A stretch of DNA of 64,000 nucleotides from Aureispira anguillae (GTDB taxonomy: Bacteria; Bacteroidota; Bacteroidia; Chitinophagales; Saprospiraceae), in contig NZ_AP026867.1 in the NCBI RefSeq assembly GCF_026000115.1, forward strand, positions 2,511,501 to 2,575,500, given 5' to 3'. Position 1 is the first letter of the stretch. Each line of letters begins with the position of its first letter. Positions 1 through 64,000 of this stretch are shown here, one piece after another. The position numbers and the translations under genes are program-made. A model generated the notes under the pieces. It was not told the DNA's origin and did no database searches. It saw only the letters and a list, made by a program, of their open reading frames with translations.

Positions 1-882
1 CTTTTTTCGTGCGAAAACCCCAAACCCTCTGCTCCTCAAAATCCGCTTCAAAAAGATGATTTTATTGAAAAAAAAGAATACAAGTCTGTAGATCCTCAAA
101 CCTTTCCACAAGGGCTTTGGATCGGAAAAAGCTACTATGATTCCCTTCAAAAAGGGAAATTAACGCCCCTATTTATCGAAAATCATTTAAAAACGTATGT
201 AAGTGAACATCAGGGGCATCTTGAAATCGGAAACGCTTATGGTTTTGAGTCGGGAATAGTTTCCATGACAGAAAAAAACTATCGTTTTGAACCGTCAAAT
301 CAAGAAAAAGAAAGGGATTATTTTTTTAACGTTAAAGAAGAAAATAATTCACTTTTACTTTCCACTAATTTCTATTGGGGGGTTAGATATATTGACGAAA
401 TGAATAAAGACACGCTTTATATAAAAGTTAGTGCTGATTCTGAAGATAACAGGCATGATGGCCATTATCATCTCGAATTTCCTATCGAGTCGCTCTATTT
501 TAGCGGAAAATATACTGTTTTAGATAAAAAAAACAACCAAAGCTATCCGAATGTAACAATCGAAAATCAGACTATTCAAAATTTTATAAAAGGAAAAAAC
601 TATCCTTTCCGCTACGAAGCACTGTTCCCAGGCTCGCATGTGATATACATAGCTCTTGAAGAAAAATTTGGAAGAGGATATTCACTAGAATATTCTAAAA
701 GAGCATATTATTTACCTTCTGAAAGGAAATATTTTGTTGTTGAGGATACCGAAAAAGGATTTCAACTCTTTGAATTATTACAACCATCTCTTAAAAACCC
801 TAAGGGTTGTGTAGAAGCTCATGACATAGAATCTGAAGCAGAAAAAGGAGAATTGTTATTTGACTTCACTAAAACCAATTAA
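1..882 (+). CDS. Putative lipoprotein, 5' end cut by window edge
   Basis: The reading frame is open from the first base, so the gene starts outside the window. The visible protein begins Leu-Phe-Ser-Cys, which looks like a lipobox with the acylated cysteine at the fourth visible residue, followed by a Pro/Gln-rich linker. This suggests an outer-membrane lipoprotein missing only most of its signal peptide. An internal ATG at 265 is in frame but is not the start, because good coding sequence continues upstream of it. The mature domain is mostly beta-strand-like with many aromatic residues (for example LWIGKSYYDS). I do not recognise a family. The layout (lipobox, linker, 'GLWIG' segment) loosely recalls the YARHG lipoprotein at 50152-51126 ('LGFWVGYF'), but no YARHG motif is present here. 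Confidence 0.75.
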   Translation, partial: LFSCENPKPSAPQNPLQKDDFIEKKEYKSVDPQTFPQGLWIGKSYYDSLQKGKLTPLFIENHLKTYVSEHQGHLEIGNAYGFESGIVSMTEKNYRFEPSNQEKERDYFFNVKEENNSLLLSTNFYWGVRYIDEMNKDTLYIKVSADSEDNRHDGHYHLEFPIESLYFSGKYTVLDKKNNQSYPNVTIENQTIQNFIKGKNYPFRYEALFPGSHVIYIALEEKFGRGYSLEYSKRAYYLPSERKYFVVEDTEKGFQLFELLQPSLKNPKGCVEAHDIESEAEKGELLFDFTKTN

Positions 883-1036
883 TGTTTAAATAGAATTTAA
901 TCTCAGGTGGAATAGAAATAGTAGAAATGATCAAGTACCTTTTGCTTATAAATGCTAAGAAAGAAATCAGAATGCTCCAAGGCTAACACCTTGATATCTA
1001 GCCCCTTCTATATCAAGATAAAAAATGATACCAAAT

Positions 1037-1522
1037 TTATTCTTTAACTTCGCTATTATCATCTATAAAAGAAGAATCATCAAGGATAGTTGATTCTCCT
1101 TTTATAGATGGCGTTTTTTCTCTTAAAATTTGATTTGTAGTACTTTCTAAAAACTTTGTAATGGCAAGATCACTATAAATTCCCGCAACAAAAACAACAA
1201 GATAAGTTATAACTGATTCTTTAGCGTCAACAAATGAATTAAGAAAAAGGAATAAAATTGCTCCCAATATAATTCCCATTAAAGAACGTACTACTATTAA
1301 TTTAAAAAAAGAATTTATTTCATCCTCTTGATAAAGAGTATAGATTAACTTAAAAAGGCTTCCTACGAAACTCACCAGAATAACTCCTAAGGGAATGCCT
1401 AAAAAAGTATACGTTTTGATGTTTTCCCAAGATAAATCAAGTGAAAGGAAAAGAAAAAATAAAGAAATAGGAACTAAAATTAGTAAAAATGCTTTTGTGT
1501 TATTCGCTTGATTGTTTGCCAC
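1037..1522 (-). CDS. Small integral membrane protein, unknown family
   Basis: A 161-residue protein with four likely membrane helices (about residues 10-28, 39-60, 77-97 and 103-122) and an acidic cytosolic-looking tail rich in Asp, Ser and Glu. The only plausible start is GTG at 1522; the next in-frame Met lies inside the third helix. No family is recognised. It is transcribed alone, between the end of the first gene and a T9SS cargo gene on the same strand. Composition and helix layout make it a believable gene, but the start is uncertain. Confidence 0.6.
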   Translation of the reverse strand: MANNQANNTKAFLLILVPISLFFLFLSLDLSWENIKTYTFLGIPLGVILVSFVGSLFKLIYTLYQEDEINSFFKLIVVRSLMGIILGAILFLFLNSFVDAKESVITYLVVFVAGIYSDLAITKFLESTTNQILREKTPSIKGESTILDDSSFIDDNSEVKE

Positions 1523-1648
1523 TTCTATTCGCTTATAAAGTTTATGTAGAATTAGTAATATACACTAACTTAATGAGAAAAACAACATATAACAAGCATT
1601 ACACTACATTAAAAATTATTACTTTTCTGAATACAGTAATCGAGCAAC

Positions 1649-3166
1649 CTAAAATTCCTGTTTTATTAATTTCCCAGTACTTTCTAACCCATCTAAACTT
1701 TCAACCTTGTAAAAATAAATGCCATTGGGCAGTGTTTTTTGTAATCTGATTTGATTGCTAATATTGTATATTTTTTGACGTTGAATCAATTGCCCATTTA
1801 CATTAAATAAGCTAAAAATATATTCTACATGATTCAATTCTTCAAAATCAACCGTGATATAATCAAAAAATGGATTGGGGGATATTTGAGCAGATAACGT
1901 TTCGATATTTGATACATTAACCGATGCACAGGGATTACTTAACATACTAATTGTATCAGAAATAATAATACATTTTCCTGGTCCAATAAGCGTATCCAAA
2001 TCCATGTAATCTATTTCACCATTCATTACAAAACCTTCACAATCATTCTGAAGAATTCCTCCAACTCGATCTCTATTTGGATAGTTATAAATAGTTTGAT
2101 TGATGATATTTCCCGTTGCATCCAAAATACATACACCAATATCAACGTTATCGGTTAAGGTATCATGAAAATTAGAGGCGAGGTAAAAACTACCATCTGC
2201 TCGCTCTAATAGTTGATGTGCATCTATCGTAGGGTATTCTTGGGACCACAAAAGGGTTCCTGCTGGGGTAAACTTATGCAATTGGGTAGAAAGCGAAAGG
2301 GGCTGAGTGTATGGATTATATTTACATAATAATATGTAATTGCTATCGCTGGTTTGATAGATTTCACGAGGAGTACTTGTAGCCGAATCAATCAATTTAA
2401 CCTCCCACTCTTCTACCAGAGCGCTATTGGATTTTGTAATAAATATATCTCCTTTTTGACCTAGGGAGCGGATCTCTCCAAAAAGAAAACCATTATCAGC
2501 GGTCTGTATAAGTCCTCCTTGTGTACAATTTGGATAAATGCCAAAATCAAATTGATTTTGTTGCACAATATTTTTGTTAGAATCTAATGTTATAAGCCCT
2601 GTATATGGCGTATAATTAGGGGGCCAAATCCACCCACCATTAGAAACTCTATCTCTCGTCAAATAAGTATATCGATTGGGTCCAGATTTAATAGCATTGA
2701 CGGTGTTGTGCAAATGATCCTGCTGTAGAATTGCGGCATCTGCTGGATTGCTTACCATATTCCCTAAACTATCAATTCGCAAAAGCATTGGATCAGAACT
2801 AGGGGTCTGAAGGCTGCCATTAAATCCTCGTCCTACAATGGTATATTCTCCTGTTAGTGTATCTTCATAGACATTCATATGATGCCCCCCATCATTAATA
2901 TAATGTTGTTGAGACCACAAAAGCTGCCCTGCTGGAGTCGTTTTATTGACATAGAGGTGTGTAGCTGTGCCATGAAAAAAAATAAGATAAGGGGAATAGA
3001 TTCGACGGTCTCCTACCGTTAAATAATTTCCGTCATGGCATTTAAAAATAAGGTTGCCTCCTATATTATGAGCTGTATCTGTATTAATATTGGTAAAAAT
3101 AGGTTGCCCCAATACATGACCATTTATTAGGCAAAAGGCAATGCCAAGTAGTAGTAGTGTTTTCAT
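1649..3166 (-). CDS. Secreted protein with T9SS type A C-terminal sorting domain
   Basis: A 505-residue protein with a classic signal peptide (MKTLLLLGIAFCLINGHVLGQ). Its central region is made of repeating beta segments of the type 'xxDGxYlvxG', as in large Bacteroidota surface proteins with propeller-like repeats (for example 'QTADNGFLFGE', 'TSDSNYILLCK', 'RADGSFYLAS'). The last 75 residues form a type IX secretion sorting domain: 'ISPNPFFDYITVDF', then 'LFNVNGQLIQ', then 'LPNGIYFYKVES' and 'GKLIKQEF'. It should cross the inner membrane by Sec and the outer membrane by T9SS, then be anchored or released at the surface. The protein at 6643-8505 has the same architecture. The ligand or enzymatic role is unknown. 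Confidence 0.9.
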   Translation of the reverse strand: MKTLLLLGIAFCLINGHVLGQPIFTNINTDTAHNIGGNLIFKCHDGNYLTVGDRRIYSPYLIFFHGTATHLYVNKTTPAGQLLWSQQHYINDGGHHMNVYEDTLTGEYTIVGRGFNGSLQTPSSDPMLLRIDSLGNMVSNPADAAILQQDHLHNTVNAIKSGPNRYTYLTRDRVSNGGWIWPPNYTPYTGLITLDSNKNIVQQNQFDFGIYPNCTQGGLIQTADNGFLFGEIRSLGQKGDIFITKSNSALVEEWEVKLIDSATSTPREIYQTSDSNYILLCKYNPYTQPLSLSTQLHKFTPAGTLLWSQEYPTIDAHQLLERADGSFYLASNFHDTLTDNVDIGVCILDATGNIINQTIYNYPNRDRVGGILQNDCEGFVMNGEIDYMDLDTLIGPGKCIIISDTISMLSNPCASVNVSNIETLSAQISPNPFFDYITVDFEELNHVEYIFSLFNVNGQLIQRQKIYNISNQIRLQKTLPNGIYFYKVESLDGLESTGKLIKQEF

Positions 3167-3253
3167 AAGTTTTTATCATGGTTAGTTTAATTATATTTCA
3201 AAAACGCATAGAAAAACAAATTTGCTGCCTTGATTTTATTATTTTTTAGGCTA

Positions 3254-5764
3254 CTACTTCTTTATAAATTTCTTTGAGGTATATGTATTGTGATGCGCGG
3301 CGAATGCCGTTAGGACGTAAACACCTCGGGGTAAATCTTCTATAGGAATTTGTAGGGTTGAGTTGGTTGAAATATTGAGATTTTTTTCTAAGATTTTCCT
3401 TCCTAGCAAATCCAAAACAAGCACCTTTGTAGGATTGCAATCCACCCATTCTATGTTGATCCGATTGTCAATAGGATTAGGGAAAATTTTAAAATCGAGT
3501 GTTTCTAAATCAATGATTCTCGAATCTTCATCCGCAAGATAAGCGACCCATGGACGAGCTTGCTTAATGACAAGTTGATTATCAGCCGTTATTTTATATT
3601 CAATTTCCATGGCAAAAGTAGGATTGCCAACCGCATTATAAAGCACTTCAAACTTGTTATGAATAACCGTAAGATAAGCCCTGATTTGATCCAAATGCTT
3701 TCTTTCCAGAATAAGCCCTTTATTGGGTACTAGACTCGAATGCTGCAAAACAATATAATCTGTTGCACTGGTTGCTACAATGTCTAGCAATAATTCTTCA
3801 GGAACAGCCGTATTATTAGGATTGGTGATTAGATCTTCTCCAACCTGAGAATTTAAATAATAAAATGCATCATTGGTCTGGTACATTGGGTCGGTGCTAA
3901 CCCCTACACCATTGGCTTTTTCATCCGAATAATTGGAATGGCATAAGACTCCCATTGAGGCGGTAAGATGATTGACTCGATAAAATTCCCGTTCATCAAA
4001 AGCTCTTAAATTCCACAAACTAGCATAGATCTGCTGGATGGATTTAGCAATATGCCCCTCGTTGGGATGCTGTGTATTGGAGGCATATAACCCTGCCCCA
4101 TTAAATCCTGGCAAATCCTCATTGTTTGTACTCGATCGACATCGTATGGAAGTATTTTCAGGAAAAGAAGCCTGCATTTCAGCCAATTGATCCAACATCC
4201 AGTAGGGCATTTCTCCTTTTTCTATTTTCTTTCTAAAAGCAGCTAACATCGCATCCCTCAAATTTCGGTCTGTCCTAAAATCTGGATTCTTAAGCATCTC
4301 CCTCGCCACTTCAAAAAAGTGATTGTGCTTCATAAATTCTTGGTAAAAATAAAAGGGAACGCCAAAACCATCTGGAATTGTTTCCGCTGGAAAACCAAAG
4401 GTTCTCATTGTTGCGACATTAGCACATTTTGCGCCAAACCCATCAAACATCGAAAACGTTATTTCATCCAATGGCAAAATAGAGGTATAATCCAAATTTA
4501 AGGGAGAAGTTTGATTTTGATCGGGTCTAGCTTTTTCAAACCAGTTGTTTACTTCTTCTAGGCTTGCTTCTCGAATGAAAAATTGGTCTTGTTCTACTTT
4601 AAAATAAATATAATGCCCAAGTAAGTTGGCAACAGAGTCAATTAATAGAGGGTCTCTGATAAACGCATTGGGAACTCCATCTTGTATTGCTCTTAGATTC
4701 ACATGTGACAATGGCGTTTGAATGACAGAGGTTATAATACCACCAACACGAGGGAGCGTATTGGGCAATGACGAATACAATACAATGTCTTTTATCCCTG
4801 GTATGTCTCCTGCTGCCATCTCCCGAAAAAGACCAAATCCTTCTGCCTCATTTAGCCCCCAATAATCAACTTGGGCATACACCTCTGCTTCAAAAAGTAC
4901 GGGCACCCTAGAGTTGGTATATTGTCCCGAATCCTGCTCGTATTGAATTTGACTATTTGTCGTTACAAAATAGGATAAGTTATTCGTTAAGAATGGCATA
5001 TTTGCAGCCAATAATTCATGTGTTTTTTGGACAACCTCAAAATCATCCCCATGACCATTACTATAATTAAAAGCAAATGTTCCGAGTGTTCCATTGTTCG
5101 ATATGGTCGTTGGATGATAAATAATTTGCCCCTTTTTTACATCATTCCCAATCGTACTAATACCGATCGCATTGGCAAAATCTGCGTGGAGATTGTGCGT
5201 ATTTCCATTTATAAAATAAACCTTGGGTGCTGTATTAAAATCCACAATTATAAATTTGGCAAATCGCTTGCCATTTAAAAATTCAGACCACTGCACCAAA
5301 TCTCTTGAAATCGACAATTGATTAAACAGCGTAAAACTATCAATTGCAATTGCTCCATCATTAATGCTGATCGGATTGGCGGGGTTGATCGGATTTTGAG
5401 TAGGAAAATTTTGATATTCTGTGATGTCATCCACCCCATCCCTATCTGTATCATGAGCTGCACCAACCGCATATTCCAACACTTGATAATAAGCCTGAGG
5501 ATAAGCAGCCAGCGATTCTGTAATTTGTGTGGTTCCTGCTTGTCCCATTGTGATGGAAGCCGTTAAATCGAATCCACCACTGAGATCGTGTCGAACTTTT
5601 AACACATAGTATTTCCCGATTGAGGAAGCCACCGTTAACTGAACTCGACCTTCTGTATCTGTATTATACCCTATAATTGGAACTTGTTGTCCATAAATAA
5701 GACCTTGACTAGATAAGATAATTAATAAACTAAAAAGGAGATTCAAGAAAGTAGTTCTGCTCAT
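3254..5764 (-). CDS. T9SS-exported PEP/pyruvate dikinase-like protein (phosphohistidine plus ATP-grasp domains)
   Basis: I chose the ATG at 5764 (836 residues) over the GTG at 5782 because it puts a normal signal peptide (MSRTTFLNLLFSLLIIL) at the N-terminus. A calcium-binding-type motif 'DTDRDGVDD' lies near residue 105. A phosphohistidine swivelling-domain motif follows, 'TPLSHVNLRA' at about 350-359 with His354 as the likely phosphorylated residue and 'DGVPNAF' after it. Next comes a PPDK/PEP-synthase ATP-grasp domain from about 435 to 740: 'CRSSTNNEDLPGFNGAG' near 542 and the closing 'QARPW' at about 735. The C-terminal 75 residues are a T9SS type A sorting domain ('IFPNPIDNRINIEW', 'LDLLGRKILEKN', 'LPRGVYVL'). 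The His domain precedes the ATP-grasp domain, the order of glucan water dikinases rather than of PEP synthase. An exported ATP-using enzyme is odd; the substrate is unknown. Confidence 0.85.
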   Translation of the reverse strand: MSRTTFLNLLFSLLIILSSQGLIYGQQVPIIGYNTDTEGRVQLTVASSIGKYYVLKVRHDLSGGFDLTASITMGQAGTTQITESLAAYPQAYYQVLEYAVGAAHDTDRDGVDDITEYQNFPTQNPINPANPISINDGAIAIDSFTLFNQLSISRDLVQWSEFLNGKRFAKFIIVDFNTAPKVYFINGNTHNLHADFANAIGISTIGNDVKKGQIIYHPTTISNNGTLGTFAFNYSNGHGDDFEVVQKTHELLAANMPFLTNNLSYFVTTNSQIQYEQDSGQYTNSRVPVLFEAEVYAQVDYWGLNEAEGFGLFREMAAGDIPGIKDIVLYSSLPNTLPRVGGIITSVIQTPLSHVNLRAIQDGVPNAFIRDPLLIDSVANLLGHYIYFKVEQDQFFIREASLEEVNNWFEKARPDQNQTSPLNLDYTSILPLDEITFSMFDGFGAKCANVATMRTFGFPAETIPDGFGVPFYFYQEFMKHNHFFEVAREMLKNPDFRTDRNLRDAMLAAFRKKIEKGEMPYWMLDQLAEMQASFPENTSIRCRSSTNNEDLPGFNGAGLYASNTQHPNEGHIAKSIQQIYASLWNLRAFDEREFYRVNHLTASMGVLCHSNYSDEKANGVGVSTDPMYQTNDAFYYLNSQVGEDLITNPNNTAVPEELLLDIVATSATDYIVLQHSSLVPNKGLILERKHLDQIRAYLTVIHNKFEVLYNAVGNPTFAMEIEYKITADNQLVIKQARPWVAYLADEDSRIIDLETLDFKIFPNPIDNRINIEWVDCNPTKVLVLDLLGRKILEKNLNISTNSTLQIPIEDLPRGVYVLTAFAAHHNTYTSKKFIKK

Positions 5765-6020
5765 GGAAATATATATTTTCACCCCTATAAAACGATAATG
5801 AACAACTCATCTTTTAAGTGTTCTGATTAATTGGGTGCTAATAAAGATAGCCCATTTTGTCCAGAAATGAAAGAACATTAAAATCTATAAATCATAAAAA
5901 AAATAGACGTTTAGATGCCTTCATTATAGATTAATTCCATATTAATTTATTTTTTTTATCAGAAAAAATTCCCCTATTATCTTTATGCCTCTATCGTTGT
6001 TCTGTATTTATGAGCATACA

Positions 6021-6572
6021 TTACTGCTTCCTTTTGTACATAATATCTGTTCGAAGAACATACTTTATTCCCTTATGAATCGGTTTTCCAGCATGTCTTA
6101 CTTCATGTTTAAAAATAAGTGCCGTCCCCGTTTTAGGCTCAACATAAAATTGGGGAAACTCAGTAGCACCGCCTTCCATTTCTTCATTTAGGTAAATTAG
6201 TAAGGTATAAGAACTCCATTCTTTTATGGAGCGGATATAGCTTCCATCTATATGGCTTCTAAATTGTTGCCCAGGTTTATATTTATAAAATCGAAACCGT
6301 TCATTTAATCCACAGGCAATTCCATATTCCGTTTCCAAGATGACAAATGGTCTGATTTTGTCCCACAGTTCAGATGCTAATTCTTCATTATCATAAATAA
6401 ATCGTTCATTATTTCGAATTGCTTTATTAACGACTTGTTTTCCAAAGCCCATATTAACCTTTGCTAATTCATAGCCTTGCTTTTCGCTAAATTCAATCCA
6501 TTTTTGACAGTCTGCTTTGGACATGAAATTTTTAATACAAAAAATATCTTCATCCAATCTGATCGCTTCCAT
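6021..6572 (-). CDS. 2-oxoglutarate/Fe(II) oxygenase, prolyl 4-hydroxylase-like
   Basis: A 183-residue single-domain protein of the P4Hc type. The Fe(II) ligands are visible as His107-x-Asp109 ('SHIDGSY') and distal His160 ('HEVRHAGKP'). The 2-oxoglutarate-binding basic residue is probably Arg174 in 'KYVLRTDIMY'. Segments 'YKYKPGQQFRSH', 'LLIYLNEEMEGGATEF' and 'PKTGTALIF' match the family's core strands. There is no signal peptide, so it should act in the cytosol, hydroxylating proline or another residue on a protein or a small molecule using O2 and 2-oxoglutarate. It is a lone gene between two T9SS cargo genes on the same strand; a functional link to them is not shown. Confidence 0.85.
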   Translation of the reverse strand: MEAIRLDEDIFCIKNFMSKADCQKWIEFSEKQGYELAKVNMGFGKQVVNKAIRNNERFIYDNEELASELWDKIRPFVILETEYGIACGLNERFRFYKYKPGQQFRSHIDGSYIRSIKEWSSYTLLIYLNEEMEGGATEFPQFYVEPKTGTALIFKHEVRHAGKPIHKGIKYVLRTDIMYKRKQ

Positions 6573-6642
6573 AATGTATTTTTTGTTCCCTGATTTTAAA
6601 TAGGTACCTGTCTACAGGCAAAATGCTAGAATTGTTTATTAA

Positions 6643-8505
6643 TCAATGGGCAACAACCACTCGTTTTTGAGCAATCATTTTTTTATTTTGATATAAAACC
6701 AATTGGTAGATTCCTGAAGGAAGATGAGAAACTTGAATTTGAGTTGAGAATGGCTTTTCTAAGATTGATTGCCCTAAACTATTGTAAAGAATTATTTTAT
6801 CTGGTGCAATAAAAGGAGCAACAACGTTAATTTTAAATAGATTGTCCGTTGGGTTAGGTAAAATAGATACAGCATTTTCTTTGGTATTATATTGGGCGAT
6901 ATTGGATACTGTCAGATTAAAACAAGAACTGGTATCTGTACATATACTGTCTGTAACAATTACCGCATAAGTTCCATTCGAAACTGGTGTAAAAGATGAA
7001 CTTGTAGCTCCTTGAACAATTTGGTTAGTTTGACAGTTCATCCATTGGAAACTCGCTAAATTAGCATTTGCCATAAGAGTATTACCCGATTGACTAACAG
7101 CCGTATCAACGGTATGAGCACTTATATTAAAAAACGCTGAGGTGTCAGCTCCAAACCGATTACTTACCACAATTTGATAAGCGCCTAAACCTCCGATCGT
7201 AACGGGCGAAGAATTTTGGGTAGCAACCAAATTTCCATTTTGATACACTTTAAATGTATCGGAAGTAGAAAATTGCGAGTAAAAATAGACAGAACTACCT
7301 GTTGCATCTACATAATAATTGTTTCCTGTTGTTACGGGTACAGCTGCTGCTGAAGTACCACAAGCAATAGCATCATCAGGGGTAGCGGATAAGATATGGT
7401 TTCTATTGGAATCTAATTTTACTAAATAATTATTACTAGCAATGATATAGTTTCCATCTTGTAATTCGTAAGCAATCCCTAGCGCTTTGTCGTTATAAAA
7501 CGATCCATTTCCTGATTTTATATTGATGTTTTTTTTCCATAGCATAGTGCCCGTGCTACTATATTTTATGATCGTTGATTTTTTCTTAGGCTCATTAAGA
7601 TCTTGTCCCATGACTAAATAACCTCCATCTGAGCAAAGCGTAGCACGATGAGCTACACTAGGTGCTGTCGCTACTACAGGTATTGTTTTAGACCAAAGAG
7701 GGCTTCCTGTAGGACTGAGTTTTAGAATTTTCCAACCATAATTGGTATTCGGAGGACTGTATTTTTTTCCTCCAACGATTATATAATTGCCCGCATTATC
7801 TTGAAGAACAGATGCTGCCAAATCAAGGTCAAGGGCTGCAGGAAATCCAAATTGATGCGTAATACTCCCATCTAGTGCACTAATACGATAAAGAGAATCA
7901 GTTTTTAAAACCATATAGCCCCCATTCATATCTTCCTGAGCATCTATAATATTATAAGGGTAATTTTTAGTCCACAAAGGAGTGCCAGTGCTATCATAGT
8001 TAATCAAATACGTAATATTAGAGACCAAATATCCTCCAGATACTTCATGAATATCTCTTATTTTTGAGTAACCAGAATGCGGCATTGAGCGTGTCCAAGT
8101 TGTATCTCCAACAGAATTTGTTTTAACAACGAGGTCAACTTCTGGACTGAGGTATAAATCCTCTCCAGCAGCCAATATATACCCTCCATCACTAGTCTGT
8201 TCAAGTGTTATATGAGTACCAAAAGAACCTGATACATCTATAGTCTTATAAAAAACTAAGTTTCCTGATGGGGTATATTCCATCATTACTATTTCCCCTC
8301 CTGTTAAACTATTTCCACTACTAAAAACAAAGCTAGGATAACCAGCTACAACATAATTGCCATTAGGCTTGATGATCATATCTCCAGAAACAATTGGCAA
8401 TAGAGAAGTACCAGGTATCCTTAGTAGAGGTTTTATCCACTGAGATACACCAAGGTTAATTCCCAACATAATGAGCATAACAGTCAAAGAACATTTCATG
8501 AGCAT
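6643..8505 (-). CDS. Secreted T9SS type A protein with repeat region and Ig-like segment
   Basis: About 620 residues with a signal peptide starting at Met1 or Met3 (ATG at 8505 or 8499; the second gives the tidier MKCSLTVMLIMLG). The N-terminal 370 residues contain repeated 'DGGYIlaaG' strands, resembling the protein at 1649-3166. Residues of about 380-540 look like Ig-like or PKD-like beta modules, with 'FQWMNCQTNQIVQGATSSS', a common pattern in gliding-bacterium surface proteins. The C-terminal sorting domain is clear: 'SILPNPTDNLFKINV', 'LYNSLGQSILEK', 'LPSGIYQLVLYQNK'. It is predicted to be exported by T9SS. An inverted-repeat element sits directly upstream (8533-8721), so its promoter must lie within or beyond that element. 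Confidence 0.9.
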   Translation of the reverse strand: MLMKCSLTVMLIMLGINLGVSQWIKPLLRIPGTSLLPIVSGDMIIKPNGNYVVAGYPSFVFSSGNSLTGGEIVMMEYTPSGNLVFYKTIDVSGSFGTHITLEQTSDGGYILAAGEDLYLSPEVDLVVKTNSVGDTTWTRSMPHSGYSKIRDIHEVSGGYLVSNITYLINYDSTGTPLWTKNYPYNIIDAQEDMNGGYMVLKTDSLYRISALDGSITHQFGFPAALDLDLAASVLQDNAGNYIIVGGKKYSPPNTNYGWKILKLSPTGSPLWSKTIPVVATAPSVAHRATLCSDGGYLVMGQDLNEPKKKSTIIKYSSTGTMLWKKNINIKSGNGSFYNDKALGIAYELQDGNYIIASNNYLVKLDSNRNHILSATPDDAIACGTSAAAVPVTTGNNYYVDATGSSVYFYSQFSTSDTFKVYQNGNLVATQNSSPVTIGGLGAYQIVVSNRFGADTSAFFNISAHTVDTAVSQSGNTLMANANLASFQWMNCQTNQIVQGATSSSFTPVSNGTYAVIVTDSICTDTSSCFNLTVSNIAQYNTKENAVSILPNPTDNLFKINVVAPFIAPDKIILYNSLGQSILEKPFSTQIQVSHLPSGIYQLVLYQNKKMIAQKRVVVAH

Positions 8506-8532
8506 AGTTTTATACTTGTATTAATAATTAAC

Positions 8533-8721
8533 GTTCTTTGACAAATCATGTGGTAAACACTAAAAAAGGGTAAGCTTTTAACTACTTTTTAGTAGAAAGT
8601 TATAGGTCGTATGTCCTGTATTTACAGGAACTAAGCATACAACTTACGACCTATAACTTATAACAAAAGTAGTAATAAGCAGGCAAGGTAGTTTACGATT
8701 CCACACCATTTGTCAAAGAAC
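8533..8721. repeat. MITE-like inverted-repeat element with internal long stem-loop
   Basis: The outer arms are 21 bp with two mismatches (8533-8553 GTTCTTTGACAAATCATGTGG against 8701-8721 read in reverse), and the pairing continues with TAAAC/GTTTA. Inside is a perfect 15-bp stem (8597-8611 with 8645-8659, AAGTTATAGGTCGTA and its complement) enclosing a second perfect 7-bp hairpin (TCCTGTA/TACAGGA). No open reading frame and no clear target duplication. Almost the whole segment folds back on itself, as in a small non-autonomous element or a structured transcript. Confidence 0.55.
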
Positions 8722-8842
8722 CATATAATTTGAATTTTTGAGATAACAATCTATTCAACAACGATGTTAATACAAATAGTTCAGATTTTAAAAAAAAAAC
8801 TAAATAAACATGCCAACAATTCGTAACACTCCTTTTTTAAGC

Positions 8843-8869
8843 TTAGTGGGGTTTCTCAAACCCCACTAA
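8843..8869 (-). terminator. Intrinsic terminator-like hairpin after the VOC gene
   Basis: A perfect 12-bp stem (TTAGTGGGGTTT with AAACCCCACTAA) and a 3-base loop, ending 9 bases beyond the stop codon of the minus-strand gene at 8878. On the minus strand the stem is followed by GCTTAAAAAAGG rather than a U-run, so rho-independent termination is less sure in that direction. Confidence 0.6.
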
Positions 8870-8877
8870 TTCCCCCC

Positions 8878-9387
8878 TTAACGATGCTGATCGATAAAGA
8901 TAATATTCCCATCTGGGTCCTTAAGAATTACACTTGCTGGTCCCGATTCATTTTCCACAACATCAATCTCACTGTCTAACTCAATTCCTTTCTCTTTCAG
9001 ACGTTTCTGAATTTCTCTTACATCATCAAAAGGATTCGCTTCCTTTCCATTTTCATCCCACCCAGGGTTAAAAGTTAAAATATTGCTTTCAAACATTCCC
9101 TGAAATAAGCCAATTAAGGAATTTTCATTTTTCATAATAAGATAATTCATCTTAAGATCACCCGCTAAGACTTCAAAGCCAAGGTTTTCATAAAAAAGTT
9201 TTGAGGTTTTGAGATCTTTTACATTGAGGCTAACTGAAAAGGCTCCTAATTTCATAGTTTCGTTATTTATTGAATGATTTAAACGGGTTGCTTCTTGAAC
9301 GGTTGAATTGGTTGAATGCTTGTCGGGAAATGAACAGCTCAAAAATAGGGCTACTCCCGCCAACAAAAAGGTACGCTGTTGTTTCAT
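8878..9387 (-). CDS. VOC (glyoxalase/bleomycin-resistance fold) protein with lipoprotein signal
   Basis: A 169-residue protein. Residues 1-18 form a lipoprotein signal peptide with lipobox 'LFLSC' (Cys18). From about residue 45 the sequence is a complete VOC domain: 'LGAFSVSLNVKDLKTSKLFYENLGFEVL', 'LIGLFQGMF', and the closing 'GPASVILKDPDGNIIFIDQH', whose Glu/Gln and His positions suit metal or substrate binding. An internal ATG at 9255 begins exactly at this VOC domain (MKLGAFSVS), so a cytosolic form could also be made. It starts one base after the stop of the AraC-type regulator upstream, so the two are an operon. VOC proteins bind or modify small molecules such as methylglyoxal, antibiotics or aromatics; which one is unknown here. 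Confidence 0.8.
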   Translation of the reverse strand: MKQQRTFLLAGVALFLSCSFPDKHSTNSTVQEATRLNHSINNETMKLGAFSVSLNVKDLKTSKLFYENLGFEVLAGDLKMNYLIMKNENSLIGLFQGMFESNILTFNPGWDENGKEANPFDDVREIQKRLKEKGIELDSEIDVVENESGPASVILKDPDGNIIFIDQHR

Positions 9388-9388
9388 A

Positions 9389-10297
9389 TTAATATGTTTT
9401 AATGTTTTTTATGGGAATACAAAGCTCCAACTCTAAATAATCCCAATTGCAAATATTCTCTTTGTCCAAGAAAATCTCTAGGCCTGGCTGATGATCTGGC
9501 TCAAAAGAGCTATTAATCAGCCAATTATTGTATAAATAATGCGTCGCTGTTGCCACTCTATTAAAATCTCCCGATACAGAAGCAACAGCATATTTACACT
9601 TTGGCAAAATCATAATCTCCAAACAATCCCTAGCATCCATTTTAAAATTTGTTGGGAGGGTGATGCATACTTCGTAGCGGTATTTTTCCTTGGGAGTAAT
9701 CATAGGATCATCGATAGACATTCCAAAAATTTTCTCTGAATGGAATAAATTCATCTTTTTTGCCCAAGCAACCAGCTTCTTAAAAGCATTTATGACAACG
9801 CCTTCTCGATAAGAGTCTAAAACTCTTATATAAGCCACCCTCCTTTCAGAGAATTGTCTAATTGCTACAGGAAAATTAGTTTTTAACGCTGTTTCACTCA
9901 TGGGTACAAGATAATCCTTTAACGGAAACAACTCTTTGCGAATCTTGCTATTTTCAATTTTCCCACCTTTTCTATAGAAACTTGGAGAGATTCCAAAATA
10001 CTGTTTAAAAGCTCTAGAAAAGGTTGAGGGGGAAGAAAAGCCACAACTCATTCCTATTTCTGAAATTGAGTAGGTAGAAAATCGTAGCAGTCGAGCCGTT
10101 TTTTCCAAACGGATACGATTGGTAAAATAGTTGACCGACTCTCCCGTTACAGCTACAAAAATTCGATGAAAATGAAAGGGGGAAAAAAATGCCACGGCAG
10201 CCAACTCCTCTAGCGAAATGGATTTATCTAAGTTATCATTGACATAATCAATAACTCTATTGATTCGACTTCTATATATTTCGCTTGATTTATGCAT
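9389..10297 (-). CDS. AraC-family regulator with GyrI-like effector domain
   Basis: A 302-residue protein. Residues of about 8-105 carry the two helix-turn-helix motifs of the AraC family ('ISLEELAAVAFFSPFHFHRIFVA' and 'ISEIGMSCGFSSPSTFSRAFKQYFGISPS'). Residues 135-300 match the GyrI-like/effector-binding domain ('VAIRQFSERRVAYIRV', 'YRYEVCITLP', 'ILPKCKYAVASVSG', 'LELCIPI'). This Rob/SoxS-type pairing usually binds hydrophobic drugs or dyes. It is the first gene of a two-gene operon with the VOC lipoprotein, which is its probable target gene along with itself. It has no signal peptide and is cytosolic. Confidence 0.9.
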   Translation of the reverse strand: MHKSSEIYRSRINRVIDYVNDNLDKSISLEELAAVAFFSPFHFHRIFVAVTGESVNYFTNRIRLEKTARLLRFSTYSISEIGMSCGFSSPSTFSRAFKQYFGISPSFYRKGGKIENSKIRKELFPLKDYLVPMSETALKTNFPVAIRQFSERRVAYIRVLDSYREGVVINAFKKLVAWAKKMNLFHSEKIFGMSIDDPMITPKEKYRYEVCITLPTNFKMDARDCLEIMILPKCKYAVASVSGDFNRVATATHYLYNNWLINSSFEPDHQPGLEIFLDKENICNWDYLELELCIPIKNIKTY

Positions 10298-10488
10298 CTT
10301 TTTTGTATTTTTTATTAAAAGTTGTTTACTTTTTAGTCATTTCCTAAAGCAAAGGAATTGATTTTAAACCCACAAGAGCCCTTAAGATACCCCATTTATA
10401 AATCAAAATCCTTTCCTAAAAGTTACGCTTTCTCTACAATAATTCCAATATTTACATATCTATGTTTTTTACAGTTATAAAGACTAAT

Positions 10489-10589
10489 ACTCCGTTAATT
10501 AGCTAGTGCGCTAGCGCTTATGAGCTCCCTGAGGTCGGTTCGTTATCCCTCGTGAGCCAGCATAATTGGGTGTGGGTTTTCAACGGAGT
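10489..10589. repeat. Inverted-repeat segment with ACTCCGTT/AACGGAGT arms
   Basis: The 10298-10628 gap holds no gene. Its notable content is an 8-bp inverted repeat (10489-10496 and 10582-10589) enclosing GC-richer DNA with smaller hairpins, for example GCTAG-TGCG-CTAGC. Related arms (ACTCCATT/AATGGAGT) occur at 30737-30779, and a single arm occurs near 60392. It stands out against the AT-rich background. It lies just upstream of the heme-degrading-domain gene, so it may form part of that gene's leader. Confidence 0.4.
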
Positions 10590-10628
10590 AATGAAAGAAG
10601 CAAACCAAGCAAAAATAATAAACCAACA

Positions 10629-11072
10629 ATGATGAAGCAAATCGTATTAGAAAAGTTCAATAATCGTTTAGCCCTCGAAATGGGATTGTCAATTGTAGAA
10701 TTGGCAAAAAGTAGAAATCAATCCATAGCCCTTGAAATTAGCCGATTAAATCAAACTATATTTTTATACATTGATGATGGTCTTCCCGCAGACAAACACA
10801 ATTGGCTTCGACGAAAGGCAAATGTAGCCCGACATTTTGAAGAAAGCTCTTTGAGTGTAAAAAATGATTTAATAAATGGCAATATGAGCTTGGATGGCAC
10901 ATTTGGGCTTAACACTACTGAATATATAGCCAAAGGGGGAGCAATACCAATCGTTGTGAAAGATGCAGGGATGATTGCAACAATCACCGTATCTGGATTA
11001 AAAGATCTAGAAGATCATCAAATTATTATTGACGCATTAGAGGGAACGTATTATCCTAAAGCTTCCGTGTAA
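10629..11072 (+). CDS. UPF0303 / HbpS-like (heme-degrading domain) protein
   Basis: I chose ATG 10629 (or 10632) because the family's N-terminus begins just there; the open frame extends back to 10566 with non-conserved sequence. The 147-residue protein matches the UPF0303/GlcG-HbpS superfamily in 'RLALEMGLSIVELAKSRNQSIALEI', 'TIFLYIDDGLPADKHNWLRRKANVARHFEESS', 'YIAKGGAIPIVV' and 'MIATITVSGL'. Members form a PAS-like alpha/beta fold; some bind or degrade heme, others are of unknown role. It is cytosolic with no obvious operon partner. The exact biochemical role is unproven. Confidence 0.75.
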   Translation: MMKQIVLEKFNNRLALEMGLSIVELAKSRNQSIALEISRLNQTIFLYIDDGLPADKHNWLRRKANVARHFEESSLSVKNDLINGNMSLDGTFGLNTTEYIAKGGAIPIVVKDAGMIATITVSGLKDLEDHQIIIDALEGTYYPKASV

Positions 11073-11155
11073 GCTATCAATAAATAAGGCTCTGTTAAAG
11101 AAAGAAACGGAGTGTTCAACAAAAAATTCTATCATCTATTTCATTTATTTATTCT

Positions 11156-11674
11156 ATGAACTATACCTTAGATTTTAAGTCCGAAGAACCGCTCCCATCC
11201 CTAAAAACAAAAACTAAAGCATACTTTCAAAATCATGGCTTTAAGCTATCGGAAGAAGCTCCCAACAACCTCCAATTCAAGGCAGGAAGTACTTTGAGAA
11301 ATATGATCGCTATCAATCCGTTAAAATGGAAAAGTCAGATCGAAATTGAATTTAACGACCAAAATATCGTAGCACATTTTGAGATCAACACCATTCACCA
11401 AATTGTTACCCAAAAAGAAACAAAAGTATGGGAAACGTTTGTCAATAATTATCAAAACACGATTGAAACGGGGACATCTTTTTTCTCAGAAAATGAGAAT
11501 GAAATAAAAGAAGCCAAAAATGCCAATTGGGAACTAATCGGTCAAATGTTTTTTGGTGCCATTCTCTTAGGGATTCCAGGCGGTTTAATTGCGACCATAA
11601 CAGGGTTTGAAGTTGTATTTTTTACCTGCCTCTTTGTTGGTGCTGCTATTTTCCTTGTTAAAGAAATTTTCTAA
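11156..11674 (+). CDS. Hypothetical protein with two C-terminal membrane helices
   Basis: A 172-residue protein. Residues 1-115 are soluble and mixed alpha/beta ('YTLDFKSEEPLPSLKTKTKAYF', 'GSTLRNMIAINPLKWKSQIEIEF'). Residues of about 122-142 and 147-168 are two hydrophobic helices ('GQMFFGAILLGIPGGLIATI', 'VVFFTCLFVGAAIFLVKEIF'). The layout suggests a cytosolic domain tethered to the inner membrane. No family is recognised. It stands alone between short intergenic spacers. Confidence 0.65.
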   Translation: MNYTLDFKSEEPLPSLKTKTKAYFQNHGFKLSEEAPNNLQFKAGSTLRNMIAINPLKWKSQIEIEFNDQNIVAHFEINTIHQIVTQKETKVWETFVNNYQNTIETGTSFFSENENEIKEAKNANWELIGQMFFGAILLGIPGGLIATITGFEVVFFTCLFVGAAIFLVKEIF

Positions 11675-11761
11675 AATGCGCTAGTTTAAAGTAGGGTATT
11701 CCTAAATTCAATCGGTATGAGATTATATCAATCTCATTCTAATTAAAATAAAATTGACGGT

Positions 11762-12160
11762 ATGAAACTTTTACACCTCAGCCCCTTTTTATATCTATTA
11801 ATTGTTAGTTGTACTAAACACAGTTATGAGCGAATCATAGAAAATAATTCCAGTTATGATATTTGGCTAAAAATAGATCGGGGTAGTTGTAATGGCTTTG
11901 ATTTAGTGACAAGCAGCCACGATAGTGTTTTAGTACTTAGTCAAACGAGTTTTACGGTAGATGCTGAGCGTCATTCAGGAATATTAGCTTCTCGTTTTAC
12001 GTCTTGTGTTCCCTGTATAGACACCATCCACACCCAAATAAATGGGCATGATTCTCTGAACCTAAGATTCCCCATTACAACGGACAAAAATTGGGAGATG
12101 ATGCTTACCAACAACCACTGCGAATGTAAATTAACCCTTGAGGATTCGGATATAAACTAA
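11762..12160 (+). CDS. Small cysteine-rich lipoprotein
   Basis: A 132-residue protein with a lipoprotein signal peptide ending in lipobox 'LIVSC' (Cys17). The mature part holds five further cysteines ('SCNGFDL', 'FTSCVPCIDTIH', 'HCECKLTL'), which could make disulfides in the periplasm or bind metal. No family is recognised. It ends by overlapping the stop region of the convergent DUF5995 gene by four bases. Confidence 0.7.
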   Translation: MKLLHLSPFLYLLIVSCTKHSYERIIENNSSYDIWLKIDRGSCNGFDLVTSSHDSVLVLSQTSFTVDAERHSGILASRFTSCVPCIDTIHTQINGHDSLNLRFPITTDKNWEMMLTNNHCECKLTLEDSDIN

Positions 12161-12909
12161 GTTAAAATTTTAATCCTTTGTACCACATCTCCCCGTTCTC
12201 CGATTCTTATCATTCCAAAAATCAGCTTGGGAATTAGTCCTGGTGGGTTTATATAAGTTGCAACATTTGCGATTTTAGCATCCCTTTCCATAATCATGGA
12301 TGCCCTTTCTTCTGCTTGGGCAGCAGCTAATTCGGTCGCAAACTTCCAAGCCCCTTCTCTTGCTTTTTCCATGCTAAAGTTGATCAAAAAATCATCTATT
12401 TTACCAGAATACGTCAATATACATTTTAGCGTTGGCCAAATTGCTGAAAGCTCCTGCTCTACCTCCCCAACCAATTCTTCTAAAATTTTATTAATCTTGT
12501 CAAAATCTTTTTTTAACGCAGTAATTGGTTCTTGTTCGCTTATCATTGTTTCCACGGCGGCTATTCCTAAATCTAGATTAATATGCGCATTAATCCCCAA
12601 AAGCAGGTGTTGTAGCACAATGGGCCAATAGGTTCGAGTAGCATCAAAAGCAACTTTCCAACTCTCTGTCACTTCCTGTCCTTTAAAATACTGCTCTTGT
12701 GCTTCTAAATATCGATTCGCAAAAAGAACATCTAATTTCTCCATTCGCTTGGCATTCTCAAACGCTCCCTCTTCTATGCCTTCTTTTACACGCTTCGTAA
12801 CTTTTTGATACAAAGCCGCAAAATAGCCTTTAGGGCTTCTTGTTTTTTTAGCATTTTCGATAATTTCATCCAATGTTCCTATTACCCCGTCTATTGTAGT
12901 AACTTTCAT
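12157..12909 (-). CDS. DUF5995 family protein
   Basis: The ATG at 12909 is preferred; a GTG at 12939 would add ten residues with little character. The 250-residue protein is all alpha-helical and carries the family signature 'VLQHLLLGINAHINLDLGIA', together with 'FAALYQKVTKRVKEGIEEGAFENAKRMEKLDVLFANRYLEA' near the N-terminus. These match my memory of DUF5995, a cytosolic family whose conserved His/Asn/Asp residues hint at an active site, but no activity is established. It is transcribed alone and converges with the preceding lipoprotein gene. Confidence 0.75.
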   Translation of the reverse strand: MKVTTIDGVIGTLDEIIENAKKTRSPKGYFAALYQKVTKRVKEGIEEGAFENAKRMEKLDVLFANRYLEAQEQYFKGQEVTESWKVAFDATRTYWPIVLQHLLLGINAHINLDLGIAAVETMISEQEPITALKKDFDKINKILEELVGEVEQELSAIWPTLKCILTYSGKIDDFLINFSMEKAREGAWKFATELAAAQAEERASMIMERDAKIANVATYINPPGLIPKLIFGMIRIGERGDVVQRIKILT

Positions 12910-13056
12910 AGTAGCAATATTATTATTGACCTTTTGCACAGAAAAAATTTGAAAGAAGGAGTAATCCCCTACTTTACGAATGTATGAAGTGCTTAAATAT
13001 ACTCAATCATCTAAGTGATTAAAAATAATTATGCAACTTTTCTCTATTCCTAACTA

Positions 13057-13577
13057 GGGTGATTCAGTAGTAAAACAAAAATATATTTTAGTAATTTCAT
13101 TAAACTATAAAACACTGTTTGTTAACCTATAGCAATAAATTCAATTGTTTCTTTTTTAATGAAGTGAATATTGGAAGTTTTAATCTAGACCTCATTTGGG
13201 GGGCAAAATAGCAAAAAGCAGGGTAATCAATACCTGTTGTTCTTTTTGCATTGCCCAAAAAGAACCAAAAACGCTAGGACTGGATGACTTCTTGGACAAA
13301 GTATCTTCTTGATAGCTTAGGCTTTCAGAAACTCGCTTCGCTCAGATATGAGCTTTATTTTAATAGATTGAGAATCTATTAAAATGAAGGGAACCAAAAA
13401 CCTTATTTTTCTTACAGAAAAATAGCAGCTTTCTGCGGCGTACTTTGTTCCCAATCAGTCATATGCCCACCAAAAAAACACTCCTAAAAACATTCAAAAG
13501 AAACTTATTTCAAAACTTTTTATTGCAAGCATCAAAAACACTTGGAGCAATACATTTGTTTTACTACTGAAAGCCCC
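13057..13577. mobile_element. Family A MITE, full copy 1 (521 bp)
   Basis: The ends match as 23-bp inverted repeats, 13057-13079 and 13555-13577. The inner 17 bp are perfect (TTCAGTAGTAAAACAAA) and three mismatches lie at positions 4-6. A TA dinucleotide flanks each side, as with TA-duplicating elements of the IS630/Tc1 or IS5 type; that assignment is inference. No transposase is encoded. The interior has a perfect 10-bp stem-loop (GTTCTTTTTG/CAAAAAGAAC, 13239-13265), a copy-specific 13-bp hairpin (13357-13385) and a 9-bp hairpin (TATTTTTCT/AGAAAAATA). Other copies lie at 52385-52778 and 62209-62677. Together with nondescript AT-rich flanks it fills the 12910-13659 gap. Confidence 0.8.
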
Positions 13578-13598
13578 TAACTACATCTTTATCAAAAC

Positions 13599-13629
13599 AA
13601 AAAAAAGCACTTCCAACTAATGGAAGTGC
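13599..13629 (-). terminator. Rho-independent terminator of the LolA-like gene
   Basis: A perfect 9-bp stem (GCACTTCCA/TGGAAGTGC, 13607-13629) with a 5-base loop. On the minus strand it is followed by eight T residues (13606-13599). It lies 30 bases after the stop of the minus-strand gene at 13660. Confidence 0.85.
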
Positions 13630-13659
13630 CCTTTTTATAAATTAGAACGCTGTGATTTA

Positions 13660-14325
13660 TTAATCTCTTAAGTCAATGACCTTTACGCCAGGATGTTTGT
13701 CTTTGTTAAATTGGAAGGTCTTGCTTACTGGTTTGGTATTTTTAATACTTTTAACCAAAAAAGTCATTCTGCTTCCGTCATCCGAAAATACCTTAACAGA
13801 GTTAATTTTAGATTGTGCTTTATCCACACGAATACGAATTTTCATAATTTCAGAATCTCGATCACGAGGCTTAAATTCAATTTTATACCCCTTGTTATCT
13901 TCTCCTGTTATTACATAGACAAATTCCTCGTCGTTTTCATCAATATTAAAAATTTTGGCTGGTGTAAATGGCGTTCCTTCATCTGCAATATAGTCATTAA
14001 TTTGCACCTCATTTTGTTTCTTGATATACATCCAAACCGTCTCTCCATCATTAATAATAATATTACCATTATTATTGATTCTATACTTATCGCCAGCTTG
14101 AAGGATTTTTCCGCTTTGTACCTCCTTGTCATCTCCGTATTCTAATTCAAGATTGTACTCAATTTCAATCCCTTCATATTTACCATAAATCTTCTTTAAG
14201 TTTTTAAGAATTTTGGTAGCTTCTGGATCCGACTTCTCTTTAAACGCCTGTTTAGTTTGCGCATTTACCGTCACCACCATCAAAAATAAAAAACTAATAG
14301 ATAATACATTCTTAATCCATTTCAT
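13660..14325 (-). CDS. LolA-like outer-membrane lipoprotein carrier protein
   Basis: A 221-residue periplasmic protein with a cleavable signal peptide (MKWIKNVLSISFLFLMVVTVNAQ). The mature part follows the LolA/LolB-type half-barrel pattern seen in Bacteroidota: 'ATKILKNLKKIYGKYEGIEIEYNLELE', 'KYRINNNGNIIINDGETVWMYIKKQNEVQIND', 'YKIEFKPRDRDSEIMKIRIRVDKAQSKINSVKVFSDDGSRMTFLVKSIKNTKPV'. LolA ferries lipoproteins from the LolCDE complex across the periplasm, consistent with the many lipoproteins encoded here. Length and order of segments are normal for the family. It is monocistronic with its own terminator. Confidence 0.85.
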   Translation of the reverse strand: MKWIKNVLSISFLFLMVVTVNAQTKQAFKEKSDPEATKILKNLKKIYGKYEGIEIEYNLELEYGDDKEVQSGKILQAGDKYRINNNGNIIINDGETVWMYIKKQNEVQINDYIADEGTPFTPAKIFNIDENDEEFVYVITGEDNKGYKIEFKPRDRDSEIMKIRIRVDKAQSKINSVKVFSDDGSRMTFLVKSIKNTKPVSKTFQFNKDKHPGVKVIDLRD

Positions 14326-14545
14326 AACTTCTATTGCTGTAGTTTGTAAGCTTACTTAACTTATTTATTATAATTTATTTTGTCCTTCTATTTCCCAAGT
14401 ATGTGAGCAAAACGAATGATTGTAAATTTAACACATCATCAATTCTGCTTTGCTAGTTACTTATTCAAATGCAATGCCAAAACAACTTCTTCTACCAATA
14501 GAATCTTCCCTTTTTATTTTTCTTCTTTTTGATCCTCCACTCGTT

Positions 14546-15709
14546 CTATTTGATTTCTTCTGTTCCATCGGCGTGTTTGGCAAAGCGCCCCAAATTTCTA
14601 GCATGAACTTGATCGTATCTTGCCCAAGGCCAGCCTCCAAAACGAGTTTGTTGATAATCGGCAAAAGCTTGTTGTATTTCTTGACGAGTATTCATCACAA
14701 AGGGGCCATGTTGTACAACAGGTTCATTTATTGGTTTACCCTGCAATAATAATATCTTTGCTCCTGAATCACCAACTTTTATTGATAATTCTTGATCTGC
14801 TTTCACAACTACAGCATGATAAGAAGCAATTGTTGTCCCCCCCAATTCTAGATGATCCCCTTCGTAGAAATAGAGTGTTCGATTCACGGCAGCCGATCCC
14901 TTAGGGAGCGTCCATGTCCCATTCCCTTCTATTCTAATATTCCATACGGCCACTTCATGGCTTTCTTCTGCTGCCCATGAATTTGGTGGAGGTGCAGGAG
15001 CTTTTTGGTTGTCCAAAACACCAGCAATAACCTCTACTTCCGTTAATTTTCCTTGTGCATCCTTATAGTTATAATTTGGAATATCTTCTCCCCAAAGCAT
15101 TTTATAATGCGCATTGACCATTTTATCTTTCTTGGGCAAATTGATCCAAATCTGAAACAACTCCATGTGGTTATCTTTATCTTGATGAATCAATGGAAAC
15201 ATTTCTGAATGTTGAACGCCTTTTCCCGCTGTCATCCACTGTACATCGCCATCACCATAACGCCCAGCACCACCCAAAGAATCAGCATGGTCTACCATCC
15301 CCTTTCGAACCACTGTAATGGTTTCAAAGCCACGATGTGGATGCCCAGGAAAACCAGGAATAGTTTCACCATGATACATTCTCCAACCGTCTTTTAACAT
15401 AAAATCTTGCCCTATATTCCTCCCTTCCAACAAAGAAGGATCTGGTTCCATTTGTTCGTTGCCCTTAGGGAACTTATCATCGTGATGCACACAAAATAAA
15501 AAGGGGTCAGCAGTTTCCCATTGGAAACCCAAGGGCTTTATGCTAAGGATGGGGTTTGTTTCTTGAGGTTGTTGATTTTTCATTTTTTTTGTTTTATCCG
15601 TTAAGTTATCACTAGGGTCATTCTTGGCAAGACTTTGATAAGTACCACCTAATACAGAGGCTAGTCCCAAACCAAACTTGCCTAGAAAATTTCGTCTTGA
15701 TTTTTTCAT
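14546..15709 (-). CDS. Pirin family protein with twin-arginine signal
   Basis: A 387-residue protein. The N-terminus 'KKSRRNFLGKFGLGLASVLGG' carries a twin-arginine motif, suggesting Tat export of a folded metalloprotein. The pirin cupin core follows: 'GHPHRGFETITVVRKGMVDHADSLGGAG', 'GDVQWMTAGKGVQHSEMFP', 'ELFQIWINLP'. The HPH, His and Glu residues of these segments are the usual iron ligands. The C-terminal pirin domain ends with 'PINEPVVQHGPFVMNTRQEIQQAFADYQQTRFGGWPW'. Pirins bind Fe(II); some have quercetinase activity. An exported pirin is less usual than a cytosolic one. It is monocistronic. Confidence 0.9.
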   Translation of the reverse strand: MKKSRRNFLGKFGLGLASVLGGTYQSLAKNDPSDNLTDKTKKMKNQQPQETNPILSIKPLGFQWETADPFLFCVHHDDKFPKGNEQMEPDPSLLEGRNIGQDFMLKDGWRMYHGETIPGFPGHPHRGFETITVVRKGMVDHADSLGGAGRYGDGDVQWMTAGKGVQHSEMFPLIHQDKDNHMELFQIWINLPKKDKMVNAHYKMLWGEDIPNYNYKDAQGKLTEVEVIAGVLDNQKAPAPPPNSWAAEESHEVAVWNIRIEGNGTWTLPKGSAAVNRTLYFYEGDHLELGGTTIASYHAVVVKADQELSIKVGDSGAKILLLQGKPINEPVVQHGPFVMNTRQEIQQAFADYQQTRFGGWPWARYDQVHARNLGRFAKHADGTEEIK

Positions 15710-15877
15710 TTTTTTTTGTTTAAAACCAATAGACTTTTTCTAATGAATGATAAAGCCTAATTTATTTTTTATTCGATATCATTTTCAATAACAAAACCCT
15801 ACCCCTTAATGTTTAACTACTGGCTTTTTAAAAATGAATATTAGACCTTATCTATAAGATTAGCACTACAGCTATAC

Positions 15878-16636
15878 CTATTTAAACCCTCTTTCTTTTC
15901 GAATTCCCTCATAAGCCTCCTTAACTTTGATAAACTTTGCGGTTGCGGCCCTTTTTACTCCTTCCCCTAAGTGTTCTAATTTATCAGGGTGGTATTTTTT
16001 GAGCATATAATGATAAGCTTCTCTCACCTCCTCATCTCGTGCAGAAGGAGATATTTCAAGGATCTTATAATAAGCATCCATCGCATGATAAAACATTGCT
16101 TTGATCGAATCAAACTCTCCTGCTTCCACTCCCAAATGAATGCTAATAACCTTTATAGCTGCTATTTCTGGTTCATCAATGGAGTAATCGGCATTCGCAA
16201 TACCAAATAAAAAATGAATCAGTTGCAAACGAGTCTCATAGCTAGTGGTTCTTCGGATTTGTTGCGTTGTTTTTTTAAGGTCAAAATCGTTATTAATCGA
16301 CTCCATCAAGATGTGCCAATAATCATCCATTTGCCGAGTGCCAAATTGTTCTACCAAGAACGAACGCACATAACTCAACTCCAAATCGTCCACTTCTCCA
16401 TCGGCTTTCACCACAGCACCCGCCAATAAAATAGACCCGACAACAAAGTCGTTTGGGTCTGTATCTTCTACTTTAGCAGGAGCGCTTTTATTGAGCCAAA
16501 GTTCCCCTCCATCCTTATGCAGTTTATCCAATATTGCACCAATCACTAAGCCAATCATCCCTCCAACATAACCACCAAGCCCAGCACCAGCTGCGATACC
16601 AACAATCTTACCTATCCAAAACTTAAATCCATTCAT
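15878..16636 (-). CDS. TerB/DnaJ-domain protein (DjlA-like)
   Basis: A 252-residue protein. Residues 8-36 form a Gly-rich hydrophobic segment that may insert in the membrane. Residues of about 62-180 form a TerB-like helical domain ('GSILLAGAVVKADGEVDDLELSYVRSFL', 'IANADYSIDEPEIAAIKVIS'). Residues 188-248 form a J-domain with the HPD motif at 216-218. This is the order of DjlA, a membrane-attached DnaK co-chaperone. Hsp70 stimulation through the HPD is established for the family; the client is unknown. It is divergent from dnaE, with a 421-bp spacer. Confidence 0.85.
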   Translation of the reverse strand: MNGFKFWIGKIVGIAAGAGLGGYVGGMIGLVIGAILDKLHKDGGELWLNKSAPAKVEDTDPNDFVVGSILLAGAVVKADGEVDDLELSYVRSFLVEQFGTRQMDDYWHILMESINNDFDLKKTTQQIRRTTSYETRLQLIHFLFGIANADYSIDEPEIAAIKVISIHLGVEAGEFDSIKAMFYHAMDAYYKILEISPSARDEEVREAYHYMLKKYHPDKLEHLGEGVKRAATAKFIKVKEAYEGIRKERGFK

Positions 16637-17057
16637 TCTATCTTACTGATTATACCATTAATGTCCGCTTACAATAATAGAAAAAAATCGCTACCTATAG
16701 TCTTAGTCGTCTGCTATTTTTTATTTTTTATCACTAAACACAGCCCTCCGAAACCTAGCGAACCAATCCTTTCCCCCACAAAAGCAATTTTATTTAAAAT
16801 TTTGGCAATTTATTGCATAAGAACTAATAGAAACAAATTATTTCAAAATAAGCGAAATTGGCTAAGTATCTTTCGCAAAAAGTCGTATCTTAGAAGCTTC
16901 AATTTAAATGCCTCTTTAATGCATTTATAAACCATTCTTAATCTTGTAATATTGCCTATCTTTGCTTGCTTATTTAGCAACAGATTTCTAATATTAATAC
17001 TTTATAGATTTTTATAAAAAAACATAAAAATCCACAAAGTATTGTAATATAAAAAAT
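16637..17057. other. 421-bp divergent intergenic region upstream of dnaE
   Basis: No gene is supported here. An 89-codon open frame (16661-16930) lacks a recognisable domain and has poor coding character. A Bacteroidota-type -7 box TATCTTTG lies at 16957-16964, 93 bases before the dnaE start, and is the likely dnaE promoter. No long inverted repeat was seen. Confidence 0.5.
16957..16964 (+). promoter_or_regulatory. Candidate -7 promoter box for dnaE
   Basis: TATCTTTG matches the Bacteroidota sigma -7 consensus TAnnTTTG. No convincing -33 TTG stands at the usual distance, so the call rests on the -7 box and its position. Confidence 0.4.
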
Positions 17058-20000
17058 ATGCCCGAATTCGTACATTTACACTCTCACACTCAATTTTCAC
17101 TGTTGGACGGAGCCTCTAACATTGATGTTTTGATGGAAAAAGCGGCTGCCGACAATATGAAAGCTGTGGCTTTAACAGACCATGGAAACATGTTTGGTGC
17201 TTTCAAATTTGTCGCTGCTGCCGAAAAACACGGCATCAAACCAATTGTTGGTTGTGAATTCTATTTGGTTGAAAATCGTCACAAACAATCTTTTGCCAAA
17301 GCAAAGGGAGAACGAGACAAACGCTATCACCAATTGATGTTAGCAAAAAACCAAATTGGTTACCAAAACTTGTGTAAGCTTTGTTCTTATGGCTTCATGG
17401 AAGGACTTTACAGTAAATTTCCTCGTATTGATAAGGAGCTAATCGAAAAACATCACGAAGGGCTTATTGTCACTAGTTGTTGTGTGGGTGCTGAAATTCC
17501 TCAAGCAATTATTGAAGGGAATATCGAAAAAGCAGAAGAATTATTAAAATGGTGGCTCAATATTTTTGGAGAGGATTACTATATAGAAATTCAACGACAT
17601 AGAGGTCTAGAGGATCTGGATATCTTCAAAGATGGAAAACGAACATTTAGTGGGGTCAGTCAAGAAGATGTCAATCAAGTTTTACTTGGTTTTGCCAAGA
17701 AATACAATGTCAAAGTTATTGCGACCAATGATGCCCATTATGTAGAGGAAGAAGATTGGCAAGCACATGATATGTTGCTTTGTATTAATACAGGGTCTTT
17801 GGTAGAAGATACGAATCGTTTTAAATTTTCTAGTTCTGATTTTTATTTCAAATCTCAGGCTGAAATGAATGCCATCTTTACCGATGTGCCCGATTCTATT
17901 GCCAATACCATGGAAATTTACGACAAAGTGGATAAGCTAACCTTGGCTAGAGATATTTTGTTGCCTGCGTTTCCCTTGCCTCAACAGTTTAAAACACAAG
18001 ATGACTTTTTGCGCCACCTAACTTATGAAGGAGCCAAACGACGGTATGGCATAATTACCCCTGAAATAGCAGAACGTTTAGATTTTGAATTGGACGTTAT
18101 TCGCAACTCGGGCTATCCAGGTTATTTTTTGATTGTACAAGACTTTACAACTGAGGCGAGAAACATGGGCGTTTCGGTAGGTCCTGGTCGTGGTTCTGCG
18201 GCGGGTTCTGCGGTAGCTTATTGCTTGGGAATTACCAATATAGATCCCATTAAGTACGATTTGCTATTTGAGCGTTTTTTGAACCCAGAACGGGTATCTA
18301 TGCCCGATATTGATATTGACTTTGATGATGTTGGTCGATCCAAAGTAATGGATTATGTGATTGAGAAATACGGTCGAAATCAAGTTGCCCAAATTATTAC
18401 TTATGGTTCTATGGCCGCCAAAAGTTCTTTGCAGGATGTTGGTCGAGTGATGAACATTCCTTTATCGGATGTTATCAATGTAAAAAAACAGTTTCCAGAT
18501 GATTTGGGAGCAACCTTAAAAAAGGTATTGGCAGACGGAGATGTCCACCCCAAATTAAAAGGGAAACTCAACTCTGAAGAACTCGAAAAAGCGTATCAAT
18601 TTAGAAATCTTGCCCAAGAAGATAATGAAATTGGAACGATGATTCGCAATGCTCACAAACTTGAAGGGTCTATCCGAAACACAGGTATTCATGCTTGTGG
18701 TGTGGTCATCACACCAGACGACATTACCAATTTTGTGCCTGTTACGGTGGCCAAAGACTCCGATCTATTGGTTTCTCAGTTTGATAACTCAGTAGCAGAG
18801 GATGCAGGTTTATTAAAAATGGATTTTTTGGGGCTTAAGACCCTAACCATCATCAAAGATGCTTGTAAAATCATCAAGGCAAAGCATGGTGTTGAAATTG
18901 AACCTGACGAAATACCCTTGGACGACAAAAAGACGTATGAGCTTTTCCAACGTGGCGAAACGATTGGTGTGTTCCAATATGAGAGTCCTGGTATGCAAAA
19001 ATACATGCGTGAATTAACGCCTACTGAATTTTCGGATCTCATTGCTATGAATGCCTTGTATCGCCCTGGTCCGATTGCCTATATTCCGCTCTTTATTGAT
19101 CGTAAACACGGTAGAGAACCGATTCAGTACGATTTGGATGACATGAAGGAATATCTGGAAGAAACCTATGGTATTACCGTCTACCAAGAGCAAGTTATGT
19201 TGTTGTCTCAAAAATTGGCTGGTTTTACCAAGGGGGAAGCGGATATGTTGCGTAAGGCAATGGGGAAAAAGAAAAAGAAGTTGATTGACCAGATGTTTCC
19301 TAAGTTTGAGGAAGGCTGTGCCAAAAATGGTCATACAGGAGATGTTGTCAAAAAAATCTGGAAAGATTGGGAGGCTTTTGCCTCTTATGCCTTTAACAAA
19401 TCGCACTCGACTTGTTATGCCTTTGTTGCTTTCCAAACGGCTTATCTCAAGGCGCATTATCCCGCTGAGTTTATGGCTTCGGTTTTAACCCATAACAAAA
19501 GTGACATCTCCAAAGTAAACTTCTTTTTGCAAGAATGTAAAAATCAAAATGTTGAAGTATTGGGGCCTGACATTAACGAAAGTTATATGAATTTTTCTGT
19601 AAACAAAGAAGGAAAAGTTCGTTTTGGCCTTTCGGCTCTAAAAGGTGTTGGAGAGGGTCCTGTTGAAGAAATTCTCAACACCAAAAAAGAATCTGGGGAG
19701 CCTTATAAAGATATTTTTGACGTTGTTCGCCGAATCAATTTACGAGTTGCCAACAAAAAATGCTTTGAAAGTCTTGCTTATGGCGGTGCTTTTGATGCTT
19801 TTGGCTTAGATCGGGCGCTCTATTTTACCAAAATGGATGGCAAACATACCTTTTTAGAACTGGTGCTTCGCTATGGCAATGCCTACCAAAAGCAAAAGTC
19901 TGAAATGGCATTCTCGCTTTTTGGTGCTGATGCTGTTGATGAAACAATGCCAACACCCAAACTTCCAGAAAATGTTACCGAATGGAACTTGATGGAAAAA

Positions 20001-20624
20001 CTCAAAAAGGAGAAAGAGGTTACGGGGATTTATTTGAGTGGTCATCCGCTAGATGATTACCGCCTAGAAATTTCTAAGTTTACTAAGACTATTAATAGAC
20101 TGGATGAATTCAAAGACCAAGAAGTTGCTATTGCTGGCATCATTACTTCTGTTAATCATCGAGTGAGTCAAAAAGGTAGCCTCTTTGGTTTTGTTGGAAT
20201 CGAAGATTATGAAGGGACTAATTTTGAATTTGGTTTATTTGGAGATAATTACTTAAAACATCGTCATCTATTAGAAACCGACACCGTTATTTATATCAAA
20301 GGGAAATACCAAAAAAGTTGGAGAGATCCCAACCAATTTGAATTAAGAATCAACGAAATTCAGCTGTTGGATGAAGTAGGAAGCTCCAAAATCAAGGGAA
20401 TTGCCATTAATCTTCCTATTCAATTGCTTACTCCACAACTGATTGATCAATTAGATATGATTTGCGATAAGCACAAGGGGGAACAACAATTTTCTGTCAA
20501 TTTACTAGATGCAGCCAATAAAATTATCCTCCAATTGGATTCTAGCAATCGACGAATTAATGCGGATAGCTTGTTTATTACAGAGATAGAAAAATTAGAC
20601 TTGAGTTATAAAATGTTGAGTTAA
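17058..20624 (+). CDS. dnaE: DNA polymerase III alpha subunit
   Basis: An 1188-residue replicative polymerase. The N-terminal PHP domain begins 'FVHLHSHTQFSLLDGAS' with metal-ligand histidines at 8 and 10 and 'LTDHGNMFG'. The polymerase core has 'GPGRGSAAGSAVAYCLGI' and the catalytic aspartates in 'MPDIDIDFDD' (Asp417, Asp419). The fingers and beta-clamp-binding region contain 'NALYRPGPIAYIPLFIDRKHG' and 'SYAFNKSHSTCYAFVAFQTAYLKAHYP'. A C-terminal OB fold is visible near 1025-1110 ('VAIAGIITSVNHRVSQKGSLFGFVGIEDYEG'). Length is normal for DnaE. It acts as the catalytic subunit of the replisome in the cytosol. It is followed by its own hairpin and then a DUF6940 gene. Confidence 0.98.
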   Translation: MPEFVHLHSHTQFSLLDGASNIDVLMEKAAADNMKAVALTDHGNMFGAFKFVAAAEKHGIKPIVGCEFYLVENRHKQSFAKAKGERDKRYHQLMLAKNQIGYQNLCKLCSYGFMEGLYSKFPRIDKELIEKHHEGLIVTSCCVGAEIPQAIIEGNIEKAEELLKWWLNIFGEDYYIEIQRHRGLEDLDIFKDGKRTFSGVSQEDVNQVLLGFAKKYNVKVIATNDAHYVEEEDWQAHDMLLCINTGSLVEDTNRFKFSSSDFYFKSQAEMNAIFTDVPDSIANTMEIYDKVDKLTLARDILLPAFPLPQQFKTQDDFLRHLTYEGAKRRYGIITPEIAERLDFELDVIRNSGYPGYFLIVQDFTTEARNMGVSVGPGRGSAAGSAVAYCLGITNIDPIKYDLLFERFLNPERVSMPDIDIDFDDVGRSKVMDYVIEKYGRNQVAQIITYGSMAAKSSLQDVGRVMNIPLSDVINVKKQFPDDLGATLKKVLADGDVHPKLKGKLNSEELEKAYQFRNLAQEDNEIGTMIRNAHKLEGSIRNTGIHACGVVITPDDITNFVPVTVAKDSDLLVSQFDNSVAEDAGLLKMDFLGLKTLTIIKDACKIIKAKHGVEIEPDEIPLDDKKTYELFQRGETIGVFQYESPGMQKYMRELTPTEFSDLIAMNALYRPGPIAYIPLFIDRKHGREPIQYDLDDMKEYLEETYGITVYQEQVMLLSQKLAGFTKGEADMLRKAMGKKKKKLIDQMFPKFEEGCAKNGHTGDVVKKIWKDWEAFASYAFNKSHSTCYAFVAFQTAYLKAHYPAEFMASVLTHNKSDISKVNFFLQECKNQNVEVLGPDINESYMNFSVNKEGKVRFGLSALKGVGEGPVEEILNTKKESGEPYKDIFDVVRRINLRVANKKCFESLAYGGAFDAFGLDRALYFTKMDGKHTFLELVLRYGNAYQKQKSEMAFSLFGADAVDETMPTPKLPENVTEWNLMEKLKKEKEVTGIYLSGHPLDDYRLEISKFTKTINRLDEFKDQEVAIAGIITSVNHRVSQKGSLFGFVGIEDYEGTNFEFGLFGDNYLKHRHLLETDTVIYIKGKYQKSWRDPNQFELRINEIQLLDEVGSSKIKGIAINLPIQLLTPQLIDQLDMICDKHKGEQQFSVNLLDAANKIILQLDSSNRRINADSLFITEIEKLDLSYKMLS

Positions 20625-20631
20625 AATGATA

Positions 20632-20665
20632 CCCCCTATACTTGTTCATTAATCGGTATAGGGGG
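20632..20665 (+). terminator. Hairpin after dnaE, likely terminator
   Basis: A 10-bp perfect stem CCCCCTATAC/GTATAGGGGG with a 14-base loop starts 8 bases after the dnaE stop. The following AATAAAATTTC is only weakly T-rich, so it may slow rather than fully stop transcription. Confidence 0.55.
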
Positions 20666-20686
20666 AATAAAATTTCAAATAAATAG

Positions 20687-21268
20687 ATGTTCCAATATAC
20701 CGAAAAAGTCTTAGCTAAAAACACCTTTCAGTTTCGGATAAAACAAGAAGATAAGCTATTAACCTTTGGCAATGTCATCCAGCTTTGGAAAACGTCGGCT
20801 TTATTCCGAACCTTTTATACCCAACTCCTTAGAGAAGTTCCTTTTCTAGCTTTTTTCTGGGAGAACAGCCCCTTTACCAACAATAGTTTGGATCAACCCT
20901 ATGAGTTTGTAGTCGTTGGAACAGATGCTTTTAATGGAAAAAAGCCTAATGCGCTTTCGTTTAATCAGTATTTCTCCATTGAACAACCTGTCATTTCTTT
21001 TCCCAATTTGGGTAAGAATGCTCAGTTAGTTGTACCTTGTCCACTCTCCAACTCTTATGAAGTTTATACCCACTTAGGGAGTTTTATCCGAAATGCACCT
21101 GTTCAACAAATCGATCGTTTTTGGCAAGTAATGGGTCATGAAGTAGAAAAACACCTCAACGAATGCCCACTTTGGCTCAGTACTTCTGGTTTGGGAGTCT
21201 ATTGGTTGCATGTTCGATTAGATCAACGCCCCAAATACTATAGTCATTCTCCCTACAAAAGCTTTTGA
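20687..21268 (+). CDS. DUF6940 family protein
   Basis: A 193-residue cytosolic protein with the conserved string of motifs I associate with DUF6940: 'FLAFFWENSPFTNNSLDQPYEFVVVGTDAF', 'VISFPNLGKNAQLVVPCPL', 'YTHLGSFIRNAPVQQIDRFWQVMG' and the closing 'WLSTSGLGVYWLHVRLDQRPKYYSHSPY'. The strong conservation of Trp, His, Arg and Tyr in the last segment suggests a binding site, but no function is known. It sits between dnaE and the Fur-family gene on the same strand, with a hairpin separating it from dnaE. Confidence 0.7.
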   Translation: MFQYTEKVLAKNTFQFRIKQEDKLLTFGNVIQLWKTSALFRTFYTQLLREVPFLAFFWENSPFTNNSLDQPYEFVVVGTDAFNGKKPNALSFNQYFSIEQPVISFPNLGKNAQLVVPCPLSNSYEVYTHLGSFIRNAPVQQIDRFWQVMGHEVEKHLNECPLWLSTSGLGVYWLHVRLDQRPKYYSHSPYKSF

Positions 21269-21338
21269 ACATTATTAGGAAATGCGGCAAGATTGCTTTA
21301 TTTTTATAGGCATAAAGTAACCGAAAGATATTATTTTG

Positions 21339-21725
21339 ATGAAGTCAACTAGAAATACTGCTGCCAAATCCGCCATACACAAACTACTAAAAGATTCTAC
21401 CACAGCCTTATCTCATCGAGATATTCAAGATCAAGTAGGAGAATTGTGCAATCGTGTTACGATCTATAGAATTCTAGATCGTTTAGTTGAAGAAGGTGAA
21501 ATTCACAAAATTGTAAATACAGATGGAGTCATTAAATATGCCACTTGTCACCAATGTGAAGCGCATCACCACCACAGTCATAATCATGTGCATTTTAGCT
21601 GTACAAAATGTCATTCTGTGACTTGTTTAGACGATGTCAAACCAAGCTATACACTTCCTGCAAACTACTTGGTTAAAGAAGTTAATTTTACCTTATCGGG
21701 TATCTGCCCCAATTGTATCGAGTAG
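21339..21725 (+). CDS. Fur-family metalloregulator
   Basis: I chose ATG 21339; an in-frame TTG directly before it gives one extra residue. The 128-residue protein has the Fur winged helix ('ALSHRDIQDQVGELCNRVTIYRILDRLVEEGEIHKI') and a C-terminal dimerisation domain with a His-rich metal site ('CEAHHHHSHNHVHFSC'). Two structural zinc CxxC pairs lie at 88-91 and 123-126. The His-rich loop is compatible with a Zur- or Fur-type sensor. I cannot decide between iron and zinc. It represses metal-uptake genes in known relatives; the target here is unknown. Confidence 0.9.
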   Translation: MKSTRNTAAKSAIHKLLKDSTTALSHRDIQDQVGELCNRVTIYRILDRLVEEGEIHKIVNTDGVIKYATCHQCEAHHHHSHNHVHFSCTKCHSVTCLDDVKPSYTLPANYLVKEVNFTLSGICPNCIE

Positions 21726-21759
21726 GTTATTTTGTTCCTTTGTTAAGTTTTACCTTTTC

Positions 21760-22380
21760 ATGAAAAAACAGCTCCTTTATTCCGTTTTCATCACCCTTTT
21801 TTTAGGTTTAATGGCAAATGGACTATGGCTCTATGAAATCAAGGTAATAATTGGCTGGTCGGGACTTAAATGGTTAAACTACGAGCATAAATCCATCTTT
21901 ATCATTAACGCCTTGGTTAATCTTGCTTACTGCATTCCTCTTTGGAATAATGAGCTTGTCCGAAAGGAAAAAAAGTCAAAACTCCTAGCCCTTTTTGCGC
22001 TTTATTGCTGTACTCTACTCGCCTATTACTCTACCAAACTTGTACTTTTTTATTGGATGTTCCCCTTTCTTAGCATTACAGTAAGTACCCCCTTTCTCAT
22101 TTATCTATTTAGCTCCAAGCTTATCCATCCGATCAAAAAAACAGCAATTATTTTTTTGACAATGGGCATTTTGTTTGCCATTTTCATGAGTTCTTTTACG
22201 CTTGATTATATTCCAGGCTATGGAGGAACAAGTGGCTTTGTAGATGCTACAAAGATGGGTTATCCCTATTTTTGGATTACCATAATGATGGGAGGAATTG
22301 GAAATATCACAGCACAAAGCTTACTAATTGATCCATCCAACGTTTCTCGGATGAATACAGATGACATTCTAGATGCCTAG
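21760..22380 (+). CDS. Polytopic membrane protein, unknown
   Basis: The start is set at ATG 21760 (206 residues), after the Fur gene stop. The open frame that begins at 21634 overlaps the Fur gene and is not plausible. Five or six membrane helices are visible ('LLYSVFITLFLGLMANGLWLY', 'IIFLTMGILFAIFMSSF', 'WITIMMGGIGNITAQSLLI'). A charged loop, 'NELVRKEKKSK', separates helices two and three. No family is recognised. It is 34 bases downstream of the Fur-family gene on the same strand, so co-transcription is likely. Its stop nearly abuts the convergent DUF4296 gene. Confidence 0.65.
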   Translation: MKKQLLYSVFITLFLGLMANGLWLYEIKVIIGWSGLKWLNYEHKSIFIINALVNLAYCIPLWNNELVRKEKKSKLLALFALYCCTLLAYYSTKLVLFYWMFPFLSITVSTPFLIYLFSSKLIHPIKKTAIIFLTMGILFAIFMSSFTLDYIPGYGGTSGFVDATKMGYPYFWITIMMGGIGNITAQSLLIDPSNVSRMNTDDILDA

Positions 22381-22381
22381 T

Positions 22382-22765
22382 CTATTTATCCGCTTTTTTC
22401 TTTTCCGCAGCAATCTTTTTTTCTTCTGCTAACTCTGAAATAACCTCTTGGTACAAAGAATCTAAGGCAGGAGGATCGGTGAAATAAGCATGCATACTTT
22501 GGTCAAATTCATCTTGATCTACATCGTGCAATTTAAAAATTTGTCCATAATACATTCTAGCAAGACTATCTTTGGAACGACGATCCGCCACTTCCGTTAA
22601 TAAGGCCTCTGCCAAATGAATATCCCTCAAAATTAACTTTATTTTATCCTCGCTAAGAATAGGCGTTTCTTTGGGAATTGGTTGATAACAACTAGAAAAA
22701 AGTATGGCTACCAGAGCAGCCATACTTCCCATTTTTTTATATAGAATTTTACGATTCAATTGCAT
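22382..22765 (-). CDS. DUF4296 lipoprotein
   Basis: A 127-residue protein with lipobox 'ILFSSC' (Cys26). The DUF4296 core follows: 'PILSEDKIKLILRDIHLAEALL' and 'YYGQIFKLHDVDQDEFDQSMHAYF', ending in a Lys/Glu-rich helix. This is a small Bacteroidota-restricted family of unknown role. Its start lies one base after the glnN stop, so it is probably co-transcribed with glutamine synthetase. No functional connection is evident. Confidence 0.85.
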   Translation of the reverse strand: MQLNRKILYKKMGSMAALVAILFSSCYQPIPKETPILSEDKIKLILRDIHLAEALLTEVADRRSKDSLARMYYGQIFKLHDVDQDEFDQSMHAYFTDPPALDSLYQEVISELAEEKKIAAEKKKADK

Positions 22766-22766
22766 T

Positions 22767-24944
22767 TTATCTTAAAAACAATAATTCACGATATTTTACC
22801 AATGGCCAAACCTCATCATCTGTCAATTGCTCCAAATCATCGGCAGCATTGCGCAGTTCTTCCATGATTGGTTTTACCTTGTCACAATAAGCAAACGCCT
22901 TTTCTCTAGCATCTAATGCTCCTGCTTTTACTCGTTCTGCCTTCATTTGGTAAGCACAATCTTTAATGGTATTGATATAAGATGAAATATCTTTTACCAG
23001 CGCTAGTTGTGCCGTATAAGCATCCTCTCCTAGACCTACTGCTTTTAATGCTGTAATATTTTGAAGCAATCTAGTTTGATAATCAACTGCAACAGGCAAA
23101 ATTTGATTCATACACATTTCAGCCATCGTACGAGATTCAATCTGAAGTTTTAACGCATAATCCTCTAGGCGAACATCATAATGAGCATGTAGTTCTTCTT
23201 CTGACAAAATTCCAGATTCAACAAACAAATCTTTGATTTCCTTATTAGAATAAGCCTCTAATGCTCTAGGCGTATCGCCATAATTTCCTAGCCCTCTACG
23301 AGCTGCTTCATCTTTCCATTCTTCGCTATAACCATCTCCCTCAAAACGAATATTCTTAGATTCCTGAATGTAATTCTTTAGAACCGTCAAAATTGCTTGA
23401 TCTTTGGGCATATTGCTAGCCATCAAAATTTGAACATCTTGGTAGAATTCTCTGAGTTGTTTGCCCACAATCATATTCATAATGGTCATTGGAGCAGCAC
23501 AGTTTACAGTAGAACCAGCCATGCGAATTTCAAACTTGTTTCCAGTAAAGGCAAACGGCGACGTTCTATTTCTATCCGTATTATCCAATTCCAAATTAGG
23601 CACCTTGCTCAACAAATTTAAGGCTTTTTTCACACCATCAGCCGTTACATCAACCCCTTTTTCGATCTCATCCAAAACCTTTGTTAAGGCTTCTCCAATA
23701 AACACAGAAATAATAGCTGGAGGGGCTTCATTCGCTCCTAAACGGTGGTCGTTGGAAGCCGAAGTAACACTAGCACGCAAAATGTCAGCATATTTATAAA
23801 CCGCTTGGATTGTGTTTACAAAAAAGGCTAAAAATTGTAAATTTTTGCCTGGCTCCTTACCTGGAGAAAGCAAATTTTTGCCCGTGTTGGTTGCAACAGA
23901 CCAGTTGTTGTGTTTTCCTGATCCATTTACCCCTGCGTATGGTTTCTCGTGAAACAAGACACGCAATTTGTGACGAATCGCAACTCGTTCCATAATGTCC
24001 ATCAACAATTGATTGTGATCCACCGCAATGTTTACATCTTCGTAAATTGGAGCAAACTCATATTGACAAGGAGCAACTTCGTTATGACGAGTACGCAAAG
24101 GAATCCCCAACTTATAACATTCTTGTTCCAAGTCTGTCATATAAGCATAAACACGTTCTGGAATCGTTCCAAAATAATGATCGTCCAACTGTTGTCCTTT
24201 AGGAGCCAAACGGCCTAATAAAGTACGACCTGTCATCACTAAATCTGGACGTGCATTAAACAAGGCTTCATCCAATAAAAAATACTCTTGTTCCCAGCCC
24301 AATGTCACAGAGATTTTTGTGATATTTTCATCAAACAACTGGCAAACATCAATTGCTGAACGCTCTAAAAACGCCTGCGATTTTAACAATGGCAATTTAT
24401 AATCCAACGATTGTCCTCCATAGGTAACAAAGATTGTTGGAATACAAAGTGTTTTTTGATTGTTCACATCCAAAATAAAAGCAGGAGAAGTTGGGTCCCA
24501 AGCAGTATATCCTCTAGCCTCGAACGTGGTTCGCAAACCACCACCAGGGAAACTAGAACCATCTGGTTCTTGCTGTACCAATTCATTTCCTGTAAATTCC
24601 TCGATTGCCTCTCCGTCCCCATTCAATGTAAAAAAGGAGTCATGCTTTTCAGCAGTACGCCCTGTCAATGGCTGAAACCAATGTGCATAGTGCGTTACCC
24701 CTTTGCTTAAGGCCCACTTTTTCATGGATTCAGCAACATGATCTGCCAAATCTCTATCTAAGTTAACCCCAGCATCAATAATGGCTTTAAATTGTTTGTA
24801 TGACTTGGGAGCAAGAAATTGTTTCATAGTGTCATCACTAAAAACATTGCAACCAAACATTTCAGAAACATTGGAAGATAAAGGGGGAGTATTAAACTTT
24901 TTACGGTTGGATAACAGATCTAGAGCTTTAAATCTACTGTTCAT
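22767..24944 (-). CDS. glnN: Glutamine synthetase type III
   Basis: A 725-residue protein, the normal length for GSIII, which makes glutamine from glutamate, ammonia and ATP. Diagnostic segments include 'YAHWFQPLTGRTAEKHDSF', 'PDGSSFPGGGLRTTFEARGYTAWDPTSPAFI', 'GWEQEYFLLDEALF', 'RHNEVAPCQYEFAPIYEDVNIAVDHNQLLMDIM' and 'RVLFHEKPYAGVNGSGKHNNWS'. These hold the Glu and His metal ligands. 'NRTSPFAFTGNKFEIRMAGS' closes the active site. It is the main ammonia-assimilating enzyme in many Bacteroidota. A -7 box TACATTTG lies about 70 bases upstream and a small hairpin lies in the leader. It is followed directly by a DUF4296 lipoprotein gene. Confidence 0.97.
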   Translation of the reverse strand: MNSRFKALDLLSNRKKFNTPPLSSNVSEMFGCNVFSDDTMKQFLAPKSYKQFKAIIDAGVNLDRDLADHVAESMKKWALSKGVTHYAHWFQPLTGRTAEKHDSFFTLNGDGEAIEEFTGNELVQQEPDGSSFPGGGLRTTFEARGYTAWDPTSPAFILDVNNQKTLCIPTIFVTYGGQSLDYKLPLLKSQAFLERSAIDVCQLFDENITKISVTLGWEQEYFLLDEALFNARPDLVMTGRTLLGRLAPKGQQLDDHYFGTIPERVYAYMTDLEQECYKLGIPLRTRHNEVAPCQYEFAPIYEDVNIAVDHNQLLMDIMERVAIRHKLRVLFHEKPYAGVNGSGKHNNWSVATNTGKNLLSPGKEPGKNLQFLAFFVNTIQAVYKYADILRASVTSASNDHRLGANEAPPAIISVFIGEALTKVLDEIEKGVDVTADGVKKALNLLSKVPNLELDNTDRNRTSPFAFTGNKFEIRMAGSTVNCAAPMTIMNMIVGKQLREFYQDVQILMASNMPKDQAILTVLKNYIQESKNIRFEGDGYSEEWKDEAARRGLGNYGDTPRALEAYSNKEIKDLFVESGILSEEELHAHYDVRLEDYALKLQIESRTMAEMCMNQILPVAVDYQTRLLQNITALKAVGLGEDAYTAQLALVKDISSYINTIKDCAYQMKAERVKAGALDAREKAFAYCDKVKPIMEELRNAADDLEQLTDDEVWPLVKYRELLFLR

Positions 24945-24964
24945 GACTTTGATGAATTTTTTTA

Positions 24965-25019
24965 AAATGGGCTTATTGACCCATTTAGATGAAAATTACT
25001 TTATTTTGGCGCAAATGTA
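24965..25019 (-). promoter_or_regulatory. glnN promoter -7 box and leader hairpin
   Basis: On the minus strand TACATTTG (25019-25012) fits the TAnnTTTG -7 box. Between it and the glnN ATG is a 7-bp hairpin (AAATGGG/CCCATTT, 24965-24986) ending about 20 bases before the start codon. No -33 TTG was found at the usual spacing. Confidence 0.4.
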
Positions 25020-25113
25020 AGTAAATTGTTACTTAAAAGATGGTTAAAGGCTAATAAATTTGAAATTATTTTCTCCCTTCTTATTCAGCGCTAACTTCGA
25101 TATCTAATACGAT

Positions 25114-25575
25114 TTATTTCAATTTGTTATAACTAGGAATTTCTTCTAAAAATTGAAACTGCTTGTTTTCATAATCTATCTTTGAGCAGTAATTGACAGG
25201 GCCATTGGTCACGATCAAATAGGGAACTTTTAACGTCATATTATAACGTGCAATCTGTTCAAAAACTTTTTGATCTACTTTTACCTTAGCAGACTTGCAT
25301 TCTACCAGTACGATAGGCTCAAAATCGGCATCAAAAACTAAAATATCGCATCGTTTGCTCATTGTATTTACGTCCAAGCCCATTTCAACACGAATCTTAT
25401 TCTTAGGGTAAGATTTTTCTTCGATCAAATAATGAAGGATCAATTGGCGAACAACTTCTTCTGGTGTCAAAACCAAGTACTTTTTTCGTATAAGATCAAA
25501 AACGTATTTATTGGCGTTCTTGTATTTTATATCCAGCCGATCCTGATAATTTAATAAATTTATATTTAATAACAT
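25114..25575 (-). CDS. HsdR N-terminal-like nuclease domain protein, orphan
   Basis: A 153-residue protein consisting only of the type I restriction enzyme R-subunit N-terminal domain: 'LTPEEVVRQLILHYLIEEKSYPKNKIRVEM', then 'RCDILVFDADFEPIVLVECKSAK'. A PD-(D/E)xK set is visible as Asp77, Glu92-x-Lys94 and Gln107. The catalytic residues look intact, so a nuclease activity is possible. There is no helicase, specificity or methylase gene nearby, so this is not a restriction system. Stand-alone members are common in Bacteroidota and their role is unknown. It is monocistronic. Confidence 0.8.
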   Translation of the reverse strand: MLLNINLLNYQDRLDIKYKNANKYVFDLIRKKYLVLTPEEVVRQLILHYLIEEKSYPKNKIRVEMGLDVNTMSKRCDILVFDADFEPIVLVECKSAKVKVDQKVFEQIARYNMTLKVPYLIVTNGPVNYCSKIDYENKQFQFLEEIPSYNKLK

Positions 25576-26192
25576 GAATATATTTTTGGTAGGCTATTTT
25601 GCAAAAAACATTACCGAATAGTAGGTTTTATCGCATAAACAACCTTGCAAACTAAATTTTATTAAAGCATAACAAACTACTAAACAAACACTTAATTCTA
25701 TAAATTATTAGTTATTTTTCATTAAAAGAACAGTTATTCAATTTATTATTACTATACTTGCATTGCAAATGTAAATAATAACAATCGCAAATATTAGACA
25801 TTATCACGAAACGAAGTTCATGAACTATATCATGACCAAAGGAAATAAATTTACTTTTCCAAAGTATGGATTCTTTTTATTAAACCAAAAGTTACCACAA
25901 AGGAATAACAATTTAACAAACGGTATACTATTGTACCTTTTTAATCCAAAATAAATTTCCTTAATCCTAAAATGCCTACTTGGATTTCTTATGAATGTTT
26001 CCCCCATTCATTTATCAAAAAATTAGCATAATGTAGAATGATCTAATTTCTTCATAAAAAGATTGAACACTAGTTTTCAAGCTTTTTAATTACGATTTCT
26101 ACGCTTCCACAACAAATTTCACCTGTTTGTCTTCTCTCCTGTATTCCTATAAATTTTCTTTTTATTATATAAACATTTTAACTCAAATTTTT
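25576..26192. other. 617-bp AT-rich intergenic region
   Basis: No gene is supported. A 60-codon minus-strand frame (25825-26007) has no recognisable features. A short inverted pair (AAGGAAAT near 25847 and ATTTCCTT near 25958) is seen but is weak. The last 70 bases presumably hold the promoter and leader of the T9SS repeat protein gene. Confidence 0.4.
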
Positions 26193-27485
26193 ATGAAAAA
26201 CATTTTAAAAATCACTCGCATAAAGTATATTTTTATACTTTTTTTTATTGGATGTATTGCCAACAACGCTAATGCTTGGGAGAGTCCTACCATCAACATA
26301 ATTGATCCCACAGCCAATACGGTTTGGAACACAGGACAAAATGTAACCATACGATGGACCAGCAATTTTCCGGCTAGTGCTAATTTGAAAATCTTCTTGT
26401 ATGAGGGAAACAGGCGAGTTGCTAAGGTTGCCAGCTTTATCCCCAACACAGGATCTTATACTTATTCTGTTCCCAACTCTTTGATTAACTCTTCCCTCTA
26501 TCGACTTCAAATTTTTGATGTTGCTAATCCTGCGGCTTCCGTTACTTTTAGTGATTTTTTCACCATTAACAGTGGTTCTCCCACTATCAACATAATTGAT
26601 CCCACAGCTAGTACTGTTTGGAATACAGGACAAAATGTAACCATACGATGGTCCAGTAATTTTTCAGCTAGTGCTAACCTGAGAATCTTTTTGTATGAGG
26701 GGAATAATCAAGTTGCTACTGTTGCTAACTTTATACCCAATACGGGATCTTATACTTATTCTGTTCCCAACTCCTTGATTAACTCTTCCCTCTATCGACT
26801 TCAAATTTTTGATATTGCTAACCCTGCGGCTTCTGTTGCTTACAGTGATTTTTTCACCATTAACAGTGGTTCTCCTACCATCAACATAATTAATCCTACA
26901 GCCAATACTGTTTGGTACACAGGACAAAATGTAACCATACGATGGACCAGTAATTTCTCGGCTAGTGCTAATTTGAAAATCTTCTTGTACGAGGGAAATA
27001 GACGAGTTGCTACTGTTGCTAACTTTATCCCCAACACAGGCTCTTATACTTATTCTGTTCCCAACTCTTTGGCTAACTCTTCCCTTTATCGACTTCAAAT
27101 TTTTGATGTTGCTAACCCTGCGGCTTCCGTTACTTTCAGTGATTTTTTCACCATTAGTAATAGCTACGGTAGTAGATCTTCTCTGCCTACCCATGAAAAC
27201 GTAGAAAATTCAGGGCAACAGAATGGAATAGAACATCTTTACATTAGCCCAACCCCTCAATTGGCAGGAACAATATCTAAAGTTATCATCCAATCTAGTG
27301 AAAATATAACTGCTCAGATGGTTATATCGGATATGACAGGACGGATCGTAGATCAAAAAACTATTGAGCTTACTAAAGGTGATAACCAAATAGATACCAC
27401 TCCTATTACAGAAAAAGGGATGTATGTGTTATCAATTCAAACGGCTAATACCAATAAAAGTTTGAAACTTATAGTAGTTGAATAA
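26193..27485 (+). CDS. T9SS protein with three tandem Kre9/KNH-like Ig repeats
   Basis: I chose ATG 26193 (430 residues), which starts a signal peptide ending near 'CIANNANA'; the longer frame starts at a TTG. Three nearly identical 98-residue repeats follow, each 'SPTINIIDPTAxTVWNTGQNVTIRW' through 'SDFFTI'. They match the Ser-Thr-rich Kre9/KNH-like domain found in fungal and bacterial surface proteins. A linker ('SYGSRSSLPTHENVENSG') leads to a T9SS type A sorting domain ('ISPTPQLAGTISKVII', 'ISDMTGRIVDQ', 'KGMYVLSIQT'). A surface role such as adhesion or polymer binding is likely but unproven. Confidence 0.88.
   Translation: MKNILKITRIKYIFILFFIGCIANNANAWESPTINIIDPTANTVWNTGQNVTIRWTSNFPASANLKIFLYEGNRRVAKVASFIPNTGSYTYSVPNSLINSSLYRLQIFDVANPAASVTFSDFFTINSGSPTINIIDPTASTVWNTGQNVTIRWSSNFSASANLRIFLYEGNNQVATVANFIPNTGSYTYSVPNSLINSSLYRLQIFDIANPAASVAYSDFFTINSGSPTINIINPTANTVWYTGQNVTIRWTSNFSASANLKIFLYEGNRRVATVANFIPNTGSYTYSVPNSLANSSLYRLQIFDVANPAASVTFSDFFTISNSYGSRSSLPTHENVENSGQQNGIEHLYISPTPQLAGTISKVIIQSSENITAQMVISDMTGRIVDQKTIELTKGDNQIDTTPITEKGMYVLSIQTANTNKSLKLIVVE
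26286..27167 (+). repeat. Three 294-bp in-frame tandem repeats
   Basis: Units start at 26286, 26580 and 26874, each exactly 98 codons. They are very similar at the DNA level, including synonymous positions, which points to recent duplication or ongoing homogenisation. Such repeats can expand or contract by recombination and change the length of the surface protein. Confidence 0.85.
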
Positions 27486-27513
27486 ATAATGCGCTAGAGC
27501 TTCCATTTTGCAG

Positions 27514-27560
27514 AAAAGGTAGGGCAAATCTTAGAGAAAGACCTGTCCTACCTCTTTTTT
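27514..27560 (+). terminator. Rho-independent terminator after T9SS repeat gene
   Basis: A 7-bp stem AGGTAGG/CCTACCT (27517-27523 and 27547-27553) with an inner TCTT/AAGA pairing is followed by CTTTTTT. It begins about 30 bases after the stop codon. Confidence 0.7.
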
Positions 27561-27719
27561 GTACCTACCTCAATCCCAATAAAAACTATGTTTCTACAAA
27601 AAATGAAAATGGCTTGTATTTGTTATTTTATTTTATTTAAATACAAGAACCTTCCTAGTGTTTTAAAACTCTCGTTCAAAAATTCATAACAAAGGTAGTA
27701 CTAATCTTCAAAGAATTTT

Positions 27720-27727
27720 TATATTTG
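27720..27727 (+). promoter_or_regulatory. Candidate -7 promoter box for queA
   Basis: TATATTTG fits TAnnTTTG, 131 bases upstream of the chosen queA start. No TTG is found at the -33 distance. The rest of the 27561-27858 spacer shows no gene. Confidence 0.35.
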
Positions 27728-27858
27728 CGACTATCGCTATTCAAAAGGTAATGATTATACCCTATACAATATACAGCGTTACTACTTTATAATATTTCAT
27801 GCGTGTAAATAAACATGGGATATTAACTTTAGAATTAAACAGAATATACTATTCAAAC

Positions 27859-28917
27859 ATGAAACTATCGCAGTTTAACTTTAATCTCCCAAGTAAACTT
27901 ATTGCTGAATATCCTGCCGAACGTAGAGACGAATCTAGGTTAATGGTTGTTAACAGAGCAGAAGGCACTATCTCTCATCATATTTTTAGAGACATTCTAG
28001 ATTTCTTTGACGATGGAGATTGCTTTATCTTAAACAATACTAAAGTATTTCCAGCTCGTTTGTACGGTCAAAAAGAAAAAACAGGAGCTAGAATTGAGGT
28101 ATTTTTGCTTCGTGAATTGAATGCAGAAATGAAATTGTGGGATGTGTTGGTTGATCCTGCTCGTAAAATTCGCGTGGGCAATAAATTGTATTTTAATGAT
28201 GAGAATGGTGCAGAAATCCTAGTAGCAGAAGTAGTAGACAATACGACTTCAAGAGGAAGAACCATTCGTTTCCTTTACGATGGTAGTGATGCAGAGTTCA
28301 AAGCTCACCTAGATAAATTAGGTCATACACCTCTTCCTAAATACATCAATAGACCTGCAGAAGATTTAGACAAAGAGCGTTACCAAACAATCTATGCTTC
28401 TGAAGTAGGTGCTGTTGCAGCTCCAACTGCTGGTTTGCACATGAGCCCAGAAGTAATGAAGCGCCTTGAAATTAAGGGAATCAATTTTGCTACCTTAACA
28501 CTTCATGTTGGTTTAGGGACATTCCGCAGCATTGAAGTAGAGGATTTGTCTAAACACAAAATGGATGCAGAATATTTTAAAATTGATCAACCTACTTGTG
28601 ATTTAGTCAACCAAACTATTCAAGGAGGTCGCAAACGTTGTGCCGTTGGTACTACTTCTATGCGTTCTATTGAATCTGCTGTTTCGGCTAATGAATTGCT
28701 AAAACCTGCGGAAGGATGGACCAATAAATTTATCTTCCCTCCCTACAACTTTAGCATTGCCAACTCTATGATTACTAATTTCCACTTGCCAAAATCTAGC
28801 TTAGCCATTATGGTTTGTGCTTTTGGCGGTTACGATTTGATTATGGAGGCTTATCACGAAGCAATCAAAGAAGAGTATCGTTTCTTTAGTTATGGAGATG
28901 CTATGTTAATCATCTAA
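27859..28917 (+). CDS. queA: tRNA preQ1(34) S-adenosylmethionine ribosyltransferase-isomerase
   Basis: I chose ATG 27859 (352 residues) because the family begins '[21 protein letters not shown]'. The frame's first 20 codons upstream are not conserved. QueA transfers and isomerises the ribosyl moiety of AdoMet onto 7-aminomethyl-7-deazaguanine in tRNA, forming epoxyqueuosine. Family motifs are '[11 protein letters not shown]', '[15 protein letters not shown]', 'GHTPLPKYI', '[15 protein letters not shown]', '[27 protein letters not shown]' and '[18 protein letters not shown]'. Other queuosine genes are not in the window. It is monocistronic with a strong terminator. Confidence 0.96.
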
Positions 28918-28943
28918 TAACTTCTTTAGATAAAATATATTAG

Positions 28944-28975
28944 AGACTGCTTTCAAATAAAGCAGTCTTTTTTTT
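28944..28975 (+). terminator. Rho-independent terminator of queA
   Basis: A perfect 10-bp stem AGACTGCTTT/AAAGCAGTCT with a 5-base loop is followed by a run of eight T residues. It lies 26 bases after the queA stop. Confidence 0.92.
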
Positions 28976-29037
28976 GTTATACCCAAACAACCAAAGTATT
29001 TTTACAACTGATTTTAACATCTAATCCAACTCATATT

Positions 29038-29850
29038 ATGACACGATCAAAATACTTATGTTTTCTTTCTGTTCTTTTTCTCTTGGGCATTGCTTGCAAT
29101 AAAAAAACATCCAATGTTAATAACAACACCCCGAACGAAAATCATTTAGAAAACACAAGCACAACAAGCCTAGTAGGAACTTGGACTGTTCTTAGTTTTC
29201 CTCTTCCCGAAGAAAGCAAAACAGCTACAAAGCCTTATCAATTGGTTTTTAATGCCGATCAATCTATGGGGCTAAAGTTGGACATCAATAATTGTGGGAC
29301 AAACTACCAAACTAAAGATGGTTATTTGGTTTTTGAAGAAGGAATGAGTTGTACAGAAGCTTGTTGTGATAGCAAAGAAGCTATGATTCTAAGCAATTTA
29401 TTTAAGGGTTCCTTAAAATATACTATTCAAAACTCAACGATGACAATTTCCACAGAGCAAGGTCCTATTAAATTGGTCAATAATAAAAACCGCCTTCAGG
29501 GCAGTTCTTGGGTAGCGGTAAGTTATGCTGATTTAAAAGAAAAACAAGCGACCAAATTTTCTAAAAAATATGTTTTGAGTTTTGACGATTCTAGAATTCA
29601 ACTGCGTCTCGATGCCAATAACTGCAATACTTCTATTGCTTATGCAGACCAAATTTCAATGATTGAATTGCCAATGAATAGCATGGGCTGTACTCGTAAA
29701 TGCTGCGATAGTAAAGATGGGCTTTTATTGATGAATATGCTCCAAGGCAAAATTTCTTATTCTAAAGAGGCAAAACAATTGATTTTAAAAACAGCTAGTA
29801 AAGAGATTATTTTCACACCTTACCAAGAAGAAACTTCTAATAAGGATTAG
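29038..29850 (+). CDS. Lipoprotein with two META/HslJ-like repeats and CCDSK motifs
   Basis: A 270-residue lipoprotein (lipobox 'LGIAC', Cys20). Two halves repeat the same module. The first has 'LVGTWTVLSF', 'YQLVFNADQSMGLKLDINNCGT', 'GMSCTEACCDSKEAMILSNLFKG'. The second has 'LQGSSWVAVSY', 'YVLSFDDSRIQLRLDANNCNT', 'SMGCTRKCCDSKDGLLLMNMLQG'. The 'W...F...NNC' layout is META-domain-like. The repeated 'CCDSK' with an earlier Cys, plus the Cys in 'NNC', could bind metal or form disulfides. It should face the periplasm. No function is known. Confidence 0.75.
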   Translation: MTRSKYLCFLSVLFLLGIACNKKTSNVNNNTPNENHLENTSTTSLVGTWTVLSFPLPEESKTATKPYQLVFNADQSMGLKLDINNCGTNYQTKDGYLVFEEGMSCTEACCDSKEAMILSNLFKGSLKYTIQNSTMTISTEQGPIKLVNNKNRLQGSSWVAVSYADLKEKQATKFSKKYVLSFDDSRIQLRLDANNCNTSIAYADQISMIELPMNSMGCTRKCCDSKDGLLLMNMLQGKISYSKEAKQLILKTASKEIIFTPYQEETSNKD

Positions 29851-29925
29851 AATGCTTCTAACGCTTATTAGCAATATATGTTTTTGTACTTAGGTACCGC
29901 TTATATTATAATAATTAAAACACTT

Positions 29926-30693
29926 ATGCAACCACTACAAATAGCAGACAAAACGCTTCATTCTCGATTATTTACTGGAACAGGAAAATTTTCGTCTAGT
30001 ATTATGATGCGTGACGCCTTATTGGCTTCCGCTTCCGAATTGGTCACTGTAGCACTCAAACGAGTAGATATTAATAATGAAGAAGATGATATATTAAATC
30101 ACCTTAATCACGATCATATTCATTTATTGCCCAATACATCGGGTGCTAGAACGGCAAAAGAAGCAGTCTTTGCCGCACAATTGGCTAGAGAAGCCTTGGG
30201 AACCAATTGGCTCAAATTAGAAATTCATCCTGACCCAAAGTATTTGATGCCAGATCCCATCGAAACCTTATTGGCGGCAGAGGAATTGGTAAAATTGGGT
30301 TTTGTGGTCTTACCTTATATCCATGCTGACCCTGTGTTGTGCAAACGTTTGGAAGAAGTAGGCACCCATGCGGTAATGCCTTTGGGCTCTCCTATTGGTA
30401 GTAACAAAGGGCTTAAAACGGTTGATTTTTTAGAAATTATTATAGAGCAATCAAACGTTCCTGTTATTGTTGATGCAGGGATAGGGAGTCCTTCTGATGC
30501 TGCCAAAGCAATGGAAATGGGGGCAGATGCCGTCCTAGTTAATACTGCAATTGCAGTTTCGGACAACCCTGTAGAAATGGCTAAAGCCTTCAAATTGGGT
30601 GTAGAAGCAGGACGCATGGCTTATGAGGCTCGTTTGGCTAGCCCTTTTAATCATGCAACAGCCAGTAGCCCATTGACTTCTTTTTTGGATTAA
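29926..30693 (+). CDS. thiG: Thiazole synthase
   Basis: I chose ATG 29926 (255 residues), where the conserved '[19 protein letters not shown]' begins; the frame opens 16 codons earlier without conserved sequence. ThiG forms the thiazole phosphate of thiamine from deoxyxylulose phosphate, dehydroglycine and ThiS-thiocarboxylate. Signatures are '[12 protein letters not shown]', '[15 protein letters not shown]', '[17 protein letters not shown]' with the Schiff-base lysine, '[15 protein letters not shown]', '[33 protein letters not shown]'. It stands alone: thiS, thiC, thiE and thiH are not adjacent, and no TPP riboswitch was recognised upstream. Confidence 0.95.
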
Positions 30694-30736
30694 TGTCCAT
30701 TGGTTTTTAGTTCATAACGAAATACTTAAGTATAAT

Positions 30737-30779
30737 ACTCCATTGATTTTTTATTAAAAAACTAAAAAATCAATGGAGT
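30737..30779. repeat. Perfect 17-bp inverted repeat (ACTCCATT arms)
   Basis: ACTCCATTGATTTTTTA (30737-30753) pairs perfectly with 30763-30779 across a 9-base loop. It lies 43 bases after the thiG stop, but no T-run follows, so it is not a standard terminator. Its outer arms resemble the inverted repeat at 10489-10589 and a single arm near 60392. Confidence 0.6.
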
Positions 30780-30904
30780 AATGTGAATAACTAAACACTA
30801 AAGTAAGTCCCTGCCCCTTGGACTATCATCCAGATGAAAACTGGAGCAACTCCGCTTACAAACATTTACTAGACGATAACAGTTATTAATATATTTTATC
30901 GCCG

Positions 30905-30939
30905 TTTTGACTGCGAGACAAAAATAGTTCTTACTTTTG
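30905..30939 (+). promoter_or_regulatory. Promoter of the gamma-glutamyltransferase gene
   Basis: TTTTG at 30905-30909 (-33) and TACTTTTG at 30932-30939 (-7, consensus TAnnTTTG), with 22 bases between. The -7 box is 34 bases before the ATG at 30974. One of the better-formed promoters in the window. Confidence 0.55.
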
Positions 30940-30973
30940 TTTAATATCTATATATTAAATACACTGTAACACT

Positions 30974-32704
30974 ATGCACACCTTCGCTAATAAGTTTCTT
31001 ATTTTCTTCTCCCTAATTTTTTGTTTTTATGCTTGTACAGAGCCTACTCCCAATAAAGAGGCACCGCAAGCTTCAATATTTGATATTACCAAACAAAAAA
31101 TCAGCGACTCTGCTATGGTGGTTTCAGCCCACCCACTAGCAACTCAAGCAGGTATAGAAATACTCCAAAAAGGCGGCAATGCCATTGATGCAATGGTGGC
31201 GGTTCATTTTGCCTTGGCGGTTGCCTATCCTCGTGCAGGAAATATTGGTGGAGGGGGTTTTATGGTCTATAGAGACAAAGATGGTTCCGTCAATACCTTA
31301 GATTTTAGAGAAAAAGCACCAACCAATGCGCATCGGGATATGTACCTAGATTCTCTAGGTAAAATTGTAGATTCCCTAAGTTTGACAGGGCATTTGGCAT
31401 CTGGCGTTCCTGGCTCTGTTGAAGGGATGTATGCTGCTCACCAACAATATGGAAAATTAGCTTGGGAGCTATTGGTACAGCCCGCTATCGATCTCGCCAA
31501 TGAGGGTATAAAAGTAACAGAACGAGAAGCCGTAGCTTACAATGAGCACATGCGCTTATTTAAACAGTTCAATACGCATAAAAATGCTTTTGTAAAGGAA
31601 CAGCCTTGGAAAAAAGGAGATCTATTAATCCAAAAAGATTTGGCAAATGTACTCCTGCGGATAAGAGACAAAGGACGTGCAGGCTTTTATGAAGGAGAAA
31701 CGGCCGACCTCATTGTTCGGGAAATGCAAAAAACACAAGGCATTATTTCTCATGAAGATCTAAAAAATTACAATGCTGTTTGGCGTGCCCCCATTCAATT
31801 TGAATACAAAGGTTATAAGATGATTTCTATGCCTCCCCCATCTAGTGGGGGAATCTGCTTGGCAGAATTGTTTAATATGGTAGAAGGGCAGCCGATGGAG
31901 GCCTGGGGCTTCCAATCTGCTCAAAGTATCCATTTATTTACAGAAGCTGCTCGGCGAGCTTATGCTGATCGAACAGAGCATCTTGGAGATCTCGATTTTT
32001 ACCCTGTTCCTGTACAACAGCTAACCAGTCAAGCTTATGCCGATATGCGTATGCAAGATTATGTAGATAGTATAGCAACGCCTAGCGATAGCATTTCGCA
32101 TGGGAATCCTTATCCCAAAGAGAGTGAGCAAACCACCCATTATTGTGTTGTAGATGCTGAAGGCAATGCTATTTCGGTAACCACAACCATCAATTCCAAT
32201 TTTGGCAGCAAAGTTATTGTAGAACAGGGGGGCTTTTTTATGAATAATGAGATGGATGATTTTAGTGCTAAACCTGGCGTTCCCAACCAATTTGGTTTAT
32301 TGGGAAATGAAGCCAATGCTATTGCTCCCCACAAACGAATGTTAAGTTCAATGACGCCAACGATCGTAGAAAAAGATGGGCAGTTTTTTATGGCGGTTGG
32401 CAGTCCTGGAGGCTCTAAAATTATCACTACGGTATTTCAAGTTATCACAAATGTAATTGATTTCAAACTACCACTCAAAGATGCGGTGCATTTGCCTCGC
32501 TTCCATTTCCAATGGCTTCCCGATTTATTGTACCATGAAGAAGGTGCCTTTTCGGATGAATTACTGGAAGAACTCAAAGCATTGGGACATACTCCTCAAA
32601 GCAGAGCGCCTATTGGGCAAGTAGAAGCTGTTTTGCGATTGCCAAATGGGCAGCTAGAAGGCGTTGGTGATATTCGTGGAGATGATGATGCCAAGGGGTT
32701 TTAA
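30974..32704 (+). CDS. ggt: Gamma-glutamyltransferase (lipoprotein)
   Basis: A 576-residue N-terminal-nucleophile enzyme with a lipoprotein signal (lipobox 'FYAC', Cys21). It should act in the periplasm or at the outer membrane on glutathione and other gamma-glutamyl compounds. The large subunit starts 'AMVVSAHPLATQAGIEILQKGGNAIDAMVAVHFALAVAYPRAGNIGGGGFMV'. The autocleavage nucleophile is Thr387 in 'EQTTHYCVVDAEGNAISVTTTINSNFGSKV'. The oxyanion Gly-Gly motif is 'GSPGGSKIITT'. The lid region and C-terminus ('LPNGQLEGVGDIRGDDDAKGF') are complete, so the enzyme looks active. It is monocistronic and converges with the DUF4249 gene. Confidence 0.95.
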   Translation: MHTFANKFLIFFSLIFCFYACTEPTPNKEAPQASIFDITKQKISDSAMVVSAHPLATQAGIEILQKGGNAIDAMVAVHFALAVAYPRAGNIGGGGFMVYRDKDGSVNTLDFREKAPTNAHRDMYLDSLGKIVDSLSLTGHLASGVPGSVEGMYAAHQQYGKLAWELLVQPAIDLANEGIKVTEREAVAYNEHMRLFKQFNTHKNAFVKEQPWKKGDLLIQKDLANVLLRIRDKGRAGFYEGETADLIVREMQKTQGIISHEDLKNYNAVWRAPIQFEYKGYKMISMPPPSSGGICLAELFNMVEGQPMEAWGFQSAQSIHLFTEAARRAYADRTEHLGDLDFYPVPVQQLTSQAYADMRMQDYVDSIATPSDSISHGNPYPKESEQTTHYCVVDAEGNAISVTTTINSNFGSKVIVEQGGFFMNNEMDDFSAKPGVPNQFGLLGNEANAIAPHKRMLSSMTPTIVEKDGQFFMAVGSPGGSKIITTVFQVITNVIDFKLPLKDAVHLPRFHFQWLPDLLYHEEGAFSDELLEELKALGHTPQSRAPIGQVEAVLRLPNGQLEGVGDIRGDDDAKGF

Positions 32705-32707
32705 GCA

Positions 32708-33598
32708 TTACCAAGGAATATATAAAGTATCTCTATCGTAGGACAAAAAGGTGAAAATACCATAGCCTCCTTGAATATTGGAAAGAATGGTTGAAGGCTC
32801 AACAAAGGGATTTAAGTTCGCTTCTCTTGCATTTCGAGAAGTGATCAAGTAATTGTAATAAGCTTGATCAATGTGATAAATGGTAGCAATTAAACTATCC
32901 GTTCTATAAAACTCATAATCGCTAGCATGAGAAATTTCTCCTTGGTTAAAAATGGCTTGGTCGTACAATACTTGGTCAAAATAGGGGTTTTCAGCCACAT
33001 ATTTAAAGACAGCGCCCTTGTTCAATCTGGATAAAGTATTCTTGTGAAGCGTCATTCTATAATAGTTATTGGTCGTTAAATCATCTTGACAGCTCAAAAC
33101 GACAGAGGCGATAGAATCTGCATTAAATGTTGTTTTAAAGGTAGTAATTGGGACAACAGGCATGGCTTGTGTAGTAGCACTGACATAGCGGTCATTGATT
33201 GTATCCCATACCTCTAGTGCAAAGTTTGTATTCCAACTAGAAGGGCAAATATTGGTAGAAGCATAGTTGTAAAATCGAGTAGAGTCGGCATTCCAATAAG
33301 GCATAATGCTACTGCACCCGTTTCCACTATAGGGAGCTTCAACTAGGGTATCTTTGATGCCATTATAGGTAATAACCACCAAGGCATGCCGTACAAAAGG
33401 GCAAATATTGGTTACGTCAAAATAGCCTTTTGTCTCTGTTAAGATTAACTGCAAGGGTTGCCCTGCCTCCAAATAACATTCAACCACTAAATCATTTTCG
33501 GAGGGATCTATTGGTATTTCGATTGTATTTTCTAATTTTTTGCAAGCTGATAAAAGTATTAAGCAAGCAAGCAAAAACCAATTTTGTTTAGCCATCAT
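32708..33598 (-). CDS. DUF4249 lipoprotein, TonB-receptor partner
   Basis: A 296-residue lipoprotein (lipobox 'LLSAC', about Cys19) of the DUF4249 family: 'PIDPSENDLVVECYLEAGQPLQLILTETKGYFD' near the N-terminus and 'CQDDLTTNNYYRMTLHKN' in the middle. The family sits next to TonB-dependent receptors in Bacteroidota, probably as a surface-exposed partner. Here it starts one base after the stop of the upstream receptor gene, so the two form a transport operon. The substrate is unknown. Confidence 0.88.
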   Translation of the reverse strand: MMAKQNWFLLACLILLSACKKLENTIEIPIDPSENDLVVECYLEAGQPLQLILTETKGYFDVTNICPFVRHALVVITYNGIKDTLVEAPYSGNGCSSIMPYWNADSTRFYNYASTNICPSSWNTNFALEVWDTINDRYVSATTQAMPVVPITTFKTTFNADSIASVVLSCQDDLTTNNYYRMTLHKNTLSRLNKGAVFKYVAENPYFDQVLYDQAIFNQGEISHASDYEFYRTDSLIATIYHIDQAYYNYLITSRNAREANLNPFVEPSTILSNIQGGYGIFTFLSYDRDTLYIPW

Positions 33599-33599
33599 T

Positions 33600-35999
33600 T
33601 TACCATTTAAAGTTCCATGTTATACTTGGAATAATAGGAAATAAAGAAACTACCTTTCCTTGAAATTTTTCTGGAATTTGAGCGGTATTTGCGCCTCTAT
33701 TATCATCGGTATATAGGGCATCAATGTACATAAAAAAAGGATTTCTTCTATCGTAAACATTATAAATACTAAAGGTAATATCGCTTTTAAATCGCTTGTT
33801 ATCCAAAGGGAATAATTTCCAAACCAAGCCTAGGTCTAACCGATGGTAAGCTGGCATTTGAAATCCTCCACGTTCTGTATAAATGGGGATAAATTGAAAG
33901 GGATTGGTGGCTGTTATATCGGTTTGAATGTATCGCTTGCTCGGCAATGAAATTGCACTCCCCGTTCCATAAACCCAAGAAGCGCTTAAGGTTAGTGGAA
34001 ATTTAGGGTTTGTCCAAGGAATATCCCAAGTTATGACAGCCGAAATATCATGCCTTCTGTCTTGCATGGGGTGATAGGCCTGCCCTCCATTGGCTTGGTC
34101 AAATTGCCGCCAAGTCCACGACAAGGTATAGCCAATCCAGCCTCTTAAATTTCCGTTTTTCTTTTCGATATAAATTTCGCCCCCATAACTACAGCCGCTT
34201 CCAAAAATAAATTCTTGATCTAATTGATCGTTAATAAATAACTTAGCGCCATCTCTAAAATCAATCTGCCCATGCAACCATTTATAATAACCTTCTATAT
34301 TAATATAGAAATCTTTTCCCAGTGCTACAGACAAGCTAGCCGCAAGCAAATCGGAAGCTTGGGGAGCAACATTTTTATTGGAGGGATACCAAGCATTAGT
34401 AGGCAGTGTTGCTCCTGAAGTTGACACCAAATGGATGTATTGGTTCATTCGGGCATAAGAGGCTTTTAGTGCTATTCTTGGATGCACACTGTATTTTATC
34501 GCAAATCTAGGTTCTGCGGCAGGGTAAAACGTACGATCATTATAAAAACCACTCAGCCGAATCGCCGACAAGAGTTTTACCTTTGGGCTAATCGTCCAAT
34601 CGTCTGACCAATACAAGGCAAATTCACCCGCATGAAAAAGGGAGCCTGCCCTAACCTTAATATCTGCTCCGTTATCAGCATCAAATTGCCCCACCAAAAA
34701 TTTATGATAAACTGCACTAAGCCCAAACCTTAATTCGTGTTGAGTAGAAGGCAAAAACATAAAATCTGTCTTCAAACTAAGGTCTTGAATTCCAGAACCT
34801 AATTTTAAATCAATATTACCAACTTTGCTTTTTATATCGTAAACATAATCTGAAAAAGTTAGCGAAGTGTTGACAAAAATATTGGGCGCAATGGTTCGGT
34901 TCCAACGCAATGTTCCTGCAATATTTCCCCATTGCAAATCAAAATTAATTCTCTTATTTCTAAAAATAAAGGCATCTCGCCCAAGGTAGGCACTAAAAAA
35001 CAGGCGATCTTTGGGGCTTATATCGTAATTTAATTTGGCATTAATATCGTAAAAATTAGAACTAGGGATGGGCGTCCAGTCTGGATTGTTTTCATTGTTT
35101 TTATTCAATAAGTTGGTAAAAAGATCGGCATAGGTTCTTCTAGCAGAAAGGATAAACGCTCCCTTGTCCTTTTTTATAGGACCTTCTACAGCAAGCCTAG
35201 CAGAAATAAGCCCTAAACCTCCCTTTACCTCGTATTTTTTTCGGTTGCCTTCCCGTGTCCTTACATCTATAACTGACGATAGTTTTCCTCCATATTGAGC
35301 AGGAAACCCAGCCTTATATAAGGTTACATCTTTAACAAGATCAGCATTAAATGTGCTAAAAATTCCCAATAAATGGCTAGGATTATAAATTGTCGCCTCA
35401 TCCAAGAGAAAATGATTTTGATCCACTCCCCCACCTCTGACATAAATTCCTGTCGCTCCTTCTATTCCAGACTGCACCCCAGGCTTAAGTTGCAGTACTT
35501 TTATAATATCCACTTCTCCAAACATAGCTGTAATCTCTTTTGCTTCTTTTGCCGTTACTTTTTCTGCTCCCATTTGAGTAGAATTTAAACGTTCTTTATT
35601 GGAAGCAGCCGAAACCACAACTTCTTTGATGGTGGTAACATCCTTAAGTTCAATGTTAAGAACAGTATCTTTATGCAGGTAGAACTGGTGAATAATCGTC
35701 TCATACCCAACAAATGAAAAGGCAACAACGATCGTATCTTTGGGGATTGTCAGGGAATAAAAACCATACTCATTGCTAACGGTATTTGTGTTTCCATCTC
35801 CTATATAAATATTTGTTCCAATGAGTGTTTCCCCACTATTCGCTTCCTTTATGACACCACTAATGGTATAATTTTGAGCATAGGAGTTACGAATAGAAAA
35901 AAATAGTAGTAAAAAGAAAAAGCAGTTGATTAGGCGATTCACGGATTGGGATTTTTCTGTAGAGTAGGCAAATAATACAGGGGGATATATTGTTTTCAT
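33600..35999 (-). CDS. TonB-dependent receptor with carboxypeptidase-regulatory-like domain
   Basis: A 799-residue outer-membrane receptor. The long n-region signal peptide ends near 'RNSYAQ'. A CarboxypepD_reg-like beta-sandwich follows ('ISGVIKEANSGETLIGTNIYIGDG', 'SNEYGFYSLTIPKDTIVVAFSFVGYET'). Next come the plug ('PGVQSGIEGATGIYVRGGGVDQNHFLLDEATIYNP') and a 22-strand barrel ending '...PSITWNFKW' with a terminal aromatic residue. It imports a ligand with energy from TonB-ExbBD. It forms an operon with DUF4249. The absence of a SusD gene argues against a standard glycan-uptake locus; siderophore, peptide or metal substrates are possible. Confidence 0.93.
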   Translation of the reverse strand: MKTIYPPVLFAYSTEKSQSVNRLINCFFFLLLFFSIRNSYAQNYTISGVIKEANSGETLIGTNIYIGDGNTNTVSNEYGFYSLTIPKDTIVVAFSFVGYETIIHQFYLHKDTVLNIELKDVTTIKEVVVSAASNKERLNSTQMGAEKVTAKEAKEITAMFGEVDIIKVLQLKPGVQSGIEGATGIYVRGGGVDQNHFLLDEATIYNPSHLLGIFSTFNADLVKDVTLYKAGFPAQYGGKLSSVIDVRTREGNRKKYEVKGGLGLISARLAVEGPIKKDKGAFILSARRTYADLFTNLLNKNNENNPDWTPIPSSNFYDINAKLNYDISPKDRLFFSAYLGRDAFIFRNKRINFDLQWGNIAGTLRWNRTIAPNIFVNTSLTFSDYVYDIKSKVGNIDLKLGSGIQDLSLKTDFMFLPSTQHELRFGLSAVYHKFLVGQFDADNGADIKVRAGSLFHAGEFALYWSDDWTISPKVKLLSAIRLSGFYNDRTFYPAAEPRFAIKYSVHPRIALKASYARMNQYIHLVSTSGATLPTNAWYPSNKNVAPQASDLLAASLSVALGKDFYINIEGYYKWLHGQIDFRDGAKLFINDQLDQEFIFGSGCSYGGEIYIEKKNGNLRGWIGYTLSWTWRQFDQANGGQAYHPMQDRRHDISAVITWDIPWTNPKFPLTLSASWVYGTGSAISLPSKRYIQTDITATNPFQFIPIYTERGGFQMPAYHRLDLGLVWKLFPLDNKRFKSDITFSIYNVYDRRNPFFMYIDALYTDDNRGANTAQIPEKFQGKVVSLFPIIPSITWNFKW

Positions 36000-36018
36000 T
36001 AGGTGAGTTTAATCTAAA

Positions 36019-36071
36019 AATTCAACCGTTTGAAAATGGTCTATCTTGTTGCATTTTCAAACGATTGAATT
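36019..36071 (-). terminator. Terminator between the lipoprotein and receptor genes
   Basis: A 20-bp stem with one mismatch (36019-36038 with 36052-36071) around a 13-base loop. On the minus strand the stem is followed by TTTTAGATT. It lies 44 bases after the stop of the gene at 36116 and just before the receptor start, so it probably ends the first transcript. Confidence 0.65.
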
Positions 36072-36115
36072 TCCAAATTAAACGATAAAAGACATTGTTA
36101 AAATATCAATTATTC

Positions 36116-37198
36116 TTAGTTCGGCCAAGGACCTGTAAATTCTACCAATACCAACTCTAAACGATCCACAAAGTCATCATAGTACGTTTCTGTATCTTCA
36201 ATTGTACCGTCTTTGTAAGTAATGTGAATATCGGCATAACCTTGGTAGTCTTTTGCATAATCTAAATCTGCAATTTCATTCCCTTTGTAAAATACATCGG
36301 CATCAAATAAGGTGTTGATTTGTACATTGGTTGGATTGAACAAAGAACGAGCAGTTTCAAAATCAGCTGTAAAAGGCAGTGTAAAATCACCAAATTTAAA
36401 TTCACCTGAAGCAGCAATACAGTCGTTAAAATAATCTAAAGTCTCGTAATTAGCGTGATCATAGGTAAGATCCGTTACCAAAGAGAATTTCTCAGTACCA
36501 TTGTTTTTTGCTATAATTTCTACATTAAGTTTAGCAGGTGCTGTTCTTTTTGCCTTAATTTCAAATACATAAGGAGCCAAGGTAAGGTGCATTTCCATTT
36601 CTACAGGAATCTGGAAAGAAGTATTATCATAAGTAGCGGACTTAAGATCAACCCCAATACAATCTTCATTATTAACACTTACATTTGCCATCAAAGAAGT
36701 TGGCAACCAATATTGGTAATTGTTATACGAAACCTGTTGATCGGTGTAATGATGTGCAGTCGCAACTACTGAATTAGAGTTTGCTCCCATAATAGCTGGC
36801 ATTTCCAATACAATTTTGTCGGTTGGCAAACTAGAAGCTGTCCAGTTCTGAGTTGAGGCATTCCAACTATGTGTTCCTACGTGATTCGTAAAATTGAATT
36901 TATTGGTTTGGTAAGCAGTAATATTAAGATGCGATTCTAGGGTATTGTACAACATTTCTGCCCAGTTTGAATTGAGCGCTTGTCCTCGGTCAAGGTTCAA
37001 AAAGTCGTCAATAGCTTGCATTGCACAACCTGCCTTTAAAGCTTTTGTTTCTGTTATAACATCATTAAATAGGTTTTTGATGTTTTCTTTATCTTCTTCT
37101 ACAGTAGTTTCGATCGGTGGATCATTTTTATCACAGTTACTGAGAAAAAATGCCATAAAAGACAAAATAAAGAAAAACTTCAATTTAGAATTCATCAT
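36116..37198 (-). CDS. Hypothetical lipoprotein
   Basis: A 360-residue lipoprotein. The two starting Met codons (37198, 37195) are both possible. The signal peptide ends with lipobox 'LSNC' (Cys22). The mature part has paired beta strands such as 'IVLEMPAIMGANSNSVVATAHHYTDQQVSYNNYQYWLPTSL' and ends in acidic, aromatic 'YYDDFVDRLELVLVEFTGPWPN'. No family is recognised. A large hairpin separates it from the receptor gene downstream, so it is likely independent. Confidence 0.75.
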   Translation of the reverse strand: MMNSKLKFFFILSFMAFFLSNCDKNDPPIETTVEEDKENIKNLFNDVITETKALKAGCAMQAIDDFLNLDRGQALNSNWAEMLYNTLESHLNITAYQTNKFNFTNHVGTHSWNASTQNWTASSLPTDKIVLEMPAIMGANSNSVVATAHHYTDQQVSYNNYQYWLPTSLMANVSVNNEDCIGVDLKSATYDNTSFQIPVEMEMHLTLAPYVFEIKAKRTAPAKLNVEIIAKNNGTEKFSLVTDLTYDHANYETLDYFNDCIAASGEFKFGDFTLPFTADFETARSLFNPTNVQINTLFDADVFYKGNEIADLDYAKDYQGYADIHITYKDGTIEDTETYYDDFVDRLELVLVEFTGPWPN

Positions 37199-37364
37199 TT
37201 TTATGAGTTTTTAAGTATTAAAATTGAGATTTTAAAAAAAATTATTGATTTTATGAGACTGTAATTCTTTAGGTTAAGTAGCGCAAAGAAACATAAAATA
37301 AATGAACATTCAAACAATTTTTAAAGAAAAAATTATTTAACATTTAATTCTAACTAAACGGGTT

Positions 37365-38093
37365 ATGTTCTCTATGAAAAAATATATTAGTATTGGAGTT
37401 ATTTTATTGCTTATGTTAGTGAGCTGCCAAAACCGAAAAGTAGCAGCAATATCTATACCAATTCTTAGTTATGAAGTAAACCCCCAAAAAGAAAAAATAG
37501 CCTTTTATCTAAAGGATCGTTCAGGTAACAATTATAATCGTTTTACGAAATTAAAAGCAGCATTGGCACAAGAAGGAAAAGAACTTGTATTTGCCATGAA
37601 TGGAGGAATGTATCAAAAGGACTTCTCTCCTGTAGGACTCTATATTGAGCAGGGAATTGTTCTGTCTCCAATGGATGATGCAAAAAACAGAGCGGGGAAT
37701 TTTTATCTCCAGCCCAATGGTGTATTTTACCTAACCAAATCCAATGAAGGCAAGATCTGCCCAAGCGCTAACTTTAAATTGGGGAACCACATCAATTATG
37801 CCACACAATCGGGACCTATGTTAGTGATTGATGGCAAAATACACGCTAAATTTAATGCTACTTCCTCCAACATCAATATTCGAAATGGTGTTGGCATACT
37901 TCCCAACGGAAATTTACTTTTTGCACTCTCTAAAGAAAAAATAAACTTCTATTCTTTTGCGCTCTTCTTTAAAGAAAAGGGCTGTCGTAATGCTTTATAC
38001 TTGGACGGTTTTGTCTCCAAAGCCTACTTGCCTAGCCAAGATTGGGTCAAAGAAGATGGAAATTTTGGAGTCATTATAGGGCAAACCCAATAA
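37365..38093 (+). CDS. Phosphodiester glycosidase (NAGPA-domain) lipoprotein
   Basis: A 242-residue protein with a lipoprotein signal ('LMLVSC'). Start ATG at 37365, or at 37374 (MKKYISIG). The body matches the phosphodiester-glycosidase/NAGPA fold: 'LVFAMNGGMYQKDFSPVGLYIEQG', 'NFYLQPNGVFYL', 'ATQSGPMLVIDGKIHAKFN', 'IRNGVGILPNGNLLFALS', 'FYSFALFFKEKGCRNALYLDGFVSKAYLPSQDW'. In animals NAGPA removes GlcNAc from mannose-6-phosphate; bacterial members are linked to wall or exopolysaccharide phosphodiesters. It should act in the periplasm. It converges with the gene at 38113. Confidence 0.85.
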   Translation: MFSMKKYISIGVILLLMLVSCQNRKVAAISIPILSYEVNPQKEKIAFYLKDRSGNNYNRFTKLKAALAQEGKELVFAMNGGMYQKDFSPVGLYIEQGIVLSPMDDAKNRAGNFYLQPNGVFYLTKSNEGKICPSANFKLGNHINYATQSGPMLVIDGKIHAKFNATSSNINIRNGVGILPNGNLLFALSKEKINFYSFALFFKEKGCRNALYLDGFVSKAYLPSQDWVKEDGNFGVIIGQTQ

Positions 38094-38112
38094 ACAACAG
38101 TAACGTTTGCCT

Positions 38113-38610
38113 TTATTCCAATAGATTAATATTAGTTGGCTCGAATGTTTTGTGCACATAACGAAGGCTTACCTTAGGTGGAACGGTAATTTCAACTACT
38201 GTCTCGTGAAAGTTAAAATCATCTGCTTCTAACTTAGTAGACAAAGAATTGGCCGTATGCAGCATGCTCAGGATCATATTAAACATTTTTTTGTCCTCAT
38301 GCTCCTTTTTCAACTGCTCCAATTGTCCTTCAGGAACCTCCAAAAATCTAGAGAAACTAACTTCTATAACAGGAGCTAAAGCAATGCCAATTTTAAATTC
38401 ATTCGTTCGATAACCTGCCTGCTCTAACAAAGGCAAAACAGCCACAACATCGTTTACTACATCTATAATTTTTTCTTTAGCAGTAGGACCTAGATGGGTC
38501 AGCTTTTCGGCTCCCTCTTTTAGTTTGGTTACCGCTTCTTCGGATGATTTTTTAACAAATTGAGAGGTCTTAGCTAAACCATCCTTTAGGTTTTTTGTAA
38601 AGTCTTTCAT
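38113..38610 (-). CDS. Conserved hypothetical, amphipathic N-terminus
   Basis: A 165-residue protein with no signal peptide. The first 45 residues form a Lys/Glu-rich helix ('FTKNLKDGLAKTSQFVKKSSEEAVTKLKEGAEKL'), followed by a mixed domain ('YRTNEFKIGIALAPVIEVSFSRFLEVPEGQLEQLKKEHEDKKMFNMILSMLHTANSLSTKLEADDFNF') and C-terminal strands ('VVEITVPPKVSLRYV'). No family is assigned. It lies upstream of a convergent glycosidase gene and downstream of the DUF5713 gene on the same strand, with a 73-bp spacer. Confidence 0.7.
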   Translation of the reverse strand: MKDFTKNLKDGLAKTSQFVKKSSEEAVTKLKEGAEKLTHLGPTAKEKIIDVVNDVVAVLPLLEQAGYRTNEFKIGIALAPVIEVSFSRFLEVPEGQLEQLKKEHEDKKMFNMILSMLHTANSLSTKLEADDFNFHETVVEITVPPKVSLRYVHKTFEPTNINLLE

Positions 38611-38683
38611 GTTTATTGTTTAACTTTTTTTGTATTGATTAAGTAGGTGGACAAAAATAATTAACATTAAATTGGGCATCTAC

Positions 38684-39034
38684 TTACCAATCTCTAGTAG
38701 CAATCAGCATTTCAATATCAGCATCATAACCATAAGCAATGGCAACAGCTTCAAAATCCCCCCCAATACAATCCCTTGCAGCGGTTTCTATCTCACTATC
38801 ATTTTCATAAAATTCCTGCTCTAAATCATTAATTTTTTCAGTAGAAGCATGTGTTATTAAATACAAGGCCTCTAAGTTTTGGGGTTGTTCCTTTTCGATC
38901 TTAAAACACAACTCTACTAATATATTCTTTATTTTATCTACCAAAAATGAAGGGAAGTAGGTATCAGCATACATCTCACTCAGAAAGTTATACTGGCGAG
39001 TTGTTTCATTTTTTAGTTCTTTTTGATGCATCAT
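38684..39034 (-). CDS. DUF5713 family protein
   Basis: A 116-residue cytosolic protein with conserved strings 'MYADTYFPSFLVDKIKNILVELCFKIE', 'ALYLITHASTEKINDLEQEFYENDSEIETAARDCIGGDFEAVAIAYGYDADIEMLIATRDW'. I associate these with DUF5713, a compact all-helical family of unknown role. Length is complete. It is upstream of, and possibly co-transcribed with, the gene at 38113. The gap in front of it holds a family B repeat. Confidence 0.75.
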   Translation of the reverse strand: MMHQKELKNETTRQYNFLSEMYADTYFPSFLVDKIKNILVELCFKIEKEQPQNLEALYLITHASTEKINDLEQEFYENDSEIETAARDCIGGDFEAVAIAYGYDADIEMLIATRDW

Positions 39035-39067
39035 AGTTAATTGTACTGGTTTGGGGAATGGAATCCT

Positions 39068-39216
39068 CTATTCGATGGTTTTTAAAATTTGACAGAATGG
39101 GCTTTTTAGTCATTTCTTAGACCTTAGGTCGTTTCACTCTTAGGAATTAGAGCAAAGCGATCTACAAATAGATAAAAGCTGCTCACATTTTAATTTTCAC
39201 AAAAATCATCGGGTAG
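39068..39216 (-). mobile_element. Family B MITE-like repeat, short copy (149 bp)
   Basis: Read on the minus strand it starts CTACCCGATGATTTTTGTG and ends AATTTTAAAAACCATCGAATAG, matching the copy at 49911-50110 along most of its length. The termini are imperfect inverted repeats (CTACCCGATG...CATCGAATAG). The body shares 'TAGATCGCTTTGCTCT' and 'AAGCCCATTCTGT' with the other copy. It lacks that copy's 21-bp central hairpin arms. No reading frame, no transposase. It occupies most of the 39035-39358 gap together with the operator at 39321. Confidence 0.7.
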
Positions 39217-39320
39217 AAAAGTAACCAAGATAAAGATTCAAAACAACTTTTAAAAATAAGAAAATCTTCTTTTGTATTTAAAAATTTGTTAAAAGATTGC
39301 TTTTTTCAACAAAAACAACT

Positions 39321-39339
39321 TACTTTGTAATTCAAAGTA
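39321..39339. promoter_or_regulatory. Palindromic operator upstream of membrane protein gene
   Basis: TACTTTGTAATTCAAAGTA is a perfect 7-bp inverted repeat with a 5-base centre, ending 19 bases before the ATG at 39359. The same palindrome, differing only in the spacer, precedes the gene at 40426, and the winged-helix gene lies between. Both copies continue with CTTT. This is a strong candidate binding site for that regulator. Confidence 0.65.
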
Positions 39340-39358
39340 CTTTACAAAACCTTTATAG

Positions 39359-39988
39359 ATGGACAACTTTAGCAAAGAAGAACAATTACAACAACTATCT
39401 GAAATCCGTTTGCTAATGGAGCGTTCTAGCCGCTTTATTTCGCTGAGTGGCTTATCAGGTGTTGGCGCAGGAGTATCGGCATTAATAGGAAGTGCTATTG
39501 CCTATTGGAGAATAGAACAATACACAGCTTCCCAAAGAGGGCATTATGAATACAGCAACAATACACTCTTGTGGGAACTCATCTTTATTGCTGCTGGAAT
39601 CTTGGTTGTAGCGCTAAGTGTTGGTGCTTTTTTTACCCTAAGAGAAGCCAAGAAACAAGGTCAGAGTATTTGGGACAAAAGCAGTCAACAGCTCCTCATT
39701 AATCTCCTTATTCCATTGATTACAGGAGGTCTATTTTGTTTGCTTCTGATTGATCATGGCATGTTGGGAATGGTAGCACCTGCTACGCTTATTTTTTATG
39801 GGTTAGCGCTGGTGAATGCAAGTAAATACACGCTAAATGATATTCGATACCTTGGTTTCTGTCAAATTATACTTGGTCTATTAAATGCTAAATTTATGGC
39901 TGTTGGCAATGGGATTTTGTTTTGGACCATTGGCTTTGGCTTGTTGCACATTATTTATGGCATTTATATGCATTACAAATACAAATAA
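39359..39988 (+). CDS. Membrane protein of winged-helix regulator cluster
   Basis: A 209-residue protein. A short cytosolic N-terminus ('NFSKEEQLQQLSEIRLLMERSSRF') precedes about six membrane helices, for example 'LSGLSGVGAGVSALIGSAIAYW', 'LLWELIFIAAGILVVALSVGAFF', 'LLINLLIPLITGGLFCLLLI', 'ILFWTIGFGLLHIIYGIYM'. No enzyme motif is seen. It is the first of three same-strand genes and carries the palindromic operator in its promoter. Its N-terminal helix may contact the regulator, but that is speculation. Confidence 0.75.
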   Translation: MDNFSKEEQLQQLSEIRLLMERSSRFISLSGLSGVGAGVSALIGSAIAYWRIEQYTASQRGHYEYSNNTLLWELIFIAAGILVVALSVGAFFTLREAKKQGQSIWDKSSQQLLINLLIPLITGGLFCLLLIDHGMLGMVAPATLIFYGLALVNASKYTLNDIRYLGFCQIILGLLNAKFMAVGNGILFWTIGFGLLHIIYGIYMHYKYK

Positions 39989-40042
39989 CCAAGCTATTCC
40001 GACTTGGTGCGTAAAGTGTCGTAAAAGTTCTAAATAACTTAG

Positions 40043-40050
40043 TATCTTTG
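40043..40050 (+). promoter_or_regulatory. Candidate -7 box for winged-helix gene
   Basis: TATCTTTG matches TAnnTTTG and lies 34 bases before the ATG at 40085. No palindrome is present at this site, unlike at the two flanking genes. Confidence 0.4.
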
Positions 40051-40084
40051 GGAAAATTGGGCTAAATAAAGTGTACTAAAAAAT

Positions 40085-40375
40085 ATGATAGAAAATCTAA
40101 ATAAAGTTTTTGAAAGTCGGGTCAGATTAGGCATTATGTCTATATTGATGGTTAATGAATGGGTGGAATTCAAAGCTTTAAAAGATTTATTGAAAGTGAC
40201 AGATGGCAATTTAGCCTCTCACTTATCTGCTTTGGAAAAAAAACAATTGATTGATGTAAAAAAAGAGTTTGTTGGCAAAAAACCAAGAACTACTTACAAT
40301 GCAACAACAGAGGGTAAAACCCTATTTAACAAACACTTGACCGCTCTTGAAGCTCTAATTAATAAAGAAAAATAA
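40085..40375 (+). CDS. Small winged-helix transcriptional regulator
   Basis: A 96-residue winged-helix protein of the type annotated as 'transcriptional regulator' in Bacteroidota: 'FESRVRLGIMSILMVNEWVEFKALKDLLKVTDGNLASHLSALEKKQLIDVKKEFVGKKPRTTYNATTEGKTLFNKHLTALEALI'. The recognition helix is 'TDGNLASHLSALEKKQ', and the wing is 'KEFVGKKPRTTYNAT'. It is a dimer-forming repressor-like fold with no sensor domain. Both flanking genes have the palindrome TACTTTG-N5-CAAAGTA in front, so it probably controls them. Signal unknown. Confidence 0.88.
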   Translation: MIENLNKVFESRVRLGIMSILMVNEWVEFKALKDLLKVTDGNLASHLSALEKKQLIDVKKEFVGKKPRTTYNATTEGKTLFNKHLTALEALINKEK

Positions 40376-40389
40376 TTTTTTTATCTTTT

Positions 40390-40408
40390 TACTTTGAATT
40401 TCAAAGTA
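40390..40408. promoter_or_regulatory. Second palindromic operator of winged-helix cluster
   Basis: TACTTTGAATTTCAAAGTA is a perfect 7-bp inverted repeat with a 5-base centre, 17 bases before the ATG at 40426. It differs from the site at 39321-39339 at two spacer bases only and shares the following CTTT. Confidence 0.65.
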
Positions 40409-40425
40409 CTTTCAAATTAAAAATC

Positions 40426-40878
40426 ATGACAATATTACAATGGCACAACCAACTTTCGTCAAAAATTAGAGGCGCTCTCCTATTTTTTATTCTTTTAATA
40501 ATTTTAGACAACTCCACTCTATTTGATATTCCTATTTCCGAAACCTTCACTACCTCTAGCAACCTGAGTACTTGGCTAAGTTCTAAAGTCATAGGGATTG
40601 GTTTTATTGACAGTTTTGCTTTTAATTTAGTCAGCCTCCACATCATGCTTATTCTCCTGCTTTTTGGTGTCATAAAAGCCCCCTTTCGTAATATTTGGGC
40701 GCTAAAATTCACCATTTTGAGTACAACATTTATTATTTTTATTAGCAATTACCAATTGATAGAACCGAATAATAACATAGCCGTCTTGATTAATGGTAGT
40801 TTTCAAAGTTTAAAATTAATTCCCATTTTATTCGCTTATCATTGGACAAAACAACTGGCTACCCCCATTATTATATAG
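40426..40878 (+). CDS. Small membrane protein with C-terminus ended by repeat insertion
   Basis: A 150-residue protein with four hydrophobic segments ('GALLFFILLIILDNSTLF', 'FAFNLVSLHIMLILLLFGVI', 'WALKFTILSTTFIIFISNY', 'SLKLIPILFAYHW'). No family is recognised. It follows the winged-helix gene and has the second operator in front, so it is likely a target. Its TAG stop (40876-40878) lies inside the left arm of the inverted-repeat element at 40871-41031, so the last residues may come from that insertion and the original C-terminus may have been longer. Confidence 0.65.
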   Translation: MTILQWHNQLSSKIRGALLFFILLIILDNSTLFDIPISETFTTSSNLSTWLSSKVIGIGFIDSFAFNLVSLHIMLILLLFGVIKAPFRNIWALKFTILSTTFIIFISNYQLIEPNNNIAVLINGSFQSLKLIPILFAYHWTKQLATPIII

Positions 40879-41031
40879 GGCTTTCCTATAAAAATGTTTA
40901 CGCAAAATTGTTTTCTGATTATCAAATTATAAAATCGGTAAATTCTCAAATTAATGCTAAAAGTGAATCATTAAAACACTGATTTTGAGCAGTTGTATTT
41001 TTTTATAGGAAAACCCTTCATTCCTATATAA
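40871..41031. repeat. Inverted-repeat (MITE-like) element between membrane protein and XrtN locus
   Basis: Arms AGGGCTTTCCTATAAAAA (40877-40894) and its complement at 41000-41017 match at 17 of 18 positions. Pairing continues outside with TTATATAGG (40871-40879) and CCTATATAA (41023-41031) after a bulge. The interior of about 105 bp is AT-rich with no reading frame. It supplies the stop codon of the preceding gene and ends 42 bases before the XrtN-system VIT gene. Confidence 0.6.
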
Positions 41032-41073
41032 CTACTTATTTTCTTAATTCCCAAACCTAAACAATTAACTAAG

Positions 41074-43569
41074 ATGGAAACTACCACTAGATATTATGAA
41101 AACAGAGATCAAGTTTTTTATTGGGGCTTGGGGCTCATTGCCTGCTGTTTGAGTCTCTATGTTTTTTTATTGCAAAGCCACTCAACTAATAGTACGATAG
41201 AGACGAGCATCTTTATTAATTATGGAGCTGTGCTTTTTTATTTAACAATGCTTTGTGGTTCTAATTACAATCGCAGCAAAAATATTCTACGTCAAACCAA
41301 TCGTTACCACTACATTTGCCTGCTGACCCTAGCAACTATTAGTTGTTTAACCCTTAACATTTCCATTAATATATTTGACCAATTCTCTACTTGGGTAATG
41401 GTTTATATGAGCTTGATGTATGGAGGGTTAATTGGCTTTTGTTTTTTAGATAAGCTCCCCAATCAACTTCGTATTCCCCTATTCTTTGTCTTGGGAATGG
41501 GAACAGCTCTATCCACCTATTTTACGCTCTTTCTACTTCCACTGATGCCCTTTGGGCTTGTTCTTTGTTTTGTCTTAGGTCTAAGCTTACACCTTGTTGT
41601 TCCTTTATTTGTTTTGCTTAATAGCATTACCTTATTCGTTCGAACAGAAAAAACAAAGATGGAGAAAACTGCCTACGGAATCGGCTTGGCAAGCCCTTGC
41701 CTTTTTGCCTTGCTTTTTGTACTACAATGGGCACAAACGAACCAATTGATAGAGGCTACTTACCATCAAACTAAATCGACTCAAAAATATCATTTACCAG
41801 CTTGGATTAGGCTAAGTCAGCAACTTTCGGATGGATTTTTTACAGAACGTATTCTTAAAGGGGGTATTGTTTATACCTCTTTTCACAACAGTTCTTGGGG
41901 TGGTTGGGAAGCAATGACCTTAAATTCGTTTCGAGACAAAAAAGAACACGATCCATTGGTCGCTATTGCTTCTATATTTAGTGGAGAACTACCTATTTCT
42001 CATACCGATCGAGTGCGAATTTTAAAATTTTATAACAACAATCGACACGATGCGCATCGAAAACTTTGGTCAGGTAAAAATTTGAGTACCACAAAAATTG
42101 AAACCAAGACTCAAATCTATCCAGAATATCGCCTAGCTTATACCGAAAAAACATTCATCATCAAAAACAACAGCCGTCAATCTTGGCGTTCAGAAGAAGC
42201 CTTATATAGTTTTCAACTACCAGAAGGTTCTGTCGCTACTTCGCTTTCGCTGTGGGTCAATGGCATCGAACAGCCCTCTCGTCTAACAACAAGAGGCAAA
42301 GCAGATAGTGCCTATGTTGAAATTGTTGGTGTAGAAAAAAGAGATCCTGCATTGCTCCATTGGCAAGAAGGCAATCGACTTACGGTAACTGTTTTCCCTT
42401 GTCCCACAACAGAAGACCGCATCTTTAAAATTGGCATTACCAGCCCTATGGTTGTCAAAGACAATCAATTGGTTTTACCCCCTCTAGAAATAGAAGGGCC
42501 TCCTGCTTTTTTTGCCGAAAAAGTACAACAAATTACCTTTCCAAGCCGCCCCAATTTTACTTATACAGAAGACTATTTAGGGAATATCAGTTGCCCCAAA
42601 GTTCCTTTGAGTGATCAGCATTTTAATTTCCAAAACCGAACTTTTTGGGTAGAACCCTATGAGGCAGATACCAAATATTTTGATCCTAGTGTTATTTATT
42701 TGGATGTTAACAAAAGTTGGACACCAACAGAATTTGAACAAGTTTGCCGTATTTTTTCTGACAAGGACATCTATCTTTATCATCAAGACAGTTTGCACCT
42801 TGTCCAACCGAATGCTATGGATTTGTTTCATCAAGCCAATCAAACTAATTTTAGCTTGTTTCCCTTGGATCTTATTCAAGATCGCTCAAAAGCACTCTTG
42901 GTTAGTAAATCCACTGCAAAATCACCCAACCTTAATGATCTAAAAAATACAGCCTTTGGCAAATTGATGATAAAGGATTTAGTCAAGCAACAGACACCGC
43001 TTCCGCTCTATAACCTGTCTGCTAGTTTATCTCCTTATTTACAAAGTTTAAAGGAATTTTATGTATTTAATTACGATCAAGGATCCTTAGAACAGCTCAA
43101 AAACAGGGTAAAACAACAACAATTTATCGCCATGCATCCAAGCACCAATGCAAGCGTTTTGCATCAATCGGACATGGTACTCTATTCGCAAGTCCAAAAA
43201 CAACCCATTGAGTCTACCGCTCCAGATCACCTGATGCGTTTGTTTGCTTATCATCAAATCCTAAAAAAGATTGGTAGGGGGTATTTTTCCAGTGGTTACG
43301 AAAATGAAGAACTCGTTGCCATCGCCCAACAAGCTCATATTGTCTCTCCCATATCCAGCATGATTGTCTTAGAAACAAAAAAAGACTATGAACGTTTTGG
43401 AATTGAAGAAAATGAAGAAGGACTAGGCAATGTTTCTACTCCAAAACAAGGGTTAAACAATGCTGTTCAGCAGCATTCTGGTGCTGTTCCAGAACCACAT
43501 GAATGGCTTTTTATGGGCTTAATTGCTTTGGGGCTCCTTGTCCTGCAATTAAAAAAAATGAAATTATAG
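41074..43569 (+). CDS. XrtN-system VIT-domain protein with PEP-type C-terminal sorting signal
   Basis: An 831-residue protein. The first 220 residues contain six or seven membrane helices. A VIT-type domain follows at about 355-450 ('TEKTFIIKNNSRQSWRSEEALYSFQLPEGSVATSLSLWVNGIEQPSRL', 'VEIVGVEKRDPALLHWQEGNRLTVTVFPCPTTEDRIFKIGITSP'). The last 26 residues read PEP-HEW, then a hydrophobic helix, then 'LKKMKL'. This is the PEP-CTERM-like layout that exosortases recognise (Pro-Glu-Pro at 806-808). It starts just upstream of exosortase N, with 7 bases between the two genes, as in known XrtN loci. It is probably the substrate of that enzyme. Biological role unknown. Confidence 0.85.
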   Translation: METTTRYYENRDQVFYWGLGLIACCLSLYVFLLQSHSTNSTIETSIFINYGAVLFYLTMLCGSNYNRSKNILRQTNRYHYICLLTLATISCLTLNISINIFDQFSTWVMVYMSLMYGGLIGFCFLDKLPNQLRIPLFFVLGMGTALSTYFTLFLLPLMPFGLVLCFVLGLSLHLVVPLFVLLNSITLFVRTEKTKMEKTAYGIGLASPCLFALLFVLQWAQTNQLIEATYHQTKSTQKYHLPAWIRLSQQLSDGFFTERILKGGIVYTSFHNSSWGGWEAMTLNSFRDKKEHDPLVAIASIFSGELPISHTDRVRILKFYNNNRHDAHRKLWSGKNLSTTKIETKTQIYPEYRLAYTEKTFIIKNNSRQSWRSEEALYSFQLPEGSVATSLSLWVNGIEQPSRLTTRGKADSAYVEIVGVEKRDPALLHWQEGNRLTVTVFPCPTTEDRIFKIGITSPMVVKDNQLVLPPLEIEGPPAFFAEKVQQITFPSRPNFTYTEDYLGNISCPKVPLSDQHFNFQNRTFWVEPYEADTKYFDPSVIYLDVNKSWTPTEFEQVCRIFSDKDIYLYHQDSLHLVQPNAMDLFHQANQTNFSLFPLDLIQDRSKALLVSKSTAKSPNLNDLKNTAFGKLMIKDLVKQQTPLPLYNLSASLSPYLQSLKEFYVFNYDQGSLEQLKNRVKQQQFIAMHPSTNASVLHQSDMVLYSQVQKQPIESTAPDHLMRLFAYHQILKKIGRGYFSSGYENEELVAIAQQAHIVSPISSMIVLETKKDYERFGIEENEEGLGNVSTPKQGLNNAVQQHSGAVPEPHEWLFMGLIALGLLVLQLKKMKL

Positions 43570-43576
43570 GCTCAAT

Positions 43577-44881
43577 ATGGCACTAAAAATAATGCTAAAC
43601 TCCAAAACTGTTTTAATTGGAAGCCTCATAGCCATTGCAACCACCTTAGGAATACCCGTTTGGATGGAATATTTGCAGGGAGGCTTCCTTTTTTATTGCA
43701 CAATTTTATTGGCACCTTATATTTTGTACGTTCAACAAAAAGAGGTAGCTAGCACTCGCTATGCTTGGGCAAGCTTGATTAGTGCGCTTGGGCATTTGTA
43801 CTTGGGCATGAACATTTTGTATTTGGCAGCCTATCTATTTTTTGTTTTATTTTTAGTAGAATGGAAATGGGGGAAATTAAATGCCTTATCAATTTACTGG
43901 ATTTTTATCCTTTCGCCACTAACTGTTTTTCTATTTAGTGTGTTTAGTTTTCCTATTCGTCTAGAATTGTCCCGATTGGCAAGTTGGTTACTTCATTTTA
44001 TTCAGCCTCAACTAAGTTGCCAAGGTAATATTATTCTACTCCATGGAACTGCATTTTCTGTTGATGAAGCCTGTATGGGACTCAATATGGTTAGTTATAG
44101 CTATTTAGTCATCTTGGTCTTGATAGCTTATTTTGAACAACAACTTAAAAAGCAACTTGCAAAAGCTTGGATCATAATTATTTTGAGCCTTGGAACTGTT
44201 TTGATCTTATTGGCTAATTTATTTCGAATCATTGCCATTATCCTAGCCCAAGCCATGCCCGAAACCTTTGCTCATGAAGCAATAGGCATCTTAAGTTGGT
44301 TATTTTATGTTGTTTTACCTACCTTTTTCTTAGTAAAATTTGTGGTACAACAATGGGGTGGTTCTCCTGCTCTTTCAGCTCCCAAAACACTGCCTCCTGC
44401 TCTCCTTTTTGGCTTGCTTAGTAGTTGTTTATTGCTCTTAGGCGTTGGGAGCTACCAAACCTTATTACATCCTCCCGTTCCTCCGCTAGCAATCGTTCCT
44501 ACCCCTCTAAATGGTTTTGAACAAACAATAACTCAAGGTGGTGTGGTGCAACTTAAAAATGAGGAAGCATTGATTTACATCAAACCTGCCTGTGCTCCCT
44601 ACCGTGCCGACCACTCGCCCAATATCTGCTGGAAAGGCAGCGGTTATAGCTTTAGCAAAGAACAAATCCAAACCATTGGCAATCGATCAATCCTTACCGC
44701 TCAATTGCAAAAAGGAAACGATATATTGTATACTGCTTGGTGGTATGACAATGGAAACCATCAAACCACCAGTCAAATAGAGTGGCGTTGGAATGCCCTA
44801 AAAGGTAAGGGGCATTATCAATTGATTAATATTACCGTTGAAGAAGAAGCTTTATTAGAAAAATACTTATCTTCTTTTTAA
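43577..44881 (+). CDS. xrtN: Exosortase N
   Basis: A 434-residue membrane transpeptidase. About eight helices surround the exosortase active site: Cys166 in 'VDEACMGLNMVSYSY', Arg217 in 'LLANLFRIIAIILAQ' and His233 in 'ETFAHEAIGILSWLFY'. These equal the Cys/Arg/His triad of the family. After a last helix near 275-293, residues of about 300-434 form a soluble, presumably periplasmic domain ('YIKPACAPYRADHSPNICWKGSGYSF', 'LYTAWWYDNGNHQTTSQIEWRW') that resembles the EpsI/DUF3485 tail of other exosortases. It should cleave the C-terminal signal of the VIT protein encoded just upstream. The two genes are an operon. Confidence 0.9.
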   Translation: MALKIMLNSKTVLIGSLIAIATTLGIPVWMEYLQGGFLFYCTILLAPYILYVQQKEVASTRYAWASLISALGHLYLGMNILYLAAYLFFVLFLVEWKWGKLNALSIYWIFILSPLTVFLFSVFSFPIRLELSRLASWLLHFIQPQLSCQGNIILLHGTAFSVDEACMGLNMVSYSYLVILVLIAYFEQQLKKQLAKAWIIIILSLGTVLILLANLFRIIAIILAQAMPETFAHEAIGILSWLFYVVLPTFFLVKFVVQQWGGSPALSAPKTLPPALLFGLLSSCLLLLGVGSYQTLLHPPVPPLAIVPTPLNGFEQTITQGGVVQLKNEEALIYIKPACAPYRADHSPNICWKGSGYSFSKEQIQTIGNRSILTAQLQKGNDILYTAWWYDNGNHQTTSQIEWRWNALKGKGHYQLINITVEEEALLEKYLSSF

Positions 44882-44961
44882 TTTTACTCCACGAAATATA
44901 ACTACTTTAGGGGCTAATCTATCTAGGTATTGATAAGGTATAAAGAATATAAAATTATCCT

Positions 44962-46113
44962 ATGAAAACAAAATCTCTTACGATTCTCGCTTTGATTTAT
45001 TCCACGCTCCTTTTTGGACAAGAAATAGATACCTTATCTTTTCATTCAGCCGCTTTTAATGAAACGAGAACTGTATTTGTCCATCAGCCTGATTTTTTTA
45101 AGTACCAGTCCGATTCGGTTGAGGTTCCTGTCATTTATTTACTTGACGGCCAGCACGAATGGTTCATAAATCCCTTGCTTGCTGATATAGAATATTTGCA
45201 ATATACCCACGAAATTCCCAATGCACTTGTTGTCGTAATACCGCACAATAATCGAAATAAGGAATGTGGAATCCCTAACTTGGCTACAGAACTGCCACTT
45301 GATAAATTTATTACCGTAGAACTGGAAAAAGAACTCCAAAAATACCATCCAAGCAATTTTAAAGTAATCATGGGGCATTCTTTTTCGGCATCTTTTGCCC
45401 TTTATTCCTATTATAAGCATCCTGAATACTACGCTGCTGTAATTGCTCATACACCACTAGATGAACTAGAACCCTTGGTCGAAGCCTTTGAAAAAAATAA
45501 AGAAATTGATAAGACCAATATTTCAATCTCCATTGGTAGCATAGCCGCCAATAAAGACTATTATCATAGAAGAAATTACGACCAATTAAAAACTAAATTT
45601 TCTTCTTTTTTTAAATCAATCCAGACATTTGAAGCAAATTATTCTAGTCATAATGCCGTACCTATTGTCGCTACGCCAATGCTGCTCACAAAAATATTTA
45701 CCCCGTTTTGCAACAGATATTCGGAAATCGCAAAAGTGGATAAAAACTACAAATTGATTAACCGCCCCAAATCCATTGATAAGGAAATGCAGGAAATTAA
45801 TCAGGTCTCAAAACTTGGGGAATATTTTTACCCCCCAGAAATTCCTGATATTAATGGGATTGCCTCTCGATATATCTACAGTGGCTATAATGATTATGCA
45901 GTTAACATGTACGAAATGGGAATAAAGTATTATCCTAATTATTACGAATTCTACTTATCTCTTTACGAACTTTTACAAACTACTGCTCCCAATAAAGCTA
46001 AATTGCATCTAAACAAGGCTGAAATGCTGTTGAAAACCTTCGAAAATAATTGGCAAGGAAAAGATGAACTTCTTAAAGAAATTGAACAGGAAAAAATAAA
46101 AAATGAAAATTAG
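44962..46113 (+). CDS. Secreted alpha/beta-hydrolase (esterase D/enterochelin-esterase type)
   Basis: A 383-residue protein with a signal peptide (MKTKSLTILALIYSTLLFGQ). The hydrolase domain matches the putative-esterase family: 'VPVIYLLDGQHEWFINPLL', 'NALVVVIPHNNRNKE' and the nucleophile elbow 'IMGHSFSASFAL' with Ser140. The C-terminal 110 residues look like TPR-type helices ('ASRYIYSGYNDYAVNMYEMGIKYYPNYYEFYLSLYELLQ'). This layout is common in Bacteroidota periplasmic esterases; substrates vary (siderophore esters, acyl groups). It overlaps the glycosyltransferase gene by 11 bases, suggesting translational coupling. Confidence 0.85.
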   Translation: MKTKSLTILALIYSTLLFGQEIDTLSFHSAAFNETRTVFVHQPDFFKYQSDSVEVPVIYLLDGQHEWFINPLLADIEYLQYTHEIPNALVVVIPHNNRNKECGIPNLATELPLDKFITVELEKELQKYHPSNFKVIMGHSFSASFALYSYYKHPEYYAAVIAHTPLDELEPLVEAFEKNKEIDKTNISISIGSIAANKDYYHRRNYDQLKTKFSSFFKSIQTFEANYSSHNAVPIVATPMLLTKIFTPFCNRYSEIAKVDKNYKLINRPKSIDKEMQEINQVSKLGEYFYPPEIPDINGIASRYIYSGYNDYAVNMYEMGIKYYPNYYEFYLSLYELLQTTAPNKAKLHLNKAEMLLKTFENNWQGKDELLKEIEQEKIKNEN

Positions 46114-47026
46114 TGGTTTTACAATGGTAAGAAATGCCGAAAAGTATTACTTCCCGATCAAAGAATCTATCGAATCTATTTTACCAATTGTTGATGAATT
46201 TATTGTAGCCTTGGGCAATAATGATCCCGATGACAACACCCGAACAATCATTGAGTCTATTGACTCTGACAAAGTCATTATCATTGATCGTGTTTGGTCG
46301 GAACAGGAATTTATGGACGGGAAAATTTTTGCCAGTGAAACCAATTTTGCCTTATCGCAGTGCACTGGCGATTGGTGCTTTTATCTACAAGCGGATGAAG
46401 TTGTTCATGAAAACGATTTAGCTCCCATTGTCAATTACTGCAAGCAATACCTCAAAAATCCTGATGTTGATGGCTTTTTGTTTAATTATCATCACTTTTT
46501 TGGAGATTACAAGCATTACCTTCCTGTACATGGTTGGTATAAAAACGAAATTCGAATTGTACGAAATCATGCCCATATATATTCTTATAAAGATGCCCAG
46601 TCTTTTAGAAAAATGGAAAACAAAAAACTGAATGTCATCGAAATTGAGCCTTATATCTACCATTATGGTTGGGTTAGACCTCCTGAATTGATGCAATCAA
46701 AAAAGAAAGAACAGGATTCTATGCATCATGGAATCGCTAAAACTAAACAGGCCTACCAATTAAAATCAGATGAATTTGATTATGGTCCTCTAGGAAAAAT
46801 TCCCCTTTTCAAAGGGAAACACCCTGCAATTATGGCTGCTTTTATTGCTAATATTCATTGGCAAAACAAACTTAATTATTCCAAGAAAGGCAACTTAGAA
46901 CGTCCCCAATTAAAGCACGAAAAAATTAAATATAAACTTTTAACCTTCTTCGAAAATTTATTGAATGGTGGCAAAGATTTTTTTGGTTATTCTAATTGGG
47001 TTATTTTAACAAAAAAGGACAACTAA
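46103..47026 (+). CDS. Glycosyltransferase, GT2-like
   Basis: A 307-residue cytosolic protein with the N-terminal GT-A strand 'MKISGFTMVRNAEKYYFPIKESIESILPIVDEFIVALGNNDPDDNTRTIIESI' and the metal-binding-like 'GDWCFYLQADEVVHENDLAPI'. The C-terminal half is rich in aromatic and His residues ('NYHHFFGDYKHYLPVHGWYKNEIRIVR', 'EPYIYHYGWVRPPELMQSKKKEQDSMHHG'). It probably adds a sugar to a surface polymer or lipid carrier. It overlaps the esterase-like gene upstream by 11 bases and converges with the next gene with only 10 bases between. Confidence 0.85.
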   Translation: MKISGFTMVRNAEKYYFPIKESIESILPIVDEFIVALGNNDPDDNTRTIIESIDSDKVIIIDRVWSEQEFMDGKIFASETNFALSQCTGDWCFYLQADEVVHENDLAPIVNYCKQYLKNPDVDGFLFNYHHFFGDYKHYLPVHGWYKNEIRIVRNHAHIYSYKDAQSFRKMENKKLNVIEIEPYIYHYGWVRPPELMQSKKKEQDSMHHGIAKTKQAYQLKSDEFDYGPLGKIPLFKGKHPAIMAAFIANIHWQNKLNYSKKGNLERPQLKHEKIKYKLLTFFENLLNGGKDFFGYSNWVILTKKDN

Positions 47027-47036
47027 AATTAGTGTT

Positions 47037-48137
47037 TTAATTGGTTGTTTCCTTACTCACGTAAGAAACAGCCGCTTTACTGCCTCGTATCAAAACCAAA
47101 AAGTGATACCGATCGGTAAGGTTTATAATTTTTTCTTGCTTTAATGTTTCGGTATCAAGCAATATAAAGCTTTTATCTTTTTTATATTTTTTTAACTTGC
47201 CAACATTTACAAAAAGTAAACCTTCTTTTTTGGCGAATTCTGTTTTTCCTCTAAAAGAGAAAAAGGAGTTCATATAAAAGGTACCGATCGTTAACACCTT
47301 ATTTTGATAAGGAGAATCCTCCTTACGGTTTAATATCCCTGAAAATGTATTTTTTCCTTTATTGAGATGATAGGTTCCATGTTGGCTATAAATTTTCCCC
47401 TTAGGTAAGTTGGATAAAACGGCCAATAAATTTTTATACTTTGCTTCTTCGGTTAAAATAAACTCAAATCTATCTTCATGATAAGAAGGGGGATTTATAA
47501 CATTTGATAAATGTCGCCAATCTTCCTCTCCTATTGCTTTTTTTAGAGCCTTGTCAAACTTAATTTGGTTGTGCAGTGCTACATAAACATCATGTAGGTC
47601 TTTTTTATGGTAAGGTTTTAGGCTATCGATTCGCCCAATTAACTCCTTCCCTAAATTGAGTTCCTTCGCATGTTTTTGTGTTAATATTTTGATAGTGGCA
47701 ACCAAGGCCTTAGGAAATCTTTCTGCATCTACCCCTATTATCTGAATTTGATTTTCTTTATCTAGGGTTGAATTAAGTGCTCTTATTTTATCTAAAAAAA
47801 ACTTTTCATCGGCATAAATAATAGCTGGCTCTAAATATTTTTCTTGCCCTGTTTTAAGGTATAAATCAAATAAATAAGCCGTACTATAATTGCATTCACA
47901 TAGAAAGTATCGAATCCCAACTTTATTGTGTAAATATTCAAGCAATTCCGATTCTAAGACGGAATTCATCTTTGTTCCATGTCCTTCCCCACTAAAGAAA
48001 AAATTATAATCCCTGACAACTTCATCCAATAAATGGAGTCCTTCTAATTTTGGAAGCTCAATCGTATTATGGTCTTGTGCTTTACTTAAAAGCGCCAAAA
48101 AAAGGAATAAACTAATTTTAAAGAAAGTTTTCATCAT
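47037..48137 (-). CDS. Secreted erythromycin-esterase-like protein
   Basis: A 366-residue protein with a signal peptide ('MMKTFFKISLFLFLALLSKAQ'). The start could be 48137 or 48134. It resembles the erythromycin esterase/ChaN-like fold: 'FFFSGEGHGTKMNSVLESELLEYLHNKVGIRYFLCECNYSTAYLFDLYL' (compare 'GE.HGT' with Glu51 and His53), 'IQIIGVDAERFPKAL', and 'KIYSQHGTYHLNKG', which may be the second catalytic His region. Exported members of this superfamily are found in Bacteroidota without linked resistance, so macrolide resistance should not be assumed. It is monocistronic. Confidence 0.6.
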   Translation of the reverse strand: MMKTFFKISLFLFLALLSKAQDHNTIELPKLEGLHLLDEVVRDYNFFFSGEGHGTKMNSVLESELLEYLHNKVGIRYFLCECNYSTAYLFDLYLKTGQEKYLEPAIIYADEKFFLDKIRALNSTLDKENQIQIIGVDAERFPKALVATIKILTQKHAKELNLGKELIGRIDSLKPYHKKDLHDVYVALHNQIKFDKALKKAIGEEDWRHLSNVINPPSYHEDRFEFILTEEAKYKNLLAVLSNLPKGKIYSQHGTYHLNKGKNTFSGILNRKEDSPYQNKVLTIGTFYMNSFFSFRGKTEFAKKEGLLFVNVGKLKKYKKDKSFILLDTETLKQEKIINLTDRYHFLVLIRGSKAAVSYVSKETTN

Positions 48138-48263
48138 AAATACAAGTGTTTCACCCCAAAAGCAGCATAAAAATTTACAACAAAATAAAGATAAACTTAG
48201 AATATTTTAAAAAACAGTCTTATTCTAATTCAAAAGTATAAAACAATGTAATCCAGCTCCAAA

Positions 48264-48842
48264 TCACCAAAGTCTAAACCCTCCTGAAGCACCAAAAACA
48301 ATAGCTGCGAAAATCGCTCCTATCAAAGCAACAGCCAACATCACAATTCCAACAATCCACATGATCGAAATTGACAATTGTATCCCTAGCACAACAAATA
48401 CTAGCCCTCCTCCTATTTTTGAAACAATCAAAAATAGAACAAACCAGCTATGAAAAGGCCAATCGCCAAAAAGGGTGCTTGCGAAGAAAGAAAGAATGTT
48501 TATAACCAACATTAATATTGCTCCTATTAACCATACTGGAAAAATAAAAATTCCAAAGCTAAATAGAAACATCCCAGCTAAAAACCCCAACATCAAGAAA
48601 GTAAAAATAAAAACAAAACTCTTGTCGCCATTTTGAAGCTTATCAAGCTTGTATAATTGTTTTTTTTGAAAGCACTTTTGTTTTCTAAAAGACTGTTTTT
48701 TCTTTTGCTTCTTTTTGAATATTTTTTTTCGCTTTTCGACAGGAGGTGGAAAATCAAAAGAAACATTAGCACTTATTGGTTGTTCACTTAAAACACAAAA
48801 AAGGCAAAAAAGTAAACAATATCTTAGAGAGGAATATTTCAT
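48264..48842 (-). CDS. Membrane protein with Lys-rich linker
   Basis: I chose ATG 48842 (192 residues), which gives a signal peptide ('MKYSSLRYCLLFCLFCVLSEQPISA'); the longer frame starts at a TTG. A strongly basic stretch ('VEKRKKIFKKKQKKKQSFRKQKCFQKKQ') follows. Then come four membrane helices rich in Phe, Gly and Ile, ending 'GAIFAAIVFGASGGFRLW'. The arrangement recalls many small Bacteroidota membrane proteins of unknown function. The basic stretch may contact nucleic acid or anionic lipids, but this is only composition. Confidence 0.65.
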   Translation of the reverse strand: MKYSSLRYCLLFCLFCVLSEQPISANVSFDFPPPVEKRKKIFKKKQKKKQSFRKQKCFQKKQLYKLDKLQNGDKSFVFIFTFLMLGFLAGMFLFSFGIFIFPVWLIGAILMLVINILSFFASTLFGDWPFHSWFVLFLIVSKIGGGLVFVVLGIQLSISIMWIVGIVMLAVALIGAIFAAIVFGASGGFRLW

Positions 48843-49045
48843 GGTTTTTGAATTTAAAATGGTTCTTTGGCAACCCATAAATTGTGTTATCAAAAAATGT
48901 TAAAAACTAAAATGCCTTAAAGTAATAGAAAATAAATAAGTCATATAAGCTTCTTCCTATCTTTTAATGCTATCGTACAGAACTAATAAACTCAAAATAT
49001 AGTTAGTTAGATGAAATATCTGATTAACGAAATTGAAACTCTTTT

Positions 49046-49888
49046 ATGACACTAAATGCTAACAATGCTCTCCTAGCTTTAAGCTTTTTGAGTCTTTTAT
49101 TTATTTTTTCTTGCAATAATGCTCAAAATTCCCCCCAACAATCGGCTCATTCATTTTATAACCAAGGTTCTTTAAATTTAAAATCTAAAGCTTATGACGA
49201 AGCAATTGAAGACTTTAATCGTGCGATTCAACTTAAGCCAAATTTTATAAAAGCTTACCACAATAGAAGCATTGCTTATTCTGAAATAGGGAATATTGAA
49301 GCTGCGCTAAAGGACTTAGACAAAAGCTTAGAAATTGACTCTAACGACTGCCACACTTACTATTATACGGGTAGAATAAAACATCAACAAGGAGATACAA
49401 AGGAGGCCATTAAAGATTTTACACACTGCCTAAAAAAAGATCCTACCTTCCACCCTGCCTACTCTGATAGAGCAACGATTTATTTTTCTCTCAAAAATTA
49501 TGAACGTGCCATCAAGGATTATACGGAAGCAATTAATCTTTATGGTTCCACCAAAAGATATATTTGTCGAGGTAACTCCTACAATGCCATAGGAGAAAAC
49601 CAAAAAGCGATTGCTGATTTCAAAAGAGCCATTCAAATGGGAGCAAATAATTTGCAGGCTCACCAAGAACTAGCCAATACTTATATGAAGTTAGAGCTTT
49701 ATGAGGAAGCATTGCCCCTATTTAACAAAATACTCGACATAGACCCCAAACATTCCTTTAGCCTACTGCATAGGGGGATCATCAAAATAAAAACAGGTTT
49801 TTCTGAAGAGGGATGTGCAGATTTATTAAAGAGTCACGAATTGGGGAATAAAGATGCTATGATAAAACTTAATAATTATTGTAATTAG
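49046..49888 (+). CDS. TPR-repeat lipoprotein
   Basis: A 280-residue lipoprotein (lipobox 'IFSC', Cys23). From residue 35 it is built of seven tetratricopeptide repeats, for example 'AHSFYNQGSLNLKSKAYDEAIEDFNRAIQLKPN', 'IKAYHNRSIAYSEIGNIEAALKDLDKSLEIDSN' and 'LQAHQELANTYMKLELYEEALPLFNKILDIDPK'. The final 'EEGCADLLKSHELGNKDA' resembles a half repeat. TPR proteins mediate protein contacts; as a lipoprotein it should sit at the periplasmic face of a membrane. No partner is visible nearby. Confidence 0.9.
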   Translation: MTLNANNALLALSFLSLLFIFSCNNAQNSPQQSAHSFYNQGSLNLKSKAYDEAIEDFNRAIQLKPNFIKAYHNRSIAYSEIGNIEAALKDLDKSLEIDSNDCHTYYYTGRIKHQQGDTKEAIKDFTHCLKKDPTFHPAYSDRATIYFSLKNYERAIKDYTEAINLYGSTKRYICRGNSYNAIGENQKAIADFKRAIQMGANNLQAHQELANTYMKLELYEEALPLFNKILDIDPKHSFSLLHRGIIKIKTGFSEEGCADLLKSHELGNKDAMIKLNNYCN

Positions 49889-49910
49889 TTATTATTGTAG
49901 TCAATTGCTT

Positions 49911-50110
49911 CTCTACCCGATGATTTTTGTAAAAATTAAAATTGGGGCAGCTTCTATCTATTTTTAGATCGCTTTGCTCTTAGCTAATTAGATATTAGAG
50001 CCCAATTAAGTTGTAATTGGGATCTAATATCTAAGCGTGAAACGATCTAAGATCTAAGATAGAGCTAGAAAAAGCCCATTCTGTTAAATTTTAAAAACCG
50101 TCGGGTAGCG
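49911..50110 (+). mobile_element. Family B MITE-like repeat, long copy (200 bp)
   Basis: The termini CTACCCGATGATTTTTG and (reversed) CTACCCGACGGTTTTTA are imperfect inverted repeats. The centre forms a 21-bp hairpin with one mismatch (49988-50034: TTAGATATTAGA...TCTAATATCTAA), inside a further TAGATCG/CGATCTA pair, so the element folds almost completely. It is flanked by near-identical 13-mers (TAGTCAATTGCTT at 49898-49910, TAGTTAATTGCTT at 50111-50123), possibly a target duplication. It matches 39068-39216 in the opposite orientation. Confidence 0.75.
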
Positions 50111-50151
50111 TAGTTAATTGCTTAATATTATAGGTATAAAAATAAAAGAAA

Positions 50152-51126
50152 ATGAAAGCACTAAGCTTTATGGTCATTTTTGTTTTTTTAATTTCAGGTT
50201 GCCAAACAGAAATTAAAAACTCAGATGCAAAAATTGAGGAAGAAGAAGGCACTAAAGTTGCACAATCAGAACCACATAAAGAGTCTAAATCTCAAGAACT
50301 TCCAAACAACAACACCCCCCAAGAAGTGTCAAAAAATACTGCTTTGTTAGGTTTTTGGGTGGGGTATTTCGAAAAAGATAGCGATGATTATGAAAAGGAC
50401 ATCTATGTAGACGAAGGTTATTTTTGGCAGAGAGAAAACAAGATTAACATATCCATTGACAAGATTATGGACAGTCTAGTTGTTGGGCATAGTGTTGTAG
50501 CAGGAAATGACAGACCGTTTAAAGGCACCGTCAAAAAAAAGAACAAAACCTATTCTTTTCAAGTGAAAGAACCTGGAGATCATAAGTATGACGGCGAATT
50601 TTCATTTAGCATCCATGAAGGGCAACTCATTGGCAAATGGACGGCTTATCGTGACATTGATATCAAAAAAAGAAAATATAAGCTTGAAAAAAAAGACTTT
50701 GAATACAATCCCAATATTCAACTCGAACAATCCAAAGAATATGTCAATTGGAATAAAGTAATTACAACAAAAAAAGAAGTCGAATTTGAAGAAAACGAAT
50801 TTGAAGAATGGGTTTCTAAAGAATTTGCCTCTGCAACCAATCTTATTTATACCATCAATGCTTCCAACACTTTATTAACTAAGTCTGAGGTAGAAAATCT
50901 AAAAAAGGGTGACTTAACTATTATCCGAAATACGATTTATGCGAGACATGGGTATTCTTTTAAGAATAGACCGTTGCGTGTGTTTTTTGATGCACAAAGT
51001 TGGTACATTCCTGTTCACACCAATATAAAAGATGACTTTACAGCATTAGAAAAAAAGAACATTCAACTGCTATTGAGATATGAAAAAAATGCTTCGGAGT
51101 ATTATGACTTCTTTGGAAGAGGATAA
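50152..51126 (+). CDS. YARHG-domain lipoprotein
   Basis: A 324-residue lipoprotein (lipobox 'LISGC', Cys17) with an acidic low-complexity linker. A lipocalin-like or beta-rich segment follows at 60-180 ('LLGFWVGYFEKDSDDYEKDIYVDEGYFWQRENKINISIDK'). The C-terminal YARHG domain spans about 235-320: 'LTKSEVENLKKGDLTIIRNTIYARHGYSFKNRPLRVFFDAQSWYIP' with the name-giving Tyr-Ala-Arg-His-Gly. YARHG domains occur extracellularly, often at the C-terminus of lipoproteins or peptidases, with no known activity. It has a 9-base gap to the DUF2306 gene, suggesting an operon. Confidence 0.88.
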   Translation: MKALSFMVIFVFLISGCQTEIKNSDAKIEEEEGTKVAQSEPHKESKSQELPNNNTPQEVSKNTALLGFWVGYFEKDSDDYEKDIYVDEGYFWQRENKINISIDKIMDSLVVGHSVVAGNDRPFKGTVKKKNKTYSFQVKEPGDHKYDGEFSFSIHEGQLIGKWTAYRDIDIKKRKYKLEKKDFEYNPNIQLEQSKEYVNWNKVITTKKEVEFEENEFEEWVSKEFASATNLIYTINASNTLLTKSEVENLKKGDLTIIRNTIYARHGYSFKNRPLRVFFDAQSWYIPVHTNIKDDFTALEKKNIQLLLRYEKNASEYYDFFGRG

Positions 51127-51135
51127 TTGATAACT

Positions 51136-51852
51136 ATGCGCCAAGTCTCAAATTATATATTCAGCATTGTCTATTACCTATCATTAAGCTATTTTACTTA
51201 TCTGATGGTTTTAATAAGTTTGCAATATATACCCATTCAATTTGATGTCGCTTTTCTAAATATTAAACAGGATGAAATTCAAAATCGGTATTATCAAATC
51301 GCTTTTTTTAGTCATGTTTATACCAGTATTTTTGTTCTCATTGCAGGCATTATTCAATGCTCTGAATTGATAAGAAATAAAACACCTTTAGTTCATCGTG
51401 TTTCTGGGAAATTGTATATTTTTCTCGTACTTTGTATAGCAAGTCCTTCGGGATTCATCATGGCCTTACATGCTAATGGAGGACTTTTTTCTAAACTATC
51501 ATTCTCCATTCAAGCGGTACTATGGTTTTTATTTACTTACCTTGCCTATAAATATATAAAGAAAAAAGAATGGGTTAAGCATCGAAATTTTATGCTTCGA
51601 AGTTATGCCTTGACTCTTTCAGCCATAAGTTTAAGGTTGTTTAAATGGATGATTGTTACTGCCTTTGAGCTTCCGCCAATGGATACCTATAAAATTGTGG
51701 CTTGGCTGGGTTGGACTATAAACTTAATGATGGTGGAAATCTATTTAATGAATAAAAAAGCAACGTTTAACAATGACAACATTCCCAATAATTCATACAG
51801 AAAGGCTGGTTTTGAAGCAGATTCTATCAACCGATATTCCAAAAATAATTGA
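51136..51852 (+). CDS. DUF2306 membrane protein
   Basis: I chose ATG 51136; a TTG nine bases earlier directly follows the previous stop. The 238-residue protein has about seven membrane helices and the DUF2306 signatures 'HVYTSIFVLIAGIIQCSELIRNKTPLVHRVSGKLYIF', 'SPSGFIMALHANGGLFSKLSFSIQAVLWFLFTYLAYKYIKKKEWVKHRNFMLRSYALTLSAISLRLFKW'. The paired His residues in helices may bind a cofactor, but nothing is proven. The last 27 codons overlap the GNAT gene in another frame, an unusual length that suggests the original stop was lost by a small indel. Confidence 0.82.
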   Translation: MRQVSNYIFSIVYYLSLSYFTYLMVLISLQYIPIQFDVAFLNIKQDEIQNRYYQIAFFSHVYTSIFVLIAGIIQCSELIRNKTPLVHRVSGKLYIFLVLCIASPSGFIMALHANGGLFSKLSFSIQAVLWFLFTYLAYKYIKKKEWVKHRNFMLRSYALTLSAISLRLFKWMIVTAFELPPMDTYKIVAWLGWTINLMMVEIYLMNKKATFNNDNIPNNSYRKAGFEADSINRYSKNN

Positions 51853-52357
51853 ATATGCCAGTAACAAAGAAATTTCCAGCAACACCTTAAATATTCCCTA
51901 TCCTTATGAGGAAAAAGATGCCATTTATTGGATCAATAGCGCCAATCAAGGCTTTTTAAATAAAACTCAGTTTACTTTTGCGATTCGTTTAAAATCAACC
52001 GATGAGTTTATTGGAGGAATTGGTCTTATTCTAAACAAAAGATTTGATAGAGCAGAATTTGGTTATTGGATCGGAAAACCGTTTTGGAAGAATGGCTATG
52101 CAACGGAGGCGCTAGCTGCCTTGCTTAAATTTGGATTCAAAACACTGAATTTAAATAAAATCTATGCCACTCATCTCATTGAAAACCCTGCTTCTGGTAA
52201 AGTAATGCTAAAAAACGGAATGCTTAAAGAAGCTACTTTAATTGAGCATTATAAAAAAGGGGATGAATATAGAAGTGTCTTTCAGTATAGATTAACTAAA
52301 AAAGAATTTGAGTTATTGAATGTTGAAGCAAATATTGACAATAAAAATCTCTCCTAA
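51773..52357 (+). CDS. GNAT-family N-acetyltransferase (RimJ/RimL type)
   Basis: A 194-residue cytosolic enzyme. The family start 'PIIHTERLVLKQILSTDIPKIIEYASNKEI' is complete, so the ATG at 51773 is right even though it lies inside the previous gene. The acetyl-CoA loop and core are 'ERFDRAEFGYWIGKPFWKNGYATEALAALLKFGF'-like (here beginning KRFDRAEF), then 'LNLNKIYATHLIENPASGKVMLKNGMLKEA'. Substrates of this subgroup include ribosomal-protein N-termini and small amines. A truncated family A repeat begins 28 bases after the stop. Confidence 0.88.
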   Translation: MTTFPIIHTERLVLKQILSTDIPKIIEYASNKEISSNTLNIPYPYEEKDAIYWINSANQGFLNKTQFTFAIRLKSTDEFIGGIGLILNKRFDRAEFGYWIGKPFWKNGYATEALAALLKFGFKTLNLNKIYATHLIENPASGKVMLKNGMLKEATLIEHYKKGDEYRSVFQYRLTKKEFELLNVEANIDNKNLS

Positions 52358-52384
52358 AATCAAGTATTTTGGCTCTGCTTTTAT

Positions 52385-52778
52385 TGTTTGTTAACCTATA
52401 GCAATGAATTCAATTGTTTCTTTTTAATGAAGTGAACTATTGGAGGTTTTAATCTAGCCCTCATTTTTGGGGCAAAAAGCGGGGTAATCAATACCTGTTG
52501 TTCTTTTTGCATTGCCCAAAAAGAACCAAAAACGCTAGGACTGGATGACTTCTTGGACAAAGTATCTTCTTGATAGCTTAGGCTTTCAGAAACTCGCTTC
52601 GCTCAAACACCTGAAAGCCTTATTTTTCCACAGGAAAAATAGCAGCTTTCTGCGGCGTACTTTGTTCCCAATCAGTCATATGCCCACCTCAAAACGCTCA
52701 AAAAAACATTCAAAAGAAACTTATTTCAAAGCTTTTTATTGCAAAAACAGCATCAAAAACACTTGGAACAATACATTT
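52385..52778. mobile_element. Family A MITE, copy 2, both ends missing (394 bp)
   Basis: It matches copies at 13057-13577 and 62209-62677 from TGTTTGTTAACC to the final ATACATTT but lacks both inverted termini, so it can no longer move. It keeps the three internal hairpins, two in their best form: AGGCTTTCAG/CTGAAAGCCT (10 bp, perfect) and TATTTTTCC/GGAAAAATA (9 bp). A 94-codon open frame over the 3' half (52545-52829) is not supported as a gene. It fills most of the 52358-52884 gap. Confidence 0.75.
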
Positions 52779-52857
52779 ATACGAGGTTTTTATTCGTGGT
52801 CAAGAAAATGCTTATCGCTTAGAATCTAAAATTCATGGTCCAGATGAAAACCTTTAA
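52779..52857 (+). pseudogene. Possible gene remnant directly after the truncated MITE
   Basis: The frame reads YEVFIRGQENAYRLESKI then HGPDENL and a stop, with coding-like composition but no start of its own. It begins exactly where repeat similarity ends. It may be the 3' end of a gene cut by the repeat or by the deletion that removed the repeat's right terminus. The 'EVFIR' start faintly recalls PaaB-type proteins; this is too short to name. Confidence 0.3.
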
Positions 52858-52884
52858 ACAGGGGGGAAATAACGTCAATCCCAA

Positions 52885-54381
52885 TTAGAGGTTGGCAAAA
52901 TGTACATCCAAGAAAAGTAATCTATCTTGCAGCCAATTGTCTATGTAGTTTTTCTCTTGTTGCACATCAATCACAGCCCCCCATTTTAACTGTTCTATGG
53001 CTAGAATATCTGATTTTTTCATGTTATCAAATGCTTCTTCATAAAAAGCTTCGATATTAGAAAACCTTAAGACATTCGCCCTCAACGCTAGCCATCTGCT
53101 TTTAAGTTTATGTTTAAAATTATCGGGAGTCAACAACAACAATCGTTCAAACAATTGATTGCTTAGAATAACATCTGAGTTCATCCTAGCTCCATCCCAA
53201 AATCGTCCCCAAGAACCATCAACATCCCAAGGTGTTATAAAAAAAGGAGATTGCGCATTCTTTCGAACCCAAATTATGTTCTTGCCATAATTATCAGATC
53301 CAGCAACTACATTCAAAAAAATGTAGTAATCGATCAACAGTTCTAAATCTATTTGGGTACCAATTTGCGCTATAAATTCAGCATCGCTTTTATTGACAAC
53401 CATATCTCGCAAATCATAAAGAGGCTGCCAATTAATCTTATCTTTGGGATTGGGATATTTTTGCTCCCAGCCCTCCCACACATCTATAAAAAGTGGCGCA
53501 TTAGAAGATAAATGCTCAAATATAGTCGCTCCTTCGCCCCAACCTGTTGACTTGTACAAAACGGCTTCTGAACCTGATAATTCAAGCTGTTCAGCATTCA
53601 TTTGTTCATTCAAACTATAAAGCCCTTGATAGTCATTATTAATATACAACTCTACCAATCTAGCTTGAATAGCTTTATGCTTTGAAGGATTCATTGCCTT
53701 CCAAATTTCAAAGGATATTTTATTTCTCAACCTAGCTTTGTCATTATACATTGCGTCTAAAATCCAATCTTCATTTTTTTTCCAATCAAATAACGCTTTT
53801 GACGTTTTGTTGCTCAAATCCATTGTATTAAGAAAAGAAAAACCATAGGATTTTTTGACATTAAACTGCGCAGCTCCTCCCCTAAAATCGATCCCAACAA
53901 AAGCAGTCATTTTTAGGCTTGTATCAGATGGATAATTAATGGTAAATCGAGCCAACTTTTGGGGTTCGTCTATAATTTGATTTGGCGTAACAACCCTTAC
54001 AATTGGTAAATTGGTAAAAACCAGTGTAAAATTATGTTTGATTCCTTTTGTAGTAATTTGAACGGGGTATTTTTCATTGATTTTGATCTTGCCCAAATGG
54101 TTTGTTGCCTGATTAATCAAGGCAATATTTTTAACACGAATCTCTGAATCCTCCTGAAATCGAACATAAGGGCTAAAGTTTTGAATAGAATCTTCAGCAA
54201 TAGAATACCTTAGTGTTTTTGAACTTCTATCCAAAAAACAAGCCTTGTCATTCAATTCTAAGATCAATGCTAATTCCAATTGATTATTAGGCAAAGCATC
54301 AAAAACAATTTCCTCTTTGTAACAAGATTCAAAACTGATAAAAACGACAACAAACAAACATAAAGAGCTGATTATTTTCAT
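52885..54381 (-). CDS. CotH-kinase family lipoprotein
   Basis: A 498-residue protein with a lipoprotein-like signal (lipobox 'FESC', Cys20). An N-terminal beta domain (30-130) precedes the CotH domain: 'MTAFVGIDFRGGAAQFNVKKSYGFSFL', 'NEDWILDAMYNDKARLRNKISFEIW', 'LVELYINNDYQGLYSLNEQMNAEQL', and the late 'FFITPWDVDGSWGRFWDG', which holds the metal-binding Asp residues. CotH proteins are atypical kinases; spore-coat CotH phosphorylates proteins. Substrates in Bacteroidota are unknown. It is translated after the DUF2490 gene with an ATGA overlap (54378-54381). Confidence 0.9.
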   Translation of the reverse strand: MKIISSLCLFVVVFISFESCYKEEIVFDALPNNQLELALILELNDKACFLDRSSKTLRYSIAEDSIQNFSPYVRFQEDSEIRVKNIALINQATNHLGKIKINEKYPVQITTKGIKHNFTLVFTNLPIVRVVTPNQIIDEPQKLARFTINYPSDTSLKMTAFVGIDFRGGAAQFNVKKSYGFSFLNTMDLSNKTSKALFDWKKNEDWILDAMYNDKARLRNKISFEIWKAMNPSKHKAIQARLVELYINNDYQGLYSLNEQMNAEQLELSGSEAVLYKSTGWGEGATIFEHLSSNAPLFIDVWEGWEQKYPNPKDKINWQPLYDLRDMVVNKSDAEFIAQIGTQIDLELLIDYYIFLNVVAGSDNYGKNIIWVRKNAQSPFFITPWDVDGSWGRFWDGARMNSDVILSNQLFERLLLLTPDNFKHKLKSRWLALRANVLRFSNIEAFYEEAFDNMKKSDILAIEQLKWGAVIDVQQEKNYIDNWLQDRLLFLDVHFANL

Positions 54382-55073
54382 AATTTTATACTATATACAA
54401 TTTTCAGAAAAAAGAATGAAAAAGGGTCATTCACTTGTACATTTACTTCGTAACCAACAGCACAATTAAAGCTACCAACATTTGTTTTTATCTTATCTCC
54501 AATACAAAATCTTAACTTGTCTAAATAAGCTTCTCTAAATACTTCTGATGTGACAAAAAGCTCTGTAGAAAAATAAAATTTATGTACTTTTTTGTATTGG
54601 AAGGAGCCCCTTATTTTATTGCGAACTGCGGATCTTCTTTGAGCGATTGGTGTCCGTTGCCGCTGAAGCAGATTAATGAATTTTTGCTGATACCTCAGTC
54701 TATAAAATAGCTGAAATTTCTTTTTAACCTTAGCCCGAAACTCAATATCAAGATTATACCGCAAACTATTCTCTGCTGCCTTCCATTTGTTTACATCGTG
54801 TATATAACGAGCGTTGCTATTTAGTCTAAAATTTTTATTGATGGTATAAGTCAACCCTAATTCTGCCCAATAATTATCAATTCTTGTTGTATTTAGACAG
54901 GTTCGAAGTTGTTGTTCTAGCGATATTTCAAAATTTGAGGGCAATTCCTTTTTTAAAGCCACGCCAACCCAAACACCAAAATCCTGCTTTGCGATTATCT
55001 GTTGAGCTTTAACCTTAATAAACACACTGAAAAACAGCAAAACAAACAATGACAATCTACTCGTTTTTTTCAT
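54378..55073 (-). CDS. DUF2490 outer-membrane beta-barrel-like protein
   Basis: A 231-residue protein with signal peptide 'MKKTSRLSLFVLLFFSVFIKVKAQ'. The DUF2490 pattern of alternating strands is clear: 'FGVWVGVALKKELPSNFEISLEQQLRTCLNTTRIDNYWAELGLTYTINKNFRLNSNARYIHD', 'RAKVKKKFQLFYRLRYQQKF', 'KVHKFYFSTELFV', ending in the barrel-type 'FFLKIVYSIKL'. It is likely a small outer-membrane barrel. It is translationally coupled to the downstream CotH gene. Confidence 0.85.
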   Translation of the reverse strand: MKKTSRLSLFVLLFFSVFIKVKAQQIIAKQDFGVWVGVALKKELPSNFEISLEQQLRTCLNTTRIDNYWAELGLTYTINKNFRLNSNARYIHDVNKWKAAENSLRYNLDIEFRAKVKKKFQLFYRLRYQQKFINLLQRQRTPIAQRRSAVRNKIRGSFQYKKVHKFYFSTELFVTSEVFREAYLDKLRFCIGDKIKTNVGSFNCAVGYEVNVQVNDPFSFFFLKIVYSIKL

Positions 55074-55316
55074 TCATAAACATTCTAAAACCAATCCATA
55101 AAAAAGAAATAAAATAGCCCCAAACTTTAGAATTCTTGTAGGTAACGCTGCACAAAATCGTAAAATTAGTTCATAGTTTGAAACGAAAATTAACAACAAA
55201 ATTCACGATTTTAATCTAGAGAATACTTATATTAAGTTTAGCATAGTTTCTAGTCCTTTATCAACACCAACATTCCATCATTAAAAAATCTTCGTTTTGA
55301 AAATAAATTTTGAACT

Positions 55317-56003
55317 ATGACAAAACTAAATTCGCTGCTATTTTTATTGTTCGTAATGAGCGGTATTTTAGCACAAGCCCAAAACAATACTTCTTTAAAT
55401 GAGTTGACCAATAAAAAATTAATTCGTTTAAAGGATACGCTCTCCCAGAGCAGCCCCCATTCTTTAGCTATTTTTGAAAAAATCATTCATAATAGAGAAA
55501 AAATAGCTCTAAATGCAAGAACAGCAAACTTAAATTTTGATTCTCTTTCCGCTGTTTACATTCTTGAAGTTTACAGCCCTGAAGCCCAAACGGTAACTGT
55601 TTACGAAAGATACTATTACAAGGATGCCGTAGCGTCTACAGAACTTCCTTTAGGAAAAAAAGCATTAATAAATGGAGCCGAAGATCCTTGGTGGGATTTC
55701 AATCAAGACCCTATTAATGCACAAGCACTCCCCCAAATTAAAGCTAGATTTAAAATCCTCAAAGAAATTGATTACTCTTTTAGTATTATTCGAAAAGTAA
55801 TAACAACAATGGGTTGCGACATGGGAATCCCTCACAATTATTATAAACGATTAAAACGAAAAGAAAAAAGAAAATTAGGTAAAAACATAGATCCTAAGAC
55901 TCATTGTATAGAAACACTCATTCAAAAAAATGAGACGCTAATTTCTTTTCAAAATGCTCAAAAGCAAAAACCAGAAGTCGTAATTTGGGTTCGTCCTTAT
56001 TAA
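55317..56003 (+). CDS. Hypothetical secreted protein
   Basis: A 228-residue protein with signal peptide 'MTKLNSLLFLLFVMSGILAQAQ'. No family is recognised. The middle has a beta-rich segment ('LSAVYILEVYSPEAQTVTVYERYYYKD'), and the C-terminus is basic with two cysteines ('TTMGCDMGIPHNYYKRLKRKEKRKL', 'KTHCIETLI'). It lies 33 bases upstream of the WYL regulator gene, but a shared role is not evident. The spacer in front (55074-55316) contains partial inverted repeats of the type GTTCATAGTTT/AACTATGA around the start codon. Confidence 0.7.
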   Translation: MTKLNSLLFLLFVMSGILAQAQNNTSLNELTNKKLIRLKDTLSQSSPHSLAIFEKIIHNREKIALNARTANLNFDSLSAVYILEVYSPEAQTVTVYERYYYKDAVASTELPLGKKALINGAEDPWWDFNQDPINAQALPQIKARFKILKEIDYSFSIIRKVITTMGCDMGIPHNYYKRLKRKEKRKLGKNIDPKTHCIETLIQKNETLISFQNAQKQKPEVVIWVRPY

Positions 56004-56036
56004 TCTCCTATTACCAATTGCATCTTGAAAATAAAA

Positions 56037-56738
56037 ATGGAAGAAAAAGAAAAACCAAGACTTTCCAGATTAACTGCCATTATAACTCAATTACAATCCA
56101 AAAAGGTCATTACGGCAAGCTATCTTGCCCAAAAACACAAGGTAAGTGTAAGAACTATTTATCGAGATATTCGCACCCTCGATAAATCAGGGATTCCAAT
56201 AATTACAGTAGAAGGCAAAGGATATTCTTTAATTGAAGGTTACCAATTGCCCCCTGTTCAATTTACAGAAGACGAAGCCAATGCCTTAATTACTGCTGAG
56301 CAACTAATTCTAAAAAGCAAGGATCAATCCTTTAGCGAAAGCTATAGTAATGCCATTATAAAAATTAAATCTGTTTTAAAATACTCTCAGAAAAGAAAAG
56401 CTGATTTATTAACTGACAGAATCTATTTTAAAGAAAATGATCCACATCAGAATACAAGTAATCATTTAATGAAAATTCAATTTGCTATCACCAATTTTCA
56501 ATTATTAAAGATTAAATATCGCTCATTAAATGGTACAGAAACTCAAAGAGAGATAGAACCTTTTGCCATTTATAGTACCAAAGGAAAATGGCTACTAATT
56601 GCATTTTGTCGATTGAGAAATAACTTTAGGGCATTTAGGATTGATCTCATCCAACATTTAAGCACATTTTCTACTACTTTTACCCCTCATGATATGACGT
56701 TGGAACAATATTTTGAATTATATGTCAAAAAAGACTAG
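56037..56738 (+). CDS. HTH/WYL-domain transcriptional regulator (YafY type)
   Basis: I chose ATG 56037 (233 residues); the longer frame begins at a TTG. The N-terminal DeoR-type HTH is 'RLTAIITQLQSKKVITASYLAQKHKVSVRTIYRDIRTLDKSGIPIITVEGKGYSL'. The C-terminal WYL domain is 'LLKIKYRSLNGTETQREIEPFAIYSTKGKWLLIAFCRLRNNFRAFRIDLIQHL'. WYL domains bind nucleic-acid or nucleotide-like ligands and control repressors or activators. The next gene, a DUF4345 membrane protein, is a frequent partner. An inverted repeat TGACA-N6-TGTCA is in the spacer between them. Confidence 0.93.
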   Translation: MEEKEKPRLSRLTAIITQLQSKKVITASYLAQKHKVSVRTIYRDIRTLDKSGIPIITVEGKGYSLIEGYQLPPVQFTEDEANALITAEQLILKSKDQSFSESYSNAIIKIKSVLKYSQKRKADLLTDRIYFKENDPHQNTSNHLMKIQFAITNFQLLKIKYRSLNGTETQREIEPFAIYSTKGKWLLIAFCRLRNNFRAFRIDLIQHLSTFSTTFTPHDMTLEQYFELYVKKD

Positions 56739-56746
56739 ATAGGTCT

Positions 56747-56780
56747 GACATACCTTTGTCATTTCACCATTTTACTTTTG
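56747..56780 (+). promoter_or_regulatory. Candidate WYL operator and promoter of DUF4345 gene
   Basis: TGACA (56747-56751) and TGTCA (56758-56762) form an inverted repeat with a 6-base centre. A -7 box TACTTTTG (TAnnTTTG) lies at 56773-56780, 34 bases before the ATG at 56815. A promoter here means the second gene can be transcribed on its own. Confidence 0.45.
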
Positions 56781-56814
56781 CAGTATTACTTAATTTAACT
56801 AAAAGCATTTTAAA

Positions 56815-57195
56815 ATGGAGATATTTAATACCGTTGTTCTTGCTATTTCTGGTCTTTTGTTTCTTATGGTTGGTTCATTGAGAATCAGCAACCCCATAAA
56901 AAACTATGCAAAAAACTCAGGCATCAAACTTGAAAAGGAGGTGAACCTCTTAAACGAAGTTAGAGGCACAAGTGCTGTTATGCTATCAGGTGGTATAATC
57001 ATTTTATTGGGAATAATAATTCCTAAGTTAACGTTTACATCATTCGTTATTGCAATTCTTATCTTTATTGGGTTTGCCATAGGAAGGATTCTGAGCATTT
57101 TTTTAGATGGCAAGCCCAATAAACTTATACTTCAAGGCTTAATCTTTGAACTTGTACTGGGCTCTTTAAATATTTTTTGCCTTTTAGGCAGCTAA
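56815..57195 (+). CDS. DUF4345 membrane protein
   Basis: A 126-residue protein with four membrane helices ('VVLAISGLLFLMVGSLRI', 'TSAVMLSGGIIILLGII', 'SFVIAILIFIGFAIGRILSIFLDG', 'LILQGLIFELVLGSLNIFCLLGS'). The spacing and the conserved 'NEVRGTSAVMLSGG' and 'GRILSIFLDGKPN' match DUF4345. It is often next to WYL regulators in Bacteroidota. Role unknown. Confidence 0.85.
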   Translation: MEIFNTVVLAISGLLFLMVGSLRISNPIKNYAKNSGIKLEKEVNLLNEVRGTSAVMLSGGIIILLGIIIPKLTFTSFVIAILIFIGFAIGRILSIFLDGKPNKLILQGLIFELVLGSLNIFCLLGS

Positions 57196-57236
57196 ATTCA
57201 CAGTTTGTTCATCCGTTTTTTTGTTGGTTAAAAATT

Positions 57237-57283
57237 GTAGATTTTGCTGGTTGATTAAAGAAAAAATTACTGGCAAAATCTAC
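57237..57283. repeat. 11-bp inverted repeat in spacer
   Basis: GTAGATTTTGC (57237-57247) pairs perfectly with GCAAAATCTAC (57273-57283) around a 25-base loop. It lies 42 bases after the DUF4345 stop; no T-run follows on either strand. The rest of the 57196-57495 spacer has no supported gene. Confidence 0.45.
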
Positions 57284-57495
57284 CATTTTGTTTTGAGATT
57301 CGCTATATTTCTGCACAAATAGCCCGTCAAAAAACCAAAACCAATGCCTAAAAACAAGAAAAACCAACAGTCTATTCACCTGCCTTATTATCGCCTCTTG
57401 TATATCTAGTTGCATTCCTATAACAGCAGATTCTAAATTCACAATCAAATAAAGATTTTATATATTCACATTTTACACCATTGAAAAAACAGCAA

Positions 57496-58461
57496 ATGAC
57501 AATAAAAGAAGCCATTCTAAAAGTTCTGGAAGACCATAAAGGGTCCTTTACCTATTTGGAGGTTTTGAAAATGATTGATGCAAAAAATTATATTGATTGG
57601 ACCAATGCCAAAACTCCTTCCGATACAATTGGGGCTCAACTGGGGCATTTTATAAGGCAAGATGATTCTCGGGTAAAAAGAATAAAAGGGAAAAAAGGAT
57701 TTGAATATTACTTATCAAAGTATGAAAATGAATTGAATCTATCCGCTGTTGTTGCAAAGGAAACTAACTCCAAAAAAGATGCTGCAAAAAAATACCAAGA
57801 AAGAGATTTACATAAGCTTCTAAGTAGTTATTTGAAGAGTCAAAATATTTATTCCAAAACCATTTTTCATGAAAAATCATCCAATAGCAAGGACGATCAC
57901 CAAAAATGGGTTCATCCAGATATGATAGGCATTCATTTTTTAAATCTAAAAAACAAATCCAGCAATGCTTTATTAAAAGTAATCAACAAGGCTGATGCCT
58001 TTGATTTAATTTCGTACGAACTAAAAAGGGAAATAAAATCCGATTATGAATTAAAAAAGTGCTTCTTTCAAGCCGTTTCTAATTCAAGCTGGGCAAACTA
58101 TGGCTATTTAGTAGCTTTTCATATAAGCAGGAACTTATTGGATGAGTTGGAACGCCTAAATCAATCCTTTGGAATCGGCATCATAGAATTAAGTGGAAAT
58201 CCCTATGAAAGTAAGGTTTTGTTTCAGCCCAAATTTAAAGAACTCGATTTTAAGACAATGGATAAATTGTGTGAAATAAATTCAGAATTTGAAAAATTCA
58301 TCAGTCAGACCGAAACCTTGCTAATTGCACCAGAAAAATACCTAAAAGGAATAAGAAAAGAATTTGAAACGTTTTGTGATGATTATTTCAAAACGGATTC
58401 GGAAATTGAGAAATACTGCAACACTAAAAACATCCCTTATGAAGAAGAAAAAACCGTATAA
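57496..58461 (+). CDS. HARE-HTH protein with PD-(D/E)xK nuclease-like domain
   Basis: The start is ATG 57496 (321 residues) or a TTG at 57481. The N-terminal 75 residues are a HARE-HTH (HB1/ASXL) winged helix: 'TIKEAILKVLEDHKGSFTYLEVLKMI', 'TPSDTIGAQLGHFIRQDDSRVKRIKGKKGFEYYL'. The rest resembles COG2958-type proteins. It has a nuclease-like core, with Asp142 in 'VHPDMIGI', then 'ISYELKREI' giving Glu175-x-Lys177, and a helix 'KKCFFQAVSNSSWANYGYLV'. HARE-HTH domains are typical of restriction endonucleases and chromatin proteins that read modified DNA. No methyltransferase is adjacent. A role in defence or modified-DNA recognition is inference. Confidence 0.75.
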   Translation: MTIKEAILKVLEDHKGSFTYLEVLKMIDAKNYIDWTNAKTPSDTIGAQLGHFIRQDDSRVKRIKGKKGFEYYLSKYENELNLSAVVAKETNSKKDAAKKYQERDLHKLLSSYLKSQNIYSKTIFHEKSSNSKDDHQKWVHPDMIGIHFLNLKNKSSNALLKVINKADAFDLISYELKREIKSDYELKKCFFQAVSNSSWANYGYLVAFHISRNLLDELERLNQSFGIGIIELSGNPYESKVLFQPKFKELDFKTMDKLCEINSEFEKFISQTETLLIAPEKYLKGIRKEFETFCDDYFKTDSEIEKYCNTKNIPYEEEKTV

Positions 58462-58469
58462 AACCTTTC

Positions 58470-58516
58470 AAAACGCAAAATTTCAAGTTTTGCACTTGGA
58501 GGCGTTTTACTTTTTC
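58470..58516 (+). terminator. Terminator-like hairpin after HARE-HTH gene
   Basis: AAAACGC (58470-58476) pairs with GCGTTTT (58502-58508), and an alternative inner pairing GCAAAA/TTTTGC is possible. ACTTTTTC follows. The hairpin overlaps the promoter of the next gene. Confidence 0.5.
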
Positions 58517-58524
58517 TACCTTTG
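58496..58524 (+). promoter_or_regulatory. Promoter of the S41 peptidase gene
   Basis: TTG at 58496-58498 and TACCTTTG (TAnnTTTG) at 58517-58524 with 18 bases between; the -7 box lies 33 bases before the ATG at 58558. Confidence 0.5.
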
Positions 58525-58557
58525 AACAAGCCTACAACATAGCAACAAACAGATTAC

Positions 58558-59793
58558 ATGAACAGAAAAATATTTTTACTCCTCTTAATTGCTCTCCCCT
58601 TTTCTGCTCTTTATGCGCAAGAAAATAAAATTGACAAAAATAAAATCAAAGAAGATTTAGACGAAATCATCAATGACATCGCACAAAATTATGTCTATTT
58701 GCAAGAAAAAAAGGTCGATTTAAACTGCATTAAGGCATTTTATACGGATGCAATAAAAAATATAAAATCAGAAGAAGAAACGGTTTTGTTTTTTGAATAT
58801 TTGCTCGACGAATTTTACGATAATCATCTTACTTTAAGAACAAATAGAGATGCTTCATTTCGCCTATTCGCACCTGTTTATACAACAATTGTAAATGGTC
58901 AATTTATCATTTCAAATGTTTGGCAAAGCCAAATAGAAGGGCTAGATAAAAATATAATTGGAGCTGAAATTTTAGAGTTTAATGGTGTGGATTTTGAACA
59001 AGCCATCAAAAATTTCCCAACTCATTGCAATGACAAAGATTTCCCTGAAACCAAAGAATGGATTGCGAACAAAATCTTAGCAGGTCGTTATAATAAACCA
59101 CGAATACTCACTTTAAAACTAATCTCTCAAGAGAAGATTGAAATTGATTTAGATAAAATTAAGATAAAAAATGAAAGTGATTTACTGACTTCCCAAACCA
59201 TTGATGGGATCGGGATAATAAGAATCAACAACTCCCTCGGCAATGATGACTTAGTTCGTGAATTTGACAAAACTTTGGATCAATTATCAGGCACCAATGG
59301 GCTAATTATTGATTTAAGAAATACCATATTTGGCGGCGATTCTTATGAAGCCCGTGGTATAATGAGCCGATTTATAAGCGAACCCAAACCATACCAGATG
59401 CATGCATACATTGCAAAATCAAAAAACAATCCCGATATAAAAAGAAGTTGGGTAGAATATGTCAGCCCACGTTTAGAACAGTACAAAAAATCGGTTGTAA
59501 TTTTAGTGGGTCGTTGGACTGGAAGTATGGGCGAAGGGCTTGCTATTGGTTTTGAAGGAATGGGAAGAGCAGAAATTGTTGGTACAGAAATGCGGCGCTT
59601 AGCTGGCGAAGTATTTGATTTTGGATTCAAAAATCAATGGTATGGTTATAAACTTTCCACAAGAAAATTATACCACATAAATGGAACCATCAGAGAGAAA
59701 TATTTACCCACTCATTATGTAAAACAATCTACCAATACAAATGACGAAATACTCCAAAAGGGGCTTACGCTGATTAAGGAAATGATAAAATAA
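58558..59793 (+). CDS. S41-family peptidase (C-terminal processing protease type)
   Basis: A 411-residue secreted protein (signal 'MNRKIFLLLLIALPFSALYAQ'). A helical N-terminal region (25-90, with 'FFEYLLDEFYDNHLTLR') is followed by a degenerate PDZ-like part ('IGAEILEFNGVDFEQAI') and the S41 core: 'GIGIIRINNSLGNDDLVREFDKTLDQLSGTNGLIIDLRNTIFGGD', and 'VVILVGRWTGSMGEGLAIGFEGMGRAEIVGTEM', where Ser323 is the likely nucleophile. A classical Lys four residues after the Ser is not obvious, so catalysis may use another base. It should act in the periplasm. Confidence 0.85.
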   Translation: MNRKIFLLLLIALPFSALYAQENKIDKNKIKEDLDEIINDIAQNYVYLQEKKVDLNCIKAFYTDAIKNIKSEEETVLFFEYLLDEFYDNHLTLRTNRDASFRLFAPVYTTIVNGQFIISNVWQSQIEGLDKNIIGAEILEFNGVDFEQAIKNFPTHCNDKDFPETKEWIANKILAGRYNKPRILTLKLISQEKIEIDLDKIKIKNESDLLTSQTIDGIGIIRINNSLGNDDLVREFDKTLDQLSGTNGLIIDLRNTIFGGDSYEARGIMSRFISEPKPYQMHAYIAKSKNNPDIKRSWVEYVSPRLEQYKKSVVILVGRWTGSMGEGLAIGFEGMGRAEIVGTEMRRLAGEVFDFGFKNQWYGYKLSTRKLYHINGTIREKYLPTHYVKQSTNTNDEILQKGLTLIKEMIK

Positions 59794-59804
59794 AAGCCAT
59801 TCGG

Positions 59805-59861
59805 CGCCCCCTCTAATTCCCCACTCATAGAATTGATAAGAACAAGAGTTAAAGGGGGGCG
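59805..59861. terminator. Bidirectional terminator-like hairpin between convergent genes
   Basis: CGCCCCCT (59805-59812) can pair with AGGGGGGCG (59853-59861) with one bulge across a 40-base loop. It lies between the S41 gene and the convergent STAS-like gene. It is GC-rich against the background. T-runs are short on both sides. Confidence 0.45.
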
Positions 59862-59865
59862 GTGA

Positions 59866-60273
59866 TTATTTTGTTTCAGCTAAAATTTCCAACAACCAAC
59901 GAACGGCCTCTTCTTTTTTGCTGAAAACTTTCATGGGACCTTTGCCTTTTTCGGTAGATCCCAATGACCTTCCTGTCAATCTCAAAAAAGCATTTACAAT
60001 TAATTTAGCACCAAACGAATTAGCGATTAATGCATTAGCAACTTCGTCACTTTCAATGCTATCATAATAAGCCATCACATCCTTGCTGATATATTGATCT
60101 GGCACATAACTAAGTACCGCCATTCGCTTCCCACGTATTATTTTTTGCATTGCTTCTGCATTCTCTTTAGCCGTTTCTAAGGTATCAGGTTGATCCCAAT
60201 CTTTTCTAGTTGATACTTCTACAATATTATCGGGTCGAACGATAATTTTTAGAGACCTAGTGCTGTATTCCAT
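59866..60273 (-). CDS. STAS/SEC14-like small protein (DUF7793-type)
   Basis: A 135-residue cytosolic protein: 'LKIIVRPDNIVEVSTRKDWDQPDTLETAKENAEAMQKIIRGKRMAVLSYVPDQYISKDVMAYYDSIESDEVANALIANSFGAKLIVNAFLRLTG' and the closing 'PMKVFSKKEEAVRWLLEI'. This fits the short STAS/SEC14-like proteins of Bacteroidota, where the last segment is a conserved 'P.k.F...eeA..WL' motif. The role is unknown. It is monocistronic. Confidence 0.7.
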   Translation of the reverse strand: MEYSTRSLKIIVRPDNIVEVSTRKDWDQPDTLETAKENAEAMQKIIRGKRMAVLSYVPDQYISKDVMAYYDSIESDEVANALIANSFGAKLIVNAFLRLTGRSLGSTEKGKGPMKVFSKKEEAVRWLLEILAETK

Positions 60274-60729
60274 AGCGTATTAGAGTTTAGTTAAAAAAGA
60301 TGTATTTATTCTGTCAATTAGCTTTAGCTATATTGCTACTATGTGGTACTTGCGGCTGGCTATCACTCATGAGCTTACAAAGCTCAGTTCTACGTGATTT
60401 TTAATGGAGTAATAAACAATTAAAAATTTAATTATCTACCAACAAAGTTTTTGGGGAGGGATTGATCAATGTCCTTAATAACATTGCTTTGCTCAGAAAT
60501 GTTTATAAAAGTTACCTTTTTATTGCTTTTTTGTAAAACTATTTGTCAATAAATCAACCTTTTCGAATTTCAACACTACTTTGGGAGTATTTAATGGTCT
60601 AATTGGACAAATACATCGATTGGTGATAATAAGCAACTAAGCAGAACTAATGATCATCTATTGACGGCTAAATTTTACAGATCATTTATTAAAATAGTCA
60701 TTCACTTAATCCTTAAATCAAAATTAAAC
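60274..60729. other. 456-bp intergenic region with hairpins and ACTCC-type arm
   Basis: No gene is supported; an open frame from a TTG at 60661 merely leads into the DUF1653 gene. A 6-bp hairpin GAGCTT-ACA-AAGCTC is seen near 60372, and TTTTTAATGGAGTAATAAA near 60390 repeats one arm of the inverted repeats at 10489 and 30737. The rest is AT-rich and unremarkable. Confidence 0.4.
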
Positions 60730-60957
60730 ATGAAGCATCCTATTCAATTAAAGACGGGCAAGTATCAACATTATAAAGGCAAATACTATAAAGTTATTTC
60801 TACTGCTAGGCATTCTGAAACCTTAGAAACGTTTGTAGTTTATCAACAACTGTACGGGAATTTCTCTCTTTGGATTCGACCTTATGATATGTTTGTTGAA
60901 CAGCTCCTAATTGATGGAAAGACCATTCAACGATTCAAATTTATTGCTGAAGAGTAG
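60730..60957 (+). CDS. DUF1653 domain protein
   Basis: A 75-residue single-domain protein starting at ATG 60730. The DUF1653 pattern is complete: 'LKTGKYQHYKGKYYKVISTARHSETLETFVVYQQLYGNFSLWIRPYDMFVEQLLIDGKTIQRFKFI'. The small SH3-like family is widespread and of unknown biochemical role. A 32-base spacer separates it from the zinc-ribbon gene on the same strand, so co-transcription is likely. Confidence 0.9.
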   Translation: MKHPIQLKTGKYQHYKGKYYKVISTARHSETLETFVVYQQLYGNFSLWIRPYDMFVEQLLIDGKTIQRFKFIAEE

Positions 60958-60989
60958 ATACTTTCTCATACTATTTAAAATGTTTTATT

Positions 60990-61625
60990 ATGTTTCTTAT
61001 TTCTGGTATCCGTGAAAAAGTAATTAAATCCTATCCAGACAAATTAAAAAAATGCCCTCAATGTCAAAAAAAAACGCTCTTATTTAAAGTATCACAAGAA
61101 TATTGTCATCTATTTTGGATTCCTGTTATTCCTTTGGGAAGAAAATGGGTAGATTTAGTTTGTAAAAACTGTAATAGGCATAGTTATTCAAGGGAAAGGG
61201 AAGATTTCTTTCTCTCAAACACATCAACTCCTATCTATTTATTTTCAGGTGCTATTTTATTTGCTGTCTTTATTATTTTACAAAGACCGTATTTTTTAAC
61301 GCATCAAAAGAAAAAGTTAAATTTCGTTTCAAAACCACAAATCAATGATGTCTATAAAATAGAAGCCGAAGAACTAGTCTATGGAAAAACTAAGTATGAA
61401 TATTACCGTGTCGTTGAGATCCAAAAAGATTCTGTTTATACCTATAAAAACACGCTAAAGTATGGAAAAATACTTGATATATTTGATGCCAAGGACTACT
61501 TCATAGCTAAAAGAATAGCTTTTAGCCATAAAGATTTAAAAATACTATTAGAGAAAAGGATAATATATGATATAGAGCGCAATTATAATGAAAATATAGG
61601 CTATCATAGAACTAAGCCAGAGTAA
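60990..61625 (+). CDS. Zinc-ribbon membrane protein
   Basis: A 211-residue protein. A four-cysteine zinc ribbon lies near the N-terminus: 'CPQCQKKTLLFKVSQEYCHLFWIPVIPLGRKWVDLVCKNC'. The aromatic stretch between the two Cys pairs is typical of the 'zinc-ribbon domain' membrane proteins of Bacteroidota. A single membrane helix follows ('PIYLFSGAILFAVFIILQR', about 81-99), and the C-terminal 110 residues form an outer or periplasmic domain ('VYKIEAEELVYGKTKYEYYRVVEIQKDSVYTYKN'). Role unknown. Confidence 0.75.
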   Translation: MFLISGIREKVIKSYPDKLKKCPQCQKKTLLFKVSQEYCHLFWIPVIPLGRKWVDLVCKNCNRHSYSREREDFFLSNTSTPIYLFSGAILFAVFIILQRPYFLTHQKKKLNFVSKPQINDVYKIEAEELVYGKTKYEYYRVVEIQKDSVYTYKNTLKYGKILDIFDAKDYFIAKRIAFSHKDLKILLEKRIIYDIERNYNENIGYHRTKPE

Positions 61626-61708
61626 ATATTGCATTAATAAATTTTAGCCTGTTTTGAAACACAAAAGGAAAATTGATTGCTTCTAATTGAAATTAAAAAC
61701 TAAACATT

Positions 61709-62059
61709 ATGAATTTGTTCAAAAACCCAAAAATTAAAAAGTTTTATAACGATGCTCAAGAAAGCATGATTAATTATCTAGATAGCACAACATCTTATGA
61801 TAAAAACGATGTTAAAAAATGTATGAAAATTATAGATTTTTATCTGATAGAGATAGAAAAAGTTATATCCAAAAAAGAAGGGTTATCTGTTATAAAAACG
61901 ACAGTTAACATGTTGAATTTACTGAATGAAGATTGCTATCATGAGCTAATTGAAACAGATCAAAGAGAGTATTTAGCTCAATTAATAAACCTTGCTGCAA
62001 CAGAAAAAGGGATCAATGAAAAAAATGAAGATTTAACCGAAAAATGGAGAGTTTGGTGA
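61709..62059 (+). CDS. Hypothetical helical protein
   Basis: A 116-residue, highly charged, all-helical cytosolic protein ('MNLFKNPKIKKFYNDAQESMINYLDSTTSYDKNDVKKCMKIIDFYLIEIEKVISKKEGLSVIKTTVNMLNLLNEDCYHELIETDQREYLAQLI'). No family is recognised, and it lacks signal or membrane segments. It follows the zinc-ribbon gene with an 83-base gap on the same strand. The pattern of hydrophobic residues is compatible with a small helical bundle, perhaps an immunity-type or regulatory protein, but nothing supports a specific role. Confidence 0.65.
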   Translation: MNLFKNPKIKKFYNDAQESMINYLDSTTSYDKNDVKKCMKIIDFYLIEIEKVISKKEGLSVIKTTVNMLNLLNEDCYHELIETDQREYLAQLINLAATEKGINEKNEDLTEKWRVW

Positions 62060-62208
62060 TTTTTAGAAACGGGCTAGAGCTTTAACCTGCACTTAAAATA
62101 CTAGTTTAGGAAATACCTTGTTGAACTATTTTTCAGATATTAGATCAAGCTATACCGTTGATGTATTACATCAAGCCTGCTCGATCATTACATTCATACG
62201 TTTAAATA

Positions 62209-62677
62209 GGGTGATTCAGTAGTAAAACAAAAACATATTTTAGCAATTTTACTAAACTATAAAATACTGTTTGTTAACCTATAGCAATAAATTCAATTAT
62301 TTCTTTTTAATGAATTGAACATTGGAAGTTTTAATTTAGCCCTTATTTGGGGGGCAAAATAACAAAAAGCGGGGTAATCAATACCTGTTGTTCTTTTTGC
62401 ATTGCCCAAAAAGAACCAAAAACGCTAGGACTGGATGACTTCTTGGACAAAGTATCTTCTTGAAAGCTTAGGCTTTCAGAAACTCGCTTCGCTCAGACAC
62501 CTGAAAACCTTATTTTTCCTACAGAAAAATAGCAGCTTTCTGCGGCGTACTTTGTTCCCAATCAGTCATATGCCCACCTAAAAACATTCAAAAGAAACTT
62601 ATTGCAAAACTTTTTATTGCAAATAATAGCATCAAAAACACTTGGAGCAATACATTTGTTTTACTACTGAAAGCCCC
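62209..62677. mobile_element. Family A MITE, full copy 3 (469 bp)
   Basis: The inverted ends of 23 bp (62209-62231 and 62655-62677) share the perfect 17-bp TTCAGTAGTAAAACAAA with copy 1 and have the same three mismatches. TA flanks both sides. The interior keeps the GTTCTTTTTG/CAAAAAGAAC hairpin; the AGGCTTTCAG hairpin has one mismatch here (CTGAAAACCT). Just outside the right end, AGCCCCTAT (62672-62680) pairs with ATAGGGGCT (62690-62698). No reading frame. With AT-rich flanks it fills the 62060-62757 gap. Confidence 0.8.
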
Positions 62678-62757
62678 TATAACAGCCTAATAGGGGCTAA
62701 TATCTAAACACAAAGCAGTCTAGAATAATAAGCTTTTTCTTTTGTTTCTCTGTTTTC

Positions 62758-63954
62758 TTAACAATCATTTTTTATGGAGAGTATAGGGGGCGTAGCAATA
62801 GTTTTATCCAATTTATACAATTCCAGCATTTGTTTTTTCAGATAAGATTCAGGTGTATTTTTGAGCATAAAATTTCTAATGACCTCCATCAACCTGTTTG
62901 TTATGGCGATTTTTGATGTCAATCTTGACTGTTTTACTAATTTCTCTACTTTTGATTTTCTATAAGCATAGAACGCATCGTATCCTGTTTCTAAACAACT
63001 AGATTTATCTATAAAATTGGATAGATAAAAGGCATCTTCTATTGCTTGAGCACCACCTTGCCCTAAATCGGGTGTCATACTGTGTGCAGCATCGCCAATG
63101 AGACAAATATTTCCCAAATTCCATTTGTTCAGCAATTCTAAATCGGAAAGATTGCCCCTAAATATTTTTTCGCTTGCTGTATTTTCAATCAAACGATTTA
63201 CAAGAGGATGAAATTCTGCAAACATATTTGTTAGAAGCTGCCTTAGATTTTTCTTATCATCTTGTAAATTGGGGGCACTCAATTTTACGGCAAACCAATA
63301 GACTTTTCCTTCGGAAATTTTAGACACCCCAAACTGTAGTTTTTTCCCCCATAGGGTAAAGCCAACAGATTCTAATTCATTATTTAAATCATAATCTGCA
63401 ACCCCTCTCCAACAGGTTTGTCCCGAATATCTTAATTGACTATTGGGAAAGAGTTGCTTCCTTACTTTAGAGTTGATGCCGTCTGCACCAATGATAGAAT
63501 CTGTATCTACCCAAGAGCCATCTGTAAAATTTATTGTTATTGATTTGTCGCTATTGGTGGAGTACTTTTTAAATTCTTTATTCAATTCAATACGATCTTG
63601 TTGTACGTATTTATATAAAATTTGCTGTAGTTTTCCTCGATGAATTGCCATTGTAGTAAACCCAAACTTTTCTTGAACAAAATCTTGCTTAGAATCAGAT
63701 ATTGGATTTAATTGGTGATCGGCTACTAAAATTCGAGAAAAACTATTTCCTGCATCTTGAATTTCTTTTAACAATTTAGGATTGATCCATTCCAGCACTT
63801 GCAATGCATTAGGCGACAACCATATTCCTGCACCAACCGCTTTTATTTGTTCCGCACGTTCGTATAACTTATAAGGAATATTTAATTTATCAAAGGATAA
63901 AGCAGTTGTTAGCCCTCCTATCCCTCCTCCTATTATTGAGATATAATTTTTCAT
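62758..63954 (-). CDS. FAD-dependent monooxygenase (UbiH/PHBH-like)
   Basis: A 398-residue flavoprotein hydroxylase. The N-terminal Rossmann motif 'ISIIGGGIGGLTTALSFDKLNIPYKLYERAEQIKAVGAGIWLSPNALQVL' binds the ADP part of FAD. 'DSIIGADGINSKVRKQLF' is the 'DG' motif, and 'NICLIGDAAHSMTPDLGQGGAQAIEDAFYLSNFI' is the second FAD/ribityl motif. It should hydroxylate an aromatic or polyene substrate using NAD(P)H and O2; similar enzymes act in zeaxanthin epoxidation, salicylate and tetracycline modification. The substrate cannot be told from the sequence. It is close to the window end and monocistronic here. Confidence 0.92.
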   Translation of the reverse strand: MKNYISIIGGGIGGLTTALSFDKLNIPYKLYERAEQIKAVGAGIWLSPNALQVLEWINPKLLKEIQDAGNSFSRILVADHQLNPISDSKQDFVQEKFGFTTMAIHRGKLQQILYKYVQQDRIELNKEFKKYSTNSDKSITINFTDGSWVDTDSIIGADGINSKVRKQLFPNSQLRYSGQTCWRGVADYDLNNELESVGFTLWGKKLQFGVSKISEGKVYWFAVKLSAPNLQDDKKNLRQLLTNMFAEFHPLVNRLIENTASEKIFRGNLSDLELLNKWNLGNICLIGDAAHSMTPDLGQGGAQAIEDAFYLSNFIDKSSCLETGYDAFYAYRKSKVEKLVKQSRLTSKIAITNRLMEVIRNFMLKNTPESYLKKQMLELYKLDKTIATPPILSIKNDC

Positions 63955-64000
63955 TTTTTATAATACGTTTAGTTTCCAACAACCGATAATATTCCTATTA

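Follow-up and report, generated by a model that had tools for sequence, protein, structure and literature searches.

The gene at positions 3254 to 5764 of the window, a 64,000-nucleotide stretch of Aureispira anguillae DNA (contig NZ_AP026867.1), quite probably encodes an ATP-dependent phosphohistidine phosphotransferase of the PPDK_N superfamily, exported by the T9SS to the surface or released, and built in the domain order of glucan water dikinase (GWD). This reading draws on predicted folds, intact ATP-site residues, the invariance of one histidine, export signals and the T9SS of the genome, all computed here. PPDK, PEP synthase and glucan water dikinase each combine an ATP-grasp domain with a swivelling histidine domain. 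The place and length of the reading frame and all motifs quoted in the preliminary description are found at the residue numbers given there: in the 836-residue frame, His354 lies within QTPLSHVNLRA, CRSSTNNEDLPGF at 542-554 and QARPW at 735-739. The features are the following.

3254..5764, minus strand: whole gene, 836 residues plus stop, with the ATG at 5764 and the stop at 3254
5687..5764, minus strand: predicted signal peptide, residues ~1-26 (MSRTTFLNLLFSLLIILSSQGLIYGQ), from the hydrophobic N-terminus; helix 2-24 in the model
5465..5683, minus strand: N-terminal beta-sandwich-like domain, residues 28-100, from model secondary structure and alignment occupancy
5390..5464, minus strand: DTDRDGVDDITE calcium-binding-type loop, residues 101-125, from the sequence
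4910..5347, minus strand: alpha/beta domain, residues ~140-285, with invariant K170 and H193, a candidate acceptor domain, from the family alignment
4529..4870, minus strand: predicted swivelling phosphohistidine domain, residues ~299-412, from the domain model and structural alignment
4703..4705, minus strand: codon of His354, the predicted phosphate-carrying histidine, invariant in 50 sequences
3539..4489, minus strand: ATP-grasp (PPDK_N), residues ~426-742, with K446, R543, S562, E722, Q735 and R737, from Pfam, model and alignment
3263..3487, minus strand: T9SS type A C-terminal sorting domain, residues 760-834, from Pfam, NCBIfam and fold match

The two C-terminal parts are recognised directly by family models. 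PPDK_N is matched in Pfam at 8e-21 (75.1 bits against a cut-off of 27, residues 443-741), and the tail by Por_Secre_tail in Pfam (1.7e-10, residues 760-834) and by the T9SS type A domain TIGR04183 in NCBIfam (1.4e-8), with scores above the curated cut-offs (41.5 bits of 27 and 34.6 of 23 needed, TIGR04183/PF18962). Searched as a single sequence, the window protein gives no Pfam match for its His domain, and none for a PEP/pyruvate-binding TIM barrel; its order is His domain, ATP-grasp, T9SS tail. Further NCBIfam matches, to PEP synthases, rifampin phosphotransferase (RPH) and PigC, are weak and partial, all far under their own cut-offs. According to alignment occupancy, the N-terminal beta domain (28-100) is accessory and absent from distant relatives; a Verrucomicrobia relative carries EF-hands at the N-terminus in place of the calcium-binding-type loop.

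AlphaFold2, run with the 50-row family alignment, gives a model of mean pLDDT 88. Its ATP-grasp superposes on RPH with AMPPNP (Z 28.4, 2.4 Å, 288 residues), the top structural match, and on PEP synthase (Z 28.3; PEP synthases and PPDK span Z 13-28). Its tail fits T9SS sorting domains of known structure at Z 9-10 (9.9 for the RemA CTD, 8gl6). Because the whole-model search scarcely probed the parts other than ATP-grasp and tail, a separate model was made of residues 130-424 (pLDDT 90). With VIA-align the His domain then matches RPH (5hv2, Z 11.0), Enzyme I (2wqd, Z 9.6) and the PPDK phosphoryl carrier domain (Z 8.6-8.8; 2fm4, 8.6) over 92-116 residues; these values of 8-11 are modestly above those of unrelated rows, which lie mostly at Z 5-7, a few other beta/beta/alpha swivelling folds reaching 8-10. 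Profile alignment against 12 Bacteroidota PEP synthases (hhalign) places His354 on the catalytic histidine and GIITSVIQTPLSHVNLRA on AIITNKGGRTCHAAIVARE, with a poor score. For residues 140-285 no match is present among those listed for the domain-pair model, the list being filled by the His domain. A cystatin-like fold for this region (4lzi) was rejected as too weak, its value of 6e-4 being summed over repeats with each copy at 16-35. The models support the presence of both a swivelling phosphohistidine domain and a PPDK_N ATP-grasp, in the order that had been proposed, and the swivelling domain, first read by eye, is upheld by structure prediction.

In RPH the ATP phosphates are held in place by Lys22, Arg117 and Thr136, and resistance is lost when these are mutated; Glu297, which seems to be a Mg ligand, is dispensable (PMC4844700). 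By alignment position (425..741 on 1..315), K446, R543, S562 and E722 fall on these four residues, the serine keeping the hydroxyl of Thr136. All four, together with K170, H193, H354, S545, K734, Q735 and R737, are invariant in 50/50 aligned sequences, drawn from Bacteroidota, Verrucomicrobiota, Planctomycetota, Poribacteria and Chloroflexota, some of them from a distant group of 23-27% identity. Since the catalytic residues do not vary across this set, the pattern is not one of chance, and with their retention even in the distant group, general decay is unlikely. The protein is probably active. The preliminary description had staked its reading on the His domain, an unbroken ATP-grasp site and the ATP-binding residues; all three were examined and all are present, and the equivalents of the ATP-contacting residues bear out the claim of an intact ATP-grasp.

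The N-terminus of the window protein reaches KD 2.75 over 11 residues, whereas none of 12 cytosolic PEP synthases exceeds 1.82, in agreement with the signal peptide originally described, a call made here on hydrophobicity only. At the same threshold, 51/58 relatives show an export-type N-terminus and 0/12 PEP synthases do; among the remaining seven relatives, four are signal-peptide-like by eye and three have doubtful start calls. SprA is present in the same genome (2e-168), which therefore has a T9SS. With signal peptide, sorting tail and a T9SS-bearing genome, the protein has every mark of a predicted T9SS type A cargo. The tail is restricted to Bacteroidota members, and relatives from other phyla lack it; as far as these signals tell, Bacteroidota members most likely leave the cell via the T9SS and those of other phyla by another route.

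The closest relatives occur in Aureispira (~70% identity), and those at 38-70% identity in Saprospiraceae, Lewinellaceae, Flavobacteriales and other Bacteroidota as well as in Verrucomicrobiota, Planctomycetota, Poribacteria and Chloroflexota. Exported relatives span at least five bacterial phyla, and the family is previously unstudied: an open-literature search returned nothing relevant on secreted dikinases or dikinase-like T9SS cargo. The family is only moderately frequent: single-sequence search at 1e-15 finds positives in 9/395 genomes of the phylum, and a search at 1e-60 in 9/199 genomes of the phylum of a planctomycete member. The minimal form, of ~625 residues, consists of a signal peptide, a K/H domain of the 140-285 type, the His domain and the ATP-grasp; it recurs in one same-class genus, with one copy in the A. 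anguillae genome. In a tree of the ATP-grasp computed from bacterial sequences, the exported family stands apart from PEP synthases with 100/100 support. Its phyla are interleaved, so horizontal transfer within the family appears likely. Further relatives in planctomycete-phylum genomes are fusions with domains typical of secreted proteins, namely FG-GAP repeats, a P-domain or a lamin-tail domain. Two of these (L076 and L079; 1600-1730 residues, secreted-looking) place many FG-GAP repeats ahead of the His domain and ATP-grasp; another (L080) has a lamin-tail domain between the two, a PEP-utilizers match of 0.0038 and a very long branch. Flavobacteriales versions (L032, L033, L058) reach ~1300 residues, and L058 carries CARDB and a SprB repeat between ATP-grasp and T9SS tail.

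A PF01326 search of the 7.8 Mb A. anguillae genome finds three PPDK_N proteins, all with export-type N-termini, and no ordinary PEP synthase or PPDK. One paralogue (L002, G000:C1:1513061-1514131) has 677 residues, ~27% identity, intact catalytic residues and no T9SS tail. The other (L003, G000:C1:2208498-2209016), of 341 residues, is an ATP-grasp only; its RSS and QARP motifs are lost, and by its sequence it appears to be dead or repurposed.

Each of the known systems shares part of this architecture. The protein resembles PEP synthase and PPDK in its ATP-grasp fold and, at Z 8-9, in the PPDK His-domain fold, but differs in its reversed order and exported-type N-terminus; identity with these enzymes was rejected, because the barrel is missing, the order is wrong, the score is 53.5 of 739.75 bits (equivalog cut-off) and the tree separates the branches. 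RPH is alike in both folds and, by position, in the ATP-contacting residues, whereas its histidine lies at the C-terminus, after the drug-binding domain, and the window protein scores 38 of 999 needed in NCBIfam. As a T9SS type A cargo the protein is typical in signal peptide and sorting domain, and differs in carrying a dikinase-like catalytic pair. The likeness to GWD and PWD lies in a His domain followed by a C-terminal PPDK_N ATP-grasp; in GWD and PWD, too, PPDK_N is C-terminal (PMC11986951). In contrast to them, the window protein is bacterial, of exported type and T9SS-tailed. The family GWD1_pHisD matches 19/50 aligned sequences weakly (best 9e-4, a value also given by L082) and is the only His-domain family among the 25 commonest Pfam families of the alignment; wherever a score is shown it lies under the Pfam cut-off, the best relative shown reaching 19.2 of 27 bits. 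The window protein itself does not match it at E 10, and a search of the whole genome finds none, the controls giving none either. A Pfam search at E 10 finds neither CBM45 nor CBM20 in the window protein, and neither is one of the 25 families most often matched in the 50 sequences. The protein is GWD-like in order and fails two GWD tests, the GWD1_pHisD cut-off and the starch-binding modules CBM45/CBM20.

All-against-all comparison of flanking frames at ~50 loci yields no neighbour common to more than a few, and a Pfam scan of the 70 nearest neighbours shows housekeeping and mixed genes, with no polysaccharide-degradation genes and, among the commonest, none for phosphate uptake; no biosynthetic cluster surrounds the gene or its relatives. 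Genomic context was therefore given up as a guide to the substrate. In the window, the gene is flanked by T9SS type A proteins without other Pfam domains (1649-3166 and 6643-8505, minus strand), and the next gene upstream (6021-6572, minus strand) is a 2OG-Fe(II) oxygenase (PF13640), possibly prolyl-hydroxylase-like.

Catalysis, the swivelling relay and an extracellular site of reaction are what we infer from this architecture. Mg-ATP would be bound by the C-terminal ATP-grasp, the beta-phosphate would pass to His354 on the swivelling domain (ATP to AMP and Pi), and the His domain would then swing and pass the phosphate on to an acceptor bound by a further part of the protein. That part would most plausibly be the 140-285 domain with Lys170 and His193, the best candidate since it alone, besides the catalytic pair, is retained across the close family and the 625-residue group. 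The reaction would have to draw on ATP from outside the cell, such as that of lysing cells. The scarcity of extracellular ATP counts against the explanation; lysing cells do release it, and Aureispira relatives are reported predators. Since most members of the family are not known to be predators, lysis as the source is only a suggestion. The earlier idea of a surface or extracellular dikinase, perhaps acting on polysaccharide, is supported in its first part, through the catalytic pair with export signals, and not in its second: no starch-binding module is matched, the flanks of the relatives show no conserved polysaccharide locus, and the GWD1_pHisD matches lie under the cut-off. Polysaccharide as acceptor is possible, if unsupported.

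A more specific version, in which the protein is a bacterial counterpart of GWD and PWD, loosening extracellular or algal glucans, or else the exopolysaccharide of its own cell, by phosphorylating them, is tentative and rather unlikely. The domain order and the weak GWD1_pHisD matches among relatives favour it, as do LSHV..RA, NEDL.GF.GAGLY.S and NGEDLEGYAGAGLY, which we take to be plant GWD motifs much like those of the window protein; the two failed GWD tests and the neighbourhood argue against it. Less likely still is an extracellular ATP-consuming or nucleotide-scavenging enzyme with water as acceptor, turning ATP into AMP and two phosphates for phosphate or nucleoside acquisition. Water dikinases already pass the gamma phosphate to water (PMC7569903), and export with no conserved partners fits a stand-alone enzyme. 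Yet hydrolysis needs no two-step histidine relay, the domain with invariant K170 and H193 would be left without explanation, and the commonest neighbours hold no phosphate-uptake genes.

That the protein is a dead enzyme retained for surface binding or adhesion is improbable. The fusion of L058 to CARDB and SprB repeats favours this reading, and the RSS motif has been lost in the exported paralogue at G000:C1:2208498, so decay does happen in this group, but the catalytic residues are all invariant in 50 sequences from five phyla. The least probable reading considered is that of a non-transferring ATP-dependent ligase or condensing enzyme, such as the PPDK_N-bearing prodigiosin ligase PigC/RedH. 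The NCBIfam matches to PigC (3.4e-9) and RedH (3.3e-4), both far under their cut-offs, are confined to the ATP-grasp, over which PEP synthase models score better, and a biosynthetic cluster is lacking.

An active, exported phosphohistidine phosphotransferase remains the preferred reading. The characterised enzymes with this catalytic pair that were considered, PEP synthase, PPDK, RPH, GWD and PWD, work within cells or plastids. An exported family with a fully conserved catalytic pair in at least five phyla would, if this is true, place ATP-driven phosphate chemistry on the surfaces of free-living bacteria and raise the question of where the ATP originates. Broader still, and speculative, is the view that exported dikinases are widespread in bacteria, use ATP and a histidine relay to phosphorylate a macromolecule outside the cell, and share ancestry with the plant starch dikinases. 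Plant members with the order His domain, then ATP-grasp have no solved structure (PMC12892837), and the family offers smaller bacterial proteins in which the GWD domain order may be studied.
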